A DNA stretch of 64,000 nucleotides from Pseudophaeobacter flagellatus. GTDB lineage: Bacteria > Pseudomonadota > Alphaproteobacteria > Rhodobacterales > Rhodobacteraceae. The notes beneath the pieces were generated by a model, which was given only the letters and a program-made list of their open reading frames with translations, was not told where the DNA came from and searched no databases. The translations under genes were made by a program, and so were the position numbers. Below, piece by piece: positions 1-64,000 of the stretch (position 1 is its first letter; every line of letters begins with the position of its first letter). Location: assembly GCF_021228235.1 (NCBI RefSeq), contig NZ_JAJQRG010000010.1, positions 62,001 through 126,000 of the forward strand, read 5' to 3'.

Positions 1-1
1 G

Positions 2-1441
2 CTGGAAACCGACATGGATGCGATCCGAAGCGAGGGGCTGACGGGGCGGCAATTGCGCATGGCGCGCCGCGTCGCACAAAAGCATAACCTGCCTGCCACC
101 TCGGATTTTGATGCGGTACGGCTGCTGCGTGAAAACGGCATTGATCCCTTCAAACGCGCCAACATGCTGGAACTGGTGGTGCCGCAGAACAAGGCAATGC
201 CGGACAATGTTCCGGGCACCGACAACCGGGTGCAGCTGCCGCAAACCGTGCCTGCAGCCAAGACCAATCTGCCCGCCACCGACCTAAGCCCGGCAGAACG
301 ACGCAACCGGGAAATTCAGGAAATTCAGCAAGATATCGCCAGGCGGCGCCGTCGCAAACTGGTTCTGTTGATGGGGCGCTTGGCCTTTTTTGTCATGCTG
401 CCAACCCTCATCACCGGCTATTTCTTTTACGCTGTCGCCACCCCGATGTATGCCACAAAATCCGCCTTTCTGGTGCTAAAGGCTGATGGTGCCGGCGCTG
501 TCAGCGGCTTGCTAAGTGGCACCCAGTTTGCCACCAGCCAGGATTCCATCGCGGTACAAGGCTACCTGGAATCCAAGGGCGCCATGCTCCGCCTAGATGA
601 TGAAGTCGGCTTCAAATCCCATTTCTCTCAGGATTGGATCGACCCGATCCAGCGGCTGGATCCGAATGCAACCAATGAACAGGCCTATAAAACCTACAAG
701 CGCAATGTGAAAATCGGCTATGACCCCACCGAAGGCGTGGTCCGCATGGAGGTCTCAGCCGCAGATCCCAACGTCTCGGCTGATTTTTCTCGTCGCCTGA
801 TTGCCTATGCCCAGGAAGAGGTGAATCACCTGTCGGAACAAAAGCGCTCTGATCAGGTGCGCGAATCCGAAGCAGCCCTGGTGCTGGCCGAAACCAAACG
901 CCGCGAAGCCCAGCGCCGCCTGGTCGAGCTGCAACAAGATGGCACGGTACTGGATCCTGAAGGGGTCATCCTGTCGCTGCGCTCGCAGATCAACACCTTT
1001 GAGGTGCAGCTGCAGCAAAAAGAGCTGGAACTGGCCGCCCTGATGGACAATACCCGGCCCAACCGTGCCAAGGTCGACGGTGTCGAGGCCGATATCGCGC
1101 GTCTGGCTGTGGTGATCAATCGGCTGAATGACCGCATGACCGATGCCTCGGAAGGCGAAAATTCGCTGGCCAATTCACGGGTGCAAATCCAGATGGCCCA
1201 GGCCGACCTCGCCACCCGCGATTTGATGCTGCAATCGGCTTTGCAGCAAGTGGAATCGACCCGTATGGAGGCCAACCGCCAAGTGCGGTATCTGACCACC
1301 GCGGTTGCCCCCGTCGCAAGCCAAGAAGCCTCCTATCCGCGCAAGTTTGAAAATACGATTTTGGCATTCCTGATCTTTTCCGGTATCTATCTGTTGTGTT
1401 CACTCACAGCATCCATTCTCCGGGAACAGGTTTCATCGTAA
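2..1441 (+). CDS. Capsule polysaccharide export inner-membrane protein (KpsE/Wzz-like), 5' end possibly outside window
   Basis: This is probably the polysaccharide co-polymerase partner of an ABC capsule exporter, spanning the inner membrane and periplasm. From the ATG at 14 it reads 475 residues, but the frame stays open to the left edge, so the true start may lie upstream. A basic cytoplasmic stretch (near residues 110-115) leads into a membrane segment at about 116-140. A long periplasmic, heptad-rich region at about 270-410 looks like coiled coil, and a second membrane segment sits at about 447-467. This two-helix plan is that of KpsE/Wzz proteins. Only 3 bases separate it from kdsA, which suits Kdo-linked capsule export. 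No ATPase or permease partner is visible, presumably because they lie to the left. Confidence 0.75.
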   Translation: METDMDAIRSEGLTGRQLRMARRVAQKHNLPATSDFDAVRLLRENGIDPFKRANMLELVVPQNKAMPDNVPGTDNRVQLPQTVPAAKTNLPATDLSPAERRNREIQEIQQDIARRRRRKLVLLMGRLAFFVMLPTLITGYFFYAVATPMYATKSAFLVLKADGAGAVSGLLSGTQFATSQDSIAVQGYLESKGAMLRLDDEVGFKSHFSQDWIDPIQRLDPNATNEQAYKTYKRNVKIGYDPTEGVVRMEVSAADPNVSADFSRRLIAYAQEEVNHLSEQKRSDQVRESEAALVLAETKRREAQRRLVELQQDGTVLDPEGVILSLRSQINTFEVQLQQKELELAALMDNTRPNRAKVDGVEADIARLAVVINRLNDRMTDASEGENSLANSRVQIQMAQADLATRDLMLQSALQQVESTRMEANRQVRYLTTAVAPVASQEASYPRKFENTILAFLIFSGIYLLCSLTASILREQVSS

Positions 1442-1444
1442 GTC

Positions 1445-2278
1445 ATGAAAAACATCCAAGTCGCCGACCTCTCCATTGGCAATGATCGCCCCCTGACCAT
1501 TCTGGCTGGTCCCTGCCAACTCGAGAGCGCAGATCACGCCCAGATGATTGCAGGCACCCTGAAAGAGGCCTGTGACAAGGCCGGGGCGCAATATGTCTTC
1601 AAGGGCTCTTACGACAAGGCCAACCGCACCTCGATCAATGCCAAGCCTGCGCTTGGCCTCGACAAGGGGCTGGAGGTGCTGCAATCCGTCAAGGACGCCA
1701 TCGGCGTGCCTGTGCTCACCGATATCCACGAGGCCGAGCACTGTGACCCCGTTGCAGCCGTTGTCGACATCCTGCAGATCCCGGCGTTCCTGTGCCGCCA
1801 GACCTCGCTCTTGCTGGCGGCAGGGCGCACTGGTGCGGTGATCAATGTCAAAAAAGGCCAGTTTCTGGCCCCCTGGGACATGCCCAATGTCGTCGCCAAG
1901 ATCGAAAGCACCGGCAATACCCGCATCATGCTGACCGAACGCGGTGTCTCTTTTGGCTACAACCGCCTGGTTGTCGACATGCAGAGCCTGCCGGAAATGG
2001 CGCGCACCGGTTATCCGGTGGTGATGGATGCCACCCATGCCGTGGCCCAGCCCGGCGGTCTTGGCGGTGCATCGGGCGGCCAGCGTGAATTTGCCCCGGT
2101 TCTGGCCCGCGCCGCCGTGTCGACTGGCATTGCATCGGTCTTTATGGAAACCCACCAGGACCCGGACAATGCCCCCTGCGATGGGCCAAACATGATTTAC
2201 CTCGATCAGATGCCGAAACTTATCGAGACCTTGATGGCCTTTGATGCGCTCGCCAAAGCCAACCCCATTCATATTTGA
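1445..2278 (+). CDS. kdsA: 3-deoxy-8-phosphooctulonate synthase
   Basis: KdsA condenses arabinose 5-phosphate with phosphoenolpyruvate to give Kdo 8-phosphate in the cytoplasm, for lipid A core and for Kdo-linked capsule. At 277 residues it has family length and the usual TIM-barrel motifs: GPCQLES near residue 22, FKGSYDKANR near 47, TDIHE, and FMETHQDPD near the C-terminus. The residue after GP is Cys24, where the metal-independent E. coli enzyme has Asn, so this copy should belong to the metal-dependent class. It starts 3 bases after the capsule export gene, so it is probably the capsule-cluster copy and translationally coupled. Confidence in the function is high. Confidence 0.95.
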   Translation: MKNIQVADLSIGNDRPLTILAGPCQLESADHAQMIAGTLKEACDKAGAQYVFKGSYDKANRTSINAKPALGLDKGLEVLQSVKDAIGVPVLTDIHEAEHCDPVAAVVDILQIPAFLCRQTSLLLAAGRTGAVINVKKGQFLAPWDMPNVVAKIESTGNTRIMLTERGVSFGYNRLVVDMQSLPEMARTGYPVVMDATHAVAQPGGLGGASGGQREFAPVLARAAVSTGIASVFMETHQDPDNAPCDGPNMIYLDQMPKLIETLMAFDALAKANPIHI

Positions 2279-2301
2279 GCCCAAAAGGGATTTTTTTGAA
2301 G

Positions 2302-3798
2302 ATGAAGAAACCAAGCTCTCCGGTGCACCCAAACACTTGGAATTTTTTGCGCGACCCGATGATTACCCCCACCGGCTTTCGCGAATATGATGCCCGTTGG
2401 AAATACCCCGAAGAAATCAACTTGCCCGGTATGACGGCGCTCGGCCTTGGCCTGGGTACCCAGATGCATCGCCGGGGCATTCCCCCGGTAATTGTCGTGG
2501 CCAATGATTACCGCGACTATTCTTTGACGATCAAACAGGCACTTATTCTGGGCCTGATACAGGCGGGCATTCAGGTCAAGGACATCGGCCCGGCCGTGTC
2601 GCCCATGGCCTATTTCGCCCAGTTCCACCTCGATGTTCCCGCGGTTGCCATGGTCACCGCCAGCCACAACCCCAATGGCTGGACCGGGGTGAAGATGGGA
2701 TTTGAACGCCCCCTCACCCATGGCCCGGACGAAATGTCAGAACTGCGCGAAATTGTCCTGAACGGCGAAGGCGAGGCCCGCGCAGGCGGATCCTATGAAT
2801 TTGTCGATGGCGTCAAAGAGGCCTATCTCGACGATCTGGTTGGCGATTTCAAAATGACCCGCAAACTCAAGGTAGTCTGCGCCACCGGCAATGGCACCGC
2901 CTCTGCCTTTGGGCCAGAACTGTTTGAGCGGATCGGCGTCGAAGTGGTGCCCAGCCACAACAAGCTGGACTACACCTTCCCCCACTACAACCCCAACCCC
3001 GAAGCCATGGAGATGCTGCATGACATGTCTGCCAGCGTCAAAGCGTCGGGTGCTGATATGGCGCTGGGGTTTGATGGTGACGGTGATCGTTGCGGCGTGG
3101 TGGATGACGAAGGCGAAGAGATCTTTGCCGATAAGGTCGGCGTCATCATGGCGCGCGACCTCAGCAAGATCTATCCCAACGCGACCTTTGTGGCCGATGT
3201 GAAATCCACCGGCCTGTTTGCCTCAGATCCGGAACTGATCAAAAACGGCGTCACAGCAGATTACTGGAAAACCGGCCACAGCCACATGAAGCGCCGGGTG
3301 AAAGAAATCGGCGCGCTGGCGGGCTTTGAAAAATCGGGCCACTACTTCCTGGCCGAACCCCTTGGCCGGGGCTACGACTGCGGCATGCGCGTCGCGGTTG
3401 AGATCTGCAAACTGATGGAACGCAACCCCGATATGTCGATGTCGGACCTGCGCAAGGCCTTGCCCAAGACCTGGTCGACCCCAACCATGTCGCCCTATTG
3501 CGCCGACACGGAAAAATACACCGTACTGGACCGCTTGGTCGAAAAACTGGTCGCCAAACACGCAGCCAAAGAGACCATCGCCGGGCGCGCCATCAAAGAG
3601 GTTGTCACCGTAAATGGTGCCCGTGTGATCCTCGACAATGGCTCCTGGGGCTTGGTCCGGGCCTCCTCCAATACACCAAACCTGGTTGTGGTCTGCGAAA
3701 GCTCAGACAGTGAAGAAGAAATGCGCGCTATCTTTGCCGATATCGACGCGGTGATCCGCAGCGAACCCCTGGTCGGTGATTACGACCAAACCATCTGA
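2302..3798 (+). CDS. Phosphomannomutase/phosphoglucomutase
   Basis: An alpha-D-phosphohexomutase that interconverts 1- and 6-phosphates of mannose or glucose, feeding nucleotide sugars for surface polysaccharide. The four-domain signatures are visible: phosphoserine loop TASHNP (Ser near 121), metal loop DGDGDR near 258, and sugar-binding loop FEKSGH near 345. At about 498 residues it is slightly longer than typical ManB/AlgC. I chose ATG 2302, which has an AGGGA element about 12 bases upstream; a TTG at 2275 would add nine residues and overlap kdsA, and ATG 2359 is also possible. It follows kdsA closely and ends at a strong hairpin, so it is probably the last gene of the capsule operon. Mannose versus glucose preference cannot be read from sequence. 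Confidence 0.88.
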   Translation: MKKPSSPVHPNTWNFLRDPMITPTGFREYDARWKYPEEINLPGMTALGLGLGTQMHRRGIPPVIVVANDYRDYSLTIKQALILGLIQAGIQVKDIGPAVSPMAYFAQFHLDVPAVAMVTASHNPNGWTGVKMGFERPLTHGPDEMSELREIVLNGEGEARAGGSYEFVDGVKEAYLDDLVGDFKMTRKLKVVCATGNGTASAFGPELFERIGVEVVPSHNKLDYTFPHYNPNPEAMEMLHDMSASVKASGADMALGFDGDGDRCGVVDDEGEEIFADKVGVIMARDLSKIYPNATFVADVKSTGLFASDPELIKNGVTADYWKTGHSHMKRRVKEIGALAGFEKSGHYFLAEPLGRGYDCGMRVAVEICKLMERNPDMSMSDLRKALPKTWSTPTMSPYCADTEKYTVLDRLVEKLVAKHAAKETIAGRAIKEVVTVNGARVILDNGSWGLVRASSNTPNLVVVCESSDSEEEMRAIFADIDAVIRSEPLVGDYDQTI

Positions 3799-3840
3799 TC
3801 CGATCTGCCGATCATGGCTCTTCAGCCAGGGTCGCCAATC

Positions 3841-3874
3841 GCAAAAGGGCCTGCCGAACGGCAGGCCCTTTTGC
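3841..3874. terminator. Bidirectional hairpin between convergent genes
   Basis: Perfect 15-bp inverted repeat (GCAAAAGGGCCTGCC and its complement) around a 4-base GAAC loop, with T-runs readable on both strands. It lies between the mutase and the convergent AsmA-like gene, so it can end both transcripts. A smaller second hairpin follows at 3884-3899. Confidence 0.85.
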
Positions 3875-3930
3875 TTGACCTGTCCCGCCGCAAGGCGGGC
3901 CAATATAACAGGCGCGCGCTTCCGCCCGTG

Positions 3931-5886
3931 TCAATCGCCCAACAATAGGCGCTGCAACTGATCCTTGGCCTCTTGCTCGATGCGGTCGCGGATCACCTCG
4001 TTCAGGTCCTGCTCTGGCGCAATCTCTGTTTCGAGCTCTTCACTCAGCTTTTCACGCAGGCGCTCCTTGGCTTCGGCTTCCACCTCGTCGATCTGCGGTT
4101 GCAGCGCGTTTTTCAGATCGGGGCGGATCTTGGGGTCGGCCCAGGGACCGGTGATCGAAACGGGAATTGTCAAACCATTGCCGCCATTCACCCCGGCAAT
4201 CGTGGGCGAAAACAGATAGTCGATATCCCGCGTTCCCAGCCCGATCCGCCCGGCACCCTCGGCCCGCAACCCCTTGAGAGTTAGCAGAAGATCATCGTTT
4301 TGCAGGTTCCCCTGCGTGATGTCATAGCTGCCGGTCAACTGGTCAAACACCGTGCTACCGCCATTGCCCTTGCCAGACCGCATCAGCCCCTCAAGGTCAA
4401 ATCCCGAAAAGAAGCCCTTGTTGACCTCTAGCCAGCCCTTTCCCGAGAGCGAGTGCATCAGCGCATCCACTGTGTTGCCAGAGGCAAGAAACTCCAGCTC
4501 CCCCAGGGCTTCGCCGTTCATCCGGTCATAACCTGCCACCTGGCTCAACGCCTTTTCCAACCGGATGCTGCTAAAACTCAGCTTGCCACCGGTCGAAAAC
4601 CCATTGCGGTTATTGGCCACCACCTGCCCCTGCACCAGCCCATCAAACAGCGCTGCCGGTTGCAATTTCAGCACCCCGCGCGCCCGATCCAGGGTCAGCG
4701 ACAGCTTGCTGGCACCCAACTCATAGCCAGCCGCCTTCAGGCTCTGGAAGCTCAGCACCGCCGTGCCATTGGCCAGCCCCAGCGCTGCGGCATCTATCGC
4801 CTCTTTTGACCAGCCCGCCGAGCTGGCCGCCGCCCCACCGGATGGCGCGCCGGATCCCCCCCCGGGTGCAGCAGGCAAAAGCCCCGGCACCTGCAAATGC
4901 GTGCCGTTCAGCTGCGCGGTGAATTGCGGCACCTCTGCCAGGGTCAAGTCCAGCGCCCCTTGCAGCTGGTTGCCATCCAGATCCAACGCCATATCCCGCA
5001 GGGCCAGGCGGCCATCTATGGTATAGGTTGCATCCGCACCCAGGCTCAGCGCCTGGCCCAGCCCGCGTGGCAGGGTGATGCCAGCCTGGCCAAAGGCCGC
5101 GAGAAAGGCACTGGTATTTGTGGCCTTGGCGGTGACCCGCCCGGTTGCTGCCCCGGTCAGATCGGCCCGCCCGTCAAAGCGCAGCATACCGCCATCCGCC
5201 GAAACCGTGGCCCCGACCGAGGCAACATTGCCGCTCAGGAACGAGGCAAAGGTGCCGACCTCGGCCTGCACCCGCATGGGTGCGCCAAGGGGAAGGAAGT
5301 TCAGATCAACATTGACGGTGCCACTGGGGTCCGGCCAGTTCAAAACCAGATCCATAGCCGACAGTTCAATCGGCTTCCCCTGGTGCGGGCGATAGCGCAC
5401 AGAGGCCCCGGCGAGGGTCAGCTTTTCGATGCTGACAGCCGGAATATCTGCCTGTTGTGTCTGCGGTTGCCCGCCACCGCCTGCAGAGGCTGCAGCGCCG
5501 CCGCCCTGCAACACCCAGTTGCCCAGGCCACCCTCTCGCTCGCTCAGGTTCAGATGCGGCAACAGCGCCGAAACCTCGGTGACGCGGACCCTGCCCAGCA
5601 AAAGATCAGAGGCCGAGATCCCAATCGACAGGCGTTCAGCAGTCAACATGGGCTCAGGCCCGGCCCAGTCCGCGTTGGACAGGGTGACCGCCTCGGATTT
5701 CACCCCGAGAATCGGCCAAATCGTAAAGCGCACATCACCGTGAAATGTCAGGCGCCGCCCCGTTTGGGCCTCGATCTGATCCGCCGCCAGACCTGCGACT
5801 TTCTCTCCCGGCAACATAAAGACCAGCGCCACCAGAACCATGACCGTCGCGACCAAAGCGCCCAATATCCGAAAAACCCACCGCAT
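3931..5886 (-). CDS. AsmA family protein
   Basis: A 651-residue member of the AsmA/TamB-type bridge family, anchored in the inner membrane by one N-terminal segment (residues about 4-26) with the rest in the periplasm. The family is linked to outer-membrane biogenesis and phospholipid movement; the exact role of this copy is unknown. Visible support is the signal anchor, the early Gly-rich repeat segments with TGR and FHGDVRF motifs, the low-complexity Gly/Ala linkers near residues 140 and 375, and the C-terminal [10 protein letters not shown] and GLGTRDIDY type strands seen in AsmA. The start at 5886 has a GGAG element 7 bases upstream; an in-frame ATG at 5991 would add an arginine-free, unlikely leader. 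It ends in an acidic helical tail. Confidence 0.85.
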
Positions 5887-6079
5887 GCTCTGCTCCTGCC
5901 CCTTGATTTCAAACAGATTAGCGCAAGCCACAGCAGGTGCAATGCAGCAATGCAAGGCTTTTACGCCGCTTGCCTCGCCCTCTGGGGCCAATCAAGGCGC
6001 AAAGGCCGCAGAGACATCGCCGGGCCTGGATGCAAATCCTCCATTCCCAAAGGCGCCCGCCCGTACTATATGCGCAGCC

Positions 6080-7486
6080 ATGACCAGCAATCCGCCAGAG
6101 CTTCGCCCCGACCTCGCCCCCAAAGCCATCCTGGGAGAGCCCGCCCGCGCGGGCCAGCCCACCCTTGGCATGGTCTCTCTTGGCTGCCCCAAGGCCCTGG
6201 TCGACAGTGAACGGATTCTCACCCGGCTGCGTGCCGAAGGCTATGGCATCTCGCCAGACTATGCCGGTGCCGACGCGGTGATCGTCAATACCTGCGGTTT
6301 TCTCGACAGTGCCAAGGCCGAAAGCCTGGAAGCAATTGGCGAAGCGCTGAAGGAAAACGGCAAGGTCATCGTGACCGGCTGTCTGGGGGCTGAACCCGAT
6401 TACATCCGCGAGCATCACCCACGTATTCTGGCCGTCACCGGCCCGCATCAATACGAACAGGTGCTGGATGCGGTACATGCCGCTGTGCCGGCCGACCCCA
6501 ACCCCTTTATCGATCTGCTGCCTGCTACCGGCGTGCAGCTGACGCCCCGCCACTTCAGTTATCTGAAGATTTCAGAGGGCTGCAACCACAAGTGCAAATT
6601 TTGCATCATCCCCGATATGCGCGGCAAGCTGGCCTCGCGTCCCGCCCATGCGGTGCTGCGCGAGGCAGACAAGCTGGTCAAAGCCGGCGTGCGCGAACTC
6701 CTGGTGATCAGCCAGGATACTTCGGCCTATGGGCTGGACCGCAAATACGACGTGAACCCGTGGAACGGCGAAGAAGTCCGCAGCCACATCCTGGATCTAT
6801 CGCGCGAACTGGGCAAGCTGGCCCCGGCGGATGAACTGTGGATCCGGCTGCACTATGTCTATCCCTATCCGCATGTGCGCGACCTGATCCCGCTGATGGC
6901 CGACCCGGACAATGCCTTGCTGCCCTATATGGATATCCCGTTTCAGCATTCCCACCCGGATGTGCTGAAACGCATGGCGCGCCCCGCCCATACCGCAAAA
7001 ACCCTGACCGAAATCGCCGCCTGGCGCGCGATCTGCCCCGATATCACCCTGCGCTCGACATTTATCGTGGGCTACCCCGGTGAAACCGAGGCCGAGTTCC
7101 AGCATCTTCTGGACTGGATGGATGAGGCGCAGCTGGATCGGGTTGGTTGCTTTAAATACGAAAACGTCGCGGGTGCGCGCTCGAACGCGCTGCCCGATCA
7201 TGTGGGCGAAGACGTCAAGCAAGAGCGCTGGGAACGCTTCATGGCAAAGGCGCAGGCCATTTCCGAGGCCAAACTACAGGCCAAGGTCGGCCAGATCTGC
7301 CAAGTGATTGTTGACGACATCGACGAAGACGGCATCGCCACGTGTCGCACCAAGGCAGACGCGCCGGAAATAGACGGCAACCTGTTCATCGACGAGGGCA
7401 CCGATGGGCTGTCGGTCGGCGATCTGGTGACGGTCGAGGTGGACGAGGCTGGCGAATATGACCTTTGGGGGTGCATCCGGGGATAG
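6080..7486 (+). CDS. rimO: Ribosomal protein S12 methylthiotransferase
   Basis: RimO adds a methylthio group to Asp88 (E. coli numbering) of ribosomal protein S12. It is a radical-SAM enzyme with two iron-sulfur clusters. The N-terminal MTTase domain shows the three cluster cysteines in [17 protein letters not shown] and TGCLG. The radical-SAM motif CNHKCKFC follows near residue 168, and a C-terminal TRAM-like domain ends in the usual EYDLWG. The CPKALVDSE form is specific for RimO rather than MiaB. ATG 6080 gives 468 residues; longer in-frame extensions upstream overlap the promoter space shared with the divergent AsmA gene and are unlikely. Confidence 0.96.
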
Positions 7487-7570
7487 ATCTGCTCTGGCAG
7501 CGAGTTTTCGGGATGCAGGGACGCTGACCTGTTTGATACAGATCTGCCAGTCTGTCATGGATTGCCGCCG

Positions 7571-7849
7571 CTAGGGGGATCCTTCGCGCAGGTGCAACAG
7601 GCGCGCAGCGTTGCAGCACTGGCCCAATGGCAGACCCGCAGGTACCGCGCCCCCGGCCCGTTCCTGCGCGTCCAGCCACCTTTTGCAGCCCTCTGGCCCA
7701 TCGCATCCACAACAAGAGGTGATCATCTCAGCCCAGTCTTCGGCGCTGATCTCGCCCCGGTGAAAGGCTTCGGTCAGATCCACGCCCAGGGCCTTCGCCA
7801 TCCGGGCCAATAGTTGCAGATGCTGCATTGGCTCCCCAAGAGGGTGCAT
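7571..7849 (-). CDS. DUF6455 family small cysteine-rich protein (copy 1)
   Basis: A 92-residue cytosolic protein without signal peptide. It is helical at the N-terminus, with a Met/Leu-rich start and a LARMAKALGVDL segment. It then has a cysteine cluster (CCGCDGPEGC) and a late GQCCNAARLL motif. This layout resembles the DUF6455 family common in Rhodobacterales, whose function I do not know. The spaced cysteines suggest metal or redox chemistry, but that is inference. A second, diverged family member lies 53 bases upstream on the same strand, so the two are probably co-transcribed. Confidence 0.75.
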   Translation of the reverse strand: MHPLGEPMQHLQLLARMAKALGVDLTEAFHRGEISAEDWAEMITSCCGCDGPEGCKRWLDAQERAGGAVPAGLPLGQCCNAARLLHLREGSP

Positions 7850-7902
7850 GTCAAAGCTCCTTTACTGTGGCGAGTGGCGGTGATCAGGCCAACCCGAGCG
7901 GA

Positions 7903-8166
7903 TCAGGCGACTGCCTCTTTCAGGAAGCCCAGCAGATCACGGTTGCGGCAATAGTCGGGTGCGACAGCAAGCCCATTTGCCCCCCGCGCGAGCTGTGCCG
8001 CGCAGTGCCCTGGATGGGCACAGCGGCCGCACCGCAGTACCGCCTCGCAGATCTCGTCAAACTGCAGCCGCCCGGAAATGGCCTCTTCCTGAAGATCCAG
8101 CCCAAGGGCCTGCCCCATGTCATCAAACAGGGCCGCATGTCGCGTGAGTGTTGGAAGGTCAGACAT
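7903..8166 (-). CDS. DUF6455 family small cysteine-rich protein (copy 2)
   Basis: An 87-residue protein with the DUF6455 pattern: N-terminal helix with FDDMGQALGLDL, a central C-x2-C-x5-C cluster (CGRCAHPGHC), then PDYCRNRDLLGFL. The PDYCRN motif is the most typical mark of the family. It is the upstream member of a tandem pair with the gene at 7571-7849. The two share layout but little identity, so the duplication is old. No function is known to me. The four conserved cysteines would fit binding of a metal or small cluster. Confidence 0.78.
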   Translation of the reverse strand: MSDLPTLTRHAALFDDMGQALGLDLQEEAISGRLQFDEICEAVLRCGRCAHPGHCAAQLARGANGLAVAPDYCRNRDLLGFLKEAVA

Positions 8167-8299
8167 GGTTTTTCCCCCTTCTATCGTTGCTGGAAAACAA
8201 CCTAGCAGCAGAGGGCACGCTTACTTTGATGCAGATCAACGCCAGACCAGGCCGCCCCAGAAAGCACGCCACAGGGAGCAGAGGCGGCCCAAAGGCCAC

Positions 8300-8704
8300 T
8301 TATTCCGCGCGGTGTTCCAGATAGGCGCGTACCGCATCCTGCACCCGGCGGAACCGATCGCCACCCAGCTTCTTACCGCCGTACCAGCGTGTCACGATGA
8401 TGACATGTTCGCGCAGCTCTGCGCGTTCCAGCATCCGCAGGATCACCATGCCCGCGCCGCTTTCGCCATCATCCGCCTTTAGCCCGCCAGTCGGCAACAG
8501 GGCCGCCCAGGTGTTATGGGTTGCCTTGGCGTAGCTGCGATCCTCTTTCAGGCTGGCAAGCACCTGATCGACCTGCGCGCGCGATGTCACAGGCGCGCCC
8601 GTCACCGCATAGCGCGAGCCACGATCCGTCAAAACCACCCCCAGCTGGGTCAGCGGTATGGTAGAGGTGTCAGTCGAGGTCATCAGGGGCCGTCCGTTTT
8701 GCAC
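8300..8704 (-). CDS. IMPACT/YigZ family protein (short form)
   Basis: A 134-residue protein with the UPF0029/IMPACT N-domain. It has the central ATHNTWAALL and ADDGE segments and the VTRWYGGKKLGGDRF motif that identifies the family. E. coli YigZ is about 200 residues, so the C-terminal domain is absent. The role is uncertain; eukaryotic IMPACT regulates GCN2. The first codon is GTG 8704; ATG 8683 is an alternative, and neither has a clear ribosome site. It starts 9 bases after the M48 protease gene on the same strand, so the two form an operon. Confidence 0.8.
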   Translation of the reverse strand: MQNGRPLMTSTDTSTIPLTQLGVVLTDRGSRYAVTGAPVTSRAQVDQVLASLKEDRSYAKATHNTWAALLPTGGLKADDGESGAGMVILRMLERAELREHVIIVTRWYGGKKLGGDRFRRVQDAVRAYLEHRAE

Positions 8705-8713
8705 TGTGAAGGC

Positions 8714-9451
8714 TCAGTTCAGGCCATAGCGTTGAATGGTCTGCTGCACCACGCGCACCCTATCGGGATTGGCGGGATGGCTGCCCAAAAAGCGATCCCC
8801 CGGATCGGGCAGACGATAAAAGAACTGGACGCCAACACTGGGGCGATACCCGGCTTTATAGGTGATCAGCGTGCCCAGTTCATCGGCCTCCAGCTCAAAA
8901 TTCTTTGAGTAGCTGCGCGCGCCAACACTGGCCCCGATGTCCTGAGCCGCCGACACATCTGCCGCCGTGGCCCCGGCCAGGCTTGCCAGGCCCGCCAGCA
9001 AAACGGCACCGGCAACGGCATTTTGCTGCTGGCGCGCCAGATGGCCACGGATGTGATGCGCCGCCTCATGCGACATGACAAAGGCCAGTTCATCCCGGTT
9101 GGCGATCTGCCCCAGCATTGACTGGGTAAAGGTGATCACCGGCCGCCCGGATTTATCAAGGCTTTGATAGGCGTTTGGCGGCGCATTCGGGTTCGGCTCT
9201 ATCCGGATCAGGAAATCGCAGTTCACCCCCTTGGACAATTCGCGGCAGCTGCGTTCGGCCACCGGTTCCACGCTGCGGCTGACCGTGGCAAAGGCCTGCT
9301 GCGACTGCGCAGGGGCCATGCCTGCAACCTGCGGAGCCACCGAACCCCCACCCCCCGCTGAACCGGGAGGGGGCGCATCGATGTCAATGCCGCAGCCCGC
9401 CAGAAATGAAAAAGTGACGGCAAGAGCCAGTTTGGAAATTGGACGGCGCAT
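8714..9451 (-). CDS. M48 family zinc metalloprotease, lipoprotein
   Basis: A 245-residue predicted lipoprotein. It has a signal peptide, then the lipobox LAGC with Cys near residue 19, then a Pro/Gly-rich linker. The catalytic zinc motif HEAAH sits in VMSHEAAHHIRGH, and the third ligand is probably in the ELEADELG segment, as in M48 peptidases of the BepA/LoiP type. It probably acts in the periplasm on misfolded envelope proteins; the substrate is unknown. Start 9451 is favoured by an AGGGAA element 8 bases upstream, while a longer frame to 9742 would bury the signal peptide. It is followed at once by the IMPACT gene. Confidence 0.88.
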   Translation of the reverse strand: MRRPISKLALAVTFSFLAGCGIDIDAPPPGSAGGGGSVAPQVAGMAPAQSQQAFATVSRSVEPVAERSCRELSKGVNCDFLIRIEPNPNAPPNAYQSLDKSGRPVITFTQSMLGQIANRDELAFVMSHEAAHHIRGHLARQQQNAVAGAVLLAGLASLAGATAADVSAAQDIGASVGARSYSKNFELEADELGTLITYKAGYRPSVGVQFFYRLPDPGDRFLGSHPANPDRVRVVQQTIQRYGLN

Positions 9452-9608
9452 ATCGGGTTCCCTGCTGCTACCATGGATCATAAGCCGCATTGAGCCTGGG
9501 GTACAATCACAGTTCGCGGCATTGTCCCCACCGGCCCAACCAGGGGACGCTTTTGGCAGCCCCGCTATGGCCTTGCAAGTCTTTGGAAATCGGGGCACCC
9601 TATGAGCC

Positions 9609-9848
9609 ATGTTTAGTATCGAACATGACTTTGACTGCACCACCGTCACCCTGCTGGATGAAGGCGCAACACCGCTGCAAGAAGACATTACACTCAATGC
9701 CTTTGCCGAATGTGTGACGATTGAACAGCTGGATGCTCGCACCGATCAAGTGCAAAAGATCACCCTCTCTTATACCCAGGTGCGAGACCTTGCAGCCGCC
9801 CTGGACCTGCCCGAAGGCATCTATCGCCTGGTGACGGACAAGCCCTAG
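9609..9848 (+). CDS. Conserved hypothetical protein, 79 aa
   Basis: A small acidic protein (begins MFSIEHDFD) that I recognise only as a likely conserved Rhodobacterales hypothetical. It has a mostly beta-looking first half, then a motif ITLSYTQVRDLAAALDLPEGIYRL resembling a helix-capped end. No signal peptide, membrane segment or cysteine pair. Base use matches its neighbours. The start is the first workable ATG; an ATG at 9602 hits a stop after four codons. It stands alone between divergent or convergent genes, so context gives no clue. Confidence 0.6.
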   Translation: MFSIEHDFDCTTVTLLDEGATPLQEDITLNAFAECVTIEQLDARTDQVQKITLSYTQVRDLAAALDLPEGIYRLVTDKP

Positions 9849-9953
9849 ACGCAAAGACAGATTCGATCTGGTCTAGAGCTTATCGCATTCATTTTCAGTC
9901 ACGCACCAAGCTCTACTCATCTGATTTCGCATGTTTTAGTTGCGCAATATGCT

Positions 9954-10241
9954 TTAGCGCGGCTCTGCGCCGATATAGACAAAGACCTTGCTACGGGAGG
10001 TGGCGCCCCGGCGCAGTTCCAGGTTGGAGCTGGCCGTGCCCATGGCGCGAGCCAAGAGCTGGCGCACCGCCTCGGTGGCCTTGCCATTTTCTGGCGCGGC
10101 CGTCACCGTAACCTTGATCAGGCCATCCGCCAGGGTCAGGGCGTTTCTTGCCGCCTTTGGCACCACCTTCACGGCAATCAGCCCATCCCTGACCGCAAGA
10201 TGCGACAGATCCGGCAGGTCTTTCTTCTTTGGCTTTCCCAT
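9954..10241 (-). CDS. DUF167/YggU family protein
   Basis: A 95-residue protein of the UPF0235 family. The core VKVVPKAARNALTLADGLIKVTVTAAPENGKATEAVRQLLA is diagnostic (the K-x-x-P-x-A-x-x-N and PENGKAN-type motifs), followed by the family's R-x-G-x-x-S-x-x-K near the C-terminus. The biochemical role is unknown. The start at 10241 gives MGKPKKKD; another ATG at 10271 would add ten residues. It is monocistronic as far as can be seen. Confidence 0.82.
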   Translation of the reverse strand: MGKPKKKDLPDLSHLAVRDGLIAVKVVPKAARNALTLADGLIKVTVTAAPENGKATEAVRQLLARAMGTASSNLELRRGATSRSKVFVYIGAEPR

Positions 10242-10408
10242 GGTCAAGGGATGCCTGCAAAGACGCGCCATGACCAGATATTTTTTCCTCTCTCCAAGGC
10301 TGCAGTCGCATCCTCTTGGCGGGCTGGGCAGAAACTGCGCTCCCCTCCTCTTGAATTTCCGCCTATAGATGCCGAAATTACGCCCATTGATGTAAAAAGG
10401 CTTTACAT

Positions 10409-10987
10409 ATGACCCAACCCAATGCTCCCGCCCTGCAATTCCTGTTGTCGCGGCGCTCTCGCCCGGCAAAGACACTGATCGCCCCCGCCCCCAGCCGCGC
10501 AGAACTGGCACCGCTGTTGCAGGCTGCGGCCCGTAGCCCCGACCATGGCAAGCTAGAGCCCTGGCGATTTGTGGTGATTGAAAAGGCGGCTATGGCGCGT
10601 CTGGCCGATCTGACCAGCCAGGTCGGCGCCCGTTTGGGCAAATCACCAGAGGACATTGCCAAGGGCCGTAGCCAATTCGAACTGGGCCATCTGGCCGTGG
10701 CGGTGATCGAGGTGCAGAAAGACAGCGCGAAAATTCCAGCGATCGAGCAAAGCTACAGCGCTGGGGCGGTCTGCCTGGCGCTGTTGAATGCAGCTTTGGC
10801 GGCGGGCTGGGGGGCCAATTGGCTGTCAGGTTGGGCCAGCCATGACCGCCAGTTCTGCGAGGAAGGCTTTAACCTCGCCAGAAACGAACGCATCGCCGGG
10901 ATCATCCATATCGCCACCCAGGGCGCCATCCCGCCAGAACGCCCCCGCCCGGATATCGCAGAGCTGACCACCTGGATGTCGTCATGA
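10409..10987 (+). CDS. Nitroreductase family protein
   Basis: A 192-residue flavoprotein of the nitroreductase superfamily, compact like E. coli YdjA. The FMN-binding N-terminal signature (LLSRRSRPAK) and the AARSPDHGKLEPWRFVVI segment are visible. The last part has the typical GWGANWLSGWAS and a short C-terminal PERPRPD tail. It probably uses NAD(P)H to reduce nitro- or quinone-type compounds, but the real substrate is not evident. Its stop overlaps the ATG of the next gene (ATGA at 10984), implying translational coupling to the EI24 membrane protein. Confidence 0.85.
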   Translation: MTQPNAPALQFLLSRRSRPAKTLIAPAPSRAELAPLLQAAARSPDHGKLEPWRFVVIEKAAMARLADLTSQVGARLGKSPEDIAKGRSQFELGHLAVAVIEVQKDSAKIPAIEQSYSAGAVCLALLNAALAAGWGANWLSGWASHDRQFCEEGFNLARNERIAGIIHIATQGAIPPERPRPDIAELTTWMSS

Positions 10988-11676
10988 TCTTGGATGCGTT
11001 TTTCAGAACTCTGGGCCAAATCGGCGACCCACGGTTTCGCCGGGTTCTGTTCCTCGGGGTCGGACTAACACTGGCGCTACTGGTTGGCGCCACCCTCGGG
11101 TTTCTGGGGCTGGTGCAATGGCTGACCGCGTCCAGCGTTAGCCTGCCATTGATTGGACCCGTCACCTGGCTGGATGATGTGTTTTCCATCGGCTCGGTCA
11201 TTTTGATGATGTTTTTATCGGTCTTCCTGATGGTGCCCGTGGCCTCGGCCATTACCTCTTTGTTTCTGGACGAGGTGGCGCAGGCGGTGGAAGACCGCCA
11301 TTTCCCCCACCTGCCAGAGGCCGCAGCTATTCCCATCTGGGAGGCGGTCAAGGACACGATGAATTTTCTAGGAATCCTGATCGGGGCCAATATCCTGGCG
11401 CTGATCCTCTATGTTATGTTCCCACCCGCCGCGCCTTTTATCTTTTGGGCCCTGAACGGTTTCTTGCTGGGGCGGGAATATTTCACCCTGGCCGCCAGCC
11501 GCCGTGTCGGCCCGGTTGAGGCCCGGAAGATGTGCCGCAGGTATCGGGGAACAATTTGGGGAGCTGGCATCCTGATGGCCATGCCGCTGTCGATCCCACT
11601 GGTCAATCTGGTGATCCCGATCCTGGGCGCGGCCACCTTTACCCACCTGTTTCACGCCCTGTGGCGCCAGGGCTGA
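10984..11676 (+). CDS. EI24 domain (CysZ-like) membrane protein
   Basis: A 230-residue inner-membrane protein with about four hydrophobic segments (near residues 22-45, 70-92, 128-150 and 193-215). The FLDEVAQAVEDRHFP and NGFLLGREYFTLAASRR motifs are typical of the EI24/CysZ family. CysZ imports sulfate, yet many alphaproteobacterial members of this domain lack that assignment, so transport of sulfate here is only a guess. It overlaps the nitroreductase gene by 4 bases. Confidence 0.8.
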   Translation: MILDAFFRTLGQIGDPRFRRVLFLGVGLTLALLVGATLGFLGLVQWLTASSVSLPLIGPVTWLDDVFSIGSVILMMFLSVFLMVPVASAITSLFLDEVAQAVEDRHFPHLPEAAAIPIWEAVKDTMNFLGILIGANILALILYVMFPPAAPFIFWALNGFLLGREYFTLAASRRVGPVEARKMCRRYRGTIWGAGILMAMPLSIPLVNLVIPILGAATFTHLFHALWRQG

Positions 11677-11704
11677 AACGCCACCGCGCCAAAGCAAACA
11701 CCCC

Positions 11705-11744
11705 AAAAAATGACCCGGCAGCCACATAGCATGTGGTGCCGGGT
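11705..11744 (-). terminator. Rho-independent terminator of the mce-DUF1467 operon
   Basis: On the minus strand a stem of ACCCGGCA plus CCACAT, with one bulged base, pairs across a 3-base loop (11713-11744). It is followed by a TTTTTT run (11705-11710). It sits between convergent genes and also could slow the plus-strand transcript. Confidence 0.75.
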
Positions 11745-11801
11745 CTGCCGTTTGTCTGGTTACTGGTTTGTCGAATTCCAGCGTTTCCAGTTCATCTTGG
11801 C

Positions 11802-12077
11802 TTAAACAGGATCTGGCAGGCGATCAAACCAGTCAAAATCATTGACGCTGATCGCCCCGGACAAAATGATGCCCGCAATCAGCATCCACAACAGGCAGGA
11901 AACGCCAGTGGTGATCAGCGCCTTCTGTTTGAGATAGTGATTTTCGGGCGCGCCCGCATGGGTGCCCGGTGCGATCACCCCCTTGTCGCCCTGTGTTTCA
12001 ATGCGGATCGGGATGATGACCAGAAAGGTCATGAACCAGATCACCGCGAACAGAACCAAACCGGATGTAATCGCCAT
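11802..12077 (-). CDS. DUF1467 family membrane protein
   Basis: A 91-residue protein with two transmembrane helices (residues about 5-24 and 55-77) separated by a polar loop that carries the HAGAPENHYLKQKA stretch. This is the DUF1467 layout. The function is unknown. In many alphaproteobacteria it follows the methylmalonyl-CoA epimerase gene, as it does here (57 bases downstream), so the pair is a conserved operon rather than chance. It ends before a strong terminator. Confidence 0.82.
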   Translation of the reverse strand: MAITSGLVLFAVIWFMTFLVIIPIRIETQGDKGVIAPGTHAGAPENHYLKQKALITTGVSCLLWMLIAGIILSGAISVNDFDWFDRLPDPV

Positions 12078-12133
12078 TGTGCATCTTCCTTGCGTGCATG
12101 CTGCCCCTCAGTCAGAGCAGAACCTACCTAATG

Positions 12134-12538
12134 TCAAACCTGTTCAAGTTCTACCAGGCAGCCATTGAAATCTTTGGGGTGCAGGAACAAAACCGGCTTG
12201 CCATGGGCGCCGATCTTCGGCTCTCCGCCGCCCAGCACCCGTGCGCCTTCGGCCAGAAGGTGATCGCGCGCGGCCAGGATATCGTCGACTTCATAGCAGA
12301 TGTGATGAATGCCCCCAGCCGGATTCTTTTCCAGAAAGCCGCTGATAGGAGAGTTTTCGCCCAGCGGATACAGAAGTTCGATCTTGGTGTTTGGCAGTTC
12401 GATAAAGACCACCGTCACCCTGTGATCGGGTTCGTCCTGTGGCGCGCCGACCTTGGCGCCAAGCGTGCTGCGATACTGCGCCGATGCGGCCTCTAGGTCG
12501 GGAACGGCAATGGCGACGTGATTCAGGCGTCCAATCAT
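12134..12538 (-). CDS. mce: Methylmalonyl-CoA epimerase
   Basis: A 134-residue vicinal-oxygen-chelate fold enzyme that interconverts the (S)- and (R)-methylmalonyl-CoA epimers between propionyl-CoA carboxylase and methylmalonyl-CoA mutase. The N-terminal LNHVAIAVPDLEAA, the central KIELLYPLGE and the GIHHICYEVDDI and HPKDFNGCLVELEQ motifs supply the metal ligands (His near 7, Glu, His, Glu). The start at 12538 has AAGGAG about 9 bases upstream; an in-frame ATG at 12646 is not supported. In this group it serves propionate and ethylmalonyl-CoA-pathway metabolism. Confidence 0.93.
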   Translation of the reverse strand: MIGRLNHVAIAVPDLEAASAQYRSTLGAKVGAPQDEPDHRVTVVFIELPNTKIELLYPLGENSPISGFLEKNPAGGIHHICYEVDDILAARDHLLAEGARVLGGGEPKIGAHGKPVLFLHPKDFNGCLVELEQV

Positions 12539-12779
12539 GATCTGGCTTCTCCTTGGCGATGCTTTTCTGCTGCCATATGCACAAGTGCCGCCAGCCTGTG
12601 CAAGTGCGCCAATGCGCCCAGGTTGCCATATCACGCAGGGTTCCACCGCACCTGTGTACCATCCCTGCCCGCCAAACTACGCCCTGCCCCGCTCTCTGCG
12701 CCATGGCCGGGCACTGTTAACTTTGAATTAGCCTAAAATTTATAGCGTAAGCCTGTGTCTCGCGGAAGGAGTATGAGTA

Positions 12780-13499
12780 ATGGACGATTCGGAACTGTTT
12801 GCTGCCGCCCAAAGATTGCCGAATGCCCGCCGCCCATTGTTGGGGTTGACCATTCTGGTTGTTGAAGACAGTCGCTATGCCTGCGAGGCACTGCGATTGC
12901 TCTGCCTGCGCAGTGGTGCCCGTATTCGACGTGCCGATTGTCTGAAATCTGCCCGCCGTCACCTACAGGTCTACCGCCCTTCAGTGGTGATCACAGATGT
13001 TGGCCTGCCAGATGGCTCTGGCCTGGATCTCATCAAAGAAATGGACGCAGCGCGCCCAAGGGTGCGGGTTGTCCTCGCCATTTCCGGCGATGAAGGCGTC
13101 GAAGAGGCCACGCTCAAGGCTGGTGCCGATGGCTTCATCGCCAAGCCGATCACCTCGCTCGCGAACTTTCAAAATGCCATTCTATCGCGCCTTCCCTCTG
13201 ACCACCAACCAAGCGGTCCACGTCAGGTCAGCGATGAAACCATAGAGCCAGATCCCCTTGCATTTATGGATGACATGGCCCATGCGGCGGACCTGTTGAC
13301 CCACAGGAACGAAGAAAAAACACTGGATTATCTGGCACAGTTTATCGGCGGCGTTGCCCGCAGCGCTGGCGATGCCCCCTTGGCCAAGGCCGCAGAAGAC
13401 TTGGCTCGCGCCCGGTCGGAAGGCCGCCCTGGTGCCGGCGATGCCGCGCTGATGGCCGGACTGGTGCAGAAACGACTGGAACAAAAGATCGCCATCTAA
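12780..13499 (+). CDS. Response regulator with receiver domain and helical C-terminal region
   Basis: A 239-residue two-component protein. Residues about 24-140 form a CheY-like receiver: acidic pair Glu29/Asp30, phospho-acceptor Asp73 in ITDVGLPDGS, Ser102 and Lys122. The remaining 100 residues are Ala-rich and helical, and show no helix-turn-helix or enzyme motif. No sensor kinase is nearby, so it is an orphan. AAGGAG lies 8 bases before the ATG. A small membrane ORF starts 2 bases after its stop, and a transposon sits 210 bases downstream. Output is unknown; protein-protein signalling is the simplest guess. Confidence 0.82.
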   Translation: MDDSELFAAAQRLPNARRPLLGLTILVVEDSRYACEALRLLCLRSGARIRRADCLKSARRHLQVYRPSVVITDVGLPDGSGLDLIKEMDAARPRVRVVLAISGDEGVEEATLKAGADGFIAKPITSLANFQNAILSRLPSDHQPSGPRQVSDETIEPDPLAFMDDMAHAADLLTHRNEEKTLDYLAQFIGGVARSAGDAPLAKAAEDLARARSEGRPGAGDAALMAGLVQKRLEQKIAI

Positions 13500-13501
13500 T
13501 A

Positions 13502-13648
13502 ATGCTGGAAATTCTTGTCATTAGCCTGGCAACCCTTGCAATTATTTTCTACCTGCAAGCGCGACATTCTGCCCGGGCCATCCGCCGAAACCGTGCTCGG
13601 GCAACCGATAGCGTACAATCCTTGTTGATCCACCCCACGAAACGCTAG
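13502..13648 (+). CDS. Possible small membrane protein, 48 aa
   Basis: A short open frame beginning 2 bases after the response regulator stop. It encodes an N-terminal hydrophobic segment (residues about 2-18, MLEILVISLATLAIIFYL) followed by a very basic tail (RHSARAIRRNRARA). That is the pattern of a single-pass small membrane protein with a cytoplasmic positive tail. Tight spacing suggests co-translation with the regulator. There is no known homologue I can name, so it may also be chance. Confidence 0.4.
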   Translation: MLEILVISLATLAIIFYLQARHSARAIRRNRARATDSVQSLLIHPTKR

Positions 13649-13712
13649 AACATATGGCGCAACACCGGGGACCAGTTTTGCGCATCTGAAACATGCGACA
13701 CCACATAAAGCA

Positions 13713-13738
13713 ATGCCGTGTCCACAAACCGTTTTGGG
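13713..13738 (+). repeat. Left terminal inverted repeat of the insertion sequence
   Basis: Pairs with 15291-15316 on the opposite strand, 23 of 26 bases identical; the outer 16 bases are perfect. The differences are at repeat positions 17, 21 and 26. Confidence 0.88.
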
Positions 13739-13963
13739 TTAAATAGCTCTGGGAACACGATGGCTTGCCAATCGGGCCCCTACACATGGTGATGCAGCTC
13801 GGTGAAACACTCCTTGCGGGTAAGACACCATGTCCCACAACGGCACGCGAGGAAACATTCCGGAGATCGGCTTCACGGACAAGTTTACCGTTGACGCAGA
13901 CCTAAAAAATGAGAACGATTAAAGAACATTATCACCGATCGTAGATCCTACTGGAGACCCGAA

Positions 13964-14146
13964 ATGCTGAAATACATTTACCCTGACGGATCACACTGCT
14001 ACCGGGCAATACATACTGCTCATGCGGTTTTTCGGGATTCAGGCGGTAAGTTGATCGCCAGAGCCGAGAAGGCCGACCGCTCGGGTATGTATGAGTTTGA
14101 GATAAAGGGTTTTGAGATTCTTGGACCAGGAACATTCTACGACTGA
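13964..14146 (+). CDS. Possible passenger gene of the insertion sequence, 60 aa
   Basis: A 60-residue frame with GGAG 7 bases before its ATG, located inside the insertion sequence on the strand opposite the transposase. The protein (starts MLKYIYPDG, ends GPGTFYD) looks soluble and beta-rich, with no signal peptide, zinc motif or toxin signature I recognise. IS1595-group elements are known to carry passenger genes, so a cargo role is plausible. Its base composition is more AT-rich than the surrounding chromosome. No function is assigned. Confidence 0.4.
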   Translation: MLKYIYPDGSHCYRAIHTAHAVFRDSGGKLIARAEKADRSGMYEFEIKGFEILGPGTFYD

Positions 14147-14241
14147 AGAGGGAACAAAGCGATCATTTAGCGTAAAACCCTGGCATCACTCACCTGCACT
14201 ACGAAATGACGGTCTGGCCTGGTATCGCTTTTTGCGCACTC

Positions 14242-15237
14242 TCATATTGTTCGAAAAACCTCAACTGGATCACGCTTCAATGACCGCGCAATGAACCAGC
14301 AAATATAGCCTTCGAGATACTTGCTGGCGGGGCCGCGGAAAGGCCGAATAAAAGTCTTGTAGAGTTGGTGGAGCGAGTTTGTATTCTGGATGTGGTAAGC
14401 TGACGAGTTGCCGGTCGATACCTGTTTCGGTTTGATTTCAACGTGAGTGATCTGCCTGCTCGAAGTGAAGCTTTTGTAGCCTGAAAGGCCGTCAGAGCAC
14501 AGGACGGCATCTGAGGCCACGAATGGCGCAAGCGCGGCCTCAATCGTTGTGTCGGTTCGGTTTGGAATGCGTTCGGCCCGACGGGCGCCGTTCCGATCTA
14601 CCAGCGTCAGAATGGGCAGCTGCCAGCGCGACAGCCCTCGCATCATGGGAATACCCTTCTTGCCATACTCATACCAGCGCAGTCGCGGCGGCGCAGGGTG
14701 GCTTGCAGGATTGCGCAGATGCTTGACCCATTCACGCGATCCCTTTCGCGACTCCCGCTGAAAGGTTTCATCTACCTCGACGATACCTGCGAAGACTTCA
14801 GAAGATGATCCAGATAATCCATCGAGAATGATCATGCGCCAGCGCCAGATGGTGTATTTATTCACGCCCAAGGCATCGGCGAGGCGTCGAACCGGCGAAG
14901 GCGGTGCATCTCCCATCATGTCACGGAGAACTTCCAGGAAAAGATCAGGGCGGTGAATATAGCGAATGATCGAGGTTGTTCGCCCCGAGTAGGTTTTGAG
15001 GCAGCCAGAGCAGCGATATCGCTGGACCTTCGTTTTCGTTGTGCCCCATTTCTGGCGCCCCTCGCAGTCGCAAAACGGGCACTTGTGTTCTTGCTCTGTT
15101 CGTGTTTCGATTTCGGCAAGCGCTTCGGATCTCCTGCGAACCTCCTGAAAGGCGGTCCCAGCTACCGCTATTTGTGCAGGACTCAGGTGAGAAATTCGGT
15201 CCAGGAACCGGCGAAAATCGTGGTTTCTCATAGGCAT
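14242..15237 (-). CDS. IS1595 family transposase
   Basis: A 331-residue transposase that would cut and join the element's ends. It has an N-terminal zinc ribbon (Cys53, Cys56, Cys76, Cys79) and a helix-turn-helix-like stretch (VRRLADALGVNKYTIWRW, residues about 117-134). An ISXO2-like DDE core follows, with Asp156 in VEVDETFQ and Asp249 in LCSDG. The third acidic position appears replaced by Asn (HIQNTNSLH), as in the DDN branch of this family. The frame is intact. The family name rests on motif memory. Confidence 0.85.
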   Translation of the reverse strand: MPMRNHDFRRFLDRISHLSPAQIAVAGTAFQEVRRRSEALAEIETRTEQEHKCPFCDCEGRQKWGTTKTKVQRYRCSGCLKTYSGRTTSIIRYIHRPDLFLEVLRDMMGDAPPSPVRRLADALGVNKYTIWRWRMIILDGLSGSSSEVFAGIVEVDETFQRESRKGSREWVKHLRNPASHPAPPRLRWYEYGKKGIPMMRGLSRWQLPILTLVDRNGARRAERIPNRTDTTIEAALAPFVASDAVLCSDGLSGYKSFTSSRQITHVEIKPKQVSTGNSSAYHIQNTNSLHQLYKTFIRPFRGPASKYLEGYICWFIARSLKRDPVEVFRTI

Positions 15238-15290
15238 CTCCGCAATGGTTTACGGAGGGATATTGGCCGAATGTGAAAACACGAAGGCTA

Positions 15291-15316
15291 ACCAACACGA
15301 TTTGTGGACACGGCAT
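15291..15316 (-). repeat. Right terminal inverted repeat of the insertion sequence
   Basis: Reverse complement of the left end with three mismatches. It lies 54 bases upstream of the transposase start, so transposase binding here could also repress its own promoter. Confidence 0.88.
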
Positions 15317-15453
15317 AAAGCAAAGCCAGTCATGTGAATGCACATGAAGACCACAGGCTGTAGCCTCGACTCCTCTCCTTAGGCTGCTGTCTTGTGCCGT
15401 CGCCGCTGGCGGGCTGCCTGACCAGCAGGGGACTGGATACTAAACCCCCGATT

Positions 15454-16698
15454 TTACCGAAGAAACCCGGGGTCCTGCCCCATTTTCAGCCCCGGAAACA
15501 CTGTGGTTTCCAGATCCCTCTGGCCTGTCGCTGTCAGCCCTCGCATGATCCAGGCTGTGGCCTCGCGCACATCGCCCGTGGGCATCAGATCGCGGCGATT
15601 ATACAGCGCCGCTTCATCCAGCCCTGGCCAGCGCCCATAGACTCGCCCCCCCCGGATTGCCCCCCCGGCAAGAAGCATCGCACCACCGGTGCCATGATCG
15701 GTGCCCCCGGTGCCGTTCTCGCGGACTGTGCGGCCAAATTCTGTCATGGCAACTACTGCGGTTTTGTCCCAAACAGTTGCGCCGACCTCTTGTTTTAGCG
15801 TCAAGATGCAATCGCTCAGCCGTGTCAGGGCAGGTTTCAGTGTTGCGTTCTGGCGGTTGTGCGTGTCCCAGCCATTCAGCGAAAAAGACGCAATCCGGGT
15901 GTCCCCGCGCAGCTGTTCCGCCGCAAAGCTGGCCAGCTTCACATGCGGCTTGCCGGGTGCCGGGCGTGGCATCTCCATAACGCCTGCCCCCATATCTGAC
16001 ATCATGTCGGCCGCTTCCTCTCCAACTACGGGCGCCGCCGCTGCCCCATCGCGTGACAGGGCCAGCGCTTCGGCCAAGGCCGCCGAAAACAGCGGATCTT
16101 GCTGCATCATCAGCCTTGCCAGTTGCTCAGCCTGCGGGCTGAGCGCCAGATCAGCATCCGGCGACCAGTCCGACACCGGCGCGGCCCCCTGCAAGAGCCG
16201 CAGATCGCCATTGCCAATCGCAAAGGCGGTGCGTGCCACCACCCCGGTTTGCACCTGCAACAGCCGGTTCAGCCAGCCATCGCGGCGCTCGCCCAGCCCA
16301 ATAGTGCCGGCCTCAAGCAGATCCTGCCCGTCAAAGTGGCTGCGCCGATCGCGGTAAGGGGTGGAGACCGCCTGCACAAAGCCCAACTCTTGCTGCTGCC
16401 ACAGGGGCATCAGCGGGGCCAGCGCCGGGTGCATCGCAAAAAAACCATCAAGATCAAGCCCGCCCGCCGCATCCATGCTCTTGGCCTGCAACAAGCCGGG
16501 GCGCAGCCCGGCAAAGCCGGGATCGCCGTAGGGCCGGAGCACATCCAGCCCATCCATGCCGCCGCGCAGGATGATCACCACCAGACGCCGATCCCAGGGC
16601 GCGGCGGCAAAGCTTACCGGGGTGATCAGCGGGCTGGCTGCCAATGAACAGCCCAACAGGCCACTACGGGCAAGAAATTTACGACGTGAGAGCGTCAT
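15454..16698 (-). CDS. DUF1501 domain protein, Tat-exported
   Basis: A 414-residue protein that starts with a twin-arginine signal (SRRKFLARSG then a hydrophobic run ending AAA), so it should be exported folded. The rest matches the DUF1501 family, a relative of the alkaline-phosphatase/sulfatase fold: RRLVVIILRGGMDGLD near residue 37, SHFDGQDLLEAG, and GWDTHNRQ plus EFGRTVRENGTGGTDHGTGG late, where metal ligands are expected. The enzymatic activity of the family is not established. It follows a DUF1800 gene by 38 bases, and the two are almost always paired. Confidence 0.88.
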   Translation of the reverse strand: MTLSRRKFLARSGLLGCSLAASPLITPVSFAAAPWDRRLVVIILRGGMDGLDVLRPYGDPGFAGLRPGLLQAKSMDAAGGLDLDGFFAMHPALAPLMPLWQQQELGFVQAVSTPYRDRRSHFDGQDLLEAGTIGLGERRDGWLNRLLQVQTGVVARTAFAIGNGDLRLLQGAAPVSDWSPDADLALSPQAEQLARLMMQQDPLFSAALAEALALSRDGAAAAPVVGEEAADMMSDMGAGVMEMPRPAPGKPHVKLASFAAEQLRGDTRIASFSLNGWDTHNRQNATLKPALTRLSDCILTLKQEVGATVWDKTAVVAMTEFGRTVRENGTGGTDHGTGGAMLLAGGAIRGGRVYGRWPGLDEAALYNRRDLMPTGDVREATAWIMRGLTATGQRDLETTVFPGLKMGQDPGFLR

Positions 16699-16736
16699 CT
16701 ACGATCTCCCTTTTGTGGCACCGGCCCCGTTTGGGC

Positions 16737-18122
16737 CTAGCGCCGTTGAAAACCTGGTGCACAGAGCACCAGACCAATGGCCTCGGCCCGGGTTTCGGCC
16801 GCCGATGCGACAAATCGCACCTGCGCATCAGCCCGCGCGCCCAGGCTTTGGCGGGCAAAGGTCTCTGGGTCAGGAAGGCTATCGAGCAGGCGGCTGGGGG
16901 CAGACATGGACCAGCGCATCCGCGCTGACAGACCCTGTGGGGTGATCCAAGCCTCATCTGCCTCATCCCAGCCATCCGGCCCGCTAGGTGCCTGCCAGTT
17001 CTGCCCCATGAGCTTCAGCGGCGCAAGAAAGCTCTGCCGGATGCGCTTGCCGCTTAGCCCTGCCAGCGCTTCGGGTGTCAGCGCCAGGGCGCGGCAACTG
17101 GAGGCGATGAAATCAAAGGGGGGTTTTACATTCTGCAGCCCCGGTTCCCAGGCCAGCGGATGGGTCAACAACCGTTCATACAGCGCGCCGAGATGACCGC
17201 CGCTGTTGCGGTAGGTGGCGGCGAGATCCGCCACCAGGGCCGGATCCGGGGCGTCGCGGGTGAAATGCACTGCCAGCTTCCAGGCAATGTGATCGGCGGT
17301 GGCGGGGTGGCGGGCCAGATCGCGCAGCCCCTGCAACACCGGCTTCAGCCCTGCGGTGTCGCCACCATAGCTCTGGCCCAGCACCTGCTCTGCGCCGGGT
17401 TCGGCCAGGGCCTTACGAAAAACAAAACCGGATTTGACACGATAGCTGAGCCCGGTGAACAGTTCCGCCAGCTGCCTCACATCCGCCTGACTATAGGGAC
17501 CATTCACCCCCAGAGTGTGTAGCTCCAGCACCTCGCGCGCCAGGTTTTCATTCAATCCGCCACGCCCCCCCTGACGCCGCGACGCCGGGCTTTGCCCCCC
17601 CCGAGAGCGGGTCTGATCAAGGTAGTGCAACATCAAGGGGCTGGTGACGGCGGCAATGAGAAGATCTTCAAACCTGCCGGTAATATGAGGGCGAATTGCG
17701 CTTTCGACATAGCCATACCCCAGGGGCCGCATCGCCTGGCCTTTCCCCTGGGCCGTGAAATGATCTGCCCAGAACAGCGTCAGACGTTCACGCAGGCCAT
17801 CCTGGGTGGTGATCTGGCGCAACAACAACTGGCGAAACCAGTGATCGCGCTGCCGCAAATGGCGGCGGCGATAGCGGCGAAAGGCCTCTTGGCTTTGCTC
17901 GCCCTCGGGCGTGCCCTGGCTGCGCCGGGCCGCTTTGCGCATCTGGCGAAACCCCTGCACAGCCGCCAGGCCCGCTGCGGCGTCCGCTATGGGAAAGTGC
18001 TGCGCCGCCAGATCCGGCCCCTGCAACTGCGACAGCATCTGCTCTGCCGAGCTTGGTGCAGGAATCCCTGGCGACAAGCCGCAGCCAAAGCGGATCGCTG
18101 CAAGTTCGGGATCATAGGACAT
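16737..18122 (-). CDS. DUF1800 domain protein
   Basis: A 461-residue helical protein of the DUF1800 family, usually encoded directly before a DUF1501 gene as here. Typical marks are AAIRFGCGLSPG at the N-terminus, LTLFWADHFT near the middle, and ENLAREVLELHTLGVNGPYSQADVRQLAELFTG, where the L-x-R-E-x-x-E-L-x-T-x-G motif is diagnostic. No clear signal peptide is present, unlike its partner. The joint function is not known; secretion and polymer or surface roles have been suggested for similar pairs. The start at 18122 has a weak GAGAG site; a frame extending to 18290 is unlikely. Confidence 0.88.
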   Translation of the reverse strand: MSYDPELAAIRFGCGLSPGIPAPSSAEQMLSQLQGPDLAAQHFPIADAAAGLAAVQGFRQMRKAARRSQGTPEGEQSQEAFRRYRRRHLRQRDHWFRQLLLRQITTQDGLRERLTLFWADHFTAQGKGQAMRPLGYGYVESAIRPHITGRFEDLLIAAVTSPLMLHYLDQTRSRGGQSPASRRQGGRGGLNENLAREVLELHTLGVNGPYSQADVRQLAELFTGLSYRVKSGFVFRKALAEPGAEQVLGQSYGGDTAGLKPVLQGLRDLARHPATADHIAWKLAVHFTRDAPDPALVADLAATYRNSGGHLGALYERLLTHPLAWEPGLQNVKPPFDFIASSCRALALTPEALAGLSGKRIRQSFLAPLKLMGQNWQAPSGPDGWDEADEAWITPQGLSARMRWSMSAPSRLLDSLPDPETFARQSLGARADAQVRFVASAAETRAEAIGLVLCAPGFQRR

Positions 18123-18330
18123 CGTATTCTCTCGATATAGTTCAGTTTTGCAGCACAGAGCGCCGCGGTGCCTGTCAGAAGGTGGCCTCTCAGCCAGGGG
18201 GCCTGTCAGAAGGCTACCCCCGAATGGCTGGCTTTGCATCACTGCACGGTCTGCTGCGCATCTTCCCGCCCATGCGCGCATCGTTCCCAAGACCGATGGG
18301 ATTGATGAGGGCTCTGCCGCGTTTGAATAT

Positions 18331-18388
18331 AGGGGCTCTGCCCCCGCGCCCGGAGGGCGCTCCCCCGGGATATTTCAGGCCAAATGAA
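18331..18388. repeat. GC-rich intergenic repeat with two hairpins
   Basis: Within the 392-base gap between the DUF1800 gene and aspS. Hairpins GGGGC-TCT-GCCCC (18332-18344) and GCGCCC-GGA-GGGCGC (18346-18360) are followed by a conserved-looking tail CCCCCGGGATATTT and AAATGAAG. From memory, very similar sequences recur between genes in Roseobacter-group genomes. No other copy is seen in this window. The rest of this gap holds only the aspS terminator. Confidence 0.6.
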
Positions 18389-18447
18389 GCCGCGAAGCGC
18401 GCCCCCAGGCCAATGTTGCAGAGAGGCACCGGCAGGCCGAAGCAGAA

Positions 18448-18473
18448 ACACCCGGAAGAAACCTCCCGGGTGT
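18448..18473 (-). terminator. Likely aspS terminator
   Basis: ACACCCGG (18448-18455) pairs with CCGGGTGT (18466-18473) around a 10-base loop, 41 bases past the aspS stop on the minus strand, followed by a modest T-rich tail. Confidence 0.6.
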
Positions 18474-18514
18474 CGTCGTTTTACAGAGCGGCAAGAACCA
18501 CCACGAGATGCGGC

Positions 18515-20368
18515 CTACTGGTCCTGGGGAATGACCCGCAGACCCAGTTCCATCAGCTGGTCAGACATTGGCTCGCTTGGGGCCGACATCATCAGATCTT
18601 CGGCGCGTTGGTTCATCGGGAACATGATGACCTCGCGGATATTTGCCTCATCCGCCAGGAGCATCACCATCCGGTCGATGCCGGCGGCACAGCCACCGTG
18701 CGGCGGGGCACCGTATTGGAAGGCATTGACCATGCCGCCAAAGCGTTTTTCGACCTCGTCTTTACCGTAGCCGGCGATTTCAAAGGCTTTGAACATGATT
18801 TCAGGGCGGTGGTTCCGGATCGCGCCCGAAACCAGCTCATAGCCGTTGCAGGCCAGGTCATATTGGTAGCCCAGCACCTCGAGAGGGTTGCCCTCCAATG
18901 CCTCCATTCCGCCCTGAGGCATCGAGAAGGGATTGTGCTCGAAATCGATCTTGCCGGTTTCTTCGTCCGCTTCGTAGATCGGGAAGTCGACAACCCAGGC
19001 AAAGGCAAAACGGTCCTTGTCGGTGAGGCCCAGCTCTTCGCCAATCACATTGCGGGCGCGGCCAGCAACGCCTTCAAAGGCTTTGGGTTTACCGCCGAGG
19101 AAGAAGGCAGCATCCCCCACGTCAAGACCCAGCTGCTGGCGGATCGCTTCGGTGCGCTCGGGCCCGATGTTCTTGGCCAGCGGGCCTGCAGCCTCGCTCC
19201 CCAGAGTGATCTCGCCGGATTTGACCAGCGCGTTGACCTCTTTGACCGTGATGCCGCGTTCCTGCGCGATCGAGTCGGGCGACTGTTTGCGCCAGAAGAT
19301 ATAGCCCATGCCGGGCAGGCCTTCTTTTTGCGCAAAGGCGTTCATGCGGTCGCAGAACTTGCGGCTGCCGCCTTTGGGCGCCGGGATGGCGCGCACTTCG
19401 GTGCCCTCTTGCTCCAGCAGTTTGGCAAAGATGGCAAAGCCGGAACCGGCAAAATGCTCAGACACCACCTGCATCTTGATCGGGTTGCGCAGGTCGGGCT
19501 TGTCCGAACCATACCACAGGGCCGCATCGCGGTAGGAGATTTGTGGCCAGTCTGTATCAACCTTGCGGCCGCCGCCAAACTCTTCGAACACGCCCTGCAT
19601 CACCGGCTGGATGGTGTCAAAGACATCCTGTTGAGTGACAAAGGACATCTCGAGATCAAGCTGGTAGAAATCGGTGGGCGAGCGGTCGGCGCGCGGGTCT
19701 TCGTCGCGGAAACAGGGCGCAATCTGGAAGTATTTGTCAAAGCCCGAGACCATCATCAGCTGTTTGAACTGCTGCGGTGCCTGCGGCAGGGCGTAGAACT
19801 TGCCCGGGTGCAGTCGCGAGGGCACCAGGAAGTCACGCGCCCCTTCGGGGGAGGAGGCGGTGATGATGGGGGTTTGGTATTCGTTGAACCCGTTGTTCCA
19901 CATGCGCTTGCGGATTGACTGCACCATGTTGGAGCGCAGCAGCATGTTCTGTTGCATCTTCTCGCGGCGCAGGTCGAGGTAGCGATAGCGCAGACGGGTT
20001 TCCTCGGGGTATTCCTGCTCGCCAAAGACCATAAGCGGCAACTCTTCCGCCTTGCCCAGGACTTCGATGTCGCGAATAAAAACCTCGACCTCACCGGTGG
20101 GAAGCTTGTCGTTAACCAGGCTTGCGTCGCGCGCCAGCACGTTGCCATCAATACGGATGCACCATTCGGAGCGCACCTTTTCGATCTCGGCAAAGACGGG
20201 GCTGTCAGGATCGGCCATCACCTGGGTGATGCCATAGTGGTCACGCAGGTCGATGAACAGCAACCCGCCGTGGTCGCGGACACGGTGGACCCAGCCGGAG
20301 AGGCGGACGGTGTCGCCCACGTTGGATTTGTTCAGTTCGGCGCAGGTATGGCTGCGATAGGCATGCAT
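18515..20368 (-). CDS. aspS: Aspartyl-tRNA synthetase
   Basis: Charges tRNA-Asp (possibly also tRNA-Asn, if this organism uses the transamidation route). At 617 residues it is a little longer than E. coli AspRS (590). The N-terminal OB-fold anticodon domain is seen in [26 protein letters not shown]. The class II catalytic core has motif 2 in [24 protein letters not shown], a bacterial GAD insertion in the middle, and motif 3 in [12 protein letters not shown] near the C-terminus. It lies downstream of pabC with 252 bases between, enough for its own promoter. Confidence 0.97.
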
Positions 20369-20620
20369 GGCGTGACCTTTCGGTATGCGGGTCTAGTCTT
20401 CGGGCGGGCCGTCATTCGGGATATGCGCGTTGGCGCTGGGAATTCGGCGCAAAATTCGTCTGGGCCGATACACAGGGTTGCGGCGCGCTTGTCAAGCAAA
20501 GCGCGACGTTTTCGCCGCAATCTGGAGATATACTGTCTCCGCCGTGCTGGTTACCCCGCCAGGTGGGGGCTGCCATCGGGCGCTGGACCCAGCGCCAAGA
20601 CCACCCGACTGCATCCAGGA

Positions 20621-21295
20621 TCACGGAGACGGCGCGACCGCACCGGGAAAGGCCGCCGGGATCTCCCCCCGCAAGGAATTGCCCACGGTGACATTTTGCG
20701 CATCCCGCAAATCCCGGAGCGTGACCACCTGCTCTGACACCTGCTTGGCCTCCAGCAGCTGCTGTCGCAGCACCCCGGGTAGCAAGCCAGATGACAGAGG
20801 CGGCGTTACCCGGAGACCAGAGCGCAGTGTCACAAAGACATTCGTGATCGTGCCTTCGCAGAGTTCATCCCTTTCATTGAGAAACAGCATCTCATCCACC
20901 CCGGCAGGCAGAGAGTTGCGCACCGTATCATAGATCCGACGATGGGTGGTCTTGTGCAGCAGCCAGGCATCATCGGATCGGACCCTTTGTTTTGCCAGCG
21001 CAACAACCCAGGACTGAGGCGCGGGTGGCAGCGGAACCGTGCTCAGCTCTACCGCGCCAGTTGCCGCCAAGGTGAGACGGCAGCGCAGGTCCTCTTCTGC
21101 CTGCAGCGCTTGCAAAGGTGCCATCTGGGTCCTTCGGTCAAAGGGAATGCCAAACACCTGGGCTGATCGCTCCAGCCGGTGCAGGTGGTGCTGTAGCCCC
21201 CTGATCCCGCAGCCGGCCCTGTAGCCAAAGGTTTCGATCAGGCGGAAATCGGCACCCTGGGCGATGGCGTCAGCTGGGCAAAACGGGCTTTCCAT
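20621..21295 (-). CDS. pabC: Aminotransferase class IV, probable aminodeoxychorismate lyase
   Basis: A 224-residue PLP enzyme that most likely turns 4-amino-4-deoxychorismate into p-aminobenzoate and pyruvate for folate. The class IV fold is shown by FRLIETFGY at the start, HLHRLERSA near 40, the PLP lysine in LLHKTTHRRIYD (Lys near 118) and LNERDELCEGTITNVFV near 140. Its 5' end overlaps the 3' end of pabB by 58 bases in another frame, which ties it to that pathway. Branched-chain or D-amino acid aminotransferases share these motifs, so the assignment leans on context. Confidence 0.85.
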   Translation of the reverse strand: MESPFCPADAIAQGADFRLIETFGYRAGCGIRGLQHHLHRLERSAQVFGIPFDRRTQMAPLQALQAEEDLRCRLTLAATGAVELSTVPLPPAPQSWVVALAKQRVRSDDAWLLHKTTHRRIYDTVRNSLPAGVDEMLFLNERDELCEGTITNVFVTLRSGLRVTPPLSSGLLPGVLRQQLLEAKQVSEQVVTLRDLRDAQNVTVGNSLRGEIPAAFPGAVAPSP

Positions 21296-22419
21296 AGGGC
21301 TTCCTCATATTCCGACTGGGCAGTGCTGTCCCAGACAACGCCGCCGCCAACGTTCAGGGTGGCGCGCCCCTCTTCGACCATCAAGGTGCGAATGGCCACG
21401 TTGAATTCAGAGGCACCATCCGGGGCCATCCAGCCAATGCTGCCACAGTAGATATCACGCGCCCAGGGTTCCAGATCGGACAGGATTTCCATCGCCCGGA
21501 TTTTTGGCGCACCGGTGATGGAGCCGCAGGGAAACAGCGCCTGAAATATCTGCCCCAGCCCAATCCCCGGACGCAGCTGCGCCTGCACGGTTGAGACCAT
21601 CTGATGCACCGTGGCATAGCTCTCTACCGCGAACAGTTCCGGCACCGTGACCGACCCCAGCTCGGCAATGCGCGAGATATCATTGCGCAGCAGATCGACG
21701 ATCATCAGGTTCTCGGCGCGATTCTTTGCGTCCTGCTGCAAGAAGGCCCGCGCCTGTGCGTCCTCGACCGGATCGGCACAGCGCGGTTGCGTGCCTTTCA
21801 TCGGCCGCGTTTCGATCCGGCCTGCCGCATCGGTACGAAAGAACAGCTCGGGCGAGCGCGACAGCAGATCCGGCAGCCCCTCTTGCAGCACCAAGGCACC
21901 GTGACCGACCTGCTGGCGCGCCGCAAGGGCCGCGTAGAGATCGCTGGAATGGCCCGCAACACCCGCATCAATTGGAAAGGTCAGATTGGCCTGGTAGATA
22001 TCGCCTGCCCCAATGGCGCGGTTCACTTTGCTATAGGCAGCGCCATAGCGTTCAAAGTTCCAGCGCGGGTGCAGCTCGCTCAGGCCTGCGGTGACACTTT
22101 GAACCTTGTGGCGCAGATGCGGCGGTTGTTTCGCGCGCGAAACGCGGGTCGGTGGGTCATAGACACCAAAACACAGCAACGGCAGACGCCGGTTCGACGG
22201 TAGACGCGCCACAAGGCTTGGCTCCAGCGCATAGCCGAGTTCATAGCTTGCATAGCCCGCCAGCCAATGGCCCTGGCGGCCCGTTGCCTCCAGATCTGCC
22301 AGCGCCTTTGGAACCTCGGCGACAGAATCAGCCCGGATCATGCGCAGGGGCGCGGTAAACAGCATCTCTTGCCCCCCAGCTGCCTGCAGACGCGGACCCT
22401 GATCAAAACGAATTTGCAC
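21238..22419 (-). CDS. pabB: Aminodeoxychorismate synthase component I
   Basis: Converts chorismate, with ammonia from a glutaminase partner, to 4-amino-4-deoxychorismate. The chorismate-binding core is clear: GDIYQANLTFP, SPELFFRTDAAGRIETRPMKGT, the KNRAENLMIVDLLRND stretch, the signature PCGSITGAPKIRAMEIL, and GGGVVWDSTAQSEYEEALWKA near the end. The first codon is uncertain. A GTG at 22419 has a GGGGG element upstream and gives 393 residues, while a TTG at 22443 would add eight. No pabA glutaminase is encoded nearby. It overlaps pabC and is divergent from carB. Confidence 0.92.
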   Translation of the reverse strand: MQIRFDQGPRLQAAGGQEMLFTAPLRMIRADSVAEVPKALADLEATGRQGHWLAGYASYELGYALEPSLVARLPSNRRLPLLCFGVYDPPTRVSRAKQPPHLRHKVQSVTAGLSELHPRWNFERYGAAYSKVNRAIGAGDIYQANLTFPIDAGVAGHSSDLYAALAARQQVGHGALVLQEGLPDLLSRSPELFFRTDAAGRIETRPMKGTQPRCADPVEDAQARAFLQQDAKNRAENLMIVDLLRNDISRIAELGSVTVPELFAVESYATVHQMVSTVQAQLRPGIGLGQIFQALFPCGSITGAPKIRAMEILSDLEPWARDIYCGSIGWMAPDGASEFNVAIRTLMVEEGRATLNVGGGVVWDSTAQSEYEEALWKARFAQLTPSPRVPISA

Positions 22420-22661
22420 GCCGCAGCCCCCGAATTCAGCCAAATCTCTTGCTGTCGCTTATATCTGTACGCTATGCGAACAAAAGCAATAAAAGCGGCA
22501 ATTCGATGCGCAACGCCGATCCCCCTTGCACCTTTTTGCGCTACCCCTATAACGCAGGACAATTTGGGCGCTTGGGGCTGCCCGACTCGCCTAACGATCT
22601 CTGACCGACCTGAGCAAACCGCTTGGGCCTGCCGCTCGCACATAACGAAGGAAGCTTACCC

Positions 22662-25600
22662 ATGCCAAAAAGAACCGACATCCAGTCGATCATGATCATT
22701 GGTGCGGGGCCCATTATTATTGGGCAGGCCTGCGAATTCGACTATTCCGGTGCCCAGGCCTGCAAGGCCCTGAAGGAAGAAGGCTACCGGGTTATCCTGG
22801 TCAATTCCAACCCCGCGACCATCATGACCGACCCCGGCCTGGCGGATGCTACCTATATCGAACCGATCACCCCCGAAGTAGTTGCAAAGATTATCGAAAA
22901 AGAGCGCCCCGACGCGCTGCTGCCCACCATGGGCGGCCAGACGGGGCTCAACACCTCACTGGCGCTCGAAGAAATGGGCGTGCTGGCGGAATTTGGCGTC
23001 GAGATGATTGGTGCCACCCGCGAAGCCATCGAGATGGCCGAGGACCGCAAACTGTTCCGCGACGCGATGGATCGTCTGGGCATTGAAAACCCCCGCGCCA
23101 CCATCGTCACCGCGCCAAAGCTGGAAGACGGCAAGGCTGACCTGAATGAAGGTGTGCGTATCGCGTTGGAAACGCTCGAAGATATCGGGTTGCCAGCGAT
23201 CATCCGGCCTGCCTTTACCATGGGCGGCACCGGCGGTGGTGTTGCCTATAACCGGGAAGACTACGAGCACTTCTGCCGCACCGGCATGGATGCCTCGCCG
23301 GTCAATCAGATCCTGGTCGACGAGAGCCTGCTGGGCTGGAAAGAATTTGAGATGGAGGTGGTCCGTGACAAGGCGGATAACGCCATCATCGTCTGCGCCA
23401 TTGAAAACATCGACCCCATGGGCGTGCACACCGGCGATTCGATCACCGTGGCCCCGGCGCTGACGCTGACCGACAAAGAATACCAGATCATGCGGACCCA
23501 TTCGATCAACGTGCTTCGCGAGATCGGCGTCGAAACTGGCGGCTCCAACGTGCAATGGGCGGTGAACCCTGCCGATGGCCGTATGGTGGTCATCGAGATG
23601 AACCCGCGGGTGTCGCGTTCTTCGGCGCTGGCCTCCAAGGCCACCGGCTTCCCGATTGCCAAAATCGCCGCCAAGCTGGCTGTGGGCTACACGCTGGACG
23701 AGCTGGACAACGACATCACCAAGGTCACACCGGCCTCGTTTGAGCCTTCGATCGACTATGTGGTCACCAAGATCCCCAAATTCGCCTTTGAGAAATTCCC
23801 CGGTTCCGAACCCTATCTGACCACCGCGATGAAATCCGTGGGCGAAGCCATGTCGATTGGCCGCACCATCCACGAATCGATGCAAAAGGCGCTGGCCTCG
23901 ATGGAATCGGGTCTCACCGGCTTTGATGAGATCGAAATCCCTGGTCTGACCATCGGCACTTGGGACATCGCCACCGAGAGTGCCACCGACAAGGCCGCGG
24001 TGATCAAGGCGATCAGCCAGCAGACCCCGGACCGGCTGCGCACCATCGCCCAGGCGATGCGTCATGGCCTCAGCAACGATGAGATCCACGGTGTCACAAA
24101 ATTTGACCCCTGGTTCCTGGCCCGCATCCGCGAGATCGTCGAAGCCGAAGCAGAGATCCGCACCAACGGCCTGCCAAACGATGAGAAGGCGCTGCGCCAC
24201 CTCAAGATGCTTGGCTTTACCGATGCCCGTCTGGCCAACCTGACCAAAGCGAGCGAAAAATCCGTGCGCGATACGCGGATTGCCAAAGGCGTGACTGCCG
24301 TGTTCAAGCGCATCGACACCTGCGCCGCCGAATTTGAGGCCCAGACCCCCTATATGTATTCCACATATGAGGCCCCGATGATGGGTGACGTGGAATGTGA
24401 GGCACGGCCCTCGGATCGCAAGAAGGTTGTCATCCTGGGCGGTGGTCCCAACCGTATCGGTCAGGGCATCGAGTTTGACTACTGCTGCTGTCACGCCTGC
24501 TATGCGCTGACGGATGCGGGCTATGAAACCATCATGATCAACTGCAATCCGGAAACAGTTTCGACCGACTATGACACCTCTGACCGGCTGTACTTTGAAC
24601 CGCTGACCTTTGAACACGTGATGGAAATCCTGCGGGTCGAGCAGGAAAACGGCACCCTGCACGGAGTCATCGTACAGTTCGGCGGTCAGACCCCGCTGAA
24701 ACTGGCCAACGCGCTGCAGGACGAGGGCATTCCGATCCTGGGCACCACCCCAGACGCCATTGATCTGGCCGAGGACCGCGAGCGGTTCCAGGAGCTGGTC
24801 AACAATCTGGGGCTGAAGCAGCCGCATAACGGCATTGCCTCAACGGATGAGCAAGCCCTGGAAATCGCAGAAAAAATTGGCTTCCCGCTGGTGATCCGCC
24901 CTTCCTACGTGCTGGGTGGCCGGGCGATGGAGATCGTCCGCGATATGGATCAGCTGCGCCGCTACATCGCTGAGGCCGTGGTGGTTTCAGGCGACAGCCC
25001 GGTGCTGCTGGACAGCTACCTGTCTGGCGCGGTTGAACTGGACGTGGATGCGATCTGCGACGGCACCGACGTGCATGTGGCAGGCATCATGCAGCACATC
25101 GAAGAGGCCGGTGTGCACTCGGGCGACAGTGCCTGTTCGCTGCCCCCCTACTCCCTGTCCAAGGATCTGATCGAAGAGATCAAGACCCAGACCTATGCGC
25201 TGGCCAAGGCGCTGAATGTTGTGGGCCTGATGAATATCCAGTTTGCCATCAAGGACGATGAGATCTTCCTCATTGAGGTAAACCCCCGCGCCAGCCGTAC
25301 CGTGCCCTTTGTAGCCAAGGCCACCGACAGCGCCATTGCTTCCATTGCGGCGCGCGTCATGGCGGGCGAAAAGCTCACCGCCTTCCCGCACCGTGGCCCC
25401 TACAAGCCCGATGCCGGCTATGATGTGGACACGCCAATGGCGGATCCGATGACCCTGGCCGATCCCGATATGCCCTGGTTCTCGGTGAAAGAAGCGGTGC
25501 TGCCCTTTGCCCGTTTCCCCGGCGTTGACACCATTCTGGGGCCAGAGATGCGCTCTACTGGTGAAGTCATGGGCTGGGACCGCGACTTCCCACGTGCCTT

Positions 25601-26030
25601 CCTCAAGGCGCAGATGGGAGCCGGCATGGTGCTGCCATCTGAGGGTCGTGCCTTTATCTCGATCAAGGACGCCGACAAGGGCGCACCGATGCTCGAGGCC
25701 GCCAATGTGTTGATCGAGCAAGGCTTTACCCTGATGGCCACCAGTGGCACCCATAAATGGCTCGATGGTCACGGCGTCGCCTGCGAGCTGGTCAACAAGG
25801 TCTATGAGGGCCGTCCGCATGTGGTGGACCTGCTGAAAGATGGCCATGTGCAGCTGTTGATGAACACCACCGAGGGGGCGCAGGCTGTAGAAGACAGCAA
25901 GGAAATGCGCTCGGTGGCGCTCTATGACAAGATCCCCTATTTCACCACCGCTGCCGCCTCCAACGCTGCAGCCCTGGCCATCAAGGCCCAGGCCGAAGGG
26001 GATGTGGAAGTGAAAAGCCTGCAAGGCTGA
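22662..26030 (+). CDS. carB: Carbamoyl-phosphate synthase large subunit
   Basis: CarB makes carbamoyl phosphate from bicarbonate, ammonia and two ATP for arginine and pyrimidines. It is 1122 residues, the length usual for alphaproteobacteria. Two homologous ATP-grasp halves are plain: each opens with a nucleotide motif ([19 protein letters not shown], then [19 protein letters not shown]), and each has an ENPRxS-type site ([18 protein letters not shown] and [18 protein letters not shown]). The C-terminal MGS-like allosteric domain follows ([13 protein letters not shown]). ATG 22662 has AAGGAAG in front. The carA small-subunit gene is not adjacent. Confidence 0.98.
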
Positions 26031-26061
26031 TCCCCTCCACCTCGCCAGACACAAATGAAAT

Positions 26062-26090
26062 CCCCGGCTCGTTGAGCTGGGGTTTTCTCA
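26062..26090 (+). terminator. carB terminator
   Basis: Nine-base stem CCCCGGCTC / GAGCTGGGG (one G-T pair) with a 3-base loop, then TTTTCTCATTT, 32 bases after the carB stop. Confidence 0.85.
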
Positions 26091-26183
26091 TTTCGACCAG
26101 CACTCAGGCTGGAAGTTCATAGCTTTGTGTAAATCACTCCATCCATTGTTACCTGTGCGAACCAGAGTGCACAGAAACAGAAA

Positions 26184-26207
26184 GGGCCGCGATTTTCACC
26201 GCGACCC
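26184..26207 (-). terminator. Terminator of the RND efflux operon
   Basis: On the minus strand GGGTCGCG pairs with CGCGGCCC (one wobble) around an 8-base loop, followed by TTTCTGTTTCTG. It lies 31 bases beyond the pump gene stop. Confidence 0.75.
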
Positions 26208-26237
26208 CTAAGAAATTTTTGGTTGCGTACACCTTCT

Positions 26238-29200
26238 TTATGCCGCCAGGGCCACAGCCTCCTTCTCCCGCTTCTCATCGCGGGCAAAGAAGATCAGGTA
26301 GAACACCGGCGCCGCCACCAGGGTCAGCACGGTGGCAAAGGCCAGACCGCCCATGATGGTCACCGCCATGGAGACAAAGAAGGCGTCCCACAGCAATGGG
26401 ATCATCCCCAGGATAGTGGTCACAGCCGCCAGCATGACGGGGCGCAGACGCGACACCGAGGCCTCGATGATGGCCTCGCGCAGCGGTTTGCCCGTTTCGC
26501 GCACCAGGTCGATTTCTTCGACCAGAACGATGCCATTCTTGATCAGCATGCCCGACAGGCTGAGCAGGCCCAGAAGCGCGGTGAAGGTAAAGGGCAGACC
26601 GGTGCCAAGCAGGCCAACAACCACCCCGTTCACCGACATCGGCACCAAGAGCCAGATGATGATCGGCTGGCGCAGCGCATTGAACAAAAGCACCGAGATC
26701 AGCACCATGATCAGCACCGTCACAGGCAACTGCTTGCCCAGGCTTTCATTGGCATCGCCCGAGCTTTCGTGCTCCCCCCCCCATTCCATGGTATAGCCCG
26801 GCGGCAGCGGCATCTCTTCAATGCTCGACTGGATTTCGGCAAAGACCGTGGCCGCCGTCAGATCAGTAGGGATATCGGCGCCCACCGTCAGCGTCGGAAC
26901 CCGGTCGCGGCGGTGCAGCAACGTGTTCTCCAGCTTCAGATCGACACCATCAATCATTTGTTCGATCGGCAGGAATTTCTGCGCGGTATTGGAATAAACC
27001 ACCTGATCCATGATGTTATAGGTGCCATCACGGGGGCGGCGAATAACGATGGGGATCAGCCGGTCCTGTTCGCGAAAGACCCCGGCCTGCAAGCCATCGG
27101 TTGAAAACAACAGCGTATCGGCAATGTCTTCGCGGGCGATACCGGCGGTCTGGGCCCGCTCGGTCGCATAGCGCGGGGTCAGCACCAGCTCCTGCTCGCG
27201 CCAGTCCTGCCGTGTATTGAGGATATTGGGCGAAGTGGTCTCCAGACGGCGCATCGCCTCTTCTCCCAGTTGGCGCAGCACCTTTGGATCCGGCCCCGAG
27301 AAGCGCACCTGGATGGGATCGCCGCCGCCCGGCCCAAAGACCAGCCGTTTAGTGCGGAACTCACCCTCGGGGAACTGCGCCTGGCCAAAGGCTTCCAGTT
27401 CTTGTTGCAATGGCGGAATATCAGCCAGGCTGGCGGTACGAATGATCATATGACCATAGCTTGGGTTAGGTTTCTCAGCGTTATAGGTCAGCATGAAACG
27501 GGTGGCGCCCTGCCCCACGAAACTGGTGAAATCCACCACGTCATTGCGCGTTTTCAACCAGTCCTCGACCACGGCAAGATGCGCCGAAGTTGTTTCTATC
27601 GTGCTGCCCTGTGGCAGTTTGTAATGCACGAAGAACAGCGGCGTATTGGCATCGGGAAAGAACTGCTGCTTGACGGTGCCAAAGGCGACAAAGCACACCG
27701 CCGTCAGGCCAAACAGCCCCACGACCACCAGCCAGCGCAGTTTTAACGAAATCCGCAGCAAGCCCCCATAGGCGCGGAACAGCAGGCCTCCATAGGCATC
27801 CGTATCGCCGCCATCGCCCTGTTTGAAGAAATAATGCCCCAAGAGCGGCGTCGCGGTCAGCGCCAAGAGCCAGCTCAGCAACAGGGAAATCCCAATCACT
27901 GCAAAGAGCGAGAACAGGAATTCACCGGCGGAATCCGGGCTTAGCCCAATGCCGGCAAAGGCCATGATGCCAATCACCGTAGCACCCAGAAGCGGAATCT
28001 GCGTCTTGGCGGCCGCATCATGGGCTGCGGCACGGGAATCGCGCCCACGCTGCATAGAGATCTGCATGCCTTCGGCCACCACAATGGCGTTATCCACCAA
28101 CATCCCCATGGCGATAATCAGCGCGCCCAGCGAGATCCGCTCCATTTCAATGGAAAACAGGTTCATGAACAAGAGCGTGCCCACAACCGTCAGCAACAGG
28201 GTTGTGCCCACAACCACAGCCGCCCGCCAGCCCATGAACAGGGCCAGCACCGCAACCACAATCGCCACCGAGGTCGCAAGATTGACCAGGAAGTCATTGG
28301 ATGCCTGATCAACCACCAGATGCTGCTGATAGATCGGCAAAAGCTCTACCCCAAAGGGGATCTGCCGGTCCAGCGCGGCCAGACGATCATCGACCCGTGT
28401 GCCCACTTCGACGATATTTTCACTGGCAAGGCCGGCAATGCCAAGGGTGAAGGCTTCGACCCCGTTGAACCGGATCATCAGGTCGGGGTTGCTGGTGCGG
28501 CCGCGAAAGACCTCGGCCATATCAACCACATTGATCACCTCGCCCTGGGCGCCAATCGACAGGCCAGCGATTTCCGACACGGTATCCGATCCAGCCGGGG
28601 CGCTGATGCGGGTTTCGGAGTGTTCGCCATCAAGAAACCCGCCAGAACGTACGGTATTGGAGGTGGCGATAGAGCCGGCGATGGCATTGATAGAGATGTT
28701 CTGATTGACCGAAATCGCCATATTCGGTTCGACAAAGACCGCCTCGTCCGGCAGGCCCGCAATCTCGACATCCGCGACCCCGTCTACCGCCAACAGCTCG
28801 CGCCGCAAAAAGGTGGCCAATTCGTGTTTTTCGGCGTCAGTATAGCCCTCGGTGGTAACTGCATAAAACAGGCCAAAGACATCGCCAAAACTGTCGTTCA
28901 CAAAGGGCTGGGAAACCCCATCGGGCAGCCCGCGCGCCGCATCGCGAATATTGGCCCGCAGATCGGTCCAGATTGCAGGCAATTCACTGCCATCATAGAT
29001 GTCTTGCATTTCCACTTCGATCAGCGAACTACCGGGACGATTGATCGAGGTGATGGTCTTCACCTCGCCCATTTTCTGGATCGCAGATTCCAGCGGCTCA
29101 GTCACCTCGCGGGCGACCTGCTCGGCGCTGGCGCCGGGATAGGCGGTGACGATAACCGCCTGTTTGATGGTAAAAGCGGGGTCTTCCAGGCGACCAAGGT

Positions 29201-29291
29201 TGAGGAACCCCCATATGCCGCCCAGCAGGGCCACCAGCATGATGATCCAAGTATAAAGTGGCCGATTGATCGAGGCACGTGCGATATCCAT
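26238..29291 (-). CDS. RND efflux pump permease (AcrB/HAE1-like)
   Basis: A 1017-residue inner-membrane proton antiporter that would expel hydrophobic compounds with an adaptor and an outer-membrane channel. The RND pattern is full: first helix at about 10-30, a porter loop, helices clustered near 340-540, a second loop, and helices near 855-1005. Proton-relay residues appear as Asp in GMLVDNAIVVAEG (the second Asp of AcrB is Asn here) and Lys in GMLIKNGIVLVEE. The start at 29291 has a GAGG site 8 bases before. It is third in a marR-adaptor-pump operon; no outer-membrane factor is encoded here, so a shared channel is likely. Confidence 0.92.
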   Translation of the reverse strand: MDIARASINRPLYTWIIMLVALLGGIWGFLNLGRLEDPAFTIKQAVIVTAYPGASAEQVAREVTEPLESAIQKMGEVKTITSINRPGSSLIEVEMQDIYDGSELPAIWTDLRANIRDAARGLPDGVSQPFVNDSFGDVFGLFYAVTTEGYTDAEKHELATFLRRELLAVDGVADVEIAGLPDEAVFVEPNMAISVNQNISINAIAGSIATSNTVRSGGFLDGEHSETRISAPAGSDTVSEIAGLSIGAQGEVINVVDMAEVFRGRTSNPDLMIRFNGVEAFTLGIAGLASENIVEVGTRVDDRLAALDRQIPFGVELLPIYQQHLVVDQASNDFLVNLATSVAIVVAVLALFMGWRAAVVVGTTLLLTVVGTLLFMNLFSIEMERISLGALIIAMGMLVDNAIVVAEGMQISMQRGRDSRAAAHDAAAKTQIPLLGATVIGIMAFAGIGLSPDSAGEFLFSLFAVIGISLLLSWLLALTATPLLGHYFFKQGDGGDTDAYGGLLFRAYGGLLRISLKLRWLVVVGLFGLTAVCFVAFGTVKQQFFPDANTPLFFVHYKLPQGSTIETTSAHLAVVEDWLKTRNDVVDFTSFVGQGATRFMLTYNAEKPNPSYGHMIIRTASLADIPPLQQELEAFGQAQFPEGEFRTKRLVFGPGGGDPIQVRFSGPDPKVLRQLGEEAMRRLETTSPNILNTRQDWREQELVLTPRYATERAQTAGIAREDIADTLLFSTDGLQAGVFREQDRLIPIVIRRPRDGTYNIMDQVVYSNTAQKFLPIEQMIDGVDLKLENTLLHRRDRVPTLTVGADIPTDLTAATVFAEIQSSIEEMPLPPGYTMEWGGEHESSGDANESLGKQLPVTVLIMVLISVLLFNALRQPIIIWLLVPMSVNGVVVGLLGTGLPFTFTALLGLLSLSGMLIKNGIVLVEEIDLVRETGKPLREAIIEASVSRLRPVMLAAVTTILGMIPLLWDAFFVSMAVTIMGGLAFATVLTLVAAPVFYLIFFARDEKREKEAVALAA

Positions 29292-29301
29292 GTTCCGGGC
29301 C

Positions 29302-30390
29302 TCAGTTCGTAAAGCCGGCAAACCGGCGGACCGGTTGGCCGTCGATCAGCGCATTGCCACCGGTGGCAACGATTTCTTCACCGCCTTCCAGGCCAGAGGA
29401 AATGGCAAATTCGCCGTTCTGCGTTGCCTGCAGCTCTACCGGGACCCAGTTGACCACCCCGGTCTCGCCCCCCTTGGGGGAAAAAACCATAACGCCAACC
29501 TCGCCCGCCGCAGAGGTCACAATAGCCGTACCTGGCACCAGGATGCCCCGCTCGCCGGTATCCACCTTGACCCGCACCGAGGCCGAGGCCCCCGGCAGGA
29601 TTTCCCGCCCCTCTGGCGGGGTCATGCGAAAGGTCACCCGGAAGGTCTGGCCGATATTGCTGGCTTCGGCCTTGAATTCAAGGATTTCCAGAGGAAATTC
29701 CTCATCGCTGCCCGCAAAGCGCGCGGTGGTCGAAACGTCGTCGCCACGATCCGCCCGTTGGAACAGAATCTCTGGCACGTCGACTTCGATATGCAGAACC
29801 GACATGTCATGCAGGCGCACAATCGGCACCCCGGCAGAGACGGTGGTAAAATTCTCAACTTCTCGGGTGGAAACCAGCGCCTCGAATGGGGCGTTCAAGG
29901 TGGCATGGCGCAGTTCATACTCGGCATTGCGCAGCGCCACCCGTGCCAGCCCCGCCTGGGTTGTGGCATCTTCGATCGACACCGCGCTCACCGTGCCTTT
30001 CAGCCGCTCCAGCCGGTGAACCGTCCGGTCCGCCTGCTCCTTTTGCAGCCGCGCCTGTTCCAGATTCAGCTCAAAGGGTTCCAGATCAAGCTGCGCAATC
30101 AATTGCCCCTTGGGCACGATATAGCCTTCGGCTACCGGGAAGCGCATCACCTGGCCAGGCACCTGAAAGGCCAGATCAACCGTCTGTTGGGCGGCCACCT
30201 GACCAAAGAACTGCCGTTCCAGCAATCGGGTGCCCGACTGGGTTGTCAGCAGTTTCACCGGCTTGAGCACCTCTTCCGCCTGTGCGGGCACCGCAAAGGC
30301 CAACCCAGATAACGCCACACTGGAGACCCCTAGGGCAGTACCTGACAAAACCGGAACCAGCGCCATGGCTAATTTTTGCAATAGCTGCAT
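29302..30390 (-). CDS. RND pump periplasmic adaptor (membrane fusion protein)
   Basis: A 362-residue HlyD/AcrA-type adaptor. It has a signal peptide ending near VPAQA (residue about 38), a lipoyl half-motif (VDLAFQVPGQV then VAEGYIVPKGQLIAQLD), a short helical hairpin (about 105-160), the second lipoyl half (ATLNAPFEALVSTREVENF), and beta-barrel and membrane-proximal domains. No lipobox, so it is probably periplasmic rather than lipidated. It starts 3 bases after the marR stop and ends 10 bases before the pump gene, so the three are one transcript. Confidence 0.9.
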   Translation of the reverse strand: MQLLQKLAMALVPVLSGTALGVSSVALSGLAFAVPAQAEEVLKPVKLLTTQSGTRLLERQFFGQVAAQQTVDLAFQVPGQVMRFPVAEGYIVPKGQLIAQLDLEPFELNLEQARLQKEQADRTVHRLERLKGTVSAVSIEDATTQAGLARVALRNAEYELRHATLNAPFEALVSTREVENFTTVSAGVPIVRLHDMSVLHIEVDVPEILFQRADRGDDVSTTARFAGSDEEFPLEILEFKAEASNIGQTFRVTFRMTPPEGREILPGASASVRVKVDTGERGILVPGTAIVTSAAGEVGVMVFSPKGGETGVVNWVPVELQATQNGEFAISSGLEGGEEIVATGGNALIDGQPVRRFAGFTN

Positions 30391-30393
30391 CTT

Positions 30394-30942
30394 CTACCTT
30401 TCTGTACCAGGCTGCTGGTCACCAGCGCCTAGAATGTTCTCTTGTATCTTGTCGGAAAGTTCCGCGAATTGGTCTATCTCATCCGGGGTCAGCCCGCTGA
30501 TCTGGCGCAGGGTCCGCCCGGCGCGATCCTCTAGACCGCTGCGCATCAGGCGGCCCTTTTCGGTCAATTGCAGCTGCAGGGCGCGCCGATCCTGCGGATC
30601 ACGCTGCCGCTGCGCCAGCCCCTCTTGTTCCAGCCGGTCCGCCGCAAGGGTCACGCTGGAGGGCACCAGCAAGAGCGTTTTTGCCAGCTCTCCCATGCGG
30701 CGCGGGCAGTCGAGCTGCATCAAGAGATAGCACTCCATGCGGCCTAGCCCGGCGCCAAGCCCCTGCTGCTCAAAGGCCTCTTCCATCCGCAGGTGCAAGG
30801 CCAGAACCCCCCGCAGCGCCCGCATTTCCGGCGTCAGCACCGCCTTGGCGGGCTGACTGGGCGGATCGACGTGCGGCACGGCAGACCCGCTGGCAGAACC
30901 AGCCCCTGAAGGCAGAGAGGATTTTGGTGAAGACGGTGACAT
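30394..30942 (-). CDS. MarR family transcriptional regulator
   Basis: A 182-residue winged-helix dimeric regulator, presumably the local repressor of the efflux operon it heads. The core runs from about residue 55: MECYLLMQLDCPRRMGELAKTLLLVPSSVTLAADRLEQEGLAQRQRDPQDRRALQLQLTEKG, where the recognition helix and the wing D-x-R-x motif are plain. The N-terminal 35 residues are Ser/Pro-rich and probably disordered. ATG 30942 has CCGGAG just upstream; an in-frame ATG at 31002 has no ribosome site and falls in the operator-like region. Confidence 0.9.
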   Translation of the reverse strand: MSPSSPKSSLPSGAGSASGSAVPHVDPPSQPAKAVLTPEMRALRGVLALHLRMEEAFEQQGLGAGLGRMECYLLMQLDCPRRMGELAKTLLLVPSSVTLAADRLEQEGLAQRQRDPQDRRALQLQLTEKGRLMRSGLEDRAGRTLRQISGLTPDEIDQFAELSDKIQENILGAGDQQPGTER

Positions 30943-30981
30943 CGGGCTCCGGACGGCAAAGTAGTGATTCCCCTGATATAC

Positions 30982-31010
30982 TTCACTCAATGAACCTTTC
31001 ATGTGATGAA
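30982..31010. promoter_or_regulatory. Candidate MarR operator: two palindromes
   Basis: TTCA-N5-TGAA (30982-30994) and TTCAT-GTG-ATGAA (30998-31010) stand side by side in the 192-base gap between the divergent marR operon and the FabH-like gene. Such paired 13-bp palindromes fit autoregulation by a MarR dimer and could affect both directions. Confidence 0.4.
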
Positions 31011-31134
31011 GTTCACACTTCTTTGTTCGGACCTATTCTTTGTTCGCCCCCTTTGCTGGACCTGTCGTAAACCTTGACCTTTGGCACAAAAAAGCGGCAC
31101 AACTGCGGGGTTTCATCCCCATGGGTCCAAAGCT

Positions 31135-32262
31135 ATGTACACAGCCGCCATCACCGGCACCGGGGTTTTCACCCCCTCGCAAGTTATCACCAATGCTGAA
31201 CTGGTGGAGGCCTTTAATGCCTATGCCGACCGGATCAACGCCGAAAACGCCGAGGCCATCGCCGCAGGCAACGTTGAACCGCTGCAGCATTCCTCGGAGG
31301 AGTTCATCTTCAAGGCCTCTGGGATCGAACAGCGCTATGTGATGGACAAGGCCGGAGTGCTGAATCCCGATATCATGTATCCACAGCTGCGCCAGCGCGA
31401 CGACAGTGAGCCGGGCATCCTGGCCGAAATGGCACTGGACGCGGCCCAAAAAGCGCTGACTCAAGCGGGCAAGACGGCTGAAGATGTCGATCTGGTGATC
31501 TGCGCCGCCTCTAACCTAGAACGCGCCTATCCGGCGGTTGCGATTGAAATCCAGGATCTTTTGGGGATAAAGGGCTTTGCCTTTGACATGAATGTCGCCT
31601 GTTCTTCGGCCACCTTTGGCATTCAGACTGCCGCCGATATGATCCGCTCTGGCAGCATTCGTTCGGCCCTGGTTGTGAACCCCGAAATCTGTTCCGGCCA
31701 TCTGGAATGGCGCGACCGCGATTGCCATTTCATCTTTGGCGATGTGGCTACAGCAACCCTGCTGGAGCGGATCGAAGACGCCAAGGGCGATCATTTCGAG
31801 GTGATCTCAACCCGCTGTGCCACCGATTTTTCCAACAACATCCGCAACAACAACGGCTTCCTGCGGCGCTCTCGCCCGGATGGGGTGAAAGACCGGCGCG
31901 ATATGCAGTTCATGCAAAACGGGCGCAAGGTCTTTAAGGAAGTGCTGCCAATGGTCAGCCAGCACATCGCCGCCCATATGGCGGATGAAGGCATCAAGAG
32001 CGACGCGCTAAAGCGGCTATGGTTGCATCAGGCCAATAAGTCCATGAATGATTTCATCGGCAAAAAGGCCCTTGGCCGCACGCCGCAGCCGGGGGAACAA
32101 CCCAATATCCTGCAGGACTACGCCAATACCTCTTCGGCCGGGTCGATCATTGCTTTTGCCAAATATTCGCAAGATCTGGCCGAGGGAGATCTTGGGCTGA
32201 TCTGTTCGTTTGGCGCGGGCTATTCCGTGGGATCGGTTCTGCTGCGGCGCCACGCCAGCTAA
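31135..32262 (+). CDS. Beta-ketoacyl-ACP synthase III family protein (FabH-like, long form)
   Basis: A 375-residue thiolase-fold condensing enzyme. The triad is visible: Cys in MNVACSSATFG, His in LWLHQANKSMND and Asn in DYANTSSAGS. It is longer than housekeeping FabH (about 320), with an inserted N-terminal segment (NAYADRINAENAEAIAAGNVEPL) that resembles the Pseudomonas beta-ketodecanoyl-ACP synthase type, which elongates octanoyl-CoA. That would make it a shunt from beta-oxidation to fatty acid synthesis; the substrate is inference. It is divergent from the efflux operon. There is no strong ribosome site before ATG 31135. Confidence 0.85.
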   Translation: MYTAAITGTGVFTPSQVITNAELVEAFNAYADRINAENAEAIAAGNVEPLQHSSEEFIFKASGIEQRYVMDKAGVLNPDIMYPQLRQRDDSEPGILAEMALDAAQKALTQAGKTAEDVDLVICAASNLERAYPAVAIEIQDLLGIKGFAFDMNVACSSATFGIQTAADMIRSGSIRSALVVNPEICSGHLEWRDRDCHFIFGDVATATLLERIEDAKGDHFEVISTRCATDFSNNIRNNNGFLRRSRPDGVKDRRDMQFMQNGRKVFKEVLPMVSQHIAAHMADEGIKSDALKRLWLHQANKSMNDFIGKKALGRTPQPGEQPNILQDYANTSSAGSIIAFAKYSQDLAEGDLGLICSFGAGYSVGSVLLRRHAS

Positions 32263-32289
32263 GGCCGCAGGCCGACCAGAAGAAAGCAG

Positions 32290-32323
32290 CCAAGGCCCCG
32301 CAATCAATGCGGTCTGGCCTTGG
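32290..32323. terminator. Hairpin between convergent genes
   Basis: CCAAGGCC-CCGCA (32290-32302) pairs with TGCGG-(TCT bulge)-GGCCTTGG (32308-32323) around ATCAA. It ends the FabH-like transcript and possibly the opposing one; no clear T-run is present. Confidence 0.5.
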
Positions 32324-32350
32324 CGCAGGGCCCTGCCCAACCTGTTTTCG

Positions 32351-32824
32351 CTAGGCGCTTTCTTCTTCCAGATGCAGTTTCATATCCAACAGGACATGCT
32401 GCAACAGCACTGTTTCCCGCAACAGCCGCTTGGCTTCATTCACGGTGATAATACCGTCTTCGATTGCCGTCTGGTATTCGCTCATCAAAAAGGCAAACCG
32501 TTGACTTAGCGCGATAACATCCGCATTGACGCCGCCATTGCGCCCCGCGCCGCCTTCGGCATTGCCGCCACTTCTGCTTTCATAAGACAGGGTAATGTTC
32601 TTCAGATCCGCAAGCGCTGAGGTCACATGCGGATAAGAGGATTCTTTCTCCAGCTTGGCCACCGCATCCACCGGCATAAAACGATCGGCGTGTTCCGCGT
32701 TGTCGGAGTAATACCGCCCCAAAGTCGCCTTGGACTTTCCGGTGATCTGGCAGGCCGCCTCGATCCCGACATCCTTTACTAGGGCCTCTGTATGCTTTTT
32801 CAGATAGGTACCGATCTCTGCCAT
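32351..32824 (-). CDS. Hypothetical protein with possible DNA-binding N-terminus, 157 aa
   Basis: I do not recognise a named family. The first 60 residues read like a phage-CII or Cro-type helix-turn-helix (LVKDVGIEAACQITGKSKATLGRYYSD), followed by a Pro/Val dipeptide segment where targets such as DAVAKLEKESSYP are arranged. Then comes a Gly/Asn-rich linker (residues about 84-98), and the C-terminal 60 residues form amphipathic helices (LMSEYQTAIEDGIITVNEAKRLLRETVLLQHVLLDMKLHLEEE) that could oligomerise. GGTGAGAG precedes the ATG. A near-perfect palindrome lies 40 bases upstream. A small regulator is the most likely role. Confidence 0.6.
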   Translation of the reverse strand: MAEIGTYLKKHTEALVKDVGIEAACQITGKSKATLGRYYSDNAEHADRFMPVDAVAKLEKESSYPHVTSALADLKNITLSYESRSGGNAEGGAGRNGGVNADVIALSQRFAFLMSEYQTAIEDGIITVNEAKRLLRETVLLQHVLLDMKLHLEEESA

Positions 32825-32863
32825 TAACTCTCACCAGCTATGCCGCGCCAAAAGGGGAAGGTC

Positions 32864-32877
32864 GGGAAAAATTTCCC
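32864..32877. promoter_or_regulatory. Palindrome GGGAAA-AA-TTTCCC upstream of the putative regulator
   Basis: A perfect 6+2+6 palindrome located 40-53 bases before the start of the gene at 32824, in a promoter position. It could be an autoregulatory site of that DNA-binding-like protein; this is inference. Confidence 0.35.
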
Positions 32878-32913
32878 ATGAGGGTGTTGTAAAGTATTTG
32901 TTATTCTTGCGCC

Positions 32914-33043
32914 ATCCCTAAGGTTTTCAGGGATTTAGAGAGTGCCGGAGGATATATTTCATCCTCCTCGGTTATTGCGAAGTCGGCTTTGTGAGTGGGC
33001 TGTGCTTCGAGGTAAAATACATTTCCCCATGCTTTGAGATGGG
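32914..33043. other. Three consecutive hairpins in a 534-base non-coding gap
   Basis: Stems ATCCCT/AGGGAT (32914-32934), GGAGGAT/ATCCTCC (32947-32967) and CCCAT/ATGGG (33026-33043) follow one another, with a fourth, larger structure after them. None has a clean T-run, so they are not ordinary terminators. They may be part of one leader or small RNA. No convincing ORF exists between 32825 and 33358. Confidence 0.45.
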
Positions 33044-33059
33044 CAAACTTTATAGCAAG

Positions 33060-33139
33060 GTACCCTTCCTGCCTGCCCGGTCACATTTGCTGGGTCTCCA
33101 CTCTTCAGGCCATCACCTGCTGAGGGTCGGGAAGGGTAC
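33060..33139 (+). ncRNA. Candidate structured RNA upstream of tdk
   Basis: An outer 12-bp stem (GTACCCTTCCTG, 33060-33071, with CGGGAAGGGTAC, 33128-33139, one wobble) encloses about 56 bases with inner hairpins, including CAGG/CCTG (33106-33119). The outer stem is followed by ATTTTCTCT. A closed multi-branch shape with a T-rich end fits a small RNA or a leader element of the downstream gene 220 bases away. I cannot match it to a known family, and the strand is inferred from the T-rich end and the direction of tdk. Confidence 0.42.
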
Positions 33140-33358
33140 GATTTTCTCTATCCCTGCGTCCCGTCTCTCTGGATGGCCATTTTCCCTCTAAATTTAAAGG
33201 GGATGCGCGTTGATCGCGCAATTCCTCTGCCTGGCAGATCCCCATAACAGAGCCACCAACCGCGCTTACAACCGGGGGTACATTTCTGCCGTTCCGGCAC
33301 CGCAACCGGCACCTCTACCTCTTGCCCAGTCCCGCTCTCGCGCGATATGGGGGGCGCC

Positions 33359-33943
33359 ATGGCAAAGCTCTATTTCAATTACTCAACCATGAACGCGGGA
33401 AAGTCGGCGGTTCTATTGCAGGCCTCGCACAACTACCGCGAAAACAACATGGACACCTATCTGCTGACCGCGCAGATCGACACCCGTGAAGGCACCGGGA
33501 GAATCGCTTCGCGCATTGGCATCAGCGAAGCTGCCGATACCTTTGCGCCAGAAGATGATCTCTTTACCAAGATCAGCACCCGTATTGCCCAGGGAAAACT
33601 GGCCAGTATCTTTGTTGATGAGGCCCAGTTCCTGACCCCTGATCAAGTCTGGCAGCTGGCCAATGTGGTGGATGATCTCGGCGTGCCGGTACTGTGCTAC
33701 GGGCTGCGGGTGGATTTTCAAGGCCAGCTGTTTCCCGGCTCTGCCAGTCTCTTGGCGCTGGCCGATGAAATGCGCGAGGTGCGCACGATTTGCCACTGCG
33801 GGAAAAAGGCCACCATGGTGATCCGCCAGGATGGGACAGGCCGCGTCATCACCAAGGGCGACCAGGTGCAGATCGGCGGCAACGAAAGCTATGTTTCACT
33901 GTGCCGCCGCCACTGGCGCGCCGCCATGCGGGCGGGCGATTGA
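33359..33943 (+). CDS. tdk: Thymidine kinase
   Basis: Phosphorylates thymidine (and deoxyuridine) for salvage. It is a type II enzyme of 194 residues. The P-loop is STMNAGKSAVLL near residue 10, the Walker B/DEAQ-like site is FVDEAQFL near 82, and the lasso domain has zinc cysteines in ICHCGKKA plus the C-terminal SLCRRH. ATG 33359 is preceded by GGGGGG 4 bases upstream, while an in-frame ATG at 33347 would sit on that site. It stands alone, after the long structured gap. Confidence 0.95.
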   Translation: MAKLYFNYSTMNAGKSAVLLQASHNYRENNMDTYLLTAQIDTREGTGRIASRIGISEAADTFAPEDDLFTKISTRIAQGKLASIFVDEAQFLTPDQVWQLANVVDDLGVPVLCYGLRVDFQGQLFPGSASLLALADEMREVRTICHCGKKATMVIRQDGTGRVITKGDQVQIGGNESYVSLCRRHWRAAMRAGD

Positions 33944-33975
33944 CCTGACCGCCCCTGCAGACCCAGGGGCCGGGT

Positions 33976-34926
33976 TCAGGCCAAATTTGGCAGCGTTTCA
34001 CCTGCGAGTGCTGCGGCAAGGTTATCCAGCGCCATATGGCCCATGGCACTGCGCACCTCCTCGGTGGCGGTGCCCAGATGCGGTAGGAGCGTCACGTTAT
34101 CCAAATCCCGCAGCGCCTGCGGCACCTCCGGTTCGAATTCATAGACATCAAGCCCCGCGCCTGCGATGCCTCCCGCTTGCAGGGCGGCAATCAGCGCCGC
34201 CTGATCGACCACCTCGCCGCGCGCGATATTGACCAGATGCGCCGTTGGCTGCATCGCCGCCAGCACCGCTGTATCGACAAGATGCCGCGTTTCAGCCCCA
34301 CCCGGCACCGCCACCACCAGGAAATCCACCGCTGCGGCCATCTGTATAAGGTCCGGCATCCGCACCGCAGCAAAATCCAGTTCCTTGTCGCTGCGCGCGA
34401 TGTATGAAACCTGCATGCCAAAGCCAAAGTGGCAGCGCCGGGCAATCGCGGCGCCAATCCGGCCCATCCCGACAACACCCAGCTTTTTACCGGTCACATG
34501 CTGGCCCAGCATCTGGGTCGGATGCCAGCCGGGCCAGTTGCCACTGCGCACCAGCCGTTCACCCGCGCTCGCCCGGCGCGCCGACATCAGGATCAGCGTC
34601 AGGGCAATATCCGCCGTGGCATCGGTGACGGCACCGGGCGTGTTGCTCACCTGCACCCCATGGGCATTTGCAGAGACCACATCAATATGATTGATCCCAA
34701 CGCCAAAATTGGCCAAAAGCTTGCAGCGTGGGCTCGCCACTTCGGCAAAGACACTGGCGTCAAAGGTATCGCCCAGCGTTGGCATCACCAGATCATAGTC
34801 CCGCAATGCGGCAGTCACCTCTTGCCGGGACATAACGCGGGTGTCAGCGCGAATATCAACATCAAACTCAGCCCGCGCGCGGGCCTCGACCGCTGCGGTC
34901 ATCGGTCGTGTAATCAACAGCTTCAT
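33976..34926 (-). CDS. D-isomer-specific 2-hydroxyacid dehydrogenase (glyoxylate/hydroxypyruvate reductase-like)
   Basis: A 316-residue NAD(P)H-dependent reductase. The Rossmann motif is GVVGMGRIGAAIARR near residue 150. Catalytic residues are Arg in LVNIARGEVVD, Glu in YEFEPEVP and His in LLPHLGTAT. The NFGVGINHID and TPGAVTDATADIALTL signatures fit GyaR/GhrB-type glyoxylate or hydroxypyruvate reductases; the exact substrate is not proved. It is the last gene of a run proC-csaA-dehydrogenase, and ATG 34926 lies just after the csaA stop (34929). Confidence 0.88.
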   Translation of the reverse strand: MKLLITRPMTAAVEARARAEFDVDIRADTRVMSRQEVTAALRDYDLVMPTLGDTFDASVFAEVASPRCKLLANFGVGINHIDVVSANAHGVQVSNTPGAVTDATADIALTLILMSARRASAGERLVRSGNWPGWHPTQMLGQHVTGKKLGVVGMGRIGAAIARRCHFGFGMQVSYIARSDKELDFAAVRMPDLIQMAAAVDFLVVAVPGGAETRHLVDTAVLAAMQPTAHLVNIARGEVVDQAALIAALQAGGIAGAGLDVYEFEPEVPQALRDLDNVTLLPHLGTATEEVRSAMGHMALDNLAAALAGETLPNLA

Positions 34927-34928
34927 CG

Positions 34929-35267
34929 TCAATGCATCCTTCCCCCCAGCGGAACCGGCCCGTCGGGGCCAACAAGGCGGATTTCTCCGTCTTCATCCGG
35001 CAACCCCAGCACCAGCACCTCTGACATGAATTTTCCGATCTGGCGCGGCGGAAAATTCACCACCGCCAGCACCTGTTTGCCAATCAGCGTTTCCGGCGTG
35101 TAATGCGCTGTCACCTGGGCAGAGGTCTTTTTCTCCCCAATCTCAGCGCCAAAATCGATCCAGATCTTGATCGCCGGTTTGCGCGCCTCTGGATAGGGCT
35201 CCGCGCGGATCACCTCTCCGACGCGGATATCCACCTTCATGAAGTCATCAAAATCAAGATCAGCCAC
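34929..35267 (-). CDS. csaA: CsaA-type tRNA-binding protein
   Basis: A 112-residue OB-fold protein (EMAP-II/ARC1-like tRNA-binding domain) said to have secretion-related chaperone activity. Visible marks are FMKVDIRVGEVIRAEPYPEARKPAIKIWIDFG, then VLAVVNFPPRQIGKFMSEVLVLG near the end. The start is GTG 35267, supported by AAAGGAG 8 bases upstream, and it lies 8 bases inside the 3' end of proC. Overlap on one side and a 2-base gap on the other suggest strict co-translation. Confidence 0.92.
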   Translation of the reverse strand: MADLDFDDFMKVDIRVGEVIRAEPYPEARKPAIKIWIDFGAEIGEKKTSAQVTAHYTPETLIGKQVLAVVNFPPRQIGKFMSEVLVLGLPDEDGEIRLVGPDGPVPLGGRMH

Positions 35268-36075
35268 GCGACAGCTCCTTTGACCGGTTGGCCGCAGCCG
35301 CAACGGCGCGTTTCAACAGATCGGGAAAGCCGCCATCTTCCTGCATAAGAACCTCTAGCGCCGCCTGGGTGGTGCCATTGGGGCTGGTCACGTTCACCCG
35401 CAGCTGACTAGGGCTTTCCTCGGCGGCCTTGGCCAATGCGCCGGCCCCGGCCACAGTGGCCTTGGCCAGTCTCATCGCCATGTCAGCGGGCAGGCCCTGG
35501 GCCTCTCCGGCGGCCGCAAGTGTTTCGATCAGATGAAACACATAGGCTGGACCAGAGCCGCTGACCCCGGTGACCGCATCCATCTGGGCCTCCGACTCCA
35601 GGCGCAGGGTCTCGCCAATTGCGGACAGCAGCTCTTCGGTCACGTCAAGGTCGGCCGCAGAGGCCCGCCGATTGCCAACCAGCGCGGTGATACCCTGGCC
35701 AATGGCGGCAGGGGTGTTGGGCATGGCGCGCACAATCGGTGTCTGATCGCCCAGGATCTCTTCGAAACTGGCAATTGACGTGCCTGCCGCAACCGATACA
35801 AACAGCGTCTTTCCATTGCCCAGCGCCTGCAATTTTGGCAGTGCCGCGCCCATCATCTGAGGCTTCACCGCCACCAACACCAAAGCCGGCTCGTCCGGCA
35901 GGTCTTGATTGATATGTACCCCAGTACCCTGCAACCACTCTGACGGGTGTGGGTCCAGGACCCAGACCGAACTTGCAGGCAATCCGTCCTCCAGCCAGCC
36001 TGCCAGCATAGCCGATCCCATTTTGCCGCAGCCCAGCAAAACCAGCCCGCCGGTTTCAATCTGTGATCTGGTCAT
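35260..36075 (-). CDS. proC: Pyrroline-5-carboxylate reductase
   Basis: Last step of proline synthesis: NAD(P)H reduction of pyrroline-5-carboxylate. It has 271 residues. The Rossmann motif is LLGCGKMGSAMLAGW near residue 13, followed by VKPQMM, the VRAMPNTPAAIGQGITAL segment near 117, and the family signature AVTGVSGSGPAYVFHLIETLAAAGEAQGL at about 158-186. ATG 36075 has GGAAG 8 bases before it. It heads the proC-csaA-dehydrogenase unit. Confidence 0.96.
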   Translation of the reverse strand: MTRSQIETGGLVLLGCGKMGSAMLAGWLEDGLPASSVWVLDPHPSEWLQGTGVHINQDLPDEPALVLVAVKPQMMGAALPKLQALGNGKTLFVSVAAGTSIASFEEILGDQTPIVRAMPNTPAAIGQGITALVGNRRASAADLDVTEELLSAIGETLRLESEAQMDAVTGVSGSGPAYVFHLIETLAAAGEAQGLPADMAMRLAKATVAGAGALAKAAEESPSQLRVNVTSPNGTTQAALEVLMQEDGGFPDLLKRAVAAAANRSKELSRG

Positions 36076-36203
36076 CTGTTCATCTTCCCATGTCAATCGC
36101 GCGTCACGTATCGGCCAATGCACAAAATGTCACGGATTCAGCCGACCGCGCCAAACGGCGCGCGCCGCGCAAGTTTTCAATAACACCCTAACACGGCAGG
36201 ATT

Positions 36204-36704
36204 TTATGCCCGGCCGTAGGTCTCTGCAATGGCTACCTGGATAGCCTCTTTGGGGGATCTGTCAGCCCAGGTGGTCAACTGGATCGCCGGATAATAACGC
36301 TCGCAGCTGGACACTGCCGCATGGATCATCGCGTCGATCTGCTCGGGGCTGGCCGATTGCCCACCCGCCAGAACCAGCCCATAGCGATAGAGCATCACCT
36401 TATGATCCGCCCAATAGGTGAAACCGCCTGCCCAGCACTGATCATTCATCAGATTGATCAGCTCATACAACTGCGGAATCATCGCGGTGGGTGGTTCCAT
36501 CTCAAAGCTGCAAATCAGCCGCAGCGTTTCTTCATAGCCGGACCAGGCAAGGGTCAGCGAATAGGTGCGCCACTGGCCTTCGACGGCCATGGCAATCTGA
36601 TCGTCGCCAATGCGGTCAAAATCCCAGTCGTGATGCGCAGCAAGGTTTTCGACGATGTCAATCGGGTGGGCCTCGTCGTCCAGAAGATATTCGGAAAGGG
36701 CCAT
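36204..36704 (-). CDS. YbjN domain protein
   Basis: A 166-residue cytosolic protein with the YbjN/type-III-chaperone-like fold: DIVENLAAHHDWDFDRIGDDQIAMAVEGQWRTYSLTLAWSGYEETLRLICSFEM, then ELINLMNDQCWAGGFTYWADHKVMLYRYGL. The motifs are typical of the alphaproteobacterial members, often found just before proC as here (128 bases upstream). The function is not known; related chaperones bind partner proteins. GAGGTGAG precedes the start. Confidence 0.85.
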   Translation of the reverse strand: MALSEYLLDDEAHPIDIVENLAAHHDWDFDRIGDDQIAMAVEGQWRTYSLTLAWSGYEETLRLICSFEMEPPTAMIPQLYELINLMNDQCWAGGFTYWADHKVMLYRYGLVLAGGQSASPEQIDAMIHAAVSSCERYYPAIQLTTWADRSPKEAIQVAIAETYGRA

Positions 36705-37252
36705 AATCTCACCTCTCGGGTCTCTAACCGCTGGGGCGCGGGGCGCCCGCTACAGCTAGGTTTCTGGTCTACAGAACGGGGAGCATCCCCGCCTCCATAC
36801 CAGATATGGTGGCAAGAGGGAGTGATCCTGGCAACCCTTTATCTGGGGATATCTGCAATAAGTTGTGGACGAAAGCGCTTCAGCCGCAAAATATCGCATA
36901 CCCGGCGGCCTCCCCTCTTCCACGGCCAGGCCGTGAACAGGACCAGCAGCCCCGGCACAGCGGCACGCGGCGAGAGCGTAAATTGACGGGAAAGCCGCGC
37001 GGGCACTGCCCAGCGCAACAGGGGATGAAAGCGATAGGGCGACACAAATTCAGCCCGCCCCTTGCCCCCAAAACAGTAGAACCGTAGCGCAGAGGCACAG
37101 GCAAGCAACTACCTGCCCCGCAAAATCGGGGCAGGCAGGATAGAATTGGTCAACCACGTCAGGTGCCAATACAGCACGCCATCACATCGCGCCGTACAGC
37201 CCACAGGGCAAACAGCAAACCGGGCAAACAGCGCCAGGCAGATCAGCCGTGC
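36705..37252. other. Non-coding gap of 548 bases
   Basis: I see no convincing gene. A short CCATA/TATGG hairpin (36795-36809) and the perfect hairpin at 37112-37135 are the only marked structures. Frames on the minus strand inside it are cysteine- and arginine-rich without homology or ribosome sites. Confidence 0.4.
37112..37135 (-). terminator. Hairpin after the ubiK-like gene
   Basis: Perfect 9-bp stem CCTGCCCCG/CGGGGCAGG with a 6-base loop, 118 bases past the stop of the minus-strand gene. A T-run is lacking, so termination is probable but not certain. Confidence 0.4.
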
Positions 37253-37495
37253 TTAACCCTTGGCTTCAAGCGCCTCGAGGCGCAACTTCAGGGCCTCGTT
37301 TTCTTCGCGTGCCTTTTGCGCCATGGCGCGCACCGCATCAAACTCTTCGCGGGTGACAAAATCGTGGCCAGCCAACCAACGATCCATCAGCCCCTTCATC
37401 GCGGTATCTGCTTCATCCTTTGCGCCCTGGGCCACGCCCATCGCATTAGTCATCAGCTGGGAAATATCATCCATAATCTTGTTGCGGCTCTGCAT
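37253..37495 (-). CDS. UbiK family accessory factor (BMFP domain)
   Basis: An 80-residue helical protein resembling YqiC/UbiK, which helps ubiquinone synthesis in Enterobacteria. It starts MQSRNKIMDDISQLMTNAMGVAQGAKDEADTAMKGLMDRWLAGHDFVTREEFDAVRAMAQKAREEN. The C-terminal part is a coiled coil that trimerises in the family. Two ATGs stand together; the second, at 37495, is better spaced from GGAG. Divergent from lgt with 96 bases between. Confidence 0.82.
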   Translation of the reverse strand: MQSRNKIMDDISQLMTNAMGVAQGAKDEADTAMKGLMDRWLAGHDFVTREEFDAVRAMAQKAREENEALKLRLEALEAKG

Positions 37496-37591
37496 CATCT
37501 TCTCCGTATCGCTTTCCCCCCCTATATGGGGTGCAAAGGGTCATCGGCAAGCCGTTGACTTCCCTTCACGACCAGAGGCATTCAGGACCAC

Positions 37592-38491
37592 ATGCAGGCC
37601 ATGATCCAATTCCCCGATATTTCGCCCGAGATTTTCTCGATTTCCCTGTTTGGCATGGAGTTTGCCCTGCGTTGGTACGCCCTGGCCTATATTGCGGGCA
37701 TTCTGATTGCCTGGCGCCTGGCGGTTGCCGCGCTGAAAACGCCACGACTTTGGCCCGCGCAAACCCCGCCAATGCAACCCCAGCAGGTCGAAGATCTGAT
37801 GACCTGGATCATTCTTGGGGTGATTCTCGGGGGGCGGCTTGGCTTTGTGCTGTTCTACCAACCGGGCTACTATCTCAGCCATCCGGTGGAAATTCTGCGC
37901 ATCTGGCAGGGCGGCATGGCCTTTCACGGCGGCTTGCTTGGGGTGATTGTCGCAACCTGGGCCTATGCCGCACGCCACGGGATTGCCAAGATACAGATGG
38001 CCGATCTGGTCGCCTATACGGTGCCGACGGGGTTGTTGCTGGGGCGACTGGCCAATTTCATCAACGCCGAGCTATGGGGCCGCCCCACCGATCTGCCCTG
38101 GGGCGTGGCTTTCCCGGGTGACGCGGCCCAAAGCTGCGGACAGACCCTGGGCTCGCTCTGCGCCCGCCATCCATCGCAGCTCTATGAGGCGCTGCTAGAG
38201 GGGCTGGTACTGGGCAGCCTACTGATCTGGCTGGTCTGGCGGCGTCAGGCATTCTTGCGCCCAGGTTTGGCCCTGGGCCTGTTCCTGGCCGGATATGGCG
38301 CGGCGCGATTCCTGGTAGAATTCTTTCGCCAGCCCGATGCGCAGTTTGTCAGCCAGGGCAACCCGCTGGGACTGGCCTGGCAGCTGGGCGGCTATGGCCT
38401 GACGATGGGACAAATCCTGTCGCTACCGATGGTTGCGCTAGGGCTGTACTTTGCTCTGCGGTCTCGGCCTGTGGTGGGTGCTCCGGCATGA
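37592..38491 (+). CDS. lgt: Prolipoprotein diacylglyceryl transferase
   Basis: Transfers diacylglycerol to the lipobox cysteine of prolipoproteins in the inner membrane. It has 299 residues and about seven membrane segments. The signature [16 protein letters not shown] sits near residue 150, and [14 protein letters not shown] and [11 protein letters not shown] carry further invariant residues. AGGA lies 6 bases before ATG 37592. Its stop overlaps the next gene's start by 4 bases (ATGA at 38488), giving an lgt-midA-pgeF operon. Confidence 0.97.
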
Positions 38492-39558
38492 CATCGCTGA
38501 TGGATCAGCTGGCCGCCCGTATCCACAGCGACGGTACGATCAGCCTGGCTGATTATATGGCAGACTGCCTGCTGCACCCGGAACATGGCTATTACACCCG
38601 CCAGCAACCCTTTGGCGCGACAGGGGATTTCACCACCGCGCCAGAGATCAGCCAGATGTTTGGCGAACTCATCGGCCTGTCGCTGGCGCAAAGCTGGCTG
38701 GATCAGGGCGCCCCCAAAGTCTTTACCCTGGCCGAGCTGGGCCCCGGACGCGGCACCCTGATGGCGGATCTGTTGCGCGCCACCCGCGCAGTGCCCGGCT
38801 TTCACGCCGCGCTGCGCCTGCATCTGGTCGAGGCCTCGCCAAGCCTGCGTCACACCCAGGCCGAGACCTTAAAAGGCTATGAGGTCACCTGGGCCGACAG
38901 CATAGATACCCTGCCGCAGCAACCGCTGTTCCTGGTGGCCAATGAATTTTTTGATGCCCTGCCCATTCGCCAGTTTGTCCGCGACGGGGCAGGCTGGCGC
39001 GAACGCTGCGTTGGCCTCGCCGAGGGCGCGCTGTGCTTTGGGCTAGGCCCCGCAGCGCCGCAGCCCGCGCTGGAACACCGCCTGGCCGATACCAAACCCG
39101 ACGATCTGGTAGAGTTGTGTCCCGCCAGCCCTCCCATCACCGCCAGCCTGGCCCAGCGCATTGCCCAGCATGGCGGTGCTGCGCTGATAATCGACTATGG
39201 CGACTGGCGGTCTTTGGGCGACACGCTACAGGCGTTGAAATCGCACGCTCCGGTGGATCCTCTGCATGCGCCAGGTACCGCCGATCTGACCGCGCATGTG
39301 GATTTTGAAGTGCTGTGCAGCGTGGCAACCGGTGCGGGCTGCAGCCACAGCAGGGTCACACCGCAGGGGGTCTTTCTGGAGCGGCTTGGCATCACCGAAC
39401 GCGCCCGCACCCTGGCAAACCGGCTGGACGGCACCGCACTCGACAGCCTGATTGCCGCACATCGACGGTTGACGCACCCGGATGAAATGGGAAACCTGTT
39501 CAAAGTTCTGGGGATCACCCCCGCCACGACCTCATTGCCACCTGGATTGACCTCATGA
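38488..39558 (+). CDS. SAM-dependent methyltransferase, MidA/NDUFAF7 family
   Basis: A 356-residue class I methyltransferase-like protein. The human relative NDUFAF7 dimethylates an arginine of complex I subunit NDUFS2. Marks are [42 protein letters not shown] near the N-terminus, the SAM motif [18 protein letters not shown] near 82, and [16 protein letters not shown] near 150. A late GVFLERLGI motif is shared by the family. Sits between lgt and pgeF with 4-base overlaps on both sides, so it is translated with them. A role in complex I assembly is inference from the family. Confidence 0.88.
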
Positions 39559-40310
39559 CGCTGGAAATTCTGACCTCGGATCTTTTGGACGGTGTTCATC
39601 ATGGGTTCTTCACCCGTCGCGGCGGTGCCTCTACCGGCGTGTTCAAGGGGCTGAACTGCGGCTTTGGCTCTAGCGACCAACGTGATGCCGTGACGCTGAA
39701 TCGCGCGCGCGTGGCCAAGGCCATGCAGGTGGCACCAATGGCGCTAGTTGGGGTGCATCAGGTGCATTCCGCCGATGTTGCGGTGATCACCGCCCCCACC
39801 ACCGACCGCCCACGCGCCGATGCCATGGTGACCAAAACGCCCGGCATCGCCCTTGGGATTCTGACCGCCGACTGCCAGCCCGTGCTGTTTGCCGATGCCG
39901 AGGCAGGGGTCATTGGCGCCGCCCATGCAGGGTGGCGCGGCGCATTGGCCGGCGTGCTGGAAGCCACATTGAACGCGATGGAAGACCTTGGCGCCGATCG
40001 CAGCAAGACCCACGCAGTGATCGGCCCTTCTATTTCGCAACGCGCCTATGAGGTGGGACCGGAGTTCTGCGAAAACTTCCTGCAGCAAGACCCGGATCAC
40101 GCCCGTTTCTTTGCCAATGGTGCGGCGGGGCGCTATCAGTTCGACCTGCCCGGCCTGGGACTGCACCTGCTGCGCGCCGCAGGCATTGGCCAAGCCGAAT
40201 GGACCCGTCATTGCACCTATAGCGATGCGGATATGTTTTACTCATACCGACGCACTACCCACGCGGGCGAAGCCGACTACGGAAGGTTAATTTCCTGCAT
40301 CGTCCTATAG
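39555..40310 (+). CDS. pgeF: Multicopper polyphenol oxidase/purine nucleoside phosphorylase family (YfiH-like)
   Basis: A 251-residue protein of the DUF152 family, now seen as a purine-nucleoside phosphorylase/adenosine deaminase type enzyme and linked to peptidoglycan editing in E. coli. Zinc ligands are implied by VGVHQVHSADVAVI, LGILTADCQPVLF and GAAHAGWRGALAGVLEA. Late GPSISQRAYEVGPEF is also typical. Third gene of the lgt operon, overlapping midA by 4 bases. The gene symbol follows the E. coli homologue; the substrate is not proved here. Confidence 0.85.
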   Translation: MTLEILTSDLLDGVHHGFFTRRGGASTGVFKGLNCGFGSSDQRDAVTLNRARVAKAMQVAPMALVGVHQVHSADVAVITAPTTDRPRADAMVTKTPGIALGILTADCQPVLFADAEAGVIGAAHAGWRGALAGVLEATLNAMEDLGADRSKTHAVIGPSISQRAYEVGPEFCENFLQQDPDHARFFANGAAGRYQFDLPGLGLHLLRAAGIGQAEWTRHCTYSDADMFYSYRRTTHAGEADYGRLISCIVL

Positions 40311-41057
40311 GGCCCAAATCAGGGCAGCGCAGCACAGGTTTGGCCCCATTTCGCCCCCGATCACACCCAGATCGCGAAACTTCCAAGAATTTTATATAAA
40401 TATCAACAACTTATCCATGCCGCATCAGAACACTGCGCCGCAGGCCCCTGCAGCACTGCGCTTGGGAATTTCCATGGGCCAGCCATATTCATGACGCAAT
40501 GATTACCGATATTAAGCTGAAACAAGCCTTGGGTCACACCGGGGCGTACAGCTTGGAGTTGCAGAATGAACACCGGATCACGTTTTTTGAGATCGATGAT
40601 TTCAGAAGCAAAATCAGATACTCAGCGGCTCCCTTGGCAGAAACATCGCAAAAGACAGCCCTCGCAGTTCGGACAGCGATTGGCGGTGAACCGCCCGCAG
40701 AACGACCTGCCTGACCAACAGAAACACGCCTAGCAAAGACCATATAGGGCTGATCCGCCTGCGCCGCTGCCAGTCCTGATAAAAGACCACCGCAAACCGC
40801 CCGCAAATCGTGTGATATCTGCAATCGCAGTGACCCTTTCTTAGGTATTCGCCATCACACTCGCGCAGGAAACGTCCGCAGGATGCGCTGGTTTTGGGCC
40901 GCATCTCGCAGATTGACCAGAAGAGTAACCCGTAGAGCACTTTAGCGCAGAGCCACATTATGCAAAAAATATCCTTTTCCCCCAGACACCTTGCCAGTTC
41001 GCAGCACCGATGGAGAATGGCGTTCGGGTGGCAGGGCCGACCAAAGGTCCAAACCTC
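40311..41057. other. 747-base gap with no certain gene
   Basis: An AT-rich stretch (40388-40405) could serve as a promoter. A 71-codon plus-strand frame (40499-40714, MITDIKLKQALGHTG) and an overlapping minus-strand frame (40614-40958) with one hydrophobic stretch near its C-terminus are both possible, but neither has a clear ribosome site or a family I know. The lower GC suggests remnant or transferred DNA. Confidence 0.4.
40499..40714 (+). CDS. Questionable small protein, 71 aa
   Basis: Hydrophilic, without cysteines or signal peptide; it begins MITDIKLKQALG and has a mixed charged middle (NEHRITFFEIDDFRSKIRYS). No Shine-Dalgarno site is seen and the family is unknown. The plus frame overlaps an equally long minus-strand frame, so it may be chance. 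Confidence 0.2.
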   Translation: MITDIKLKQALGHTGAYSLELQNEHRITFFEIDDFRSKIRYSAAPLAETSQKTALAVRTAIGGEPPAERPA

Positions 41058-41837
41058 ATGACCCTGCCGCAGTCACTCCAACAGGCCGCGTCCAGGGCTT
41101 CCGAAGCCCAGGCCTTGCTACAGGATCCGGCCGCACTCCGCCTGGGCACAAAGCCGCAACTGCGCCGCTATGAGGTGAGCAGCCTGCTGCCCGATGGCGC
41201 AATCGCTGAAACCCGCCATATCGCCCCGGCCCTGCCGATTTTTGAAGATGCCTTTTGCGCCTTTACCCGGGGATCAATGGTGGACACCTGCAACGGGCCA
41301 ATCGCCGTCGAAGACCTGCTGCCCGGCGACATGCTCATCACCCAGGACGGCTCTTGCCAGCCACTGATCTGGAAAGGCAGCACCAGCCTGGTGCCCGCCC
41401 GCGCTGATGCCAAGGGGCGCAGCCATCGCCTGACCAGTTTTATGGCTGACAGCCTGGGGCTGCAAAAGCCAACCTCCTGCGTGGTGGCCGGACCTGCGGC
41501 GCGGCTCTTGCGGATGCCGCCACATATGCGGGTCGGCACCGACCGACCACCGATGCTGACCCTGGTGGAAGAATTTCAGGATGGCATGAACATCTTTGAA
41601 ACCGCGCCACCGACAGTGGTGGATCTGTTTCACCTCTGCCTGCCCAAACATGCGGTGATCCGGGTCGGCGGGTTAGAGTTCGAGACCTATCACCCCGGCC
41701 CCGAGGCGCTGAAGCTGGTCAGCTATGCCATCAAGACGCTCTACCTCAACCTCTTTAGCCATATCGATACGATTTCAGGCTTTGGCCCACTGGCCTATGA
41801 GCGCAACCACGCCCCAGAACGTGGTGACCAGCCCTAG
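41058..41837 (+). CDS. Hint-domain protein with displaced catalytic cysteine
   Basis: A 259-residue protein with a Hedgehog/intein-like (Hint) domain. The marks are AFTRGSMVDTCNGPIAVEDLLPGDMLITQDG near residues 73-103, then HRLTSFMADSLGLQKP, a PHMRVG motif and VDLFHLCLPKHAVIRVGGLEFETYHPG. Classic Roseobacter Hint proteins carry Cys directly before F-T-x-G for self-cleavage. Here the residue is Ala, with Cys one place earlier (FCAFTRG), so autocatalysis is doubtful. No signal peptide is evident. Start 41058 is chosen over 41010 because the family begins close to it. The biological role is unknown. Confidence 0.8.
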   Translation: MTLPQSLQQAASRASEAQALLQDPAALRLGTKPQLRRYEVSSLLPDGAIAETRHIAPALPIFEDAFCAFTRGSMVDTCNGPIAVEDLLPGDMLITQDGSCQPLIWKGSTSLVPARADAKGRSHRLTSFMADSLGLQKPTSCVVAGPAARLLRMPPHMRVGTDRPPMLTLVEEFQDGMNIFETAPPTVVDLFHLCLPKHAVIRVGGLEFETYHPGPEALKLVSYAIKTLYLNLFSHIDTISGFGPLAYERNHAPERGDQP

Positions 41838-41898
41838 CCGGGCCAGCCTCTTTGGCAAAACAGCCGCGCAAAGATAGGCAGTGGGGGGATCGCCCGGC

Positions 41899-42399
41899 TC
41901 AGGCCTGGCGTTGCAGGCGTTCTTCCAGAACATCAAAGGGCACCCCTGGTTCATCCTTGGCACCACGGATCACCAGCGAGGTTTTGACGCTGGCCACATT
42001 TGGTGTGGTCAAGAGCTGCGCTGTCAGGAAGCTCTGAAAGGTGCTCAGATCCGGAGAGACGCATTTCAGGATGAAATCCACCTCACCGTTCAGCATGTGA
42101 CACTCGCGTACCAGTGGCCAACTGCGGCATTGCTCTTCAAAGGCGGTGAGTTCGGATTCGGCCTGGCTTTCCAGCCCCACCATTGCAAAGACCTGAACCT
42201 CAAAGCCCAGCTCGCGGGCATTGACCTCGGCGTGGTAGCCGCCAATCAGGCCGGCCTCTTCCAGGGCGCGCACACGGCGCAGGCAGGGCGGAGCAGAAAT
42301 GCCCACACGTTTGGCCAGCTCGACATTGGTCATGCGCCCATCGGCCTGCAACTCCGAGAGTATCTTGCGATCAATCGGATCAAGACGGGTTGTGACCAT
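41899..42399 (-). CDS. Lrp/AsnC family transcriptional regulator
   Basis: A 166-residue regulator with an N-terminal helix-turn-helix (LDPIDRKILSELQADGRMTNVELAKRVGISAPPCLRRVRALEEAGLIGGYHAEVN) and a C-terminal RAM effector domain (FAMVGLESQAESELTAFEEQCRSWPLVRECHMLNGEVDFILKCV). It is divergent from trxB. In Rhodobacterales this pair is conserved. It likely controls itself and perhaps trxB in response to an amino acid or a related ligand; which is not evident. Confidence 0.92.
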   Translation of the reverse strand: MVTTRLDPIDRKILSELQADGRMTNVELAKRVGISAPPCLRRVRALEEAGLIGGYHAEVNARELGFEVQVFAMVGLESQAESELTAFEEQCRSWPLVRECHMLNGEVDFILKCVSPDLSTFQSFLTAQLLTTPNVASVKTSLVIRGAKDEPGVPFDVLEERLQRQA

Positions 42400-42449
42400 G
42401 GTGTAAAGCTCCTGTCAGATTGCGTTTCTTATAGCACTACTGCAAGACT

Positions 42450-42480
42450 GCGCAATATTATTTCACAACGGCGCAATATT
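42450..42480. promoter_or_regulatory. Candidate Lrp operator: two direct repeats
   Basis: GCGCAATATT occurs at 42450-42459 and again at 42471-42480, exactly 21 bases apart (two helical turns), in the 313-base gap between divergent lrp and trxB. A related GCGCAGTTTT lies at 42691-42700 near trxB. The rest of the gap shows no gene. Confidence 0.45.
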
Positions 42481-42712
42481 CTTTGCCTCAGCCAAGTTCA
42501 AGCGGCAAAAGCCCCTCTTCCCCCGTGCCGCGCCCCTGTACCACAAATCACACCAAAGCCTGCGCCGCTGCGCCCGTCCAGCACCAGCCCTGCCCGCGCA
42601 ACAGGGGTTTAAGAGCTGCCGCCCTATCGTTATATGCAAGCCTGACGGCGGCCACGGACGCCATTTTTGCTGATTCAATGTGCAAATACTGCGCAGTTTT
42701 TGGGGATACGAG

Positions 42713-43654
42713 ATGAGCGACACGCGCCACACCAAGGTTTTGATCATTGGCTCCGGTCCAGCCGGCTATACCGCTGGCGTTTATGCCGCCCGCGCCATGC
42801 TGGAACCCGTCCTGGTGCAGGGCATCGAGCCCGGCGGCCAGCTGACGACCACCACCGAGGTGGAAAACTACCCCGGCTTTACCGAGGTGCAGGGCCCGGA
42901 TCTGATGATCAAGATGCAGGAACATGCCCAGGCCATGGGCTGCGAGGTCATCGGCGATATCATCACTTCGCTCGACACCTCTGCGCGTCCCTTCACCGCC
43001 AAGGGCGACAGCGGCACCACCTATACGGCGGATGCAGTGATCCTGGCCACTGGTGCCCGTGCCAAATGGCTGGGGCTGGAAACGGAAGAAAAGTTCAAGG
43101 GCTTTGGCGTTTCCGCCTGCGCAACCTGTGATGGCTTCTTTTACCGCGGCCAGGAAATTGTGGTCATTGGCGGCGGCAACACCGCAGTCGAAGAAGCGCT
43201 GTTCCTGACCAATTTTGCCTCCAAGGTGACGCTGATCCACCGCCGCGATGAGCTGCGCGCCGAAAAGATCCTGATTGATCGGCTGATGAAAAACCCCAAG
43301 ATTGAGCCGCTCTGGTTCCATGAACTGGATGAGGTGATCGGCAGCGAAAGCCCGCTTGGGGTTGAGGGTGTGCGCGTCAAGCACAGCAAGACCGGCGAAA
43401 TCACCGAGATCCCCTGCAAGGGCGTCTTTGTGGCTATCGGTCACGCCCCGGCCAATGAACTGGTCAAGGATAGCCTTGAACTGCACAATGGCGGCTATGT
43501 CTCGGTCAAGCCCGGCACCACCGAAACCTCGGTTCCCGGTATCTTTGCTGCGGGTGATCTGACCGATCACAAATACCGCCAGGCGGTGACCTCGGCCGGC
43601 ATGGGCTGCATGGCCGCACTGGACGCGGAACGCTTTATCGCGGAACAGGAGTAA
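42713..43654 (+). CDS. trxB: Thioredoxin-disulfide reductase
   Basis: FAD enzyme that uses NADPH to reduce thioredoxin. It has 313 residues. FAD-binding motif is [20 protein letters not shown] near residue 10, the active-site pair is in [10 protein letters not shown] (Cys-Ala-Thr-Cys, near 139), the NADPH motif is [16 protein letters not shown] near 155, and the C-terminal [28 protein letters not shown] is typical. ATG 42713 is favoured over the in-frame ATG at 42680. Followed by rraB-like gene after 5 bases. Confidence 0.96.
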
Positions 43655-43659
43655 GCCGG

Positions 43660-43998
43660 ATGCCGCAGGATTTCGACACCCAGCGCGACGAAACCGTTGC
43701 GGCATTCAACGCCCTGCAGGCCGAACATGGCCTGCCCGAGGTGGCGGACGTGGATTATTTCTTTGTCCCCACCCACGACGGGGCCGACTGGCGTGCCTTG
43801 GCAGAGGAACTGAGCCGCAGCGAGTATAGCTGCACCTATGTCAGTGCCGATGAAGCAGAGGATGGCACCCCCTATCTCGCCGCCACCCTGCCAGATCAGA
43901 TGATTTCGGCCACCGGCATCTGGATCGGCGAGGAGGTGGCCACCCGCGCCGCACTGAAGCACGGGTTTGCCCCCGATGGCTGGGGACTGGAGAGCTAA
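43660..43998 (+). CDS. RraB family ribonuclease E inhibitor-like protein
   Basis: A 112-residue acidic protein with the RraB domain (DVDYFFVPTHDGADWRALAEELSRSEYSCTYVSADEA, then ATLPDQMISATGIWIGEEVATRAALKHGFAPDGWG). In E. coli RraB binds RNase E and alters mRNA decay; the role in alphaproteobacteria is untested. It starts 5 bases after trxB, so shares its transcript. Confidence 0.8.
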   Translation: MPQDFDTQRDETVAAFNALQAEHGLPEVADVDYFFVPTHDGADWRALAEELSRSEYSCTYVSADEAEDGTPYLAATLPDQMISATGIWIGEEVATRAALKHGFAPDGWGLES

Positions 43999-44121
43999 AC
44001 ACTGCCCGCGCCCGCCTTGGCATCGGTGGTTTTGCCCCCAGGGGTGACCTGGCATTGACCCAGGAGGCTACGCCCGGCACTCTGTTCCTGGACAGAACCC
44101 AAAAGACAGGAGAAGCGGCGG

Positions 44122-45801
44122 GTGGCAAGCGCACTCTGGCGGGGGAATTGGATCACCCGCACCAGGATCATCACCGGGCTGGTGCTGATGACCTATGCTT
44201 TCTTTCATTTCATCAATCTTGGGCTTGGGCTGTTTTCACCAACCGCAATGGAGGCGATGCAAGAAGCGCGCCATGTCATTACGCGCAATCCCCTGGGGAT
44301 TGTCATCATGGCCAGTTCCCTGTTGCTGCATCCTGGCCTGGCGCTGTGGCGGCTGGCGCGCAAACGCAGCCTGCGCATGCCACTGGGCGAGGCCGTTCAG
44401 ACCATTCTGGGCCTGTTGATCCCGCTGCAGCTCTTATCTCACATCACCCATAGTTCTGTTGCGCATCACCTCTTTGCGGTGCGCGATGACTACCCCTATA
44501 TTATCGTGCTGATGTGGAATAGCCCGGTGATCTGGTGGCAATCGACGCTGCTTCTGGTGGTCTGGATCCATGGCTGCATAGGGCTGCATTTCTGGCTGCG
44601 CCTCACCCGATGGTGGCGCAAGACCCTCCCCTATATGATCGGCCTGGCGGTTTTCATCCCCAGCTTTGCCCTCGCCGGATTGCTTAGCGAAGGGCGACGG
44701 ATCTATGACATCTTTGTCGAGGGCAGCCAGCGCGCCGATCTGATGGCCTATTTCAATTGGCCCACCCCCGAGAATTTTGCCACCCTGCGCCTGACCGAAA
44801 CCCGTCTATTACAGATCTTCTTGCTGCTGCTGGCCCTGACCGCCTGCGCCTATGGGCTGCAAAAGCTGCGCCGCAGTGGCCGATCCGTGCACATCAGTTA
44901 TTCCGACGGCCCCTCGATTACGGCGGAAAAAGGCATGACCCTTTTGGAAATGTCACGCAGCCACGCGGTGCCCCATACCTCCCTGTGCGGTGGCAAGGGG
45001 CGCTGCACCACCTGCCGGGTGGTGATCGACGCGGGCAGCGACGGCCTGCCACCCCCCGCCCCACCCGAAGCGCGCAGCCTAGCGGCTGTCAAAGCCCAGC
45101 CCAATATGCGGCTGGCCTGCCAGATCCGCCCAGAGGCACCGCTGACCGTGACCCGCATGTTTCACCCCAGCGGCCGCCGAAAGCGCGCCCATGCCAGCCA
45201 GGGGCGCGAACAGCAGCTGGCGATCCTGTTTCTCGACATGCGCGGCTTTACCGCCCGCACCTCTGCCCAATTGCCCTATGACGTGGTCTTTTTGCTGAAC
45301 CGATTCTTTGATGCCGTAGTCCCCTGCGTCATCAGCAGCGGCGGCCATGTGGACAAATACCTTGGCGATGGCTTTCTCGCCGTCTTCGACGCGGCTAAGG
45401 CCCAGCAGTCCGCCCAGGCGGCGCTTCGGGCCGCCTGCCAGATTGGCCTGGCGCTTGAAACCTTCAACCAGACCCTACAGGCCGAAGGGGATGAGCCGAT
45501 AAAGATCGGCATGGGGCTGCATCTGGGAGAGTTGGTGATTGGCGAAATTGGTGCCGCGGGCCATGCCCCACGCACCATCATCGGTGACACCGTTAATGCC
45601 GCCAGCCGCCTGGAGGGCGCCAGCAAGGACGAAGGGGTCGAGTTGATGGTTTCGGCCGCAGTGTTGCACGCGGCAGGCTACGCCACCTCAGATCTCGAAC
45701 TCCGCACCTTTCACCTTCGCGGCGTCGCAGAGCCGCTGATGGCCCTTGCCCTGCGTCAGGCCGCGACACTTCCCGAAATTTTGCAAAGATCTGAACCATA
45801 G
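44122..45801 (+). CDS. Membrane-anchored, 2Fe-2S ferredoxin-containing class III adenylate/guanylate cyclase
   Basis: A 559-residue three-module fusion. Residues 1-250 hold about six membrane helices with histidines at 29, 70, 107, 110, 150 and 156 suited to bind heme b, like the succinate-dehydrogenase-type anchor of Sinorhizobium CyaC. Residues about 255-350 form a plant-type 2Fe-2S ferredoxin domain (Cys289, Cys295, Cys298, Cys333). Residues about 365-550 are a class III cyclase with metal-binding Asp372 and Asp416, Lys412 and catalytic Asn492/Arg496. It probably makes cAMP in response to quinone or redox state. The first codon is GTG with AGGAG 10 bases before it. It follows rraB by 123 bases. 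Whether it makes cAMP or cGMP is not settled by sequence. Confidence 0.9.
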   Translation: MASALWRGNWITRTRIITGLVLMTYAFFHFINLGLGLFSPTAMEAMQEARHVITRNPLGIVIMASSLLLHPGLALWRLARKRSLRMPLGEAVQTILGLLIPLQLLSHITHSSVAHHLFAVRDDYPYIIVLMWNSPVIWWQSTLLLVVWIHGCIGLHFWLRLTRWWRKTLPYMIGLAVFIPSFALAGLLSEGRRIYDIFVEGSQRADLMAYFNWPTPENFATLRLTETRLLQIFLLLLALTACAYGLQKLRRSGRSVHISYSDGPSITAEKGMTLLEMSRSHAVPHTSLCGGKGRCTTCRVVIDAGSDGLPPPAPPEARSLAAVKAQPNMRLACQIRPEAPLTVTRMFHPSGRRKRAHASQGREQQLAILFLDMRGFTARTSAQLPYDVVFLLNRFFDAVVPCVISSGGHVDKYLGDGFLAVFDAAKAQQSAQAALRAACQIGLALETFNQTLQAEGDEPIKIGMGLHLGELVIGEIGAAGHAPRTIIGDTVNAASRLEGASKDEGVELMVSAAVLHAAGYATSDLELRTFHLRGVAEPLMALALRQAATLPEILQRSEP

Positions 45802-45986
45802 TCCTGATTACCCTATCCAGACGGGACAGTGTTTCAGCAATCAGGACCACAGCAGATCAAATGGCGTTGCAGCGCAGCAACGCTGCCCGATCTCACACAT
45901 TTCGGGTATTTTTGGCCTTTGCTCGCAGGGCTATTTATGCGATGCGTTCACGCCTGAACACACATTAACCCAGACGCCATCCCGCC

Positions 45987-48062
45987 ATGACACCGCCCGA
46001 CACACCCGCCACGCCAAACGAGGAAGACCAGATCTTCCGCCTCCTGCGCCAGCTTGATCTGGCACCGGAAGCGTCACAGCGCGCCACTGCAGCAGCGCTG
46101 GGTCTCTCTTTGGGGCGATTGAACACACTGTTGCGCAGTGTCGCTGATACCGGGCTGATCACCATAAGCGACAGAGCTGGCCCCGATAAGCGTCAGCGCT
46201 TTGCCTACACGCTGACACGACATGGCGCCACTGAAAAAAGACGACTCACCGATCAATTCCTCTCCCGCAAGTTGGCTGAATACGATGTGCTGCACGCGGA
46301 ACTTACCGGCACAGCAAGCGGCTTGCCCCATATTAAACACAGGACTCATCCAATGCAGAATAACCTGGCTCCTATCCCCGAGCTCTATGTCTCCTATGAC
46401 TCTGCCCAGAAGCTGAAAACCGAGGCGGGAGAACTGAAAAGCCACGACCTGACCCCGCGCCAGATCTGTGATCTTGAACTGCTGATGAACGGCGGCTTCA
46501 ACCCGCTGAAAGGCTTCCTGAGCGAGGAAGACTACAACGGTGTTGTGGAAAACATGCGCCTGGCCGACGGCACGCTCTGGCCGATGCCGATCAACCTGGA
46601 TGTCTCCGAAGAGTTTGCCGCCACGCTAGAAGTGGGCGAAGATATCGCACTGCGCGATCAGGAAGGCGTGATCCTGGCAACCATGACTGTCACCGACAGC
46701 TGGACCCCAAACAAAGCGCGCGAAGCCGAAATGGTCTTTGGCGCCGACGATGACGCACACCCTGCGGTCAACTACCTGCACAATCAGGCTGGCAAGATCT
46801 ATCTGGGCGGCCCTGTCACCGGCATCCAGCAGCCTGTGCACTATGACTTCCGCGCCCGTCGCGACACTCCAAACGAGCTGCGCGCCTATTTCCGCAAGCT
46901 GGGCTGGCGCAAGGTCGTGGCCTTCCAGACCCGCAACCCGCTGCACCGCGCCCACCAGGAACTGACTTTCCGCGCCGCGCGTGAAGCCCAGGCCAACCTG
47001 CTGATCCATCCGGTTGTCGGCATGACCAAACCCGGCGATGTCGATCACTTTACCCGCGTGCGCTGCTACGAGGCCGTGCTGGACAAATACCCCACGTCCA
47101 CCACCTCGATGAGCCTGCTGAACCTGGCGATGCGTATGGCAGGCCCCCGCGAAGCGGTCTGGCACGGGTTGATCCGCAGAAACCACGGCTGCACCCATTT
47201 CATCGTTGGTCGCGACCACGCAGGCCCCGGCAAGAACTCGGCCGGTGAAGATTTCTACGGCCCCTATGATGCGCAGGACCTGTTCCGCACCCATCAGGAA
47301 GAAATGGGCATCGAAATGGTCGATTTCAAACATATGGTTTGGGTGTCCGAGCGCGCCCAATACGAAGCCATCGACGAGATCGAAGACAAGGATGACGTTA
47401 CCATCCTCAACATTTCCGGCACCGAGCTGCGCCGCCGCCTGTCCGAGGGCCTGGAGATCCCCGAGTGGTTCTCCTTCCCCGAAGTGGTCAAGGAACTGCG
47501 CCGCACCAAGCCACCGCGCTCTAAGCAGGGCTTTACCGTCTTCCTGACCGGCCTGTCCGGATCAGGCAAATCCACCATCGCCAACGCGCTGATGATCAAG
47601 CTGATGGAAATGGGCGGCCGCCCCGTGACCCTGCTGGATGGCGATATCGTGCGTAAAAACCTCAGCTCCGAGCTGGGCTTCTCGAAAGAGCACCGCGATC
47701 TGAATATCCGTCGCATCGGCTATGTGGCCTCTGAGATCACCAAAAACGGCGGCATCGCCATCTGTGCGCCCATTGCGCCCTACGCCACCACCCGCCGGGC
47801 CGTGCGTGAAGATGTCGAAGCCTTTGGTGCCTTTGTTGAAATCCATGTCGCGACCTCGCTGGAAGAATGCGAACGCCGCGACCGCAAGGGCCTGTATAAA
47901 CTGGCCCGAGAAGGCAAGATCAAAGAGTTCACCGGGATCTCTGACCCCTATGACGTACCCACCAGCCCTGAGCTGAGCGTCGAGACCGAGAACGTCGATG
48001 TCGACAACTGCGCGCATCAGGTGCTGTTGAAGCTGGAAAACATGGGTCTGATCTCCGGCTAA
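45987..48062 (+). CDS. Bifunctional sulfate adenylyltransferase/APS kinase, fused in frame to an EPS-associated MarR-type regulator
   Basis: One frame of 691 codons. Residues 1-122 resemble the EPS-associated MarR family regulators (DQIFRLLRQLDLAPEASQRATAAALGLSLGRLNTLLRSV, then LTRHGATEKRRLTDQFLSRKLAEYDVLHAEL). From Met123 (46353), 569 residues match Sat-CysC: sulfurylase motif TRNPLHRAHQEL, GRDHAGPGKNS, then APS kinase P-loop GLSGSGKS near 527. Together they make APS and PAPS from sulfate. An AGGA element 9 bases before 46353 allows a separate start, so the cell may produce the enzyme alone, the fusion, or both. The regulator and the downstream glycosyltransferase suggest polysaccharide sulfation as well as assimilation. 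Confidence 0.85.
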   Translation: MTPPDTPATPNEEDQIFRLLRQLDLAPEASQRATAAALGLSLGRLNTLLRSVADTGLITISDRAGPDKRQRFAYTLTRHGATEKRRLTDQFLSRKLAEYDVLHAELTGTASGLPHIKHRTHPMQNNLAPIPELYVSYDSAQKLKTEAGELKSHDLTPRQICDLELLMNGGFNPLKGFLSEEDYNGVVENMRLADGTLWPMPINLDVSEEFAATLEVGEDIALRDQEGVILATMTVTDSWTPNKAREAEMVFGADDDAHPAVNYLHNQAGKIYLGGPVTGIQQPVHYDFRARRDTPNELRAYFRKLGWRKVVAFQTRNPLHRAHQELTFRAAREAQANLLIHPVVGMTKPGDVDHFTRVRCYEAVLDKYPTSTTSMSLLNLAMRMAGPREAVWHGLIRRNHGCTHFIVGRDHAGPGKNSAGEDFYGPYDAQDLFRTHQEEMGIEMVDFKHMVWVSERAQYEAIDEIEDKDDVTILNISGTELRRRLSEGLEIPEWFSFPEVVKELRRTKPPRSKQGFTVFLTGLSGSGKSTIANALMIKLMEMGGRPVTLLDGDIVRKNLSSELGFSKEHRDLNIRRIGYVASEITKNGGIAICAPIAPYATTRRAVREDVEAFGAFVEIHVATSLEECERRDRKGLYKLAREGKIKEFTGISDPYDVPTSPELSVETENVDVDNCAHQVLLKLENMGLISG

Positions 48063-48109
48063 GGCGCGATCAATCCCGCCAGTCTGCCGCAGGCAGTCAA
48101 ACATCAGTG

Positions 48110-48147
48110 ACGCGCGTTCCTTTTGATGAAGGGGCGCGCGTTATTTT
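48110..48147 (+). terminator. Terminator after the sulfate-activation gene
   Basis: ACGCGCGTTCC pairs with GGGGCGCGCGT (two wobbles) over a 10-base loop, followed by TATTTTATGG. Confidence 0.7.
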
Positions 48148-48227
48148 ATGGTATTCTCCGCGGCATTCACGCTTTCGTGTAGGCGGATTTCCACCTAAGC
48201 TAGGCCTATTCATAGGTAAAGATACAG

Positions 48228-49340
48228 ATGGCCCAGCAGATTAAGACACATGTTTTCACCGATATCGCCCCAATTTCGTTTCTCAAACAGGCACCCGGCG
48301 GGCTATCACAAATTGGGAATGTCAGGTTCACCTTTGGCTCCACCGTCCCGGAAGATACCGATGTCCTGATCGCCTTTAACCGCGCCTCCTACACAATCAA
48401 GAGCCGGGTGCCGCGTGAACGCAGCATCTTTATCGCAGCGGAACCGGATGTCATTCATCCCTATAGCTGCCGCTTTCTCAATCAGTTTGGCCTGGCCCTG
48501 ACCACCACGGACAAACCGCTGACCACCAAGAAATGGCACCGGGCCGTCTGCTGGTATTGGTGGGTTGGTACGGATTTCTCCGGTCAGCGCGCGCCGCATG
48601 GCTATGACTGGTTCAAGGATCTTGCCATCCCAGAGAAACAAGACAAAATCGCGATCGTCACCTCGAACAAGGTCTATACGGAATTTCACCGCAAGCGCAT
48701 GCGCTTTGTTGAGGCCATGACCCAGCTGATCCCTGAACATATCGAACTATACGGTCGCGGCTTCACCCCGATTGATGACAAGGCCGATGCGCTGCTGCCC
48801 AACAAATACAATCTTGCGATTGAAAACGGCAAAGGCCCACATGTCTGGACAGAGAAGCTCACCGATCCCTGGCTGTGCTGGTCCTTTCCCTTCTATGCCG
48901 GCTGCAACAACGTGCCCGAGTATTTCCCAGAAGACAGCTTTGCGACCCTGGACCTTAGCAACCCGGAAGAGGAAGCCCGGCGCATGGTCCGCGATATGCA
49001 AAATGGCCGCTGGGAAAGCGCCCAGTCAGCCATTCGCACCGCCCGAGACAAGGTTCTGGAAGAAGAAAACATCATGCAGCTGATGATGCGCCTGTCGCAC
49101 CAGGCCATGGCGCAGCCGGTGCAACCTGACGAGCTCAGGGAAAATTACATCTGGTCAGAACGTTCCCTATGGCCGGAAAAGGGATGCCGTGGCTCGTTTG
49201 GCGAATGGATTTTTCGCAACGCGATCCTTATGTTCGACCCCGAGGCCGAGCTGAAAACCCAGGGGCTGCGCCGCGCCTGGGACCGCCAGAAATCCAAACG
49301 CCGCACAGAACGCGACGCCCAGCATCTGAAGCGGGGTTAG
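48228..49340 (+). CDS. Glycosyltransferase family 10 (fucosyltransferase-like)
   Basis: A 370-residue cytosolic transferase whose second half carries the GT10 signature: YNLAIENGKGPHVWTEKLTDPWLCWSFPFYAGCNNVPEYFPEDSFATLDL (residues about 194-243), close to the alpha1,3-fucosyltransferase motif with its invariant Glu and Lys (EK near 209-210). The N-terminal half is less conserved, as in family members. GT10 enzymes move fucose or related sugars onto cell-surface glycans. The sulfate-activation and EPS-regulator gene just upstream supports a surface-polysaccharide role. Its stop overlaps the convergent PhzF gene stop. Confidence 0.8.
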   Translation: MAQQIKTHVFTDIAPISFLKQAPGGLSQIGNVRFTFGSTVPEDTDVLIAFNRASYTIKSRVPRERSIFIAAEPDVIHPYSCRFLNQFGLALTTTDKPLTTKKWHRAVCWYWWVGTDFSGQRAPHGYDWFKDLAIPEKQDKIAIVTSNKVYTEFHRKRMRFVEAMTQLIPEHIELYGRGFTPIDDKADALLPNKYNLAIENGKGPHVWTEKLTDPWLCWSFPFYAGCNNVPEYFPEDSFATLDLSNPEEEARRMVRDMQNGRWESAQSAIRTARDKVLEEENIMQLMMRLSHQAMAQPVQPDELRENYIWSERSLWPEKGCRGSFGEWIFRNAILMFDPEAELKTQGLRRAWDRQKSKRRTERDAQHLKRG

Positions 49341-50224
49341 GCAGAATCCGGCAGATCCACCGTGCCGCGCATCAGCACAAACCCCGTACCCGCAACCCGG
49401 ATCCCCAGCGGGGCCTCCGCGGGGCCAACCAGGCTGATACGCGCCTGGCCGGGGCGGCCCATGCCATGGCCCTGCTCGGCCACAAAGCTATCTTTCTGCA
49501 TCAGGCCATTGCGCCACAGATAGGCACCCATCGCACCGCTGGCAGAGCCGGTGAACGGATCTTCCGGCGGGCTAGGGGGCGCCATCAGCAGCCGCGCATA
49601 GGTATCGCCGCCTTCGGTGGCCCCCTGCAGGGCCACCAGAAACGGCTCCATCATATCAATGCCGTCTGCCCCCAGCGCCTGGCCCAGCTTGGCCAGCGCC
49701 GGAAGGTCAAGGCGCGCCTGCGCCAATGCGCTGTGATCTTTGAGCACGGTAATACAGAAGGGCAATCCCGTTGACACTTTTTGTGGTGCGCCCAGAATGG
49801 CCTCGACCGGCAAGGAAATTGCCGCCGCCACCAGGGCAGGATCGGGTTTTGGACCAAACTCTGGCGCGATCTGGGTCATTTCAATCTGATCGCCCGCAAT
49901 GGTCACCGGCACGATCCCGGCACCGGTTTCCAGACGGATCTGACCGTCGCCAATCAGCCCACGGTCGCGCAGGGCGGCCACAGTGGCAATTGTGGGATGG
50001 CCGGCAAAGGGGATCTCGCGGCTGGCCAGGAAATAGCGCACCTGAAGGTCTGCCACCTCAGAGGGGCCGGTGAAGGTGCATTCCACCAAAGACGTCTCGC
50101 GCACATAGGCGGTGCAGATATCTACCGGCAAATGCGCGCCACCATGGACCACCGCACAGCCATTGCCGCCAAAGGCACGATCCGAAAACGCATCGACCCA
50201 ATCAAAATCATATCTGCTCATCAT
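49337..50224 (-). CDS. PhzF family phenazine-biosynthesis-like isomerase
   Basis: A 295-residue protein of the PhzF/diaminopimelate-epimerase fold: FDWVDAFSDRAFGGNGCAVVHGG at the start, ECTFTGPSEVADLQVRYFLASREIPFAGHPTIATVAALRDRG near 48, and EDPFTGSASGAMGAYLWRNG near 218. The general base Glu near 48 (ECTF) is present. No phenazine genes are nearby, so true phenazine synthesis is unlikely; family members in other bacteria have unknown substrates. ATG 50224 or the adjacent 50221 both follow a GTGGGG site. Confidence 0.88.
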   Translation of the reverse strand: MMSRYDFDWVDAFSDRAFGGNGCAVVHGGAHLPVDICTAYVRETSLVECTFTGPSEVADLQVRYFLASREIPFAGHPTIATVAALRDRGLIGDGQIRLETGAGIVPVTIAGDQIEMTQIAPEFGPKPDPALVAAAISLPVEAILGAPQKVSTGLPFCITVLKDHSALAQARLDLPALAKLGQALGADGIDMMEPFLVALQGATEGGDTYARLLMAPPSPPEDPFTGSASGAMGAYLWRNGLMQKDSFVAEQGHGMGRPGQARISLVGPAEAPLGIRVAGTGFVLMRGTVDLPDSA

Positions 50225-50330
50225 GCCCCACCTGTTTGGCTGACTTTTGCCAGAGCATAACACAACGAGGAGACCTGAAAACCATCTCGGGTCTTCGCAA
50301 ATAATAGCGCCCCCTCCGATGAGAGGGCGC

Positions 50331-50378
50331 ACAGGTATTTTGAGGCCAGAACCTACAGGCGTTTTAAGGCCGGAGCCT
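50331..50378. repeat. Tandem imperfect 24-bp repeat
   Basis: Two abutting copies (50331-50354 and 50355-50378) match at 19 of 24 bases, and all five differences are transitions. It lies past the stop of the DUF1150 gene, next to a GCGCCC/GGGCGC hairpin that ends at 50330. Confidence 0.6.
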
Positions 50379-50601
50379 AGTGTACAGCAACCGGAGACAG
50401 ATCATTCTGACGCGCCAGCAAGAATGCCAGCTTCCGGTCAGTGACAACTGCCAGCTGCTCGCCCTCGGAATCATGCACGGCATAGAGCAGATCGCGCCCT
50501 TCGGCATTGGCCTGCACGTCCTCAGGCAGATCACAAACCGCGACCGCTTTGACGTAGACGGTGCGCGGGCCGGTGGTATTGGTGTCAAATGGCGTTTGCA
50601 T
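50377..50601 (-). CDS. DUF1150 family protein
   Basis: A 74-residue protein with the DUF1150 pattern (RTVYVKAVAVCDLPEDVQANAEGRDLLYAVHDSEGEQLAVVTDRKLAFLLARQNDLSPVAVH). The family is nearly always found after small heat-shock genes in alphaproteobacteria, as here (5 bases). A role beside the chaperone is likely but not known. Confidence 0.85.
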   Translation of the reverse strand: MQTPFDTNTTGPRTVYVKAVAVCDLPEDVQANAEGRDLLYAVHDSEGEQLAVVTDRKLAFLLARQNDLSPVAVH

Positions 50602-50606
50602 TGCTC

Positions 50607-51020
50607 TTACCCCTTTTTGATATTGATCGTCTGAACCACAGTTTCCGGACGGGAGCGTGTGAGATCAACGTGCAACAGCCCGTTCTCCATCACCGCCTCG
50701 CCCACATCGACGCCATCCGCCAGCACAAACATGCGCTGAAACTGGCGCGCCGCGATTCCCCGGTGCAAAAAGACCCGCCCGTCACCGTCATCGCCCTGAC
50801 GGCCACGGATCACCAGCTGGCGATCTTCGACGGTGATCGCAAGATCAGACTCGGCAAAGCCTGCCACCGCAAGGGTGATACGATAGGAAAAGTCGGAAGT
50901 TTGTTCAATATTATAAGGTGGATAACCCTCATTTCCGGATTTCGCAGAGCGTTCCAGCAGGCGTTCCAACTGTTCAAACCCCAGCATATGCGGGTATGAA
51001 CCCAAGGTGAGTTTCGACAC
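50607..51020 (-). CDS. Small heat shock protein (Hsp20/IbpA family)
   Basis: A 137-residue alpha-crystallin-domain chaperone that holds unfolded proteins. The crystallin core runs from PPYNIEQTSDFSYRITLAVAGFAESDLAITVEDRQLVIRG to the LFVLADGVDVGEAVMENGLLHVDLTR segment; the late INIKK acts as the oligomer motif. It heads an operon with DUF1150 and is preceded by a heat-shock promoter. Confidence 0.92.
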   Translation of the reverse strand: MSKLTLGSYPHMLGFEQLERLLERSAKSGNEGYPPYNIEQTSDFSYRITLAVAGFAESDLAITVEDRQLVIRGRQGDDGDGRVFLHRGIAARQFQRMFVLADGVDVGEAVMENGLLHVDLTRSRPETVVQTINIKKG

Positions 51021-51087
51021 GTATATCGTCCTTTTGCTTCAAAGCGACGTTGATCCACAGTCCCTGAGCGGCAACTGCGTGATTAGA

Positions 51088-51115
51088 ATATGGTGACTTA
51101 TATAGAATTCTCAAG
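51088..51115 (-). promoter_or_regulatory. RpoH (sigma-32)-type promoter of hsp20
   Basis: Minus-strand -35 CTTGAGA (51109-51115), 13-base spacer and -10 CACCATAT (51088-51095), close to the alphaproteobacterial RpoH pattern. It lies 68 bases upstream of the hsp20 start. Confidence 0.7.
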
Positions 51116-51195
51116 TCTCTGACCGCTAGGTCTAGCGGAAAAGGCGTTAAGGAAGTACCTTAGCCCTCCCGGTTCCCTTATGGTTTGAGTCGCCC

Positions 51196-51420
51196 ATGAA
51201 CGCTTCTGCTGATATGTCAATGAAGAACGACGAGGTTCTCACAGTCGAGCTGGAAGTCTTTCGCAGACAGCACCGCGATCTGGATGAGGCCATCACCGCC
51301 CTGCAGGAACGTGGCACCAGCGATCAACTGACAATCCGACGGCTGAAAAAGCAAAAGCTTGGCCTTAAAGACAAGATCTCGCAGATCGAAGATCGGCTGA
51401 CACCCGATATCATCGCCTGA
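51196..51420 (+). CDS. YdcH family (DUF465) protein
   Basis: A 74-residue helical protein: [66 protein letters not shown]. The H-x-x-L-D motif and the LKKxKLxLKDxI signature define DUF465. It forms a coiled coil; the function is unknown. Divergent from hsp20, upstream of the probable 6S RNA and purE. Confidence 0.85.
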
Positions 51421-51450
51421 CGTCACGGCCGGACCAGCCGCGCCATGACG

Positions 51451-51614
51451 ACTTGCCCCCGATGGCCGCCCCTCGCTCGCCTGGGTGCCGGGTTTGGATA
51501 GGGTTACCTCTATGGGGTTCAGCCCAAGCTGGCCTCTGCACGGCCCGGCCTTTTCAAAGGCAGGCCGCCCTCTATAGCACTTCCCCGCATTGTCGCATTG
51601 CACCATGGGCAAGT
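51451..51614 (+). ncRNA. ssrS: Probable 6S RNA
   Basis: About 164 bases whose ends pair: ACTTGCCC plus ATGG (51451-51465, with a CCG bulge) against CCAT plus GGGCAAGT (51603-51614). Inside, GCCGGG (51487-51492) can pair with CCCGGC (51544-51549), and small hairpins (ATAG/CTAT, GCCTTT/AAAGGC) and loose, bubble-like strands lie between. A long closed rod with an open middle, 160-190 bases, is the 6S pattern; the place between ydcH and purE fits what I recall for alphaproteobacteria. 6S RNA holds sigma-70 RNA polymerase in stationary phase. The strand is inferred from the neighbours. Confidence 0.55.
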
Positions 51615-51689
51615 TTGACTATAGTGCGCACTCCTTCCACCCCAGCAGTCTTCCCCGCGCGGAATCTGCGGCATGACAGGACAAAACAC

Positions 51690-52190
51690 ATGCCAAGCAC
51701 CCCCAGCGATATCAAAGTGGGCATCATCATGGGCAGCCAGTCCGACTGGCCCACCCTGAAAGAGGCCGCCACGCTTCTCGATGAACTCGGCATCCCCTAC
51801 GAGGCCAAGATCGTATCGGCACACCGCACCCCGGATCGGCTCTGGTCCTATGGTAAATCGGCAGCTGATCGCGGCCTGCAGGTGATCATTGCGGGTGCCG
51901 GAGGGGCAGCACATCTGCCAGGCATGGTGGCCTCAAAAACGCGGGTGCCGGTTGTTGGCGTGCCAGTTCAGACCCGCGCCCTATCAGGGGTGGATTCGCT
52001 CTACTCCATCGTACAGATGCCCAAGGGCTTTCCCGTAGCGACCATGGCCATCGGTGCCGCCGGCGCCGCCAATGCAGGGCTGATGGCTGCGGGCATTCTG
52101 GCACTGCAGGACCCGGCCCTGGCCGAACGGCTGGATGCCTGGCGCGCGGCGCTGTCGGCCTCTATCCCAGAGGAACCCGTCGATGACTGA
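51690..52190 (+). CDS. purE: N5-carboxyaminoimidazole ribonucleotide mutase
   Basis: Purine synthesis, isomerising N5-CAIR to CAIR. It has 166 residues. Family marks are [43 protein letters not shown] near residue 8, then [53 protein letters not shown] lies 9 bases before the ATG. The end overlaps purK by 8 bases. Confidence 0.97.
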
Positions 52191-53259
52191 TGCATTGAAA
52201 CCCGGGGCCACCATTGGCATCCTTGGCGGCGGCCAACTGGGGCGCATGCTCTCGGTTGCGGCGGCGCGGCTTGGCTTCAAGACCCATATCTTTGAGCCCG
52301 GTGCCAATCCCCCCGCAGGCCAGGTTGCCGATCAGGTGACCACCGCCGGCTATGAAGACACCGAAGCGCTCCTGCGCTTTGCCAATGCGGTGGATGTGGT
52401 CACCTATGAATTTGAAAACATCCCCACCGCCGCGCTGGATACCCTGGAGGCGCTTCGCCCCATTCGGCCCGGTCGCGAGGCGCTGCGGATTTCACAGGAC
52501 CGCCTGACCGAAAAGACCTTTCTGCAGGGGCTGGATCTGAAAATCGCCGCCTTTGCCGATATCACCGATACCGCCAGCCTAGACGCCGCGCTGGCCGAAA
52601 TCGGCACACCTGCGATCCTCAAGACCCGGCGCTTTGGCTATGATGGCAAGGGCCAGGCCCGTATCATGTCGCCCGACCAGGCGGGCGAAGCGCTGGAGGC
52701 CATGGCGGGCGCGCCATCTGTGCTGGAAGGCTTTGTGGACTTCAGTCACGAAGTCTCTGTCATCGCAGCGCGCGGCATCACGGGTGACGTCGCCTGCTAT
52801 GACCCCGGCGAGAATGTGCACCGCGATGGTATCCTGCACACCACCACCGTGCCTGCACGCCTCAGCGCGGGGCAGCGGATGGATGCAGTGCTGCTTGCCG
52901 CCAAGGTCCTGAACGCGCTGGACTATATCGGCGTACTAGGGGTTGAACTCTTTGTCACCCAACAGGGACTTGTGGTGAATGAAATCGCGCCACGGGTGCA
53001 TAACTCCGGTCACTGGACGCAGAATGGCTGCGCGGTTGATCAGTTTGAACAACATATCCGCGCGGTCGCTGGCTGGCCGCTCGGCGACGGGCAACGACAT
53101 GCGGATGTGGTGATGGAAAACCTTATCGGCGACGATATGGACCGCCTGCCCGAACTGGCGAAAGAGCGCGACTGCGCCCTGCACCTATACGGCAAGGCCG
53201 AGGCCAAGCAGGGCCGCAAGATGGCCCATGTGAACCGGATCATCCGCGCGCAAAAGTAA
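52183..53259 (+). CDS. purK: N5-carboxyaminoimidazole ribonucleotide synthase
   Basis: ATP-grasp enzyme making N5-CAIR from AIR and bicarbonate, feeding PurE. It has 358 residues: [22 protein letters not shown] near the start, [16 protein letters not shown] near 142, [20 protein letters not shown] near 262. Its ATG lies 8 bases inside purE. It is followed by a strong hairpin. Confidence 0.97.
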
Positions 53260-53280
53260 CATCCCTGTCATGGCATGTGC

Positions 53281-53314
53281 CAAGCGCCCGCTCTCGGCTG
53301 AAGGCGGGCGCTTG
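53281..53314. terminator. Bidirectional terminator between purK and phnM
   Basis: An 11-bp perfect stem (CAAGCGCCCGC, 53281-53291, with its complement at 53304-53314) between convergent genes. Confidence 0.75.
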
Positions 53315-53353
53315 GTCTTCCGGCGCAGACAGACAAACCTGATCTGCGCCAAC

Positions 53354-54505
53354 CTACCCGATGAACCGTGTTGCGATCTCGCCAGACATATAGCTGAACT
53401 GCCCGCCCGATAGCGTGGCCGCAACCCGCTCGCTTGCCCTGTCCAGGATCACCATATCGGCGCGTTTTCCCAGGGAGAAATCCCCCCGATCCGAAAGCCC
53501 CAGCAGCTGCGCAGGCCCGGAAGAGACCAGGCCCCAGGCCGCGCCCAAATCCAGCAGCCCGGCCCGCGCCAGCATCAGGGCCGCGCGACGTGGGCTGGGA
53601 TAATGGTAATCCGAGGCCAGCGCATCACAGAGCCCCATGGCAATCAGATCCAGCGCCGAGGCATTGCCCTTGTGCGAGCCACCGCGAACCACATTGGGCG
53701 CGCCCAGAATGATATGATCGCCGCCTGCCCGCGCCGCCTCGGCGGCCTCTTGCGTTTCGGGAAACTCGGAAATCAAGGCGCCGCGGGCGCGCCATATGGC
53801 GCGGTCCTGCGCGGTCTGGTCATCATGGCTGCCGATGCGCAGTTCCTGTTCGTGCAACTGCGTACAAAGCGCCTCGAGGGCGGCGGGGACTTCGCCGCTG
53901 CGGCGGTGCATCTCTAGCAGCATCTCAAAATGCTTATCAGGATTGCGTCCTGCCTTCAGCGCTTGTCCGGTCAGTCGGGGCGGCTTTTTGCCCTGGGCCA
54001 GACGATCATGCGGCAGGTGATCGTTGAAAACAATATATGACACGGCCCAGTCCGCAATTTTCTGCGGCAGCGCTGCGTAGTCGTCCAGCATATGGGTTTC
54101 AAAACGCAGCTGCGGAATCAAATCGGTCACCAGATCGGCGCGAACCTCTGCCAGGGCGGTAAAGACCTGGGCTGCGTAGTCAGGACTGCGCAGCCCCCCT
54201 TCCCAGCTGTGAAACTGGGCCAGAACCGCCGTGGTGATGCCATTGGCGGCCAGCTCTGCCTCGGTGGCGACAACCCCTTCGGCCATCTGCTTCATTGCGC
54301 CGCGTCGGGGCGCCAGGTGGCGTTCAAACCCGTCGCCATGGGCGTCAATGATGCCCGGCAGCAGCAGATAACCCGACAGATCGACCGCACGACCAGAGCC
54401 GCCCGCGCTGATCCGCCCCTGTGCCAGACCAATTTCGCCGTTGCGCTCCAGCCCCGCCGGGGTCAGCACATCACCGCCCTGCAGGCGCAGCTCTTGCAAT
54501 GTCAT
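53354..54505 (-). CDS. phnM: Alpha-D-ribose 1-methylphosphonate 5-triphosphate diphosphatase (PhnM-like)
   Basis: A 383-residue amidohydrolase that removes diphosphate from the C-P lyase intermediate. Metal-site marks: LPGIIDAHGDGFERHLAPRRGA near residue 49, SHDDQTAQDR near 220, then LASDYHYPSPRRAALMLARAG near 290. No other phn gene lies in view, so the C-P lyase set must be elsewhere or this is a stand-alone relative. It follows a lipase-like gene by 14 bases on the same strand. Confidence 0.85.
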   Translation of the reverse strand: MTLQELRLQGGDVLTPAGLERNGEIGLAQGRISAGGSGRAVDLSGYLLLPGIIDAHGDGFERHLAPRRGAMKQMAEGVVATEAELAANGITTAVLAQFHSWEGGLRSPDYAAQVFTALAEVRADLVTDLIPQLRFETHMLDDYAALPQKIADWAVSYIVFNDHLPHDRLAQGKKPPRLTGQALKAGRNPDKHFEMLLEMHRRSGEVPAALEALCTQLHEQELRIGSHDDQTAQDRAIWRARGALISEFPETQEAAEAARAGGDHIILGAPNVVRGGSHKGNASALDLIAMGLCDALASDYHYPSPRRAALMLARAGLLDLGAAWGLVSSGPAQLLGLSDRGDFSLGKRADMVILDRASERVAATLSGGQFSYMSGEIATRFIG

Positions 54506-54519
54506 CGGTCTATGCCCTT

Positions 54520-55323
54520 CTATCTGATTTTCGGCAGCGCATAGCCACAGTCCGCGCCAAGGCAGGTTCCCTCCATCACCTCGGACAGGCCCTCTATCCA
54601 GGTGATTTCCGGGTCAAATGCGCCCTGCTCGATAAACTGTAGCACCTGGGTCATGACCAGGGGATCATTCATCATAAAGGTATGGGTAACAGGCAGTGTC
54701 AGATGATCGAGCATGCCGGCAACCTTCGTACTCTCGACAGAGACCTTGCCGTCATCATCACCAGGAATCATCGCCGAAAACACCGGGCTGATAGATCTGG
54801 TTCCAGCGATGACGCCCAGGGGGAAATCTACTGGCGGCAGGTGTTTTGGCAGGCTGTCACGGCCAGTGCCAAGGCTGCCGCCCGCCGGCCCGTTGATCAT
54901 GCCAAAGACAGCCCAGTCACCCAGCTCATCCACCACTTCGCTGCCTTGGTTCGGCGGCCCCAGCATCACGCTACGCCCCAGGTTTGCAGGCCGGTGCGCC
55001 GGATCCTGCAGGTGATAGCGCAGCAAAATACCACCCATGGAATGGGTAACAAAATGGATTGGCTGATCGCTGCCACAGGCCGCGATAGTGGCGGGCAGGG
55101 TCTGCTCCGCCAGCTCTGCGATGGTGTATTCTGTAGAAGGGTAGCCTGGGACTTCCACTTGGTAGCCACGTTTTTCCAGCACCTGCTCCAGCACCATAAA
55201 AGAGCTCTCGGTGCGGGCCAGCCCATGCAGCAGCACGACACAATCCGCCGCTGCCGGATCCGGGGTCAGCTGGGTCACCAACAGCAGAGCCGCCGGTACA
55301 AGGGTTTTGGTCAAACGTTGCAC
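54520..55323 (-). CDS. Exported alpha/beta hydrolase (lipase-like)
   Basis: A 267-residue protein with a signal peptide (residues 1-26, ending DPAAA) and an alpha/beta-hydrolase core: VVLLHGLARTESSF (oxyanion region), the nucleophile elbow FVTHSMGGILLRYHL with Ser near 94, and late LTLPVTHTFMMNDP where the catalytic His is expected. The fold resembles periplasmic lipase/PGAP1-like hydrolases. The substrate is unknown. It lies between an EamA transporter gene and phnM on the same strand with short gaps, which suggests one transcript. Confidence 0.8.
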   Translation of the reverse strand: MQRLTKTLVPAALLLVTQLTPDPAAADCVVLLHGLARTESSFMVLEQVLEKRGYQVEVPGYPSTEYTIAELAEQTLPATIAACGSDQPIHFVTHSMGGILLRYHLQDPAHRPANLGRSVMLGPPNQGSEVVDELGDWAVFGMINGPAGGSLGTGRDSLPKHLPPVDFPLGVIAGTRSISPVFSAMIPGDDDGKVSVESTKVAGMLDHLTLPVTHTFMMNDPLVMTQVLQFIEQGAFDPEITWIEGLSEVMEGTCLGADCGYALPKIR

Positions 55324-55365
55324 ACCCTTCAGATAGGCGCTTGCACGGGATGAGAAAACCCCAAA

Positions 55366-56223
55366 TCAGGCCCTTTTGAAACTGGCCAGCCTTGGCGCCC
55401 AGATCACCAAGGCAATGCCGGCCAGCACCCCAAGCGTGCCCAGAACCAGTCGCAGCCCCAGGGGCTCACTCAACCAGATCACGCCGCCAAGGATGGCAAT
55501 CACCGGGACGCTCAGCTGAATTGTGGCAGCCACGGCGGGCTGCAGCTGCGGTAGGACCCGATACCATAGCGCATAGCCCAGCCCCGAGGTCACCGCGCCG
55601 GAAAGAACCGCCAGCGCAATCCCCGGTGCAGAAATCACCGCCTCAACCTGGAACAGCCAGACAAAGGGCAGCATCAGCCCGGTGGCCCAAAGAAAATTGA
55701 CCGCACTGGCCGCAATCGGATCGCGCACGCCGCGCCCCAGCAGGCTATAGGCGGCCCAGCCAAGCCCGCTAAGTGCCATGAGGCCCGCCTCCCATAGTGG
55801 CACCTGCAGCTTCTGGTCCGGCCAGACCACATAGGCAAGGGCTATAAAGGCCAGCCCTGCACCCGCCAATTGCCCCGCCCCAACCCGGTTGCCACGCAGC
55901 GCCCCCCAGCCAAACATAGCGATCTGTACCACACCAAACAGAACCAAGGCCCCAAGCCCTGCATCAAGCCCCTGATAGGCCAGACAAAACCCAATCATAT
56001 ATAGCGTCAGTGCCGCACCGCCTCGAAGACTGGCCCAAAGCGGCTGTCGCAGCCCGTGACCGCGCAACAGGCACAGCCCCGACAACATCACAGCGCCTGC
56101 GGCCAGCCGCAAAAGCCCAAAGCCTAGCGCATCCATATAGCCCCAGCTGATCGCCATCCGGCCAAGCACCGAATTGGCCGCAAAGGCAATCAAGACAAGA
56201 AGAACAAGAAAGATCAGCTGCAT
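55366..56223 (-). CDS. EamA/DMT family transporter
   Basis: A 285-residue inner-membrane carrier with ten hydrophobic segments and two EamA repeats. MDALGFGLLRLAAGAVML and the second-half WAAYSLLGRGVRDPIAASAVNFLW are typical. The substrate cannot be told (family members carry metabolites such as amino acids or purines). ATG 56223 has GAGG about 8 bases before it. First of three tight minus-strand genes ending in phnM. Confidence 0.88.
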   Translation of the reverse strand: MQLIFLVLLVLIAFAANSVLGRMAISWGYMDALGFGLLRLAAGAVMLSGLCLLRGHGLRQPLWASLRGGAALTLYMIGFCLAYQGLDAGLGALVLFGVVQIAMFGWGALRGNRVGAGQLAGAGLAFIALAYVVWPDQKLQVPLWEAGLMALSGLGWAAYSLLGRGVRDPIAASAVNFLWATGLMLPFVWLFQVEAVISAPGIALAVLSGAVTSGLGYALWYRVLPQLQPAVAATIQLSVPVIAILGGVIWLSEPLGLRLVLGTLGVLAGIALVIWAPRLASFKRA

Positions 56224-56367
56224 CACCGGACCTCGCGCGGGCCGGGCATTCCGGCACAGATATGTCATATCAGTAGATCGCTATCCCAGGGGGCACGGCA
56301 GGGCAACCATCCTCGCAGCCCTGTGAAGCGGTAAGGAAGGGCATCTCGGCAGGACTGCGCGCGCAAC

Positions 56368-56396
56368 AAAAAGGGGGCCGCCCAAAGGCGACCCCC
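56368..56396 (-). terminator. groESL terminator
   Basis: On the minus strand GGGGGTCGCC pairs with GGCGGCCCCC (one wobble) over a 4-base loop, then a TTTTTG tail; 25 bases past the groEL stop. Confidence 0.85.
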
Positions 56397-56421
56397 AATT
56401 CATCCGGTAGGATGGCGTGAT

Positions 56422-58077
<1,656 letters not shown>

Positions 58078-58140
58078 TCATTCTCCTCGAGAAAAATCTT
58101 TGTAAATAAGCGTGATATGAGATCAGAGAAGCTGCGTCGC

Positions 58141-58428
58141 TTACTCGATGATACCCATGATGTCGCTTTCCTTCATCATCAGCAGCTCTTCGCCGTCGAT
58201 GGTGACTTCGGTGCCGGACCATTTGCCAAACAGGATCTTGTCGCCAACCGAAACGGCCATTGCGATCAGTTCACCGCTGTCCTTGCGTGCGCCTTCGCCA
58301 GTTGCGACGACTTGGCCTTCGCTGGGCTTTTCTTTGGCGGATTCAGGGATGATCAACCCACCAGAGGTTTTTTCTTCGCTTTCGGTGCGACGAACCAACA
58401 CGCGGTCGTGGAGTGGTTTCAAGGCCAT
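58141..58428 (-). CDS. groES: Co-chaperonin GroES
   Basis: A 95-residue lid of the GroEL chamber: [52 protein letters not shown], with the mobile loop around SGGLIIP. AAAGGAG precedes the ATG. First gene of the CIRCE-controlled operon. Confidence 0.98.
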
Positions 58429-58471
58429 CTTTGCAGCTCCTTTATAGGCTCAAAGGTTGTTATCTCTATTC

Positions 58472-58492
58472 CCTCCTGCTCGTTGCAGGAGG
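58472..58492 (-). promoter_or_regulatory. 5' leader hairpin of groES
   Basis: A perfect 8-bp stem CCTCCTGC/GCAGGAGG with a 5-base loop, in the leader between the CIRCE element and the groES ribosome site. It could stabilise the mRNA or affect translation; the effect is unknown. Confidence 0.4.
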
Positions 58493-58494
58493 CA

Positions 58495-58521
58495 TTATCA
58501 CTCAAGACTGGTGAGTGCTAA
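58495..58521 (-). promoter_or_regulatory. CIRCE operator (HrcA binding site)
   Basis: Minus-strand TTAGCACTC-N9-GAGTGATAA: one mismatch from the consensus TTAGCACTC-N9-GAGTGCTAA. It sits just downstream of the promoter -10, where HrcA repressor binds. Confidence 0.92.
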
Positions 58522-58529
58522 CGATCGAA

Positions 58530-58558
58530 TAGCTAGGAGCCAAAACAGAGTGAGTCAA
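58530..58558 (-). promoter_or_regulatory. Sigma-70-type promoter of groESL
   Basis: Minus-strand TTGACT (58553-58558), 17-base spacer and TAGCTA (58530-58535), directly upstream of CIRCE. Confidence 0.6.
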
Positions 58559-58604
58559 CCACTGGATTCATTTTTCTTGCATCCGCCGCGCAAAGAGGAA
58601 GCAA

Positions 58605-58652
58605 CGCAGCCAGTCGCGCCATACACCGCGCAGCCAGTCGCGCCATACACCG
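58605..58652 (+). repeat. Exact 24-bp tandem duplication
   Basis: Two identical abutting 24-bp units (58605-58628 and 58629-58652) in the roughly 270-base gap upstream of the groESL promoter. The length keeps a plus-strand frame open, but no ribosome site or coding family supports a gene. Further on, the region 58700-58745 is very AT-rich, with TAATATATT repeated at 58716-58724 and 58726-58734. Confidence 0.6.
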
Positions 58653-58832
58653 CCAGGCCCAGCGCCAAGTCCCACCGACGAATTCACCCAAGCCCAGCGC
58701 CAAAAATATAAAACCTAATATATTGTAATATATTATAAAATATCAGTTTCCGGTGAAATCATAAGGACTGCATTCTTCCATCCCCCCCCGCCTCTTGGTC
58801 CAGAGCCTGCGCCTGATGCGCCCGCTTGGGCA

Positions 58833-59525
58833 TTAGTCACCACTGGTGCCTTCCCAGCTATAGGCCCAGTGCTTCAGCCCGGTGCTGCCGGCCTCGGTCA
58901 GTTGATAAATGCCCGTCGCCACCCGCTCAAACCAGCCATAGTGATTGGCCGCCATCACCGCCGTGGCCCGGGCAACCTCCGTGGCCTTTGCCACCTCGGA
59001 TCCTTTGGTGGCCCCTGCTTCGGCCAGATAGGCAGCACAGCGCAGGGCGTCCTGGCGATAGGCGGTGACAATGCCGTGCCGGGTGGCTCCGCCTGCATTG
59101 GGATCGCCGCGCAGGCGCTCAAATTCTCGCAGCAGCCGTTGCTGGCGTTTTTTCGATTTGCGCGCCACATAGGGGCCGGGGTCGCAGTGAACCTCGCAGC
59201 GGCCATCTGGCAGCACGGTGATAAGTCCGAGCGCCAGGCGGCGACACAAGGCCAGATTATCCTTCAGCATACGCCGCGCCTGTCGCCCCTTGGGACGCGG
59301 CACCGCGATATAGACCAGATCCGTCACCAACTGGCGGGTCACCGCCTGATGAAACAGCGACAGTGAAAACCGCAGCTTCAGTTCGACAATCACCGGATCC
59401 TCTTGCCCGCGCCGTGCCATCACATCCGCCGCCCCGACCTCCCCTTTGACCTCATAGCCCTGGGATTGCAGCAGCGCCTTAACAGGCGGATATAGTTGAT
59501 CTTCACGCTCCATGCGCGCGACCAT
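58833..59525 (-). CDS. DUF2161 family PD-(D/E)XK nuclease-like protein
   Basis: About 230 residues. The core YPPVKALLQSQGYEVKGEVGAADVMARRGQEDPVIVELKLRFSLSLFHQAVTRQ contains the nuclease-type E...D...(E)xK pattern (EVGAADV and IVELK). The C-terminal half is basic (RKSKKRQQRLLREFERLRGDPNAGG) and then forms a winged-helix-like end. The activity is not tested in the family as far as I know. Two possible ATGs exist, 59525 and 59513. No clear operon partner. Confidence 0.8.
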   Translation of the reverse strand: MVARMEREDQLYPPVKALLQSQGYEVKGEVGAADVMARRGQEDPVIVELKLRFSLSLFHQAVTRQLVTDLVYIAVPRPKGRQARRMLKDNLALCRRLALGLITVLPDGRCEVHCDPGPYVARKSKKRQQRLLREFERLRGDPNAGGATRHGIVTAYRQDALRCAAYLAEAGATKGSEVAKATEVARATAVMAANHYGWFERVATGIYQLTEAGSTGLKHWAYSWEGTSGD

Positions 59526-59714
59526 AACCGCAGGTTTGGCAAAACAACATAGCAGCGCAGCCCCTGCGCCTGCGTGCCGGGCGGTTTTGCAGGTACAGTC
59601 CGGCGCGCAAGCCATGCACAGGGCTAAGCGCCGCATTGCAGCCTTGGTGGGGTGACAAGTGGTTTCACCCTGCTATAAGGCGGCCAAACTCCCCTTTGTT
59701 CACAGGATAGCATC

Positions 59715-60635
59715 ATGACCGTCCAAGTTTTTGGCCATAAATCCCCCGATACCGATTCCACAGGGTCCCCCATCGTCTGGGCCTGGTACCTGAACGAGAT
59801 CAAAGGCATCGCCGCAGAAGCCAAGCTGCTGGGTGAACCCAATACCGAAGCCGCCTTCATGTTGCAGCGTTGGGGCCTGGACAAGCCCGCGATCATCGCC
59901 GATGTGGCCGACGATCAGGCTGTTGTCATTGTTGACACCAATAACCCTGCTGAACTGCCCGCCAATATCAATGGCGCCGATATCCAGGCCATCATCGACC
60001 ACCACAAACTGGTCGGCGGCCTGGAAACCAAAGGGCCCATCGACATCACCATTCGTCCGCTGGCATGCACCGCCACCATCATGCATGACCTGATCGGCGA
60101 CGATATGGCCAAGATGCCCGAGGCCGTCAAAGGCGCGGCGCTGACCTGCATCCTGTCGGACACGCTGGAATTCCGCTCTCCCACCACCACCGATCACGAC
60201 CGTGCCGTTGCTGAAAAGCTGGCCGCGGATCTGGGCATCGACATCGCCGCCTATGCCGCCGATATGTTTGCCGCCAAATCCGATGTGTCGTCCTTCTCGG
60301 ATGCTGAACTGCTGCGCATGGACAGCAAGGAATACGCCGTAGAAGGCACCAAGTTCCGCGTTTCGGTGCTGGAAACCACCTCTCCGGCCGTGGTGCTGGA
60401 CCGCAAGGCTAGCCTGATGGAGACCATGACAAGCGTTGCCAGTGAAGATGGCGTCGATCAGGTGCTGCTGTTTGTCGTTGATATCCTTAACGAAGAGGCA
60501 ACCCTCTTGGTGCCAACCGATCTGGTCAAAGCCGTTGCCGAAAAGAGCTTTGATGTCTCTGTTGCGGGCGATACCGTTGTCCTGCCCGGCGTCATGAGCC
60601 GCAAAAAGCAGATCATTCCCAACCTGAAGGTCTGA
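59715..60635 (+). CDS. ppaC: Manganese-dependent (family II) inorganic pyrophosphatase
   Basis: Splits diphosphate to phosphate. It has 306 residues of the DHH phosphoesterase family. Metal motifs: FGHKSPDTDS near residue 6, IVDTNNPAELP near 72, IIDHHKL near 95; the C-terminal DHHA2 domain ends with the VLPGVMSRKKQIIPNL substrate-binding segment, where SRKKQ is diagnostic of family II. Many Proteobacteria use family I instead, so this is a lineage trait. Confidence 0.96.
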   Translation: MTVQVFGHKSPDTDSTGSPIVWAWYLNEIKGIAAEAKLLGEPNTEAAFMLQRWGLDKPAIIADVADDQAVVIVDTNNPAELPANINGADIQAIIDHHKLVGGLETKGPIDITIRPLACTATIMHDLIGDDMAKMPEAVKGAALTCILSDTLEFRSPTTTDHDRAVAEKLAADLGIDIAAYAADMFAAKSDVSSFSDAELLRMDSKEYAVEGTKFRVSVLETTSPAVVLDRKASLMETMTSVASEDGVDQVLLFVVDILNEEATLLVPTDLVKAVAEKSFDVSVAGDTVVLPGVMSRKKQIIPNLKV

Positions 60636-60668
60636 TCGCCTGTCAGTACCCAGATATTGCAGATTTGC

Positions 60669-60697
60669 AAAGGCACCCTTCCGGGGGTGCCTTTTTT
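60669..60697 (+). terminator. ppaC terminator
   Basis: AAAGGCACCC pairs with GGGTGCCTTT around a 6-base loop, continuing into TTTT, 34 bases after the stop. Confidence 0.88.
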
Positions 60698-60867
60698 GCA
60701 TGGGTAGGCCACTAACCGGGCAGATCCCAGGGCCGGCTTTCCCCAGGCGCGGAACCAAAGAGCACCCCGGCAAGCCAGCCCGCAAGATTGGTCGGCAAGA
60801 CTGGCCAAACCCTTTGCAGTTTGGCATAGCTGTGGCATCGCATCCGTCACCACAAAGGCCAGAGCCC

Positions 60868-61743
60868 ATGACCCAGATCATCACCGCCCTCACAGAGGTC
60901 TCTGACCGCTATCAGGCCCTGTTCGTTGATCTCTGGGGCTGTGTCCATAATGGCATCACCGCCTTCCCCGAAGCCGTGGCGGCATTGCAGGCCTACCGGA
61001 GTCGGGGCGGCAAGGTGGTGCTGCTGACCAATTCGCCGAAACCGCGCGCCGGGGTGGCCGGGCAGCTGGCCGAATTTGGCGTGCCAGAGGATGCCTATGA
61101 CACCATCGCCACCTCGGGCGATTCTGCGCGGTCGGCCATGTTTACCGGGGCTGTCGGCTCCAAGGTTTACTTTATGGGCGATTGGCAGCGCGATGCGGGC
61201 TTTTTTGAACCGCTGCATGTCATTGATGCCCCCATTGAAATCACCCGCGTTCCCCTGGCCGAGGCCGAGGGCATCGTCTGCTGTGGCCCCTTTGATACCC
61301 TGGCCGACCCAGAGGTGAACCGCGCCGATTTCATGCTGGCCAAACAAATGGGCATGAAACTGCTCTGCGCCAATCCCGATATTATCGTGGATCGCGGCGA
61401 AACCCGCGAATGGTGCGCCGGCGCGCTGGCAAAGCTTTATACTGAAATGGGGGGCGAAAGCCTGTATTTTGGCAAACCCCATCCGCCCATCTACGATCTC
61501 GCCCGCCTCCGCCTGGCAGAGCTGGGCTGCGATATTGCAGATGGTGATATTCTAGCCATTGGCGACGGGCCCCATACCGATGTGGCCGGCGCAATGGGCG
61601 AAGGAATTGATTCCCTGTTTATCACCGGCGGGCTGGCGGCCCGTGAAACAAAAACAACAACCCAGCCAGATGCTGCAGCGCTCACCGCCTATCTACAGCA
61701 GGAAAACGCGGCGCCAACCTTCAGCATCGGCTTTCTACGGTAA
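60868..61743 (+). CDS. TIGR01459-type HAD superfamily hydrolase
   Basis: A 291-residue class IIA HAD-like phosphatase. Catalytic Asp pair is altered in a known way in this subgroup (FVDLWGCVHNG at residue 19, D-x-W). LLTNSPKPRAGVAGQLAEFG near 51 is motif 2, and GKPHPPIYDLARLRL plus ILAIGDGPHTDVAGAMGEGIDSLFITGG near 212-250 are the C-terminal motifs. The substrate is unknown; related proteins dephosphorylate sugars or nucleotides. Independent transcript after ppaC. Confidence 0.85.
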   Translation: MTQIITALTEVSDRYQALFVDLWGCVHNGITAFPEAVAALQAYRSRGGKVVLLTNSPKPRAGVAGQLAEFGVPEDAYDTIATSGDSARSAMFTGAVGSKVYFMGDWQRDAGFFEPLHVIDAPIEITRVPLAEAEGIVCCGPFDTLADPEVNRADFMLAKQMGMKLLCANPDIIVDRGETREWCAGALAKLYTEMGGESLYFGKPHPPIYDLARLRLAELGCDIADGDILAIGDGPHTDVAGAMGEGIDSLFITGGLAARETKTTTQPDAAALTAYLQQENAAPTFSIGFLR

Positions 61744-61789
61744 CAAAAAACACCTAACTTTCAGAGTTATGGCACATTCCCCTTCGCTC

Positions 61790-61816
61790 GACACCAGCCT
61801 GTCTGGTGTCAAGTTT
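61790..61816 (+). terminator. Hairpin after the HAD gene
   Basis: GACACCAG pairs with CTGGTGTC (61803-61810) across CCTGT, followed by AAGTTTT; 46 bases past the stop. Confidence 0.6.
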
Positions 61817-61978
61817 TCGCGCCATCTCCCCGCTGCACCAGACTGTAGAACCACCGGCACAACCACAAAAACCACTTGATTTTCTGCACCTGCAAAGTAA
61901 TAAAGTTACCAAATGGCGCATCCTGGCGCTCTAAAATTGCAAGACCGCCTCAACCGGGGTGATCTCATGGAGGGTCAA

Positions 61979-62422
61979 ATGTTGGATAACCTGCCGCGCG
62001 GAACCATCTGCATCGAAGACATAGAGATGGGCATGACGCGCTTTGTCCGCAAAGTGATCACCGACAAAGATATCGAGATGTTCTCGCAGGTCTCGACAGA
62101 TCGCAACCCGGTGCATCTGGATGACGACTACGCCCAGGACACCATCTTTCAGGGACGTATCGCCCATGGCATGCTGACAGCCGGGCTGATTTCTGCCGTC
62201 ATCGGCGAACAGCTGCCCGGACATGGCACCATCTACATGAGCCAGTCGCTGAAATTTCTCGCCCCTGTGCGCCCCGGCGACCTGGTCTTGGCCGAGGTAG
62301 AGGTCACCGATATCGTCATTGATAAACGCCGGGTCAAACTGGATTGCCGCTGCATGGTGGATGGCAAAAAGGTGCTGGTCGGCGAAGCCATGGTCATGGC
62401 CCCCTCGCGCAAGTTCGACTGA
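61979..62422 (+). CDS. MaoC family dehydratase
   Basis: A 147-residue hot-dog fold hydratase (R-specific enoyl-CoA hydratase type). Catalytic segment FSQVSTDRNPVHLDDDYAQDTIFQGRIAHGMLTAGLIS carries the active Asp and His. The C-terminal half (YMSQSLKFLAPVRPGDLVLAEVEV) is typical. ATG 61979 follows GGAGGG; an in-frame ATG at 61913 is not supported. Substrate unknown; acyl-CoA or acyl-ACP is likely. Confidence 0.85.
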   Translation: MLDNLPRGTICIEDIEMGMTRFVRKVITDKDIEMFSQVSTDRNPVHLDDDYAQDTIFQGRIAHGMLTAGLISAVIGEQLPGHGTIYMSQSLKFLAPVRPGDLVLAEVEVTDIVIDKRRVKLDCRCMVDGKKVLVGEAMVMAPSRKFD

Positions 62423-62540
62423 CGCGTCGCCTGCGGCGCGGGGCCGTCGTCCAAGGCGGATCCGCAGTCTGGTCATCTTTCACGCCCTGCACAGTCATCC
62501 GGTGCTTGCAAGCCCCAGTGCAGGGCGCTAGGCAGACGCC

Positions 62541-63488
62541 ATGCGCATCATCCGAGACTATCAATTCGTAGAACAGCAAGATCGTGGCGCCAGCGTTGCG
62601 ATCGGCAATTTTGACGGCGTTCACCGGGGCCATCAATCGGTCATCGAGCAGGCCCGCGCCGCGGCCCCCGATGCCCCGCTTGGGGTGATGACCTTTGAAC
62701 CCCACCCGCGCGCCTTTTTTGCCCCCAACGCCCCGCCTTTCCGCCTGATGTCACCCGAGGCCCGTGCCTCGCGGCTGGAAAAACTGGGGGTAGAGCGGCT
62801 CTATCAGCTGAATTTCAACGCTGCTCTGTCTGGCCTGCCGCCGGAAGATTTTGCCCGCCGTGTCATCGCCGATGGGCTTGGCCTGCGCCATGTGGTGGTG
62901 GGGGCGGATTTCTGCTTTGGCAAGGGGCGCAGCGGCAGTGCCGCCGACCTGCAGCGTTTTGGCGCTGAAATGGGGTTCGGCGTCACCATCGCGCCCTTGA
63001 TGACCCATTCCGAACATACCGTTTCCTCTACCGCGATCCGCACCGCGCTGAGCGAGGGACGGCCGCGGGATGCGGCGGCTATGCTCAGCCATTGGCACCG
63101 GATTGAAGGCAAGGTAATCGGCGGCGAACAACGGGGCCGCGACCTGGGCTTTCCCACTGCCAATATGTCGATTGACGGGCTGCATCCCCCGGCCTTTGGC
63201 GTCTATGCGGTGCTGGTGGATGTGCTGGATGGGCCGCATAAGGGCAGTTATCAAGGAGCGGCCTCTATTGGGGTGCGACCCATGTTTGACGGTGCCCACC
63301 CCAATATCGAAACCTTCCTGTTTGACTTCACCGGCAATCTCTATGGTGCGACGCTTTCGGTGGCGCTGGTGGAATATCTGCGCCCGGAAATGAAATTCGA
63401 CGGGCTAGACGCACTGATTGATCAGATGAACGCCGATTGCGCCCGCGCCCGTACCATCCTTGCCGCCGAACCGCAGGTAACCACATGA
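62541..63488 (+). CDS. ribF: Bifunctional riboflavin kinase/FAD synthetase
   Basis: Makes FMN then FAD from riboflavin. It has 315 residues. Nucleotidyl transferase motifs: SVAIGNFDGVHRGHQSVI near 17, then VGADFCFGKGRSGSAADL; kinase domain begins near 180 with VIGGEQRGRDLGFPTANM and ends with FIFDFTGNLYG-like FLFDFTGNLYG. Overlaps ycgN by 4 bases. Confidence 0.96.
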   Translation: MRIIRDYQFVEQQDRGASVAIGNFDGVHRGHQSVIEQARAAAPDAPLGVMTFEPHPRAFFAPNAPPFRLMSPEARASRLEKLGVERLYQLNFNAALSGLPPEDFARRVIADGLGLRHVVVGADFCFGKGRSGSAADLQRFGAEMGFGVTIAPLMTHSEHTVSSTAIRTALSEGRPRDAAAMLSHWHRIEGKVIGGEQRGRDLGFPTANMSIDGLHPPAFGVYAVLVDVLDGPHKGSYQGAASIGVRPMFDGAHPNIETFLFDFTGNLYGATLSVALVEYLRPEMKFDGLDALIDQMNADCARARTILAAEPQVTT

Positions 63489-63955
63489 GCGACGGAATTA
63501 ATCGCAAGGGGCTGGCACCGCGCTTTTGGGAGAAAAAGCCGCTGGACAAGCTCAACCAGCAGGAATGGGAAGCGCTCTGTGATGGCTGCGGCAAATGCTG
63601 CCTTAACAAGCTTGAAGACGAAGACAGCGGCGAGATCGCCCTGACCCGCGTGGCCTGTCGCCTGCTGGATGACAACAGCTGCCACTGCGCCCACTATGAA
63701 AATCGCCACCAGTTCATTCCGGAATGCATCGTGCTCAGGCCCGATAACCTGGATACCCATGCCTATTGGATGCCGCAGACCTGCGCCTATCGGCTGCTCT
63801 GGCAGGGCAAGCCCCTGCCCCAGTGGCACCCACTGCTGACTGGCGACCCCGATAGCCCCCATGCCGCAGGCGTTACCGTGCGCGGCTGGACCGTTTCAGA
63901 ATTCGATACCCCGGAAGAAGACTGGGAAGACCATATCATCGAGGAGCCGATCTGA
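63485..63955 (+). CDS. YcgN family cysteine cluster protein (UPF0260)
   Basis: A 156-residue protein with a conserved cysteine set (LCDGCGKCCLNKLEDEDSGE, then TRVACRLLDDNSCHCAHYENR and PECIVLRPDNL). This layout probably binds a metal or iron-sulfur cluster. The function is not known. Starts inside the ribF stop (ATGA at 63485) and ends one base into the next gene. Confidence 0.88.
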   Translation: MSDGINRKGLAPRFWEKKPLDKLNQQEWEALCDGCGKCCLNKLEDEDSGEIALTRVACRLLDDNSCHCAHYENRHQFIPECIVLRPDNLDTHAYWMPQTCAYRLLWQGKPLPQWHPLLTGDPDSPHAAGVTVRGWTVSEFDTPEEDWEDHIIEEPI

Positions 63956-64000
63956 TGTACTTTGCCTCTGACAATTCCGGCCCGGTTCCAGCCCAGGTTC
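63955..64000 (+). CDS. Threonine aldolase, first codons only
   Basis: The frame reads MYFASDNSGPVPAQV to the window edge. The M-x-F-x-S-D-N-x-G-P start is that of low-specificity L-threonine aldolases, PLP enzymes splitting threonine to glycine and acetaldehyde. Its ATG overlaps the ycgN stop by one base, so it joins the ribF operon. The length seen is too short for certainty. Confidence 0.6.
   Translation, partial: MYFASDNSGPVPAQV

Follow-up and report, generated by a model that had tools for sequence, protein, structure and literature searches.

Does the protein encoded at this locus, in which a membrane anchor is joined to a nucleotidyl cyclase, place cyclic nucleotide synthesis under redox control, and is such a design new? 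We addressed this question in a window of 64,000 nucleotides (the whole stretch of DNA that was analyzed) from Pseudophaeobacter flagellatus, contig NZ_JAJQRG010000010.1, positions 62,001 to 126,000. Our analysis indicates that the protein is very probably a redox-controlled adenylate cyclase of the CyaC kind, predicted to combine a diheme anchor, a ferredoxin relay and cAMP output. The three-part anchor-ferredoxin-cyclase design is real, has been described previously and is common in alphaproteobacteria and, as judged from its sequence, the window protein is a genuine and apparently intact representative of this known kind.

Domain architecture of the window protein

The gene (44122-45801, plus strand) encodes 559 amino acids, has full-length homologs and begins with a GTG start codon; by reading of the sequence, an RBS-like AGGAG (44108-44112, plus strand) lies 9 nt upstream. 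The original prediction had placed here a protein of three modules with a ferredoxin containing Cys289, Cys295, Cys298 and Cys333, and analysis by ORF, Pfam and AlphaFold2 found these coordinates, modules and cysteines to be correct. All modules lie on the plus strand. A six-helix membrane anchor (44149-44871), delineated with AlphaFold2, carries the predicted heme ligands His29 (44206-44208), His70 (44329-44331), His107 (44440-44442) and His150 (44569-44571). It is followed by a 2Fe-2S ferredoxin domain at residues 265-338 (44914-45135; Pfam Fer2, E 5e-8), for which the four cysteines are the predicted cluster ligands, and by a linker at residues 339-361 (45136-45204). The class III nucleotidyl cyclase catalytic domain occupies residues 362-544 (45205-45753), as assigned by alignment and by Pfam, where Guanylate_cyc matches residues 362-513 (E 8e-16). 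The first 250 residues, comprising the anchor, gave no Pfam match at E values up to 1.

An intact cyclase active site had also been predicted, and alignment confirmed that D372, K412, D416, T485, N492 and R496, which we take to be the metal, substrate and transition-state residues, are all present. K412 and T485 presumably fit ATP as the substrate and assignment to subclass IIIb; the threonine at this position is presumably common also to the published cluster (1) of class IIIb cyclases discussed below. A sequence search of the PDB returned adenylate cyclases as the nearest relatives of the cyclase part.

Structural relatives of the membrane anchor

Modeling of the anchor alone with AlphaFold2, using 42 sequences, gave a mean pLDDT of 95.8 and a pTM of 0.89, with six long helices at residues 10-37, 57-80, 88-118, 135-159, 163-199 and 216-250. 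In the full-length model (pLDDT 89.7, pTM 0.61), the sole stretch below 50 was at residues 351-358, within the linker between ferredoxin and cyclase. His29, His70, His107 and His150 are distributed one per helix across the first four long helices of the anchor model. When this model was compared with the PDB using Foldseek, the first match was the diheme cytochrome b subunit of Wolinella succinogenes quinol:fumarate reductase (QFR; 2bs4 chain C), with a probability of 1.00 and a TM-score of 0.53 over 219 alignment columns at 14% identity, but with an E value of only 0.25. The second-ranked match had a probability of 0.14, and no match in this search reached E <= 0.001. We presume that the QFR subunit holds two hemes by four histidines on four helices, and this is the arrangement suggested for the window anchor.

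Sequence profiles gave a similar picture. An anchor profile searched against PDB sequences at E values up to 10 returned a single match, the succinate dehydrogenase subunit C chain 6lum_C (E 0.0073). None of the 42 family members matched any Pfam cytochrome b family within the anchor, and a search of 60 genomes of the phylum for diheme SdhC relatives (TIGR02046) found none. From the model, the anchor appears to be related to the cytochrome b subunits of fumarate reductase and succinate dehydrogenase, a relationship that is weak by E value, and the structural evidence is supportive of a diheme anchor but is not decisive alone. The two proteins also differ in setting: the Wolinella subunit is part of an oxidoreductase and not a sensor, whereas the window anchor sits on a cyclase.

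Conservation of the predicted redox ligands

Conservation was examined in an alignment, A3, of the window protein with 41 of 80 loci carrying alpha-, gamma- or betaproteobacterial labels, at 27-62% identity to the window protein (27-39% for the rows outside the roseobacter group). Eleven loci, which were close relatives or gave two-piece or truncated matches, were omitted from A3 and checked separately later. The other 28 omitted loci (L088-L094 and L096-L116) are anchor-less matches; L088 covers ferredoxin and cyclase (residues 273-517), and the remaining 27 start at query residue 324 or later. His29, His70, His107 and His150 as well as Cys289, Cys295, Cys298 and Cys333 were identical in all 42 A3 rows. 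We then considered 63 further loci, namely the 11 omitted from A3, 29 from the class search and 23 (L009-L031) from the family search; 59 of these are distinct, since L015, L020, L026 and L031 duplicate proteins already counted. A second alignment, A1, combined the window protein with 21 of the 23 family-search loci, leaving out L024 (truncated) and L026 (flagged, TAG). Across the 63 loci all eight ligand sites were kept wherever the frame reaches them, and gaps occurred solely in the truncated L024, L049 and L085. Judged from these sequences, this pattern of histidine and cysteine conservation lies far beyond chance. The anchor had been described as histidine-rich, which holds for the four invariant residues and for H156, found in 39 of 42 A3 rows, and for nothing more.

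Pfam detected Fer2 in all 42 A3 members and Guanylate_cyc in 41, the exception being a Variovorax protein (L095:5662-7599, plus strand) in which the four anchor histidines and four ferredoxin cysteines are intact while the cyclase part is degenerate, with no Pfam cyclase match and several altered active-site residues. Position 412 is less constant: of the 42 members, 23 have K and 16 have Q, while T, N and R are found once each. Because the eight ligands are invariant and K412 is not, the sensor sites are more constrained than parts of the active site. In the tree, all 16 members with Gln412 belong to a single supported branch of 18 rows. The lysine at residue 412 is, we assume, the substrate-defining position of the cyclase, and the substrate preference of the Gln412 members may differ.

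Relationship to CyaC and to described class IIIb cyclases

Class IIIb cyclases with a 6TM-ferredoxin-cyclase order are already described in a 2016 eLife paper (PMC4821796). Thirty such sequences, from alpha- and betaproteobacteria, form an isolated cluster there, with the ferredoxin between the membrane and catalytic domains; they have four precisely spaced histidines and are confidently predicted to carry two hemes, the example given being R. palustris Q132R4 (PMC4821796). This cluster, cluster (1), shares with the window protein its module order, four anchor histidines, ferredoxin and alphaproteobacterial origin, and we found no structural difference when comparing against the published description. 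The taxonomic range differs, as that survey names alpha- and betaproteobacteria, whereas we found the family also on contigs labeled gammaproteobacterial.

Sinorhizobium meliloti CyaC (SMc01818) is drawn, according to the legend of Fig. 6 in a 2023 paper (PMC10463352), with two b hemes, one distal and one proximal, as well as a [2Fe-2S] cluster, and is reported there as ubiquinone-responsive; its diheme anchor is also cited in a 2022 paper (PMC9552081). By description and drawing, CyaC has a diheme-b 6TM anchor, a [2Fe-2S] cluster and a class III cyclase, as the window protein appears to have. The original prediction treated the ferredoxin as an extra module inserted into the CyaC plan. Since CyaC is itself drawn with a [2Fe-2S] cluster (PMC10463352), this contrast is void, and because the module order was already described in 2016 (PMC4821796), we discarded the ferredoxin as a novelty. 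The gene neighborhoods differ: cyaC is reported next to a TetR (CycR) and a LysR gene (PMC10463352), whereas the window gene lies among Lrp, TrxB, RraB and sat/cysC genes. The absence of the TetR (CycR)/LysR adjacency from the window locus weakens only strict orthology with S. meliloti CyaC, as this adjacency does not define the kind.

The first prediction, of a class III cyclase carried by a heme-type anchor, found support in the four invariant histidines, the fold match to diheme QFR and the likeness to the CyaC group as published. We consider the case for a diheme anchor to be strong, because the ligand invariance and the published cyclase group add to the structural evidence.

Genomic neighborhood of the cyclase gene

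The genes next to the cyclase gene encode a reductase resembling TrxB (42716-43654) and a protein with an RraB domain (43660-43998), as had been noted, and their presence had been taken to fit a redox theme. We examined neighbors by tblastn (E 1e-8) at 51 named cyclase loci (L037-L087). TrxB was found near the cyclase at 21 of these, all with roseobacter-type or Rhodobacter-labeled names, an Lrp-like gene at 22, sat/cysC at 21 and RraB at one (L054). TrxB was absent from the other 30, among which short contigs truncate L049 and several more. L077 showed just a weak Lrp-like match 5 kb off.

The converse comparison started from TrxB. Among Rhodobacteraceae TrxB loci (the best 30 of 61 genomes), Lrp adjoined TrxB in 30 of 30 and the cyclase was present in 7, including the window. 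Seventeen of the 23 cyclase-less loci in this set had sat/cysC at most 1.5 kb from TrxB, and RraB adjoined TrxB in two cyclase-bearing loci (the window and G038) and in three without a cyclase. RraB adjoins the cyclase also in G769, a genome of the same genus. The order lrp-trxB-(rraB)-(cyclase)-sat/cysC, at 41899-48062 in the window, is thus a recurrent Rhodobacteraceae block whether the cyclase is present or absent. Because the cyclase comes and goes inside a fixed block, with trxB keeping its neighbors in relatives that have no cyclase there, adjacency to trxB is no evidence of function, and on this synteny comparison we rejected the proximity of trxB and rraB as a functional signal. What stands of the original interpretation is the heme-anchored class III cyclase; the inserted ferredoxin and the trxB/rraB theme do not. 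At the end of the block, the ATP sulfurylase/APS kinase encoded at 45987-48062 (plus strand) has an N-terminal winged helix-turn-helix-like stretch (HTH_24, E 2.5e-4, just below the cut-off), and the corresponding frame of a same-genus relative (L241) has the same N-terminal start.

Proposed mechanism and alternative inputs

By analogy with the CyaC group as published, and with the invariant histidines and fold match pointing the same way, the window protein is predicted to convert redox state into a cyclic nucleotide, as originally suggested. The anchor would most likely bind two b hemes via His29, His70, His107 and His150 and would exchange electrons, in either direction, with the ubiquinone pool. 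Placed right after helix 6, the [2Fe-2S] ferredoxin may form the cytoplasmic end of this electron chain, and its redox state could be passed through the short linker to the cyclase dimer, where K412 and T485 would favor conversion of ATP to cAMP. By analogy to the CyaC report, cAMP output would probably be higher when the chain is oxidized. The cAMP produced may then act via Crp-type receptors: the genome contains nine cNMP_binding matches, so that cAMP has potential receivers. It also contains six further cyclase-domain loci, and the window enzyme is therefore one of several cyclase sources; one additional match was an NqrF-like frame.

Electrons could instead enter from the cytoplasmic side, with a soluble reductase feeding the ferredoxin, and through it the hemes and quinone, so that the cyclase would read the NAD(P)H side, alone or together with quinone. 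In NqrF a membrane helix likewise precedes a similar Fer2 domain; a match to the nqrF model of NCBIfam covers residues 246-337 (E 5e-10), phmmer aligns NqrF over residues 233-341, taking in part of the preceding membrane helix, and the invariance of Cys289, Cys295, Cys298 and Cys333 is in keeping with such an input. However, the nqrF match reaches only 38.9 bits, far short of the 295 bits set as cut-off, and the window protein is without the FAD/NADH domain (Pfam). CyaC is reported as ubiquinone-responsive (PMC10463352), and TrxB is absent from 30 of the 51 named cyclase loci (contig-cut L049 among them) and in roseobacters holds its position without the cyclase. We therefore consider a reductase-fed ferredoxin unlikely and favor quinone as the predicted input.

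Heme and [2Fe-2S] centers can react with oxygen and NO, and this general reactivity would fit hemes or a cluster that sense a diatomic gas and not quinone. Since four invariant histidines imply two bis-histidine hemes, however, no free heme site is expected in the anchor, and we assume that the hemes of its top fold match, the QFR diheme subunit, are likewise bis-histidine hemes without a free site. With the precedent of CyaC, as reported, being quinone (PMC10463352), we regard a gas input as very unlikely. It is highly improbable that the cyclase is constitutive and that its anchor and ferredoxin persist as relics for the sake of folding, because eight ligands are invariant while residue 412 varies. 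In favor of the relic reading, the Variovorax protein L095 shows that sensor and output can separate, though it does so in reverse, with the sensor ligands intact and the cyclase degenerate.

Distribution of the family

The family profile (E 1e-40) matched 145 of 385 sampled alphaproteobacterial genomes. Counted among the matches listed, 111 in 104 of the 385 genomes span anchor to cyclase, defined as a profile start at position 21 or earlier and an end at 520 or later. Within the family to which the organism belongs, 27 of 198 genomes matched at 1e-30, and 24 of these have the window architecture, with one (L024) truncated by its contig. Plasmid records with a match at 1e-20 numbered 168, of which 165 had matches covering 80% or more of the query and 142 were from Rhizobium; two plasmid-borne Rhizobiaceae relatives that we inspected have other neighbors (glycosyltransferase, FkbM methyltransferase). 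In the 42-row tree the window protein groups with Ruegeria, Tropicibacter and Tritonibacter in a supported clade of six rows.

A different fusion was met in three Rhodobacteraceae genomes, where anchor-less proteins of 443-467 amino acids combine Fer2 with a class III cyclase and end in a Rieske 2Fe-2S domain (L032:985-2316, minus strand; L035:1474-2874, plus strand; L036:1009-2382, minus strand). Nothing relevant to such Fer2-cyclase-Rieske fusions was found in titles and abstracts of the open-licence literature.

Anchor-ferredoxin genes beside MscS-type channels

Anchor-ferredoxin genes without a cyclase occur in four genomes, each together with an MscS-type gene: G139 (L117:5717-9174), G055 (L118:4770-8095), G257 (L149:5920-9008) and G828 (L249 and L255, the latter at 1-2940). 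The units of G139, G055 and G257 are complete and keep all four histidines and all four cysteines; that of G828, cut at its 5' end by the contig, keeps the three histidines and four cysteines that are covered. In all four cases the end of the unit's gene and the beginning of the gene that follows share four bases, ATGA or GTGA, where the GTG starts are the earliest ones in the frames as listed. The following gene encodes an MscS-type channel by Pfam in each case. Such units are rare, being found in G055 and G257 among 385 genomes of the class, in G055 and G139 among 394 of the family and in G257 and G828 among 43 of one order. Frames of about 390-430 amino acids that look stand-alone in G543, G276 and G483 were excluded from the count because each of these genomes also has a cyclase fragment continuing from about the same query position. 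A candidate in G819 was likewise ruled out as a stand-alone anchor, as a frameshift divides its cyclase gene into two frames (L254:2175-4013, minus strand).

The cyclase-less copies overlapping MscS-type genes in four genomes support portability of the unit. We judge the chances to be about even that the diheme and [2Fe-2S] unit is a portable redox receiver with an exchangeable output, including a redox-tuned channel of the mechanosensitive type. Redox gating of an MscS-type channel is only a guess, and titles and abstracts of the open-licence literature yielded nothing relevant on a link between MscS and heme or 2Fe-2S centers. If true, it would mean that a respiratory-type cytochrome has been put to a new use, as a membrane redox unit on ion channels. 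For the cyclases themselves, the invariance of the predicted ligands in every complete member examined points experimenters to the residues for testing. CyaC is not a rhizobial oddity, and the window protein is one clear and testable addition to its kind.
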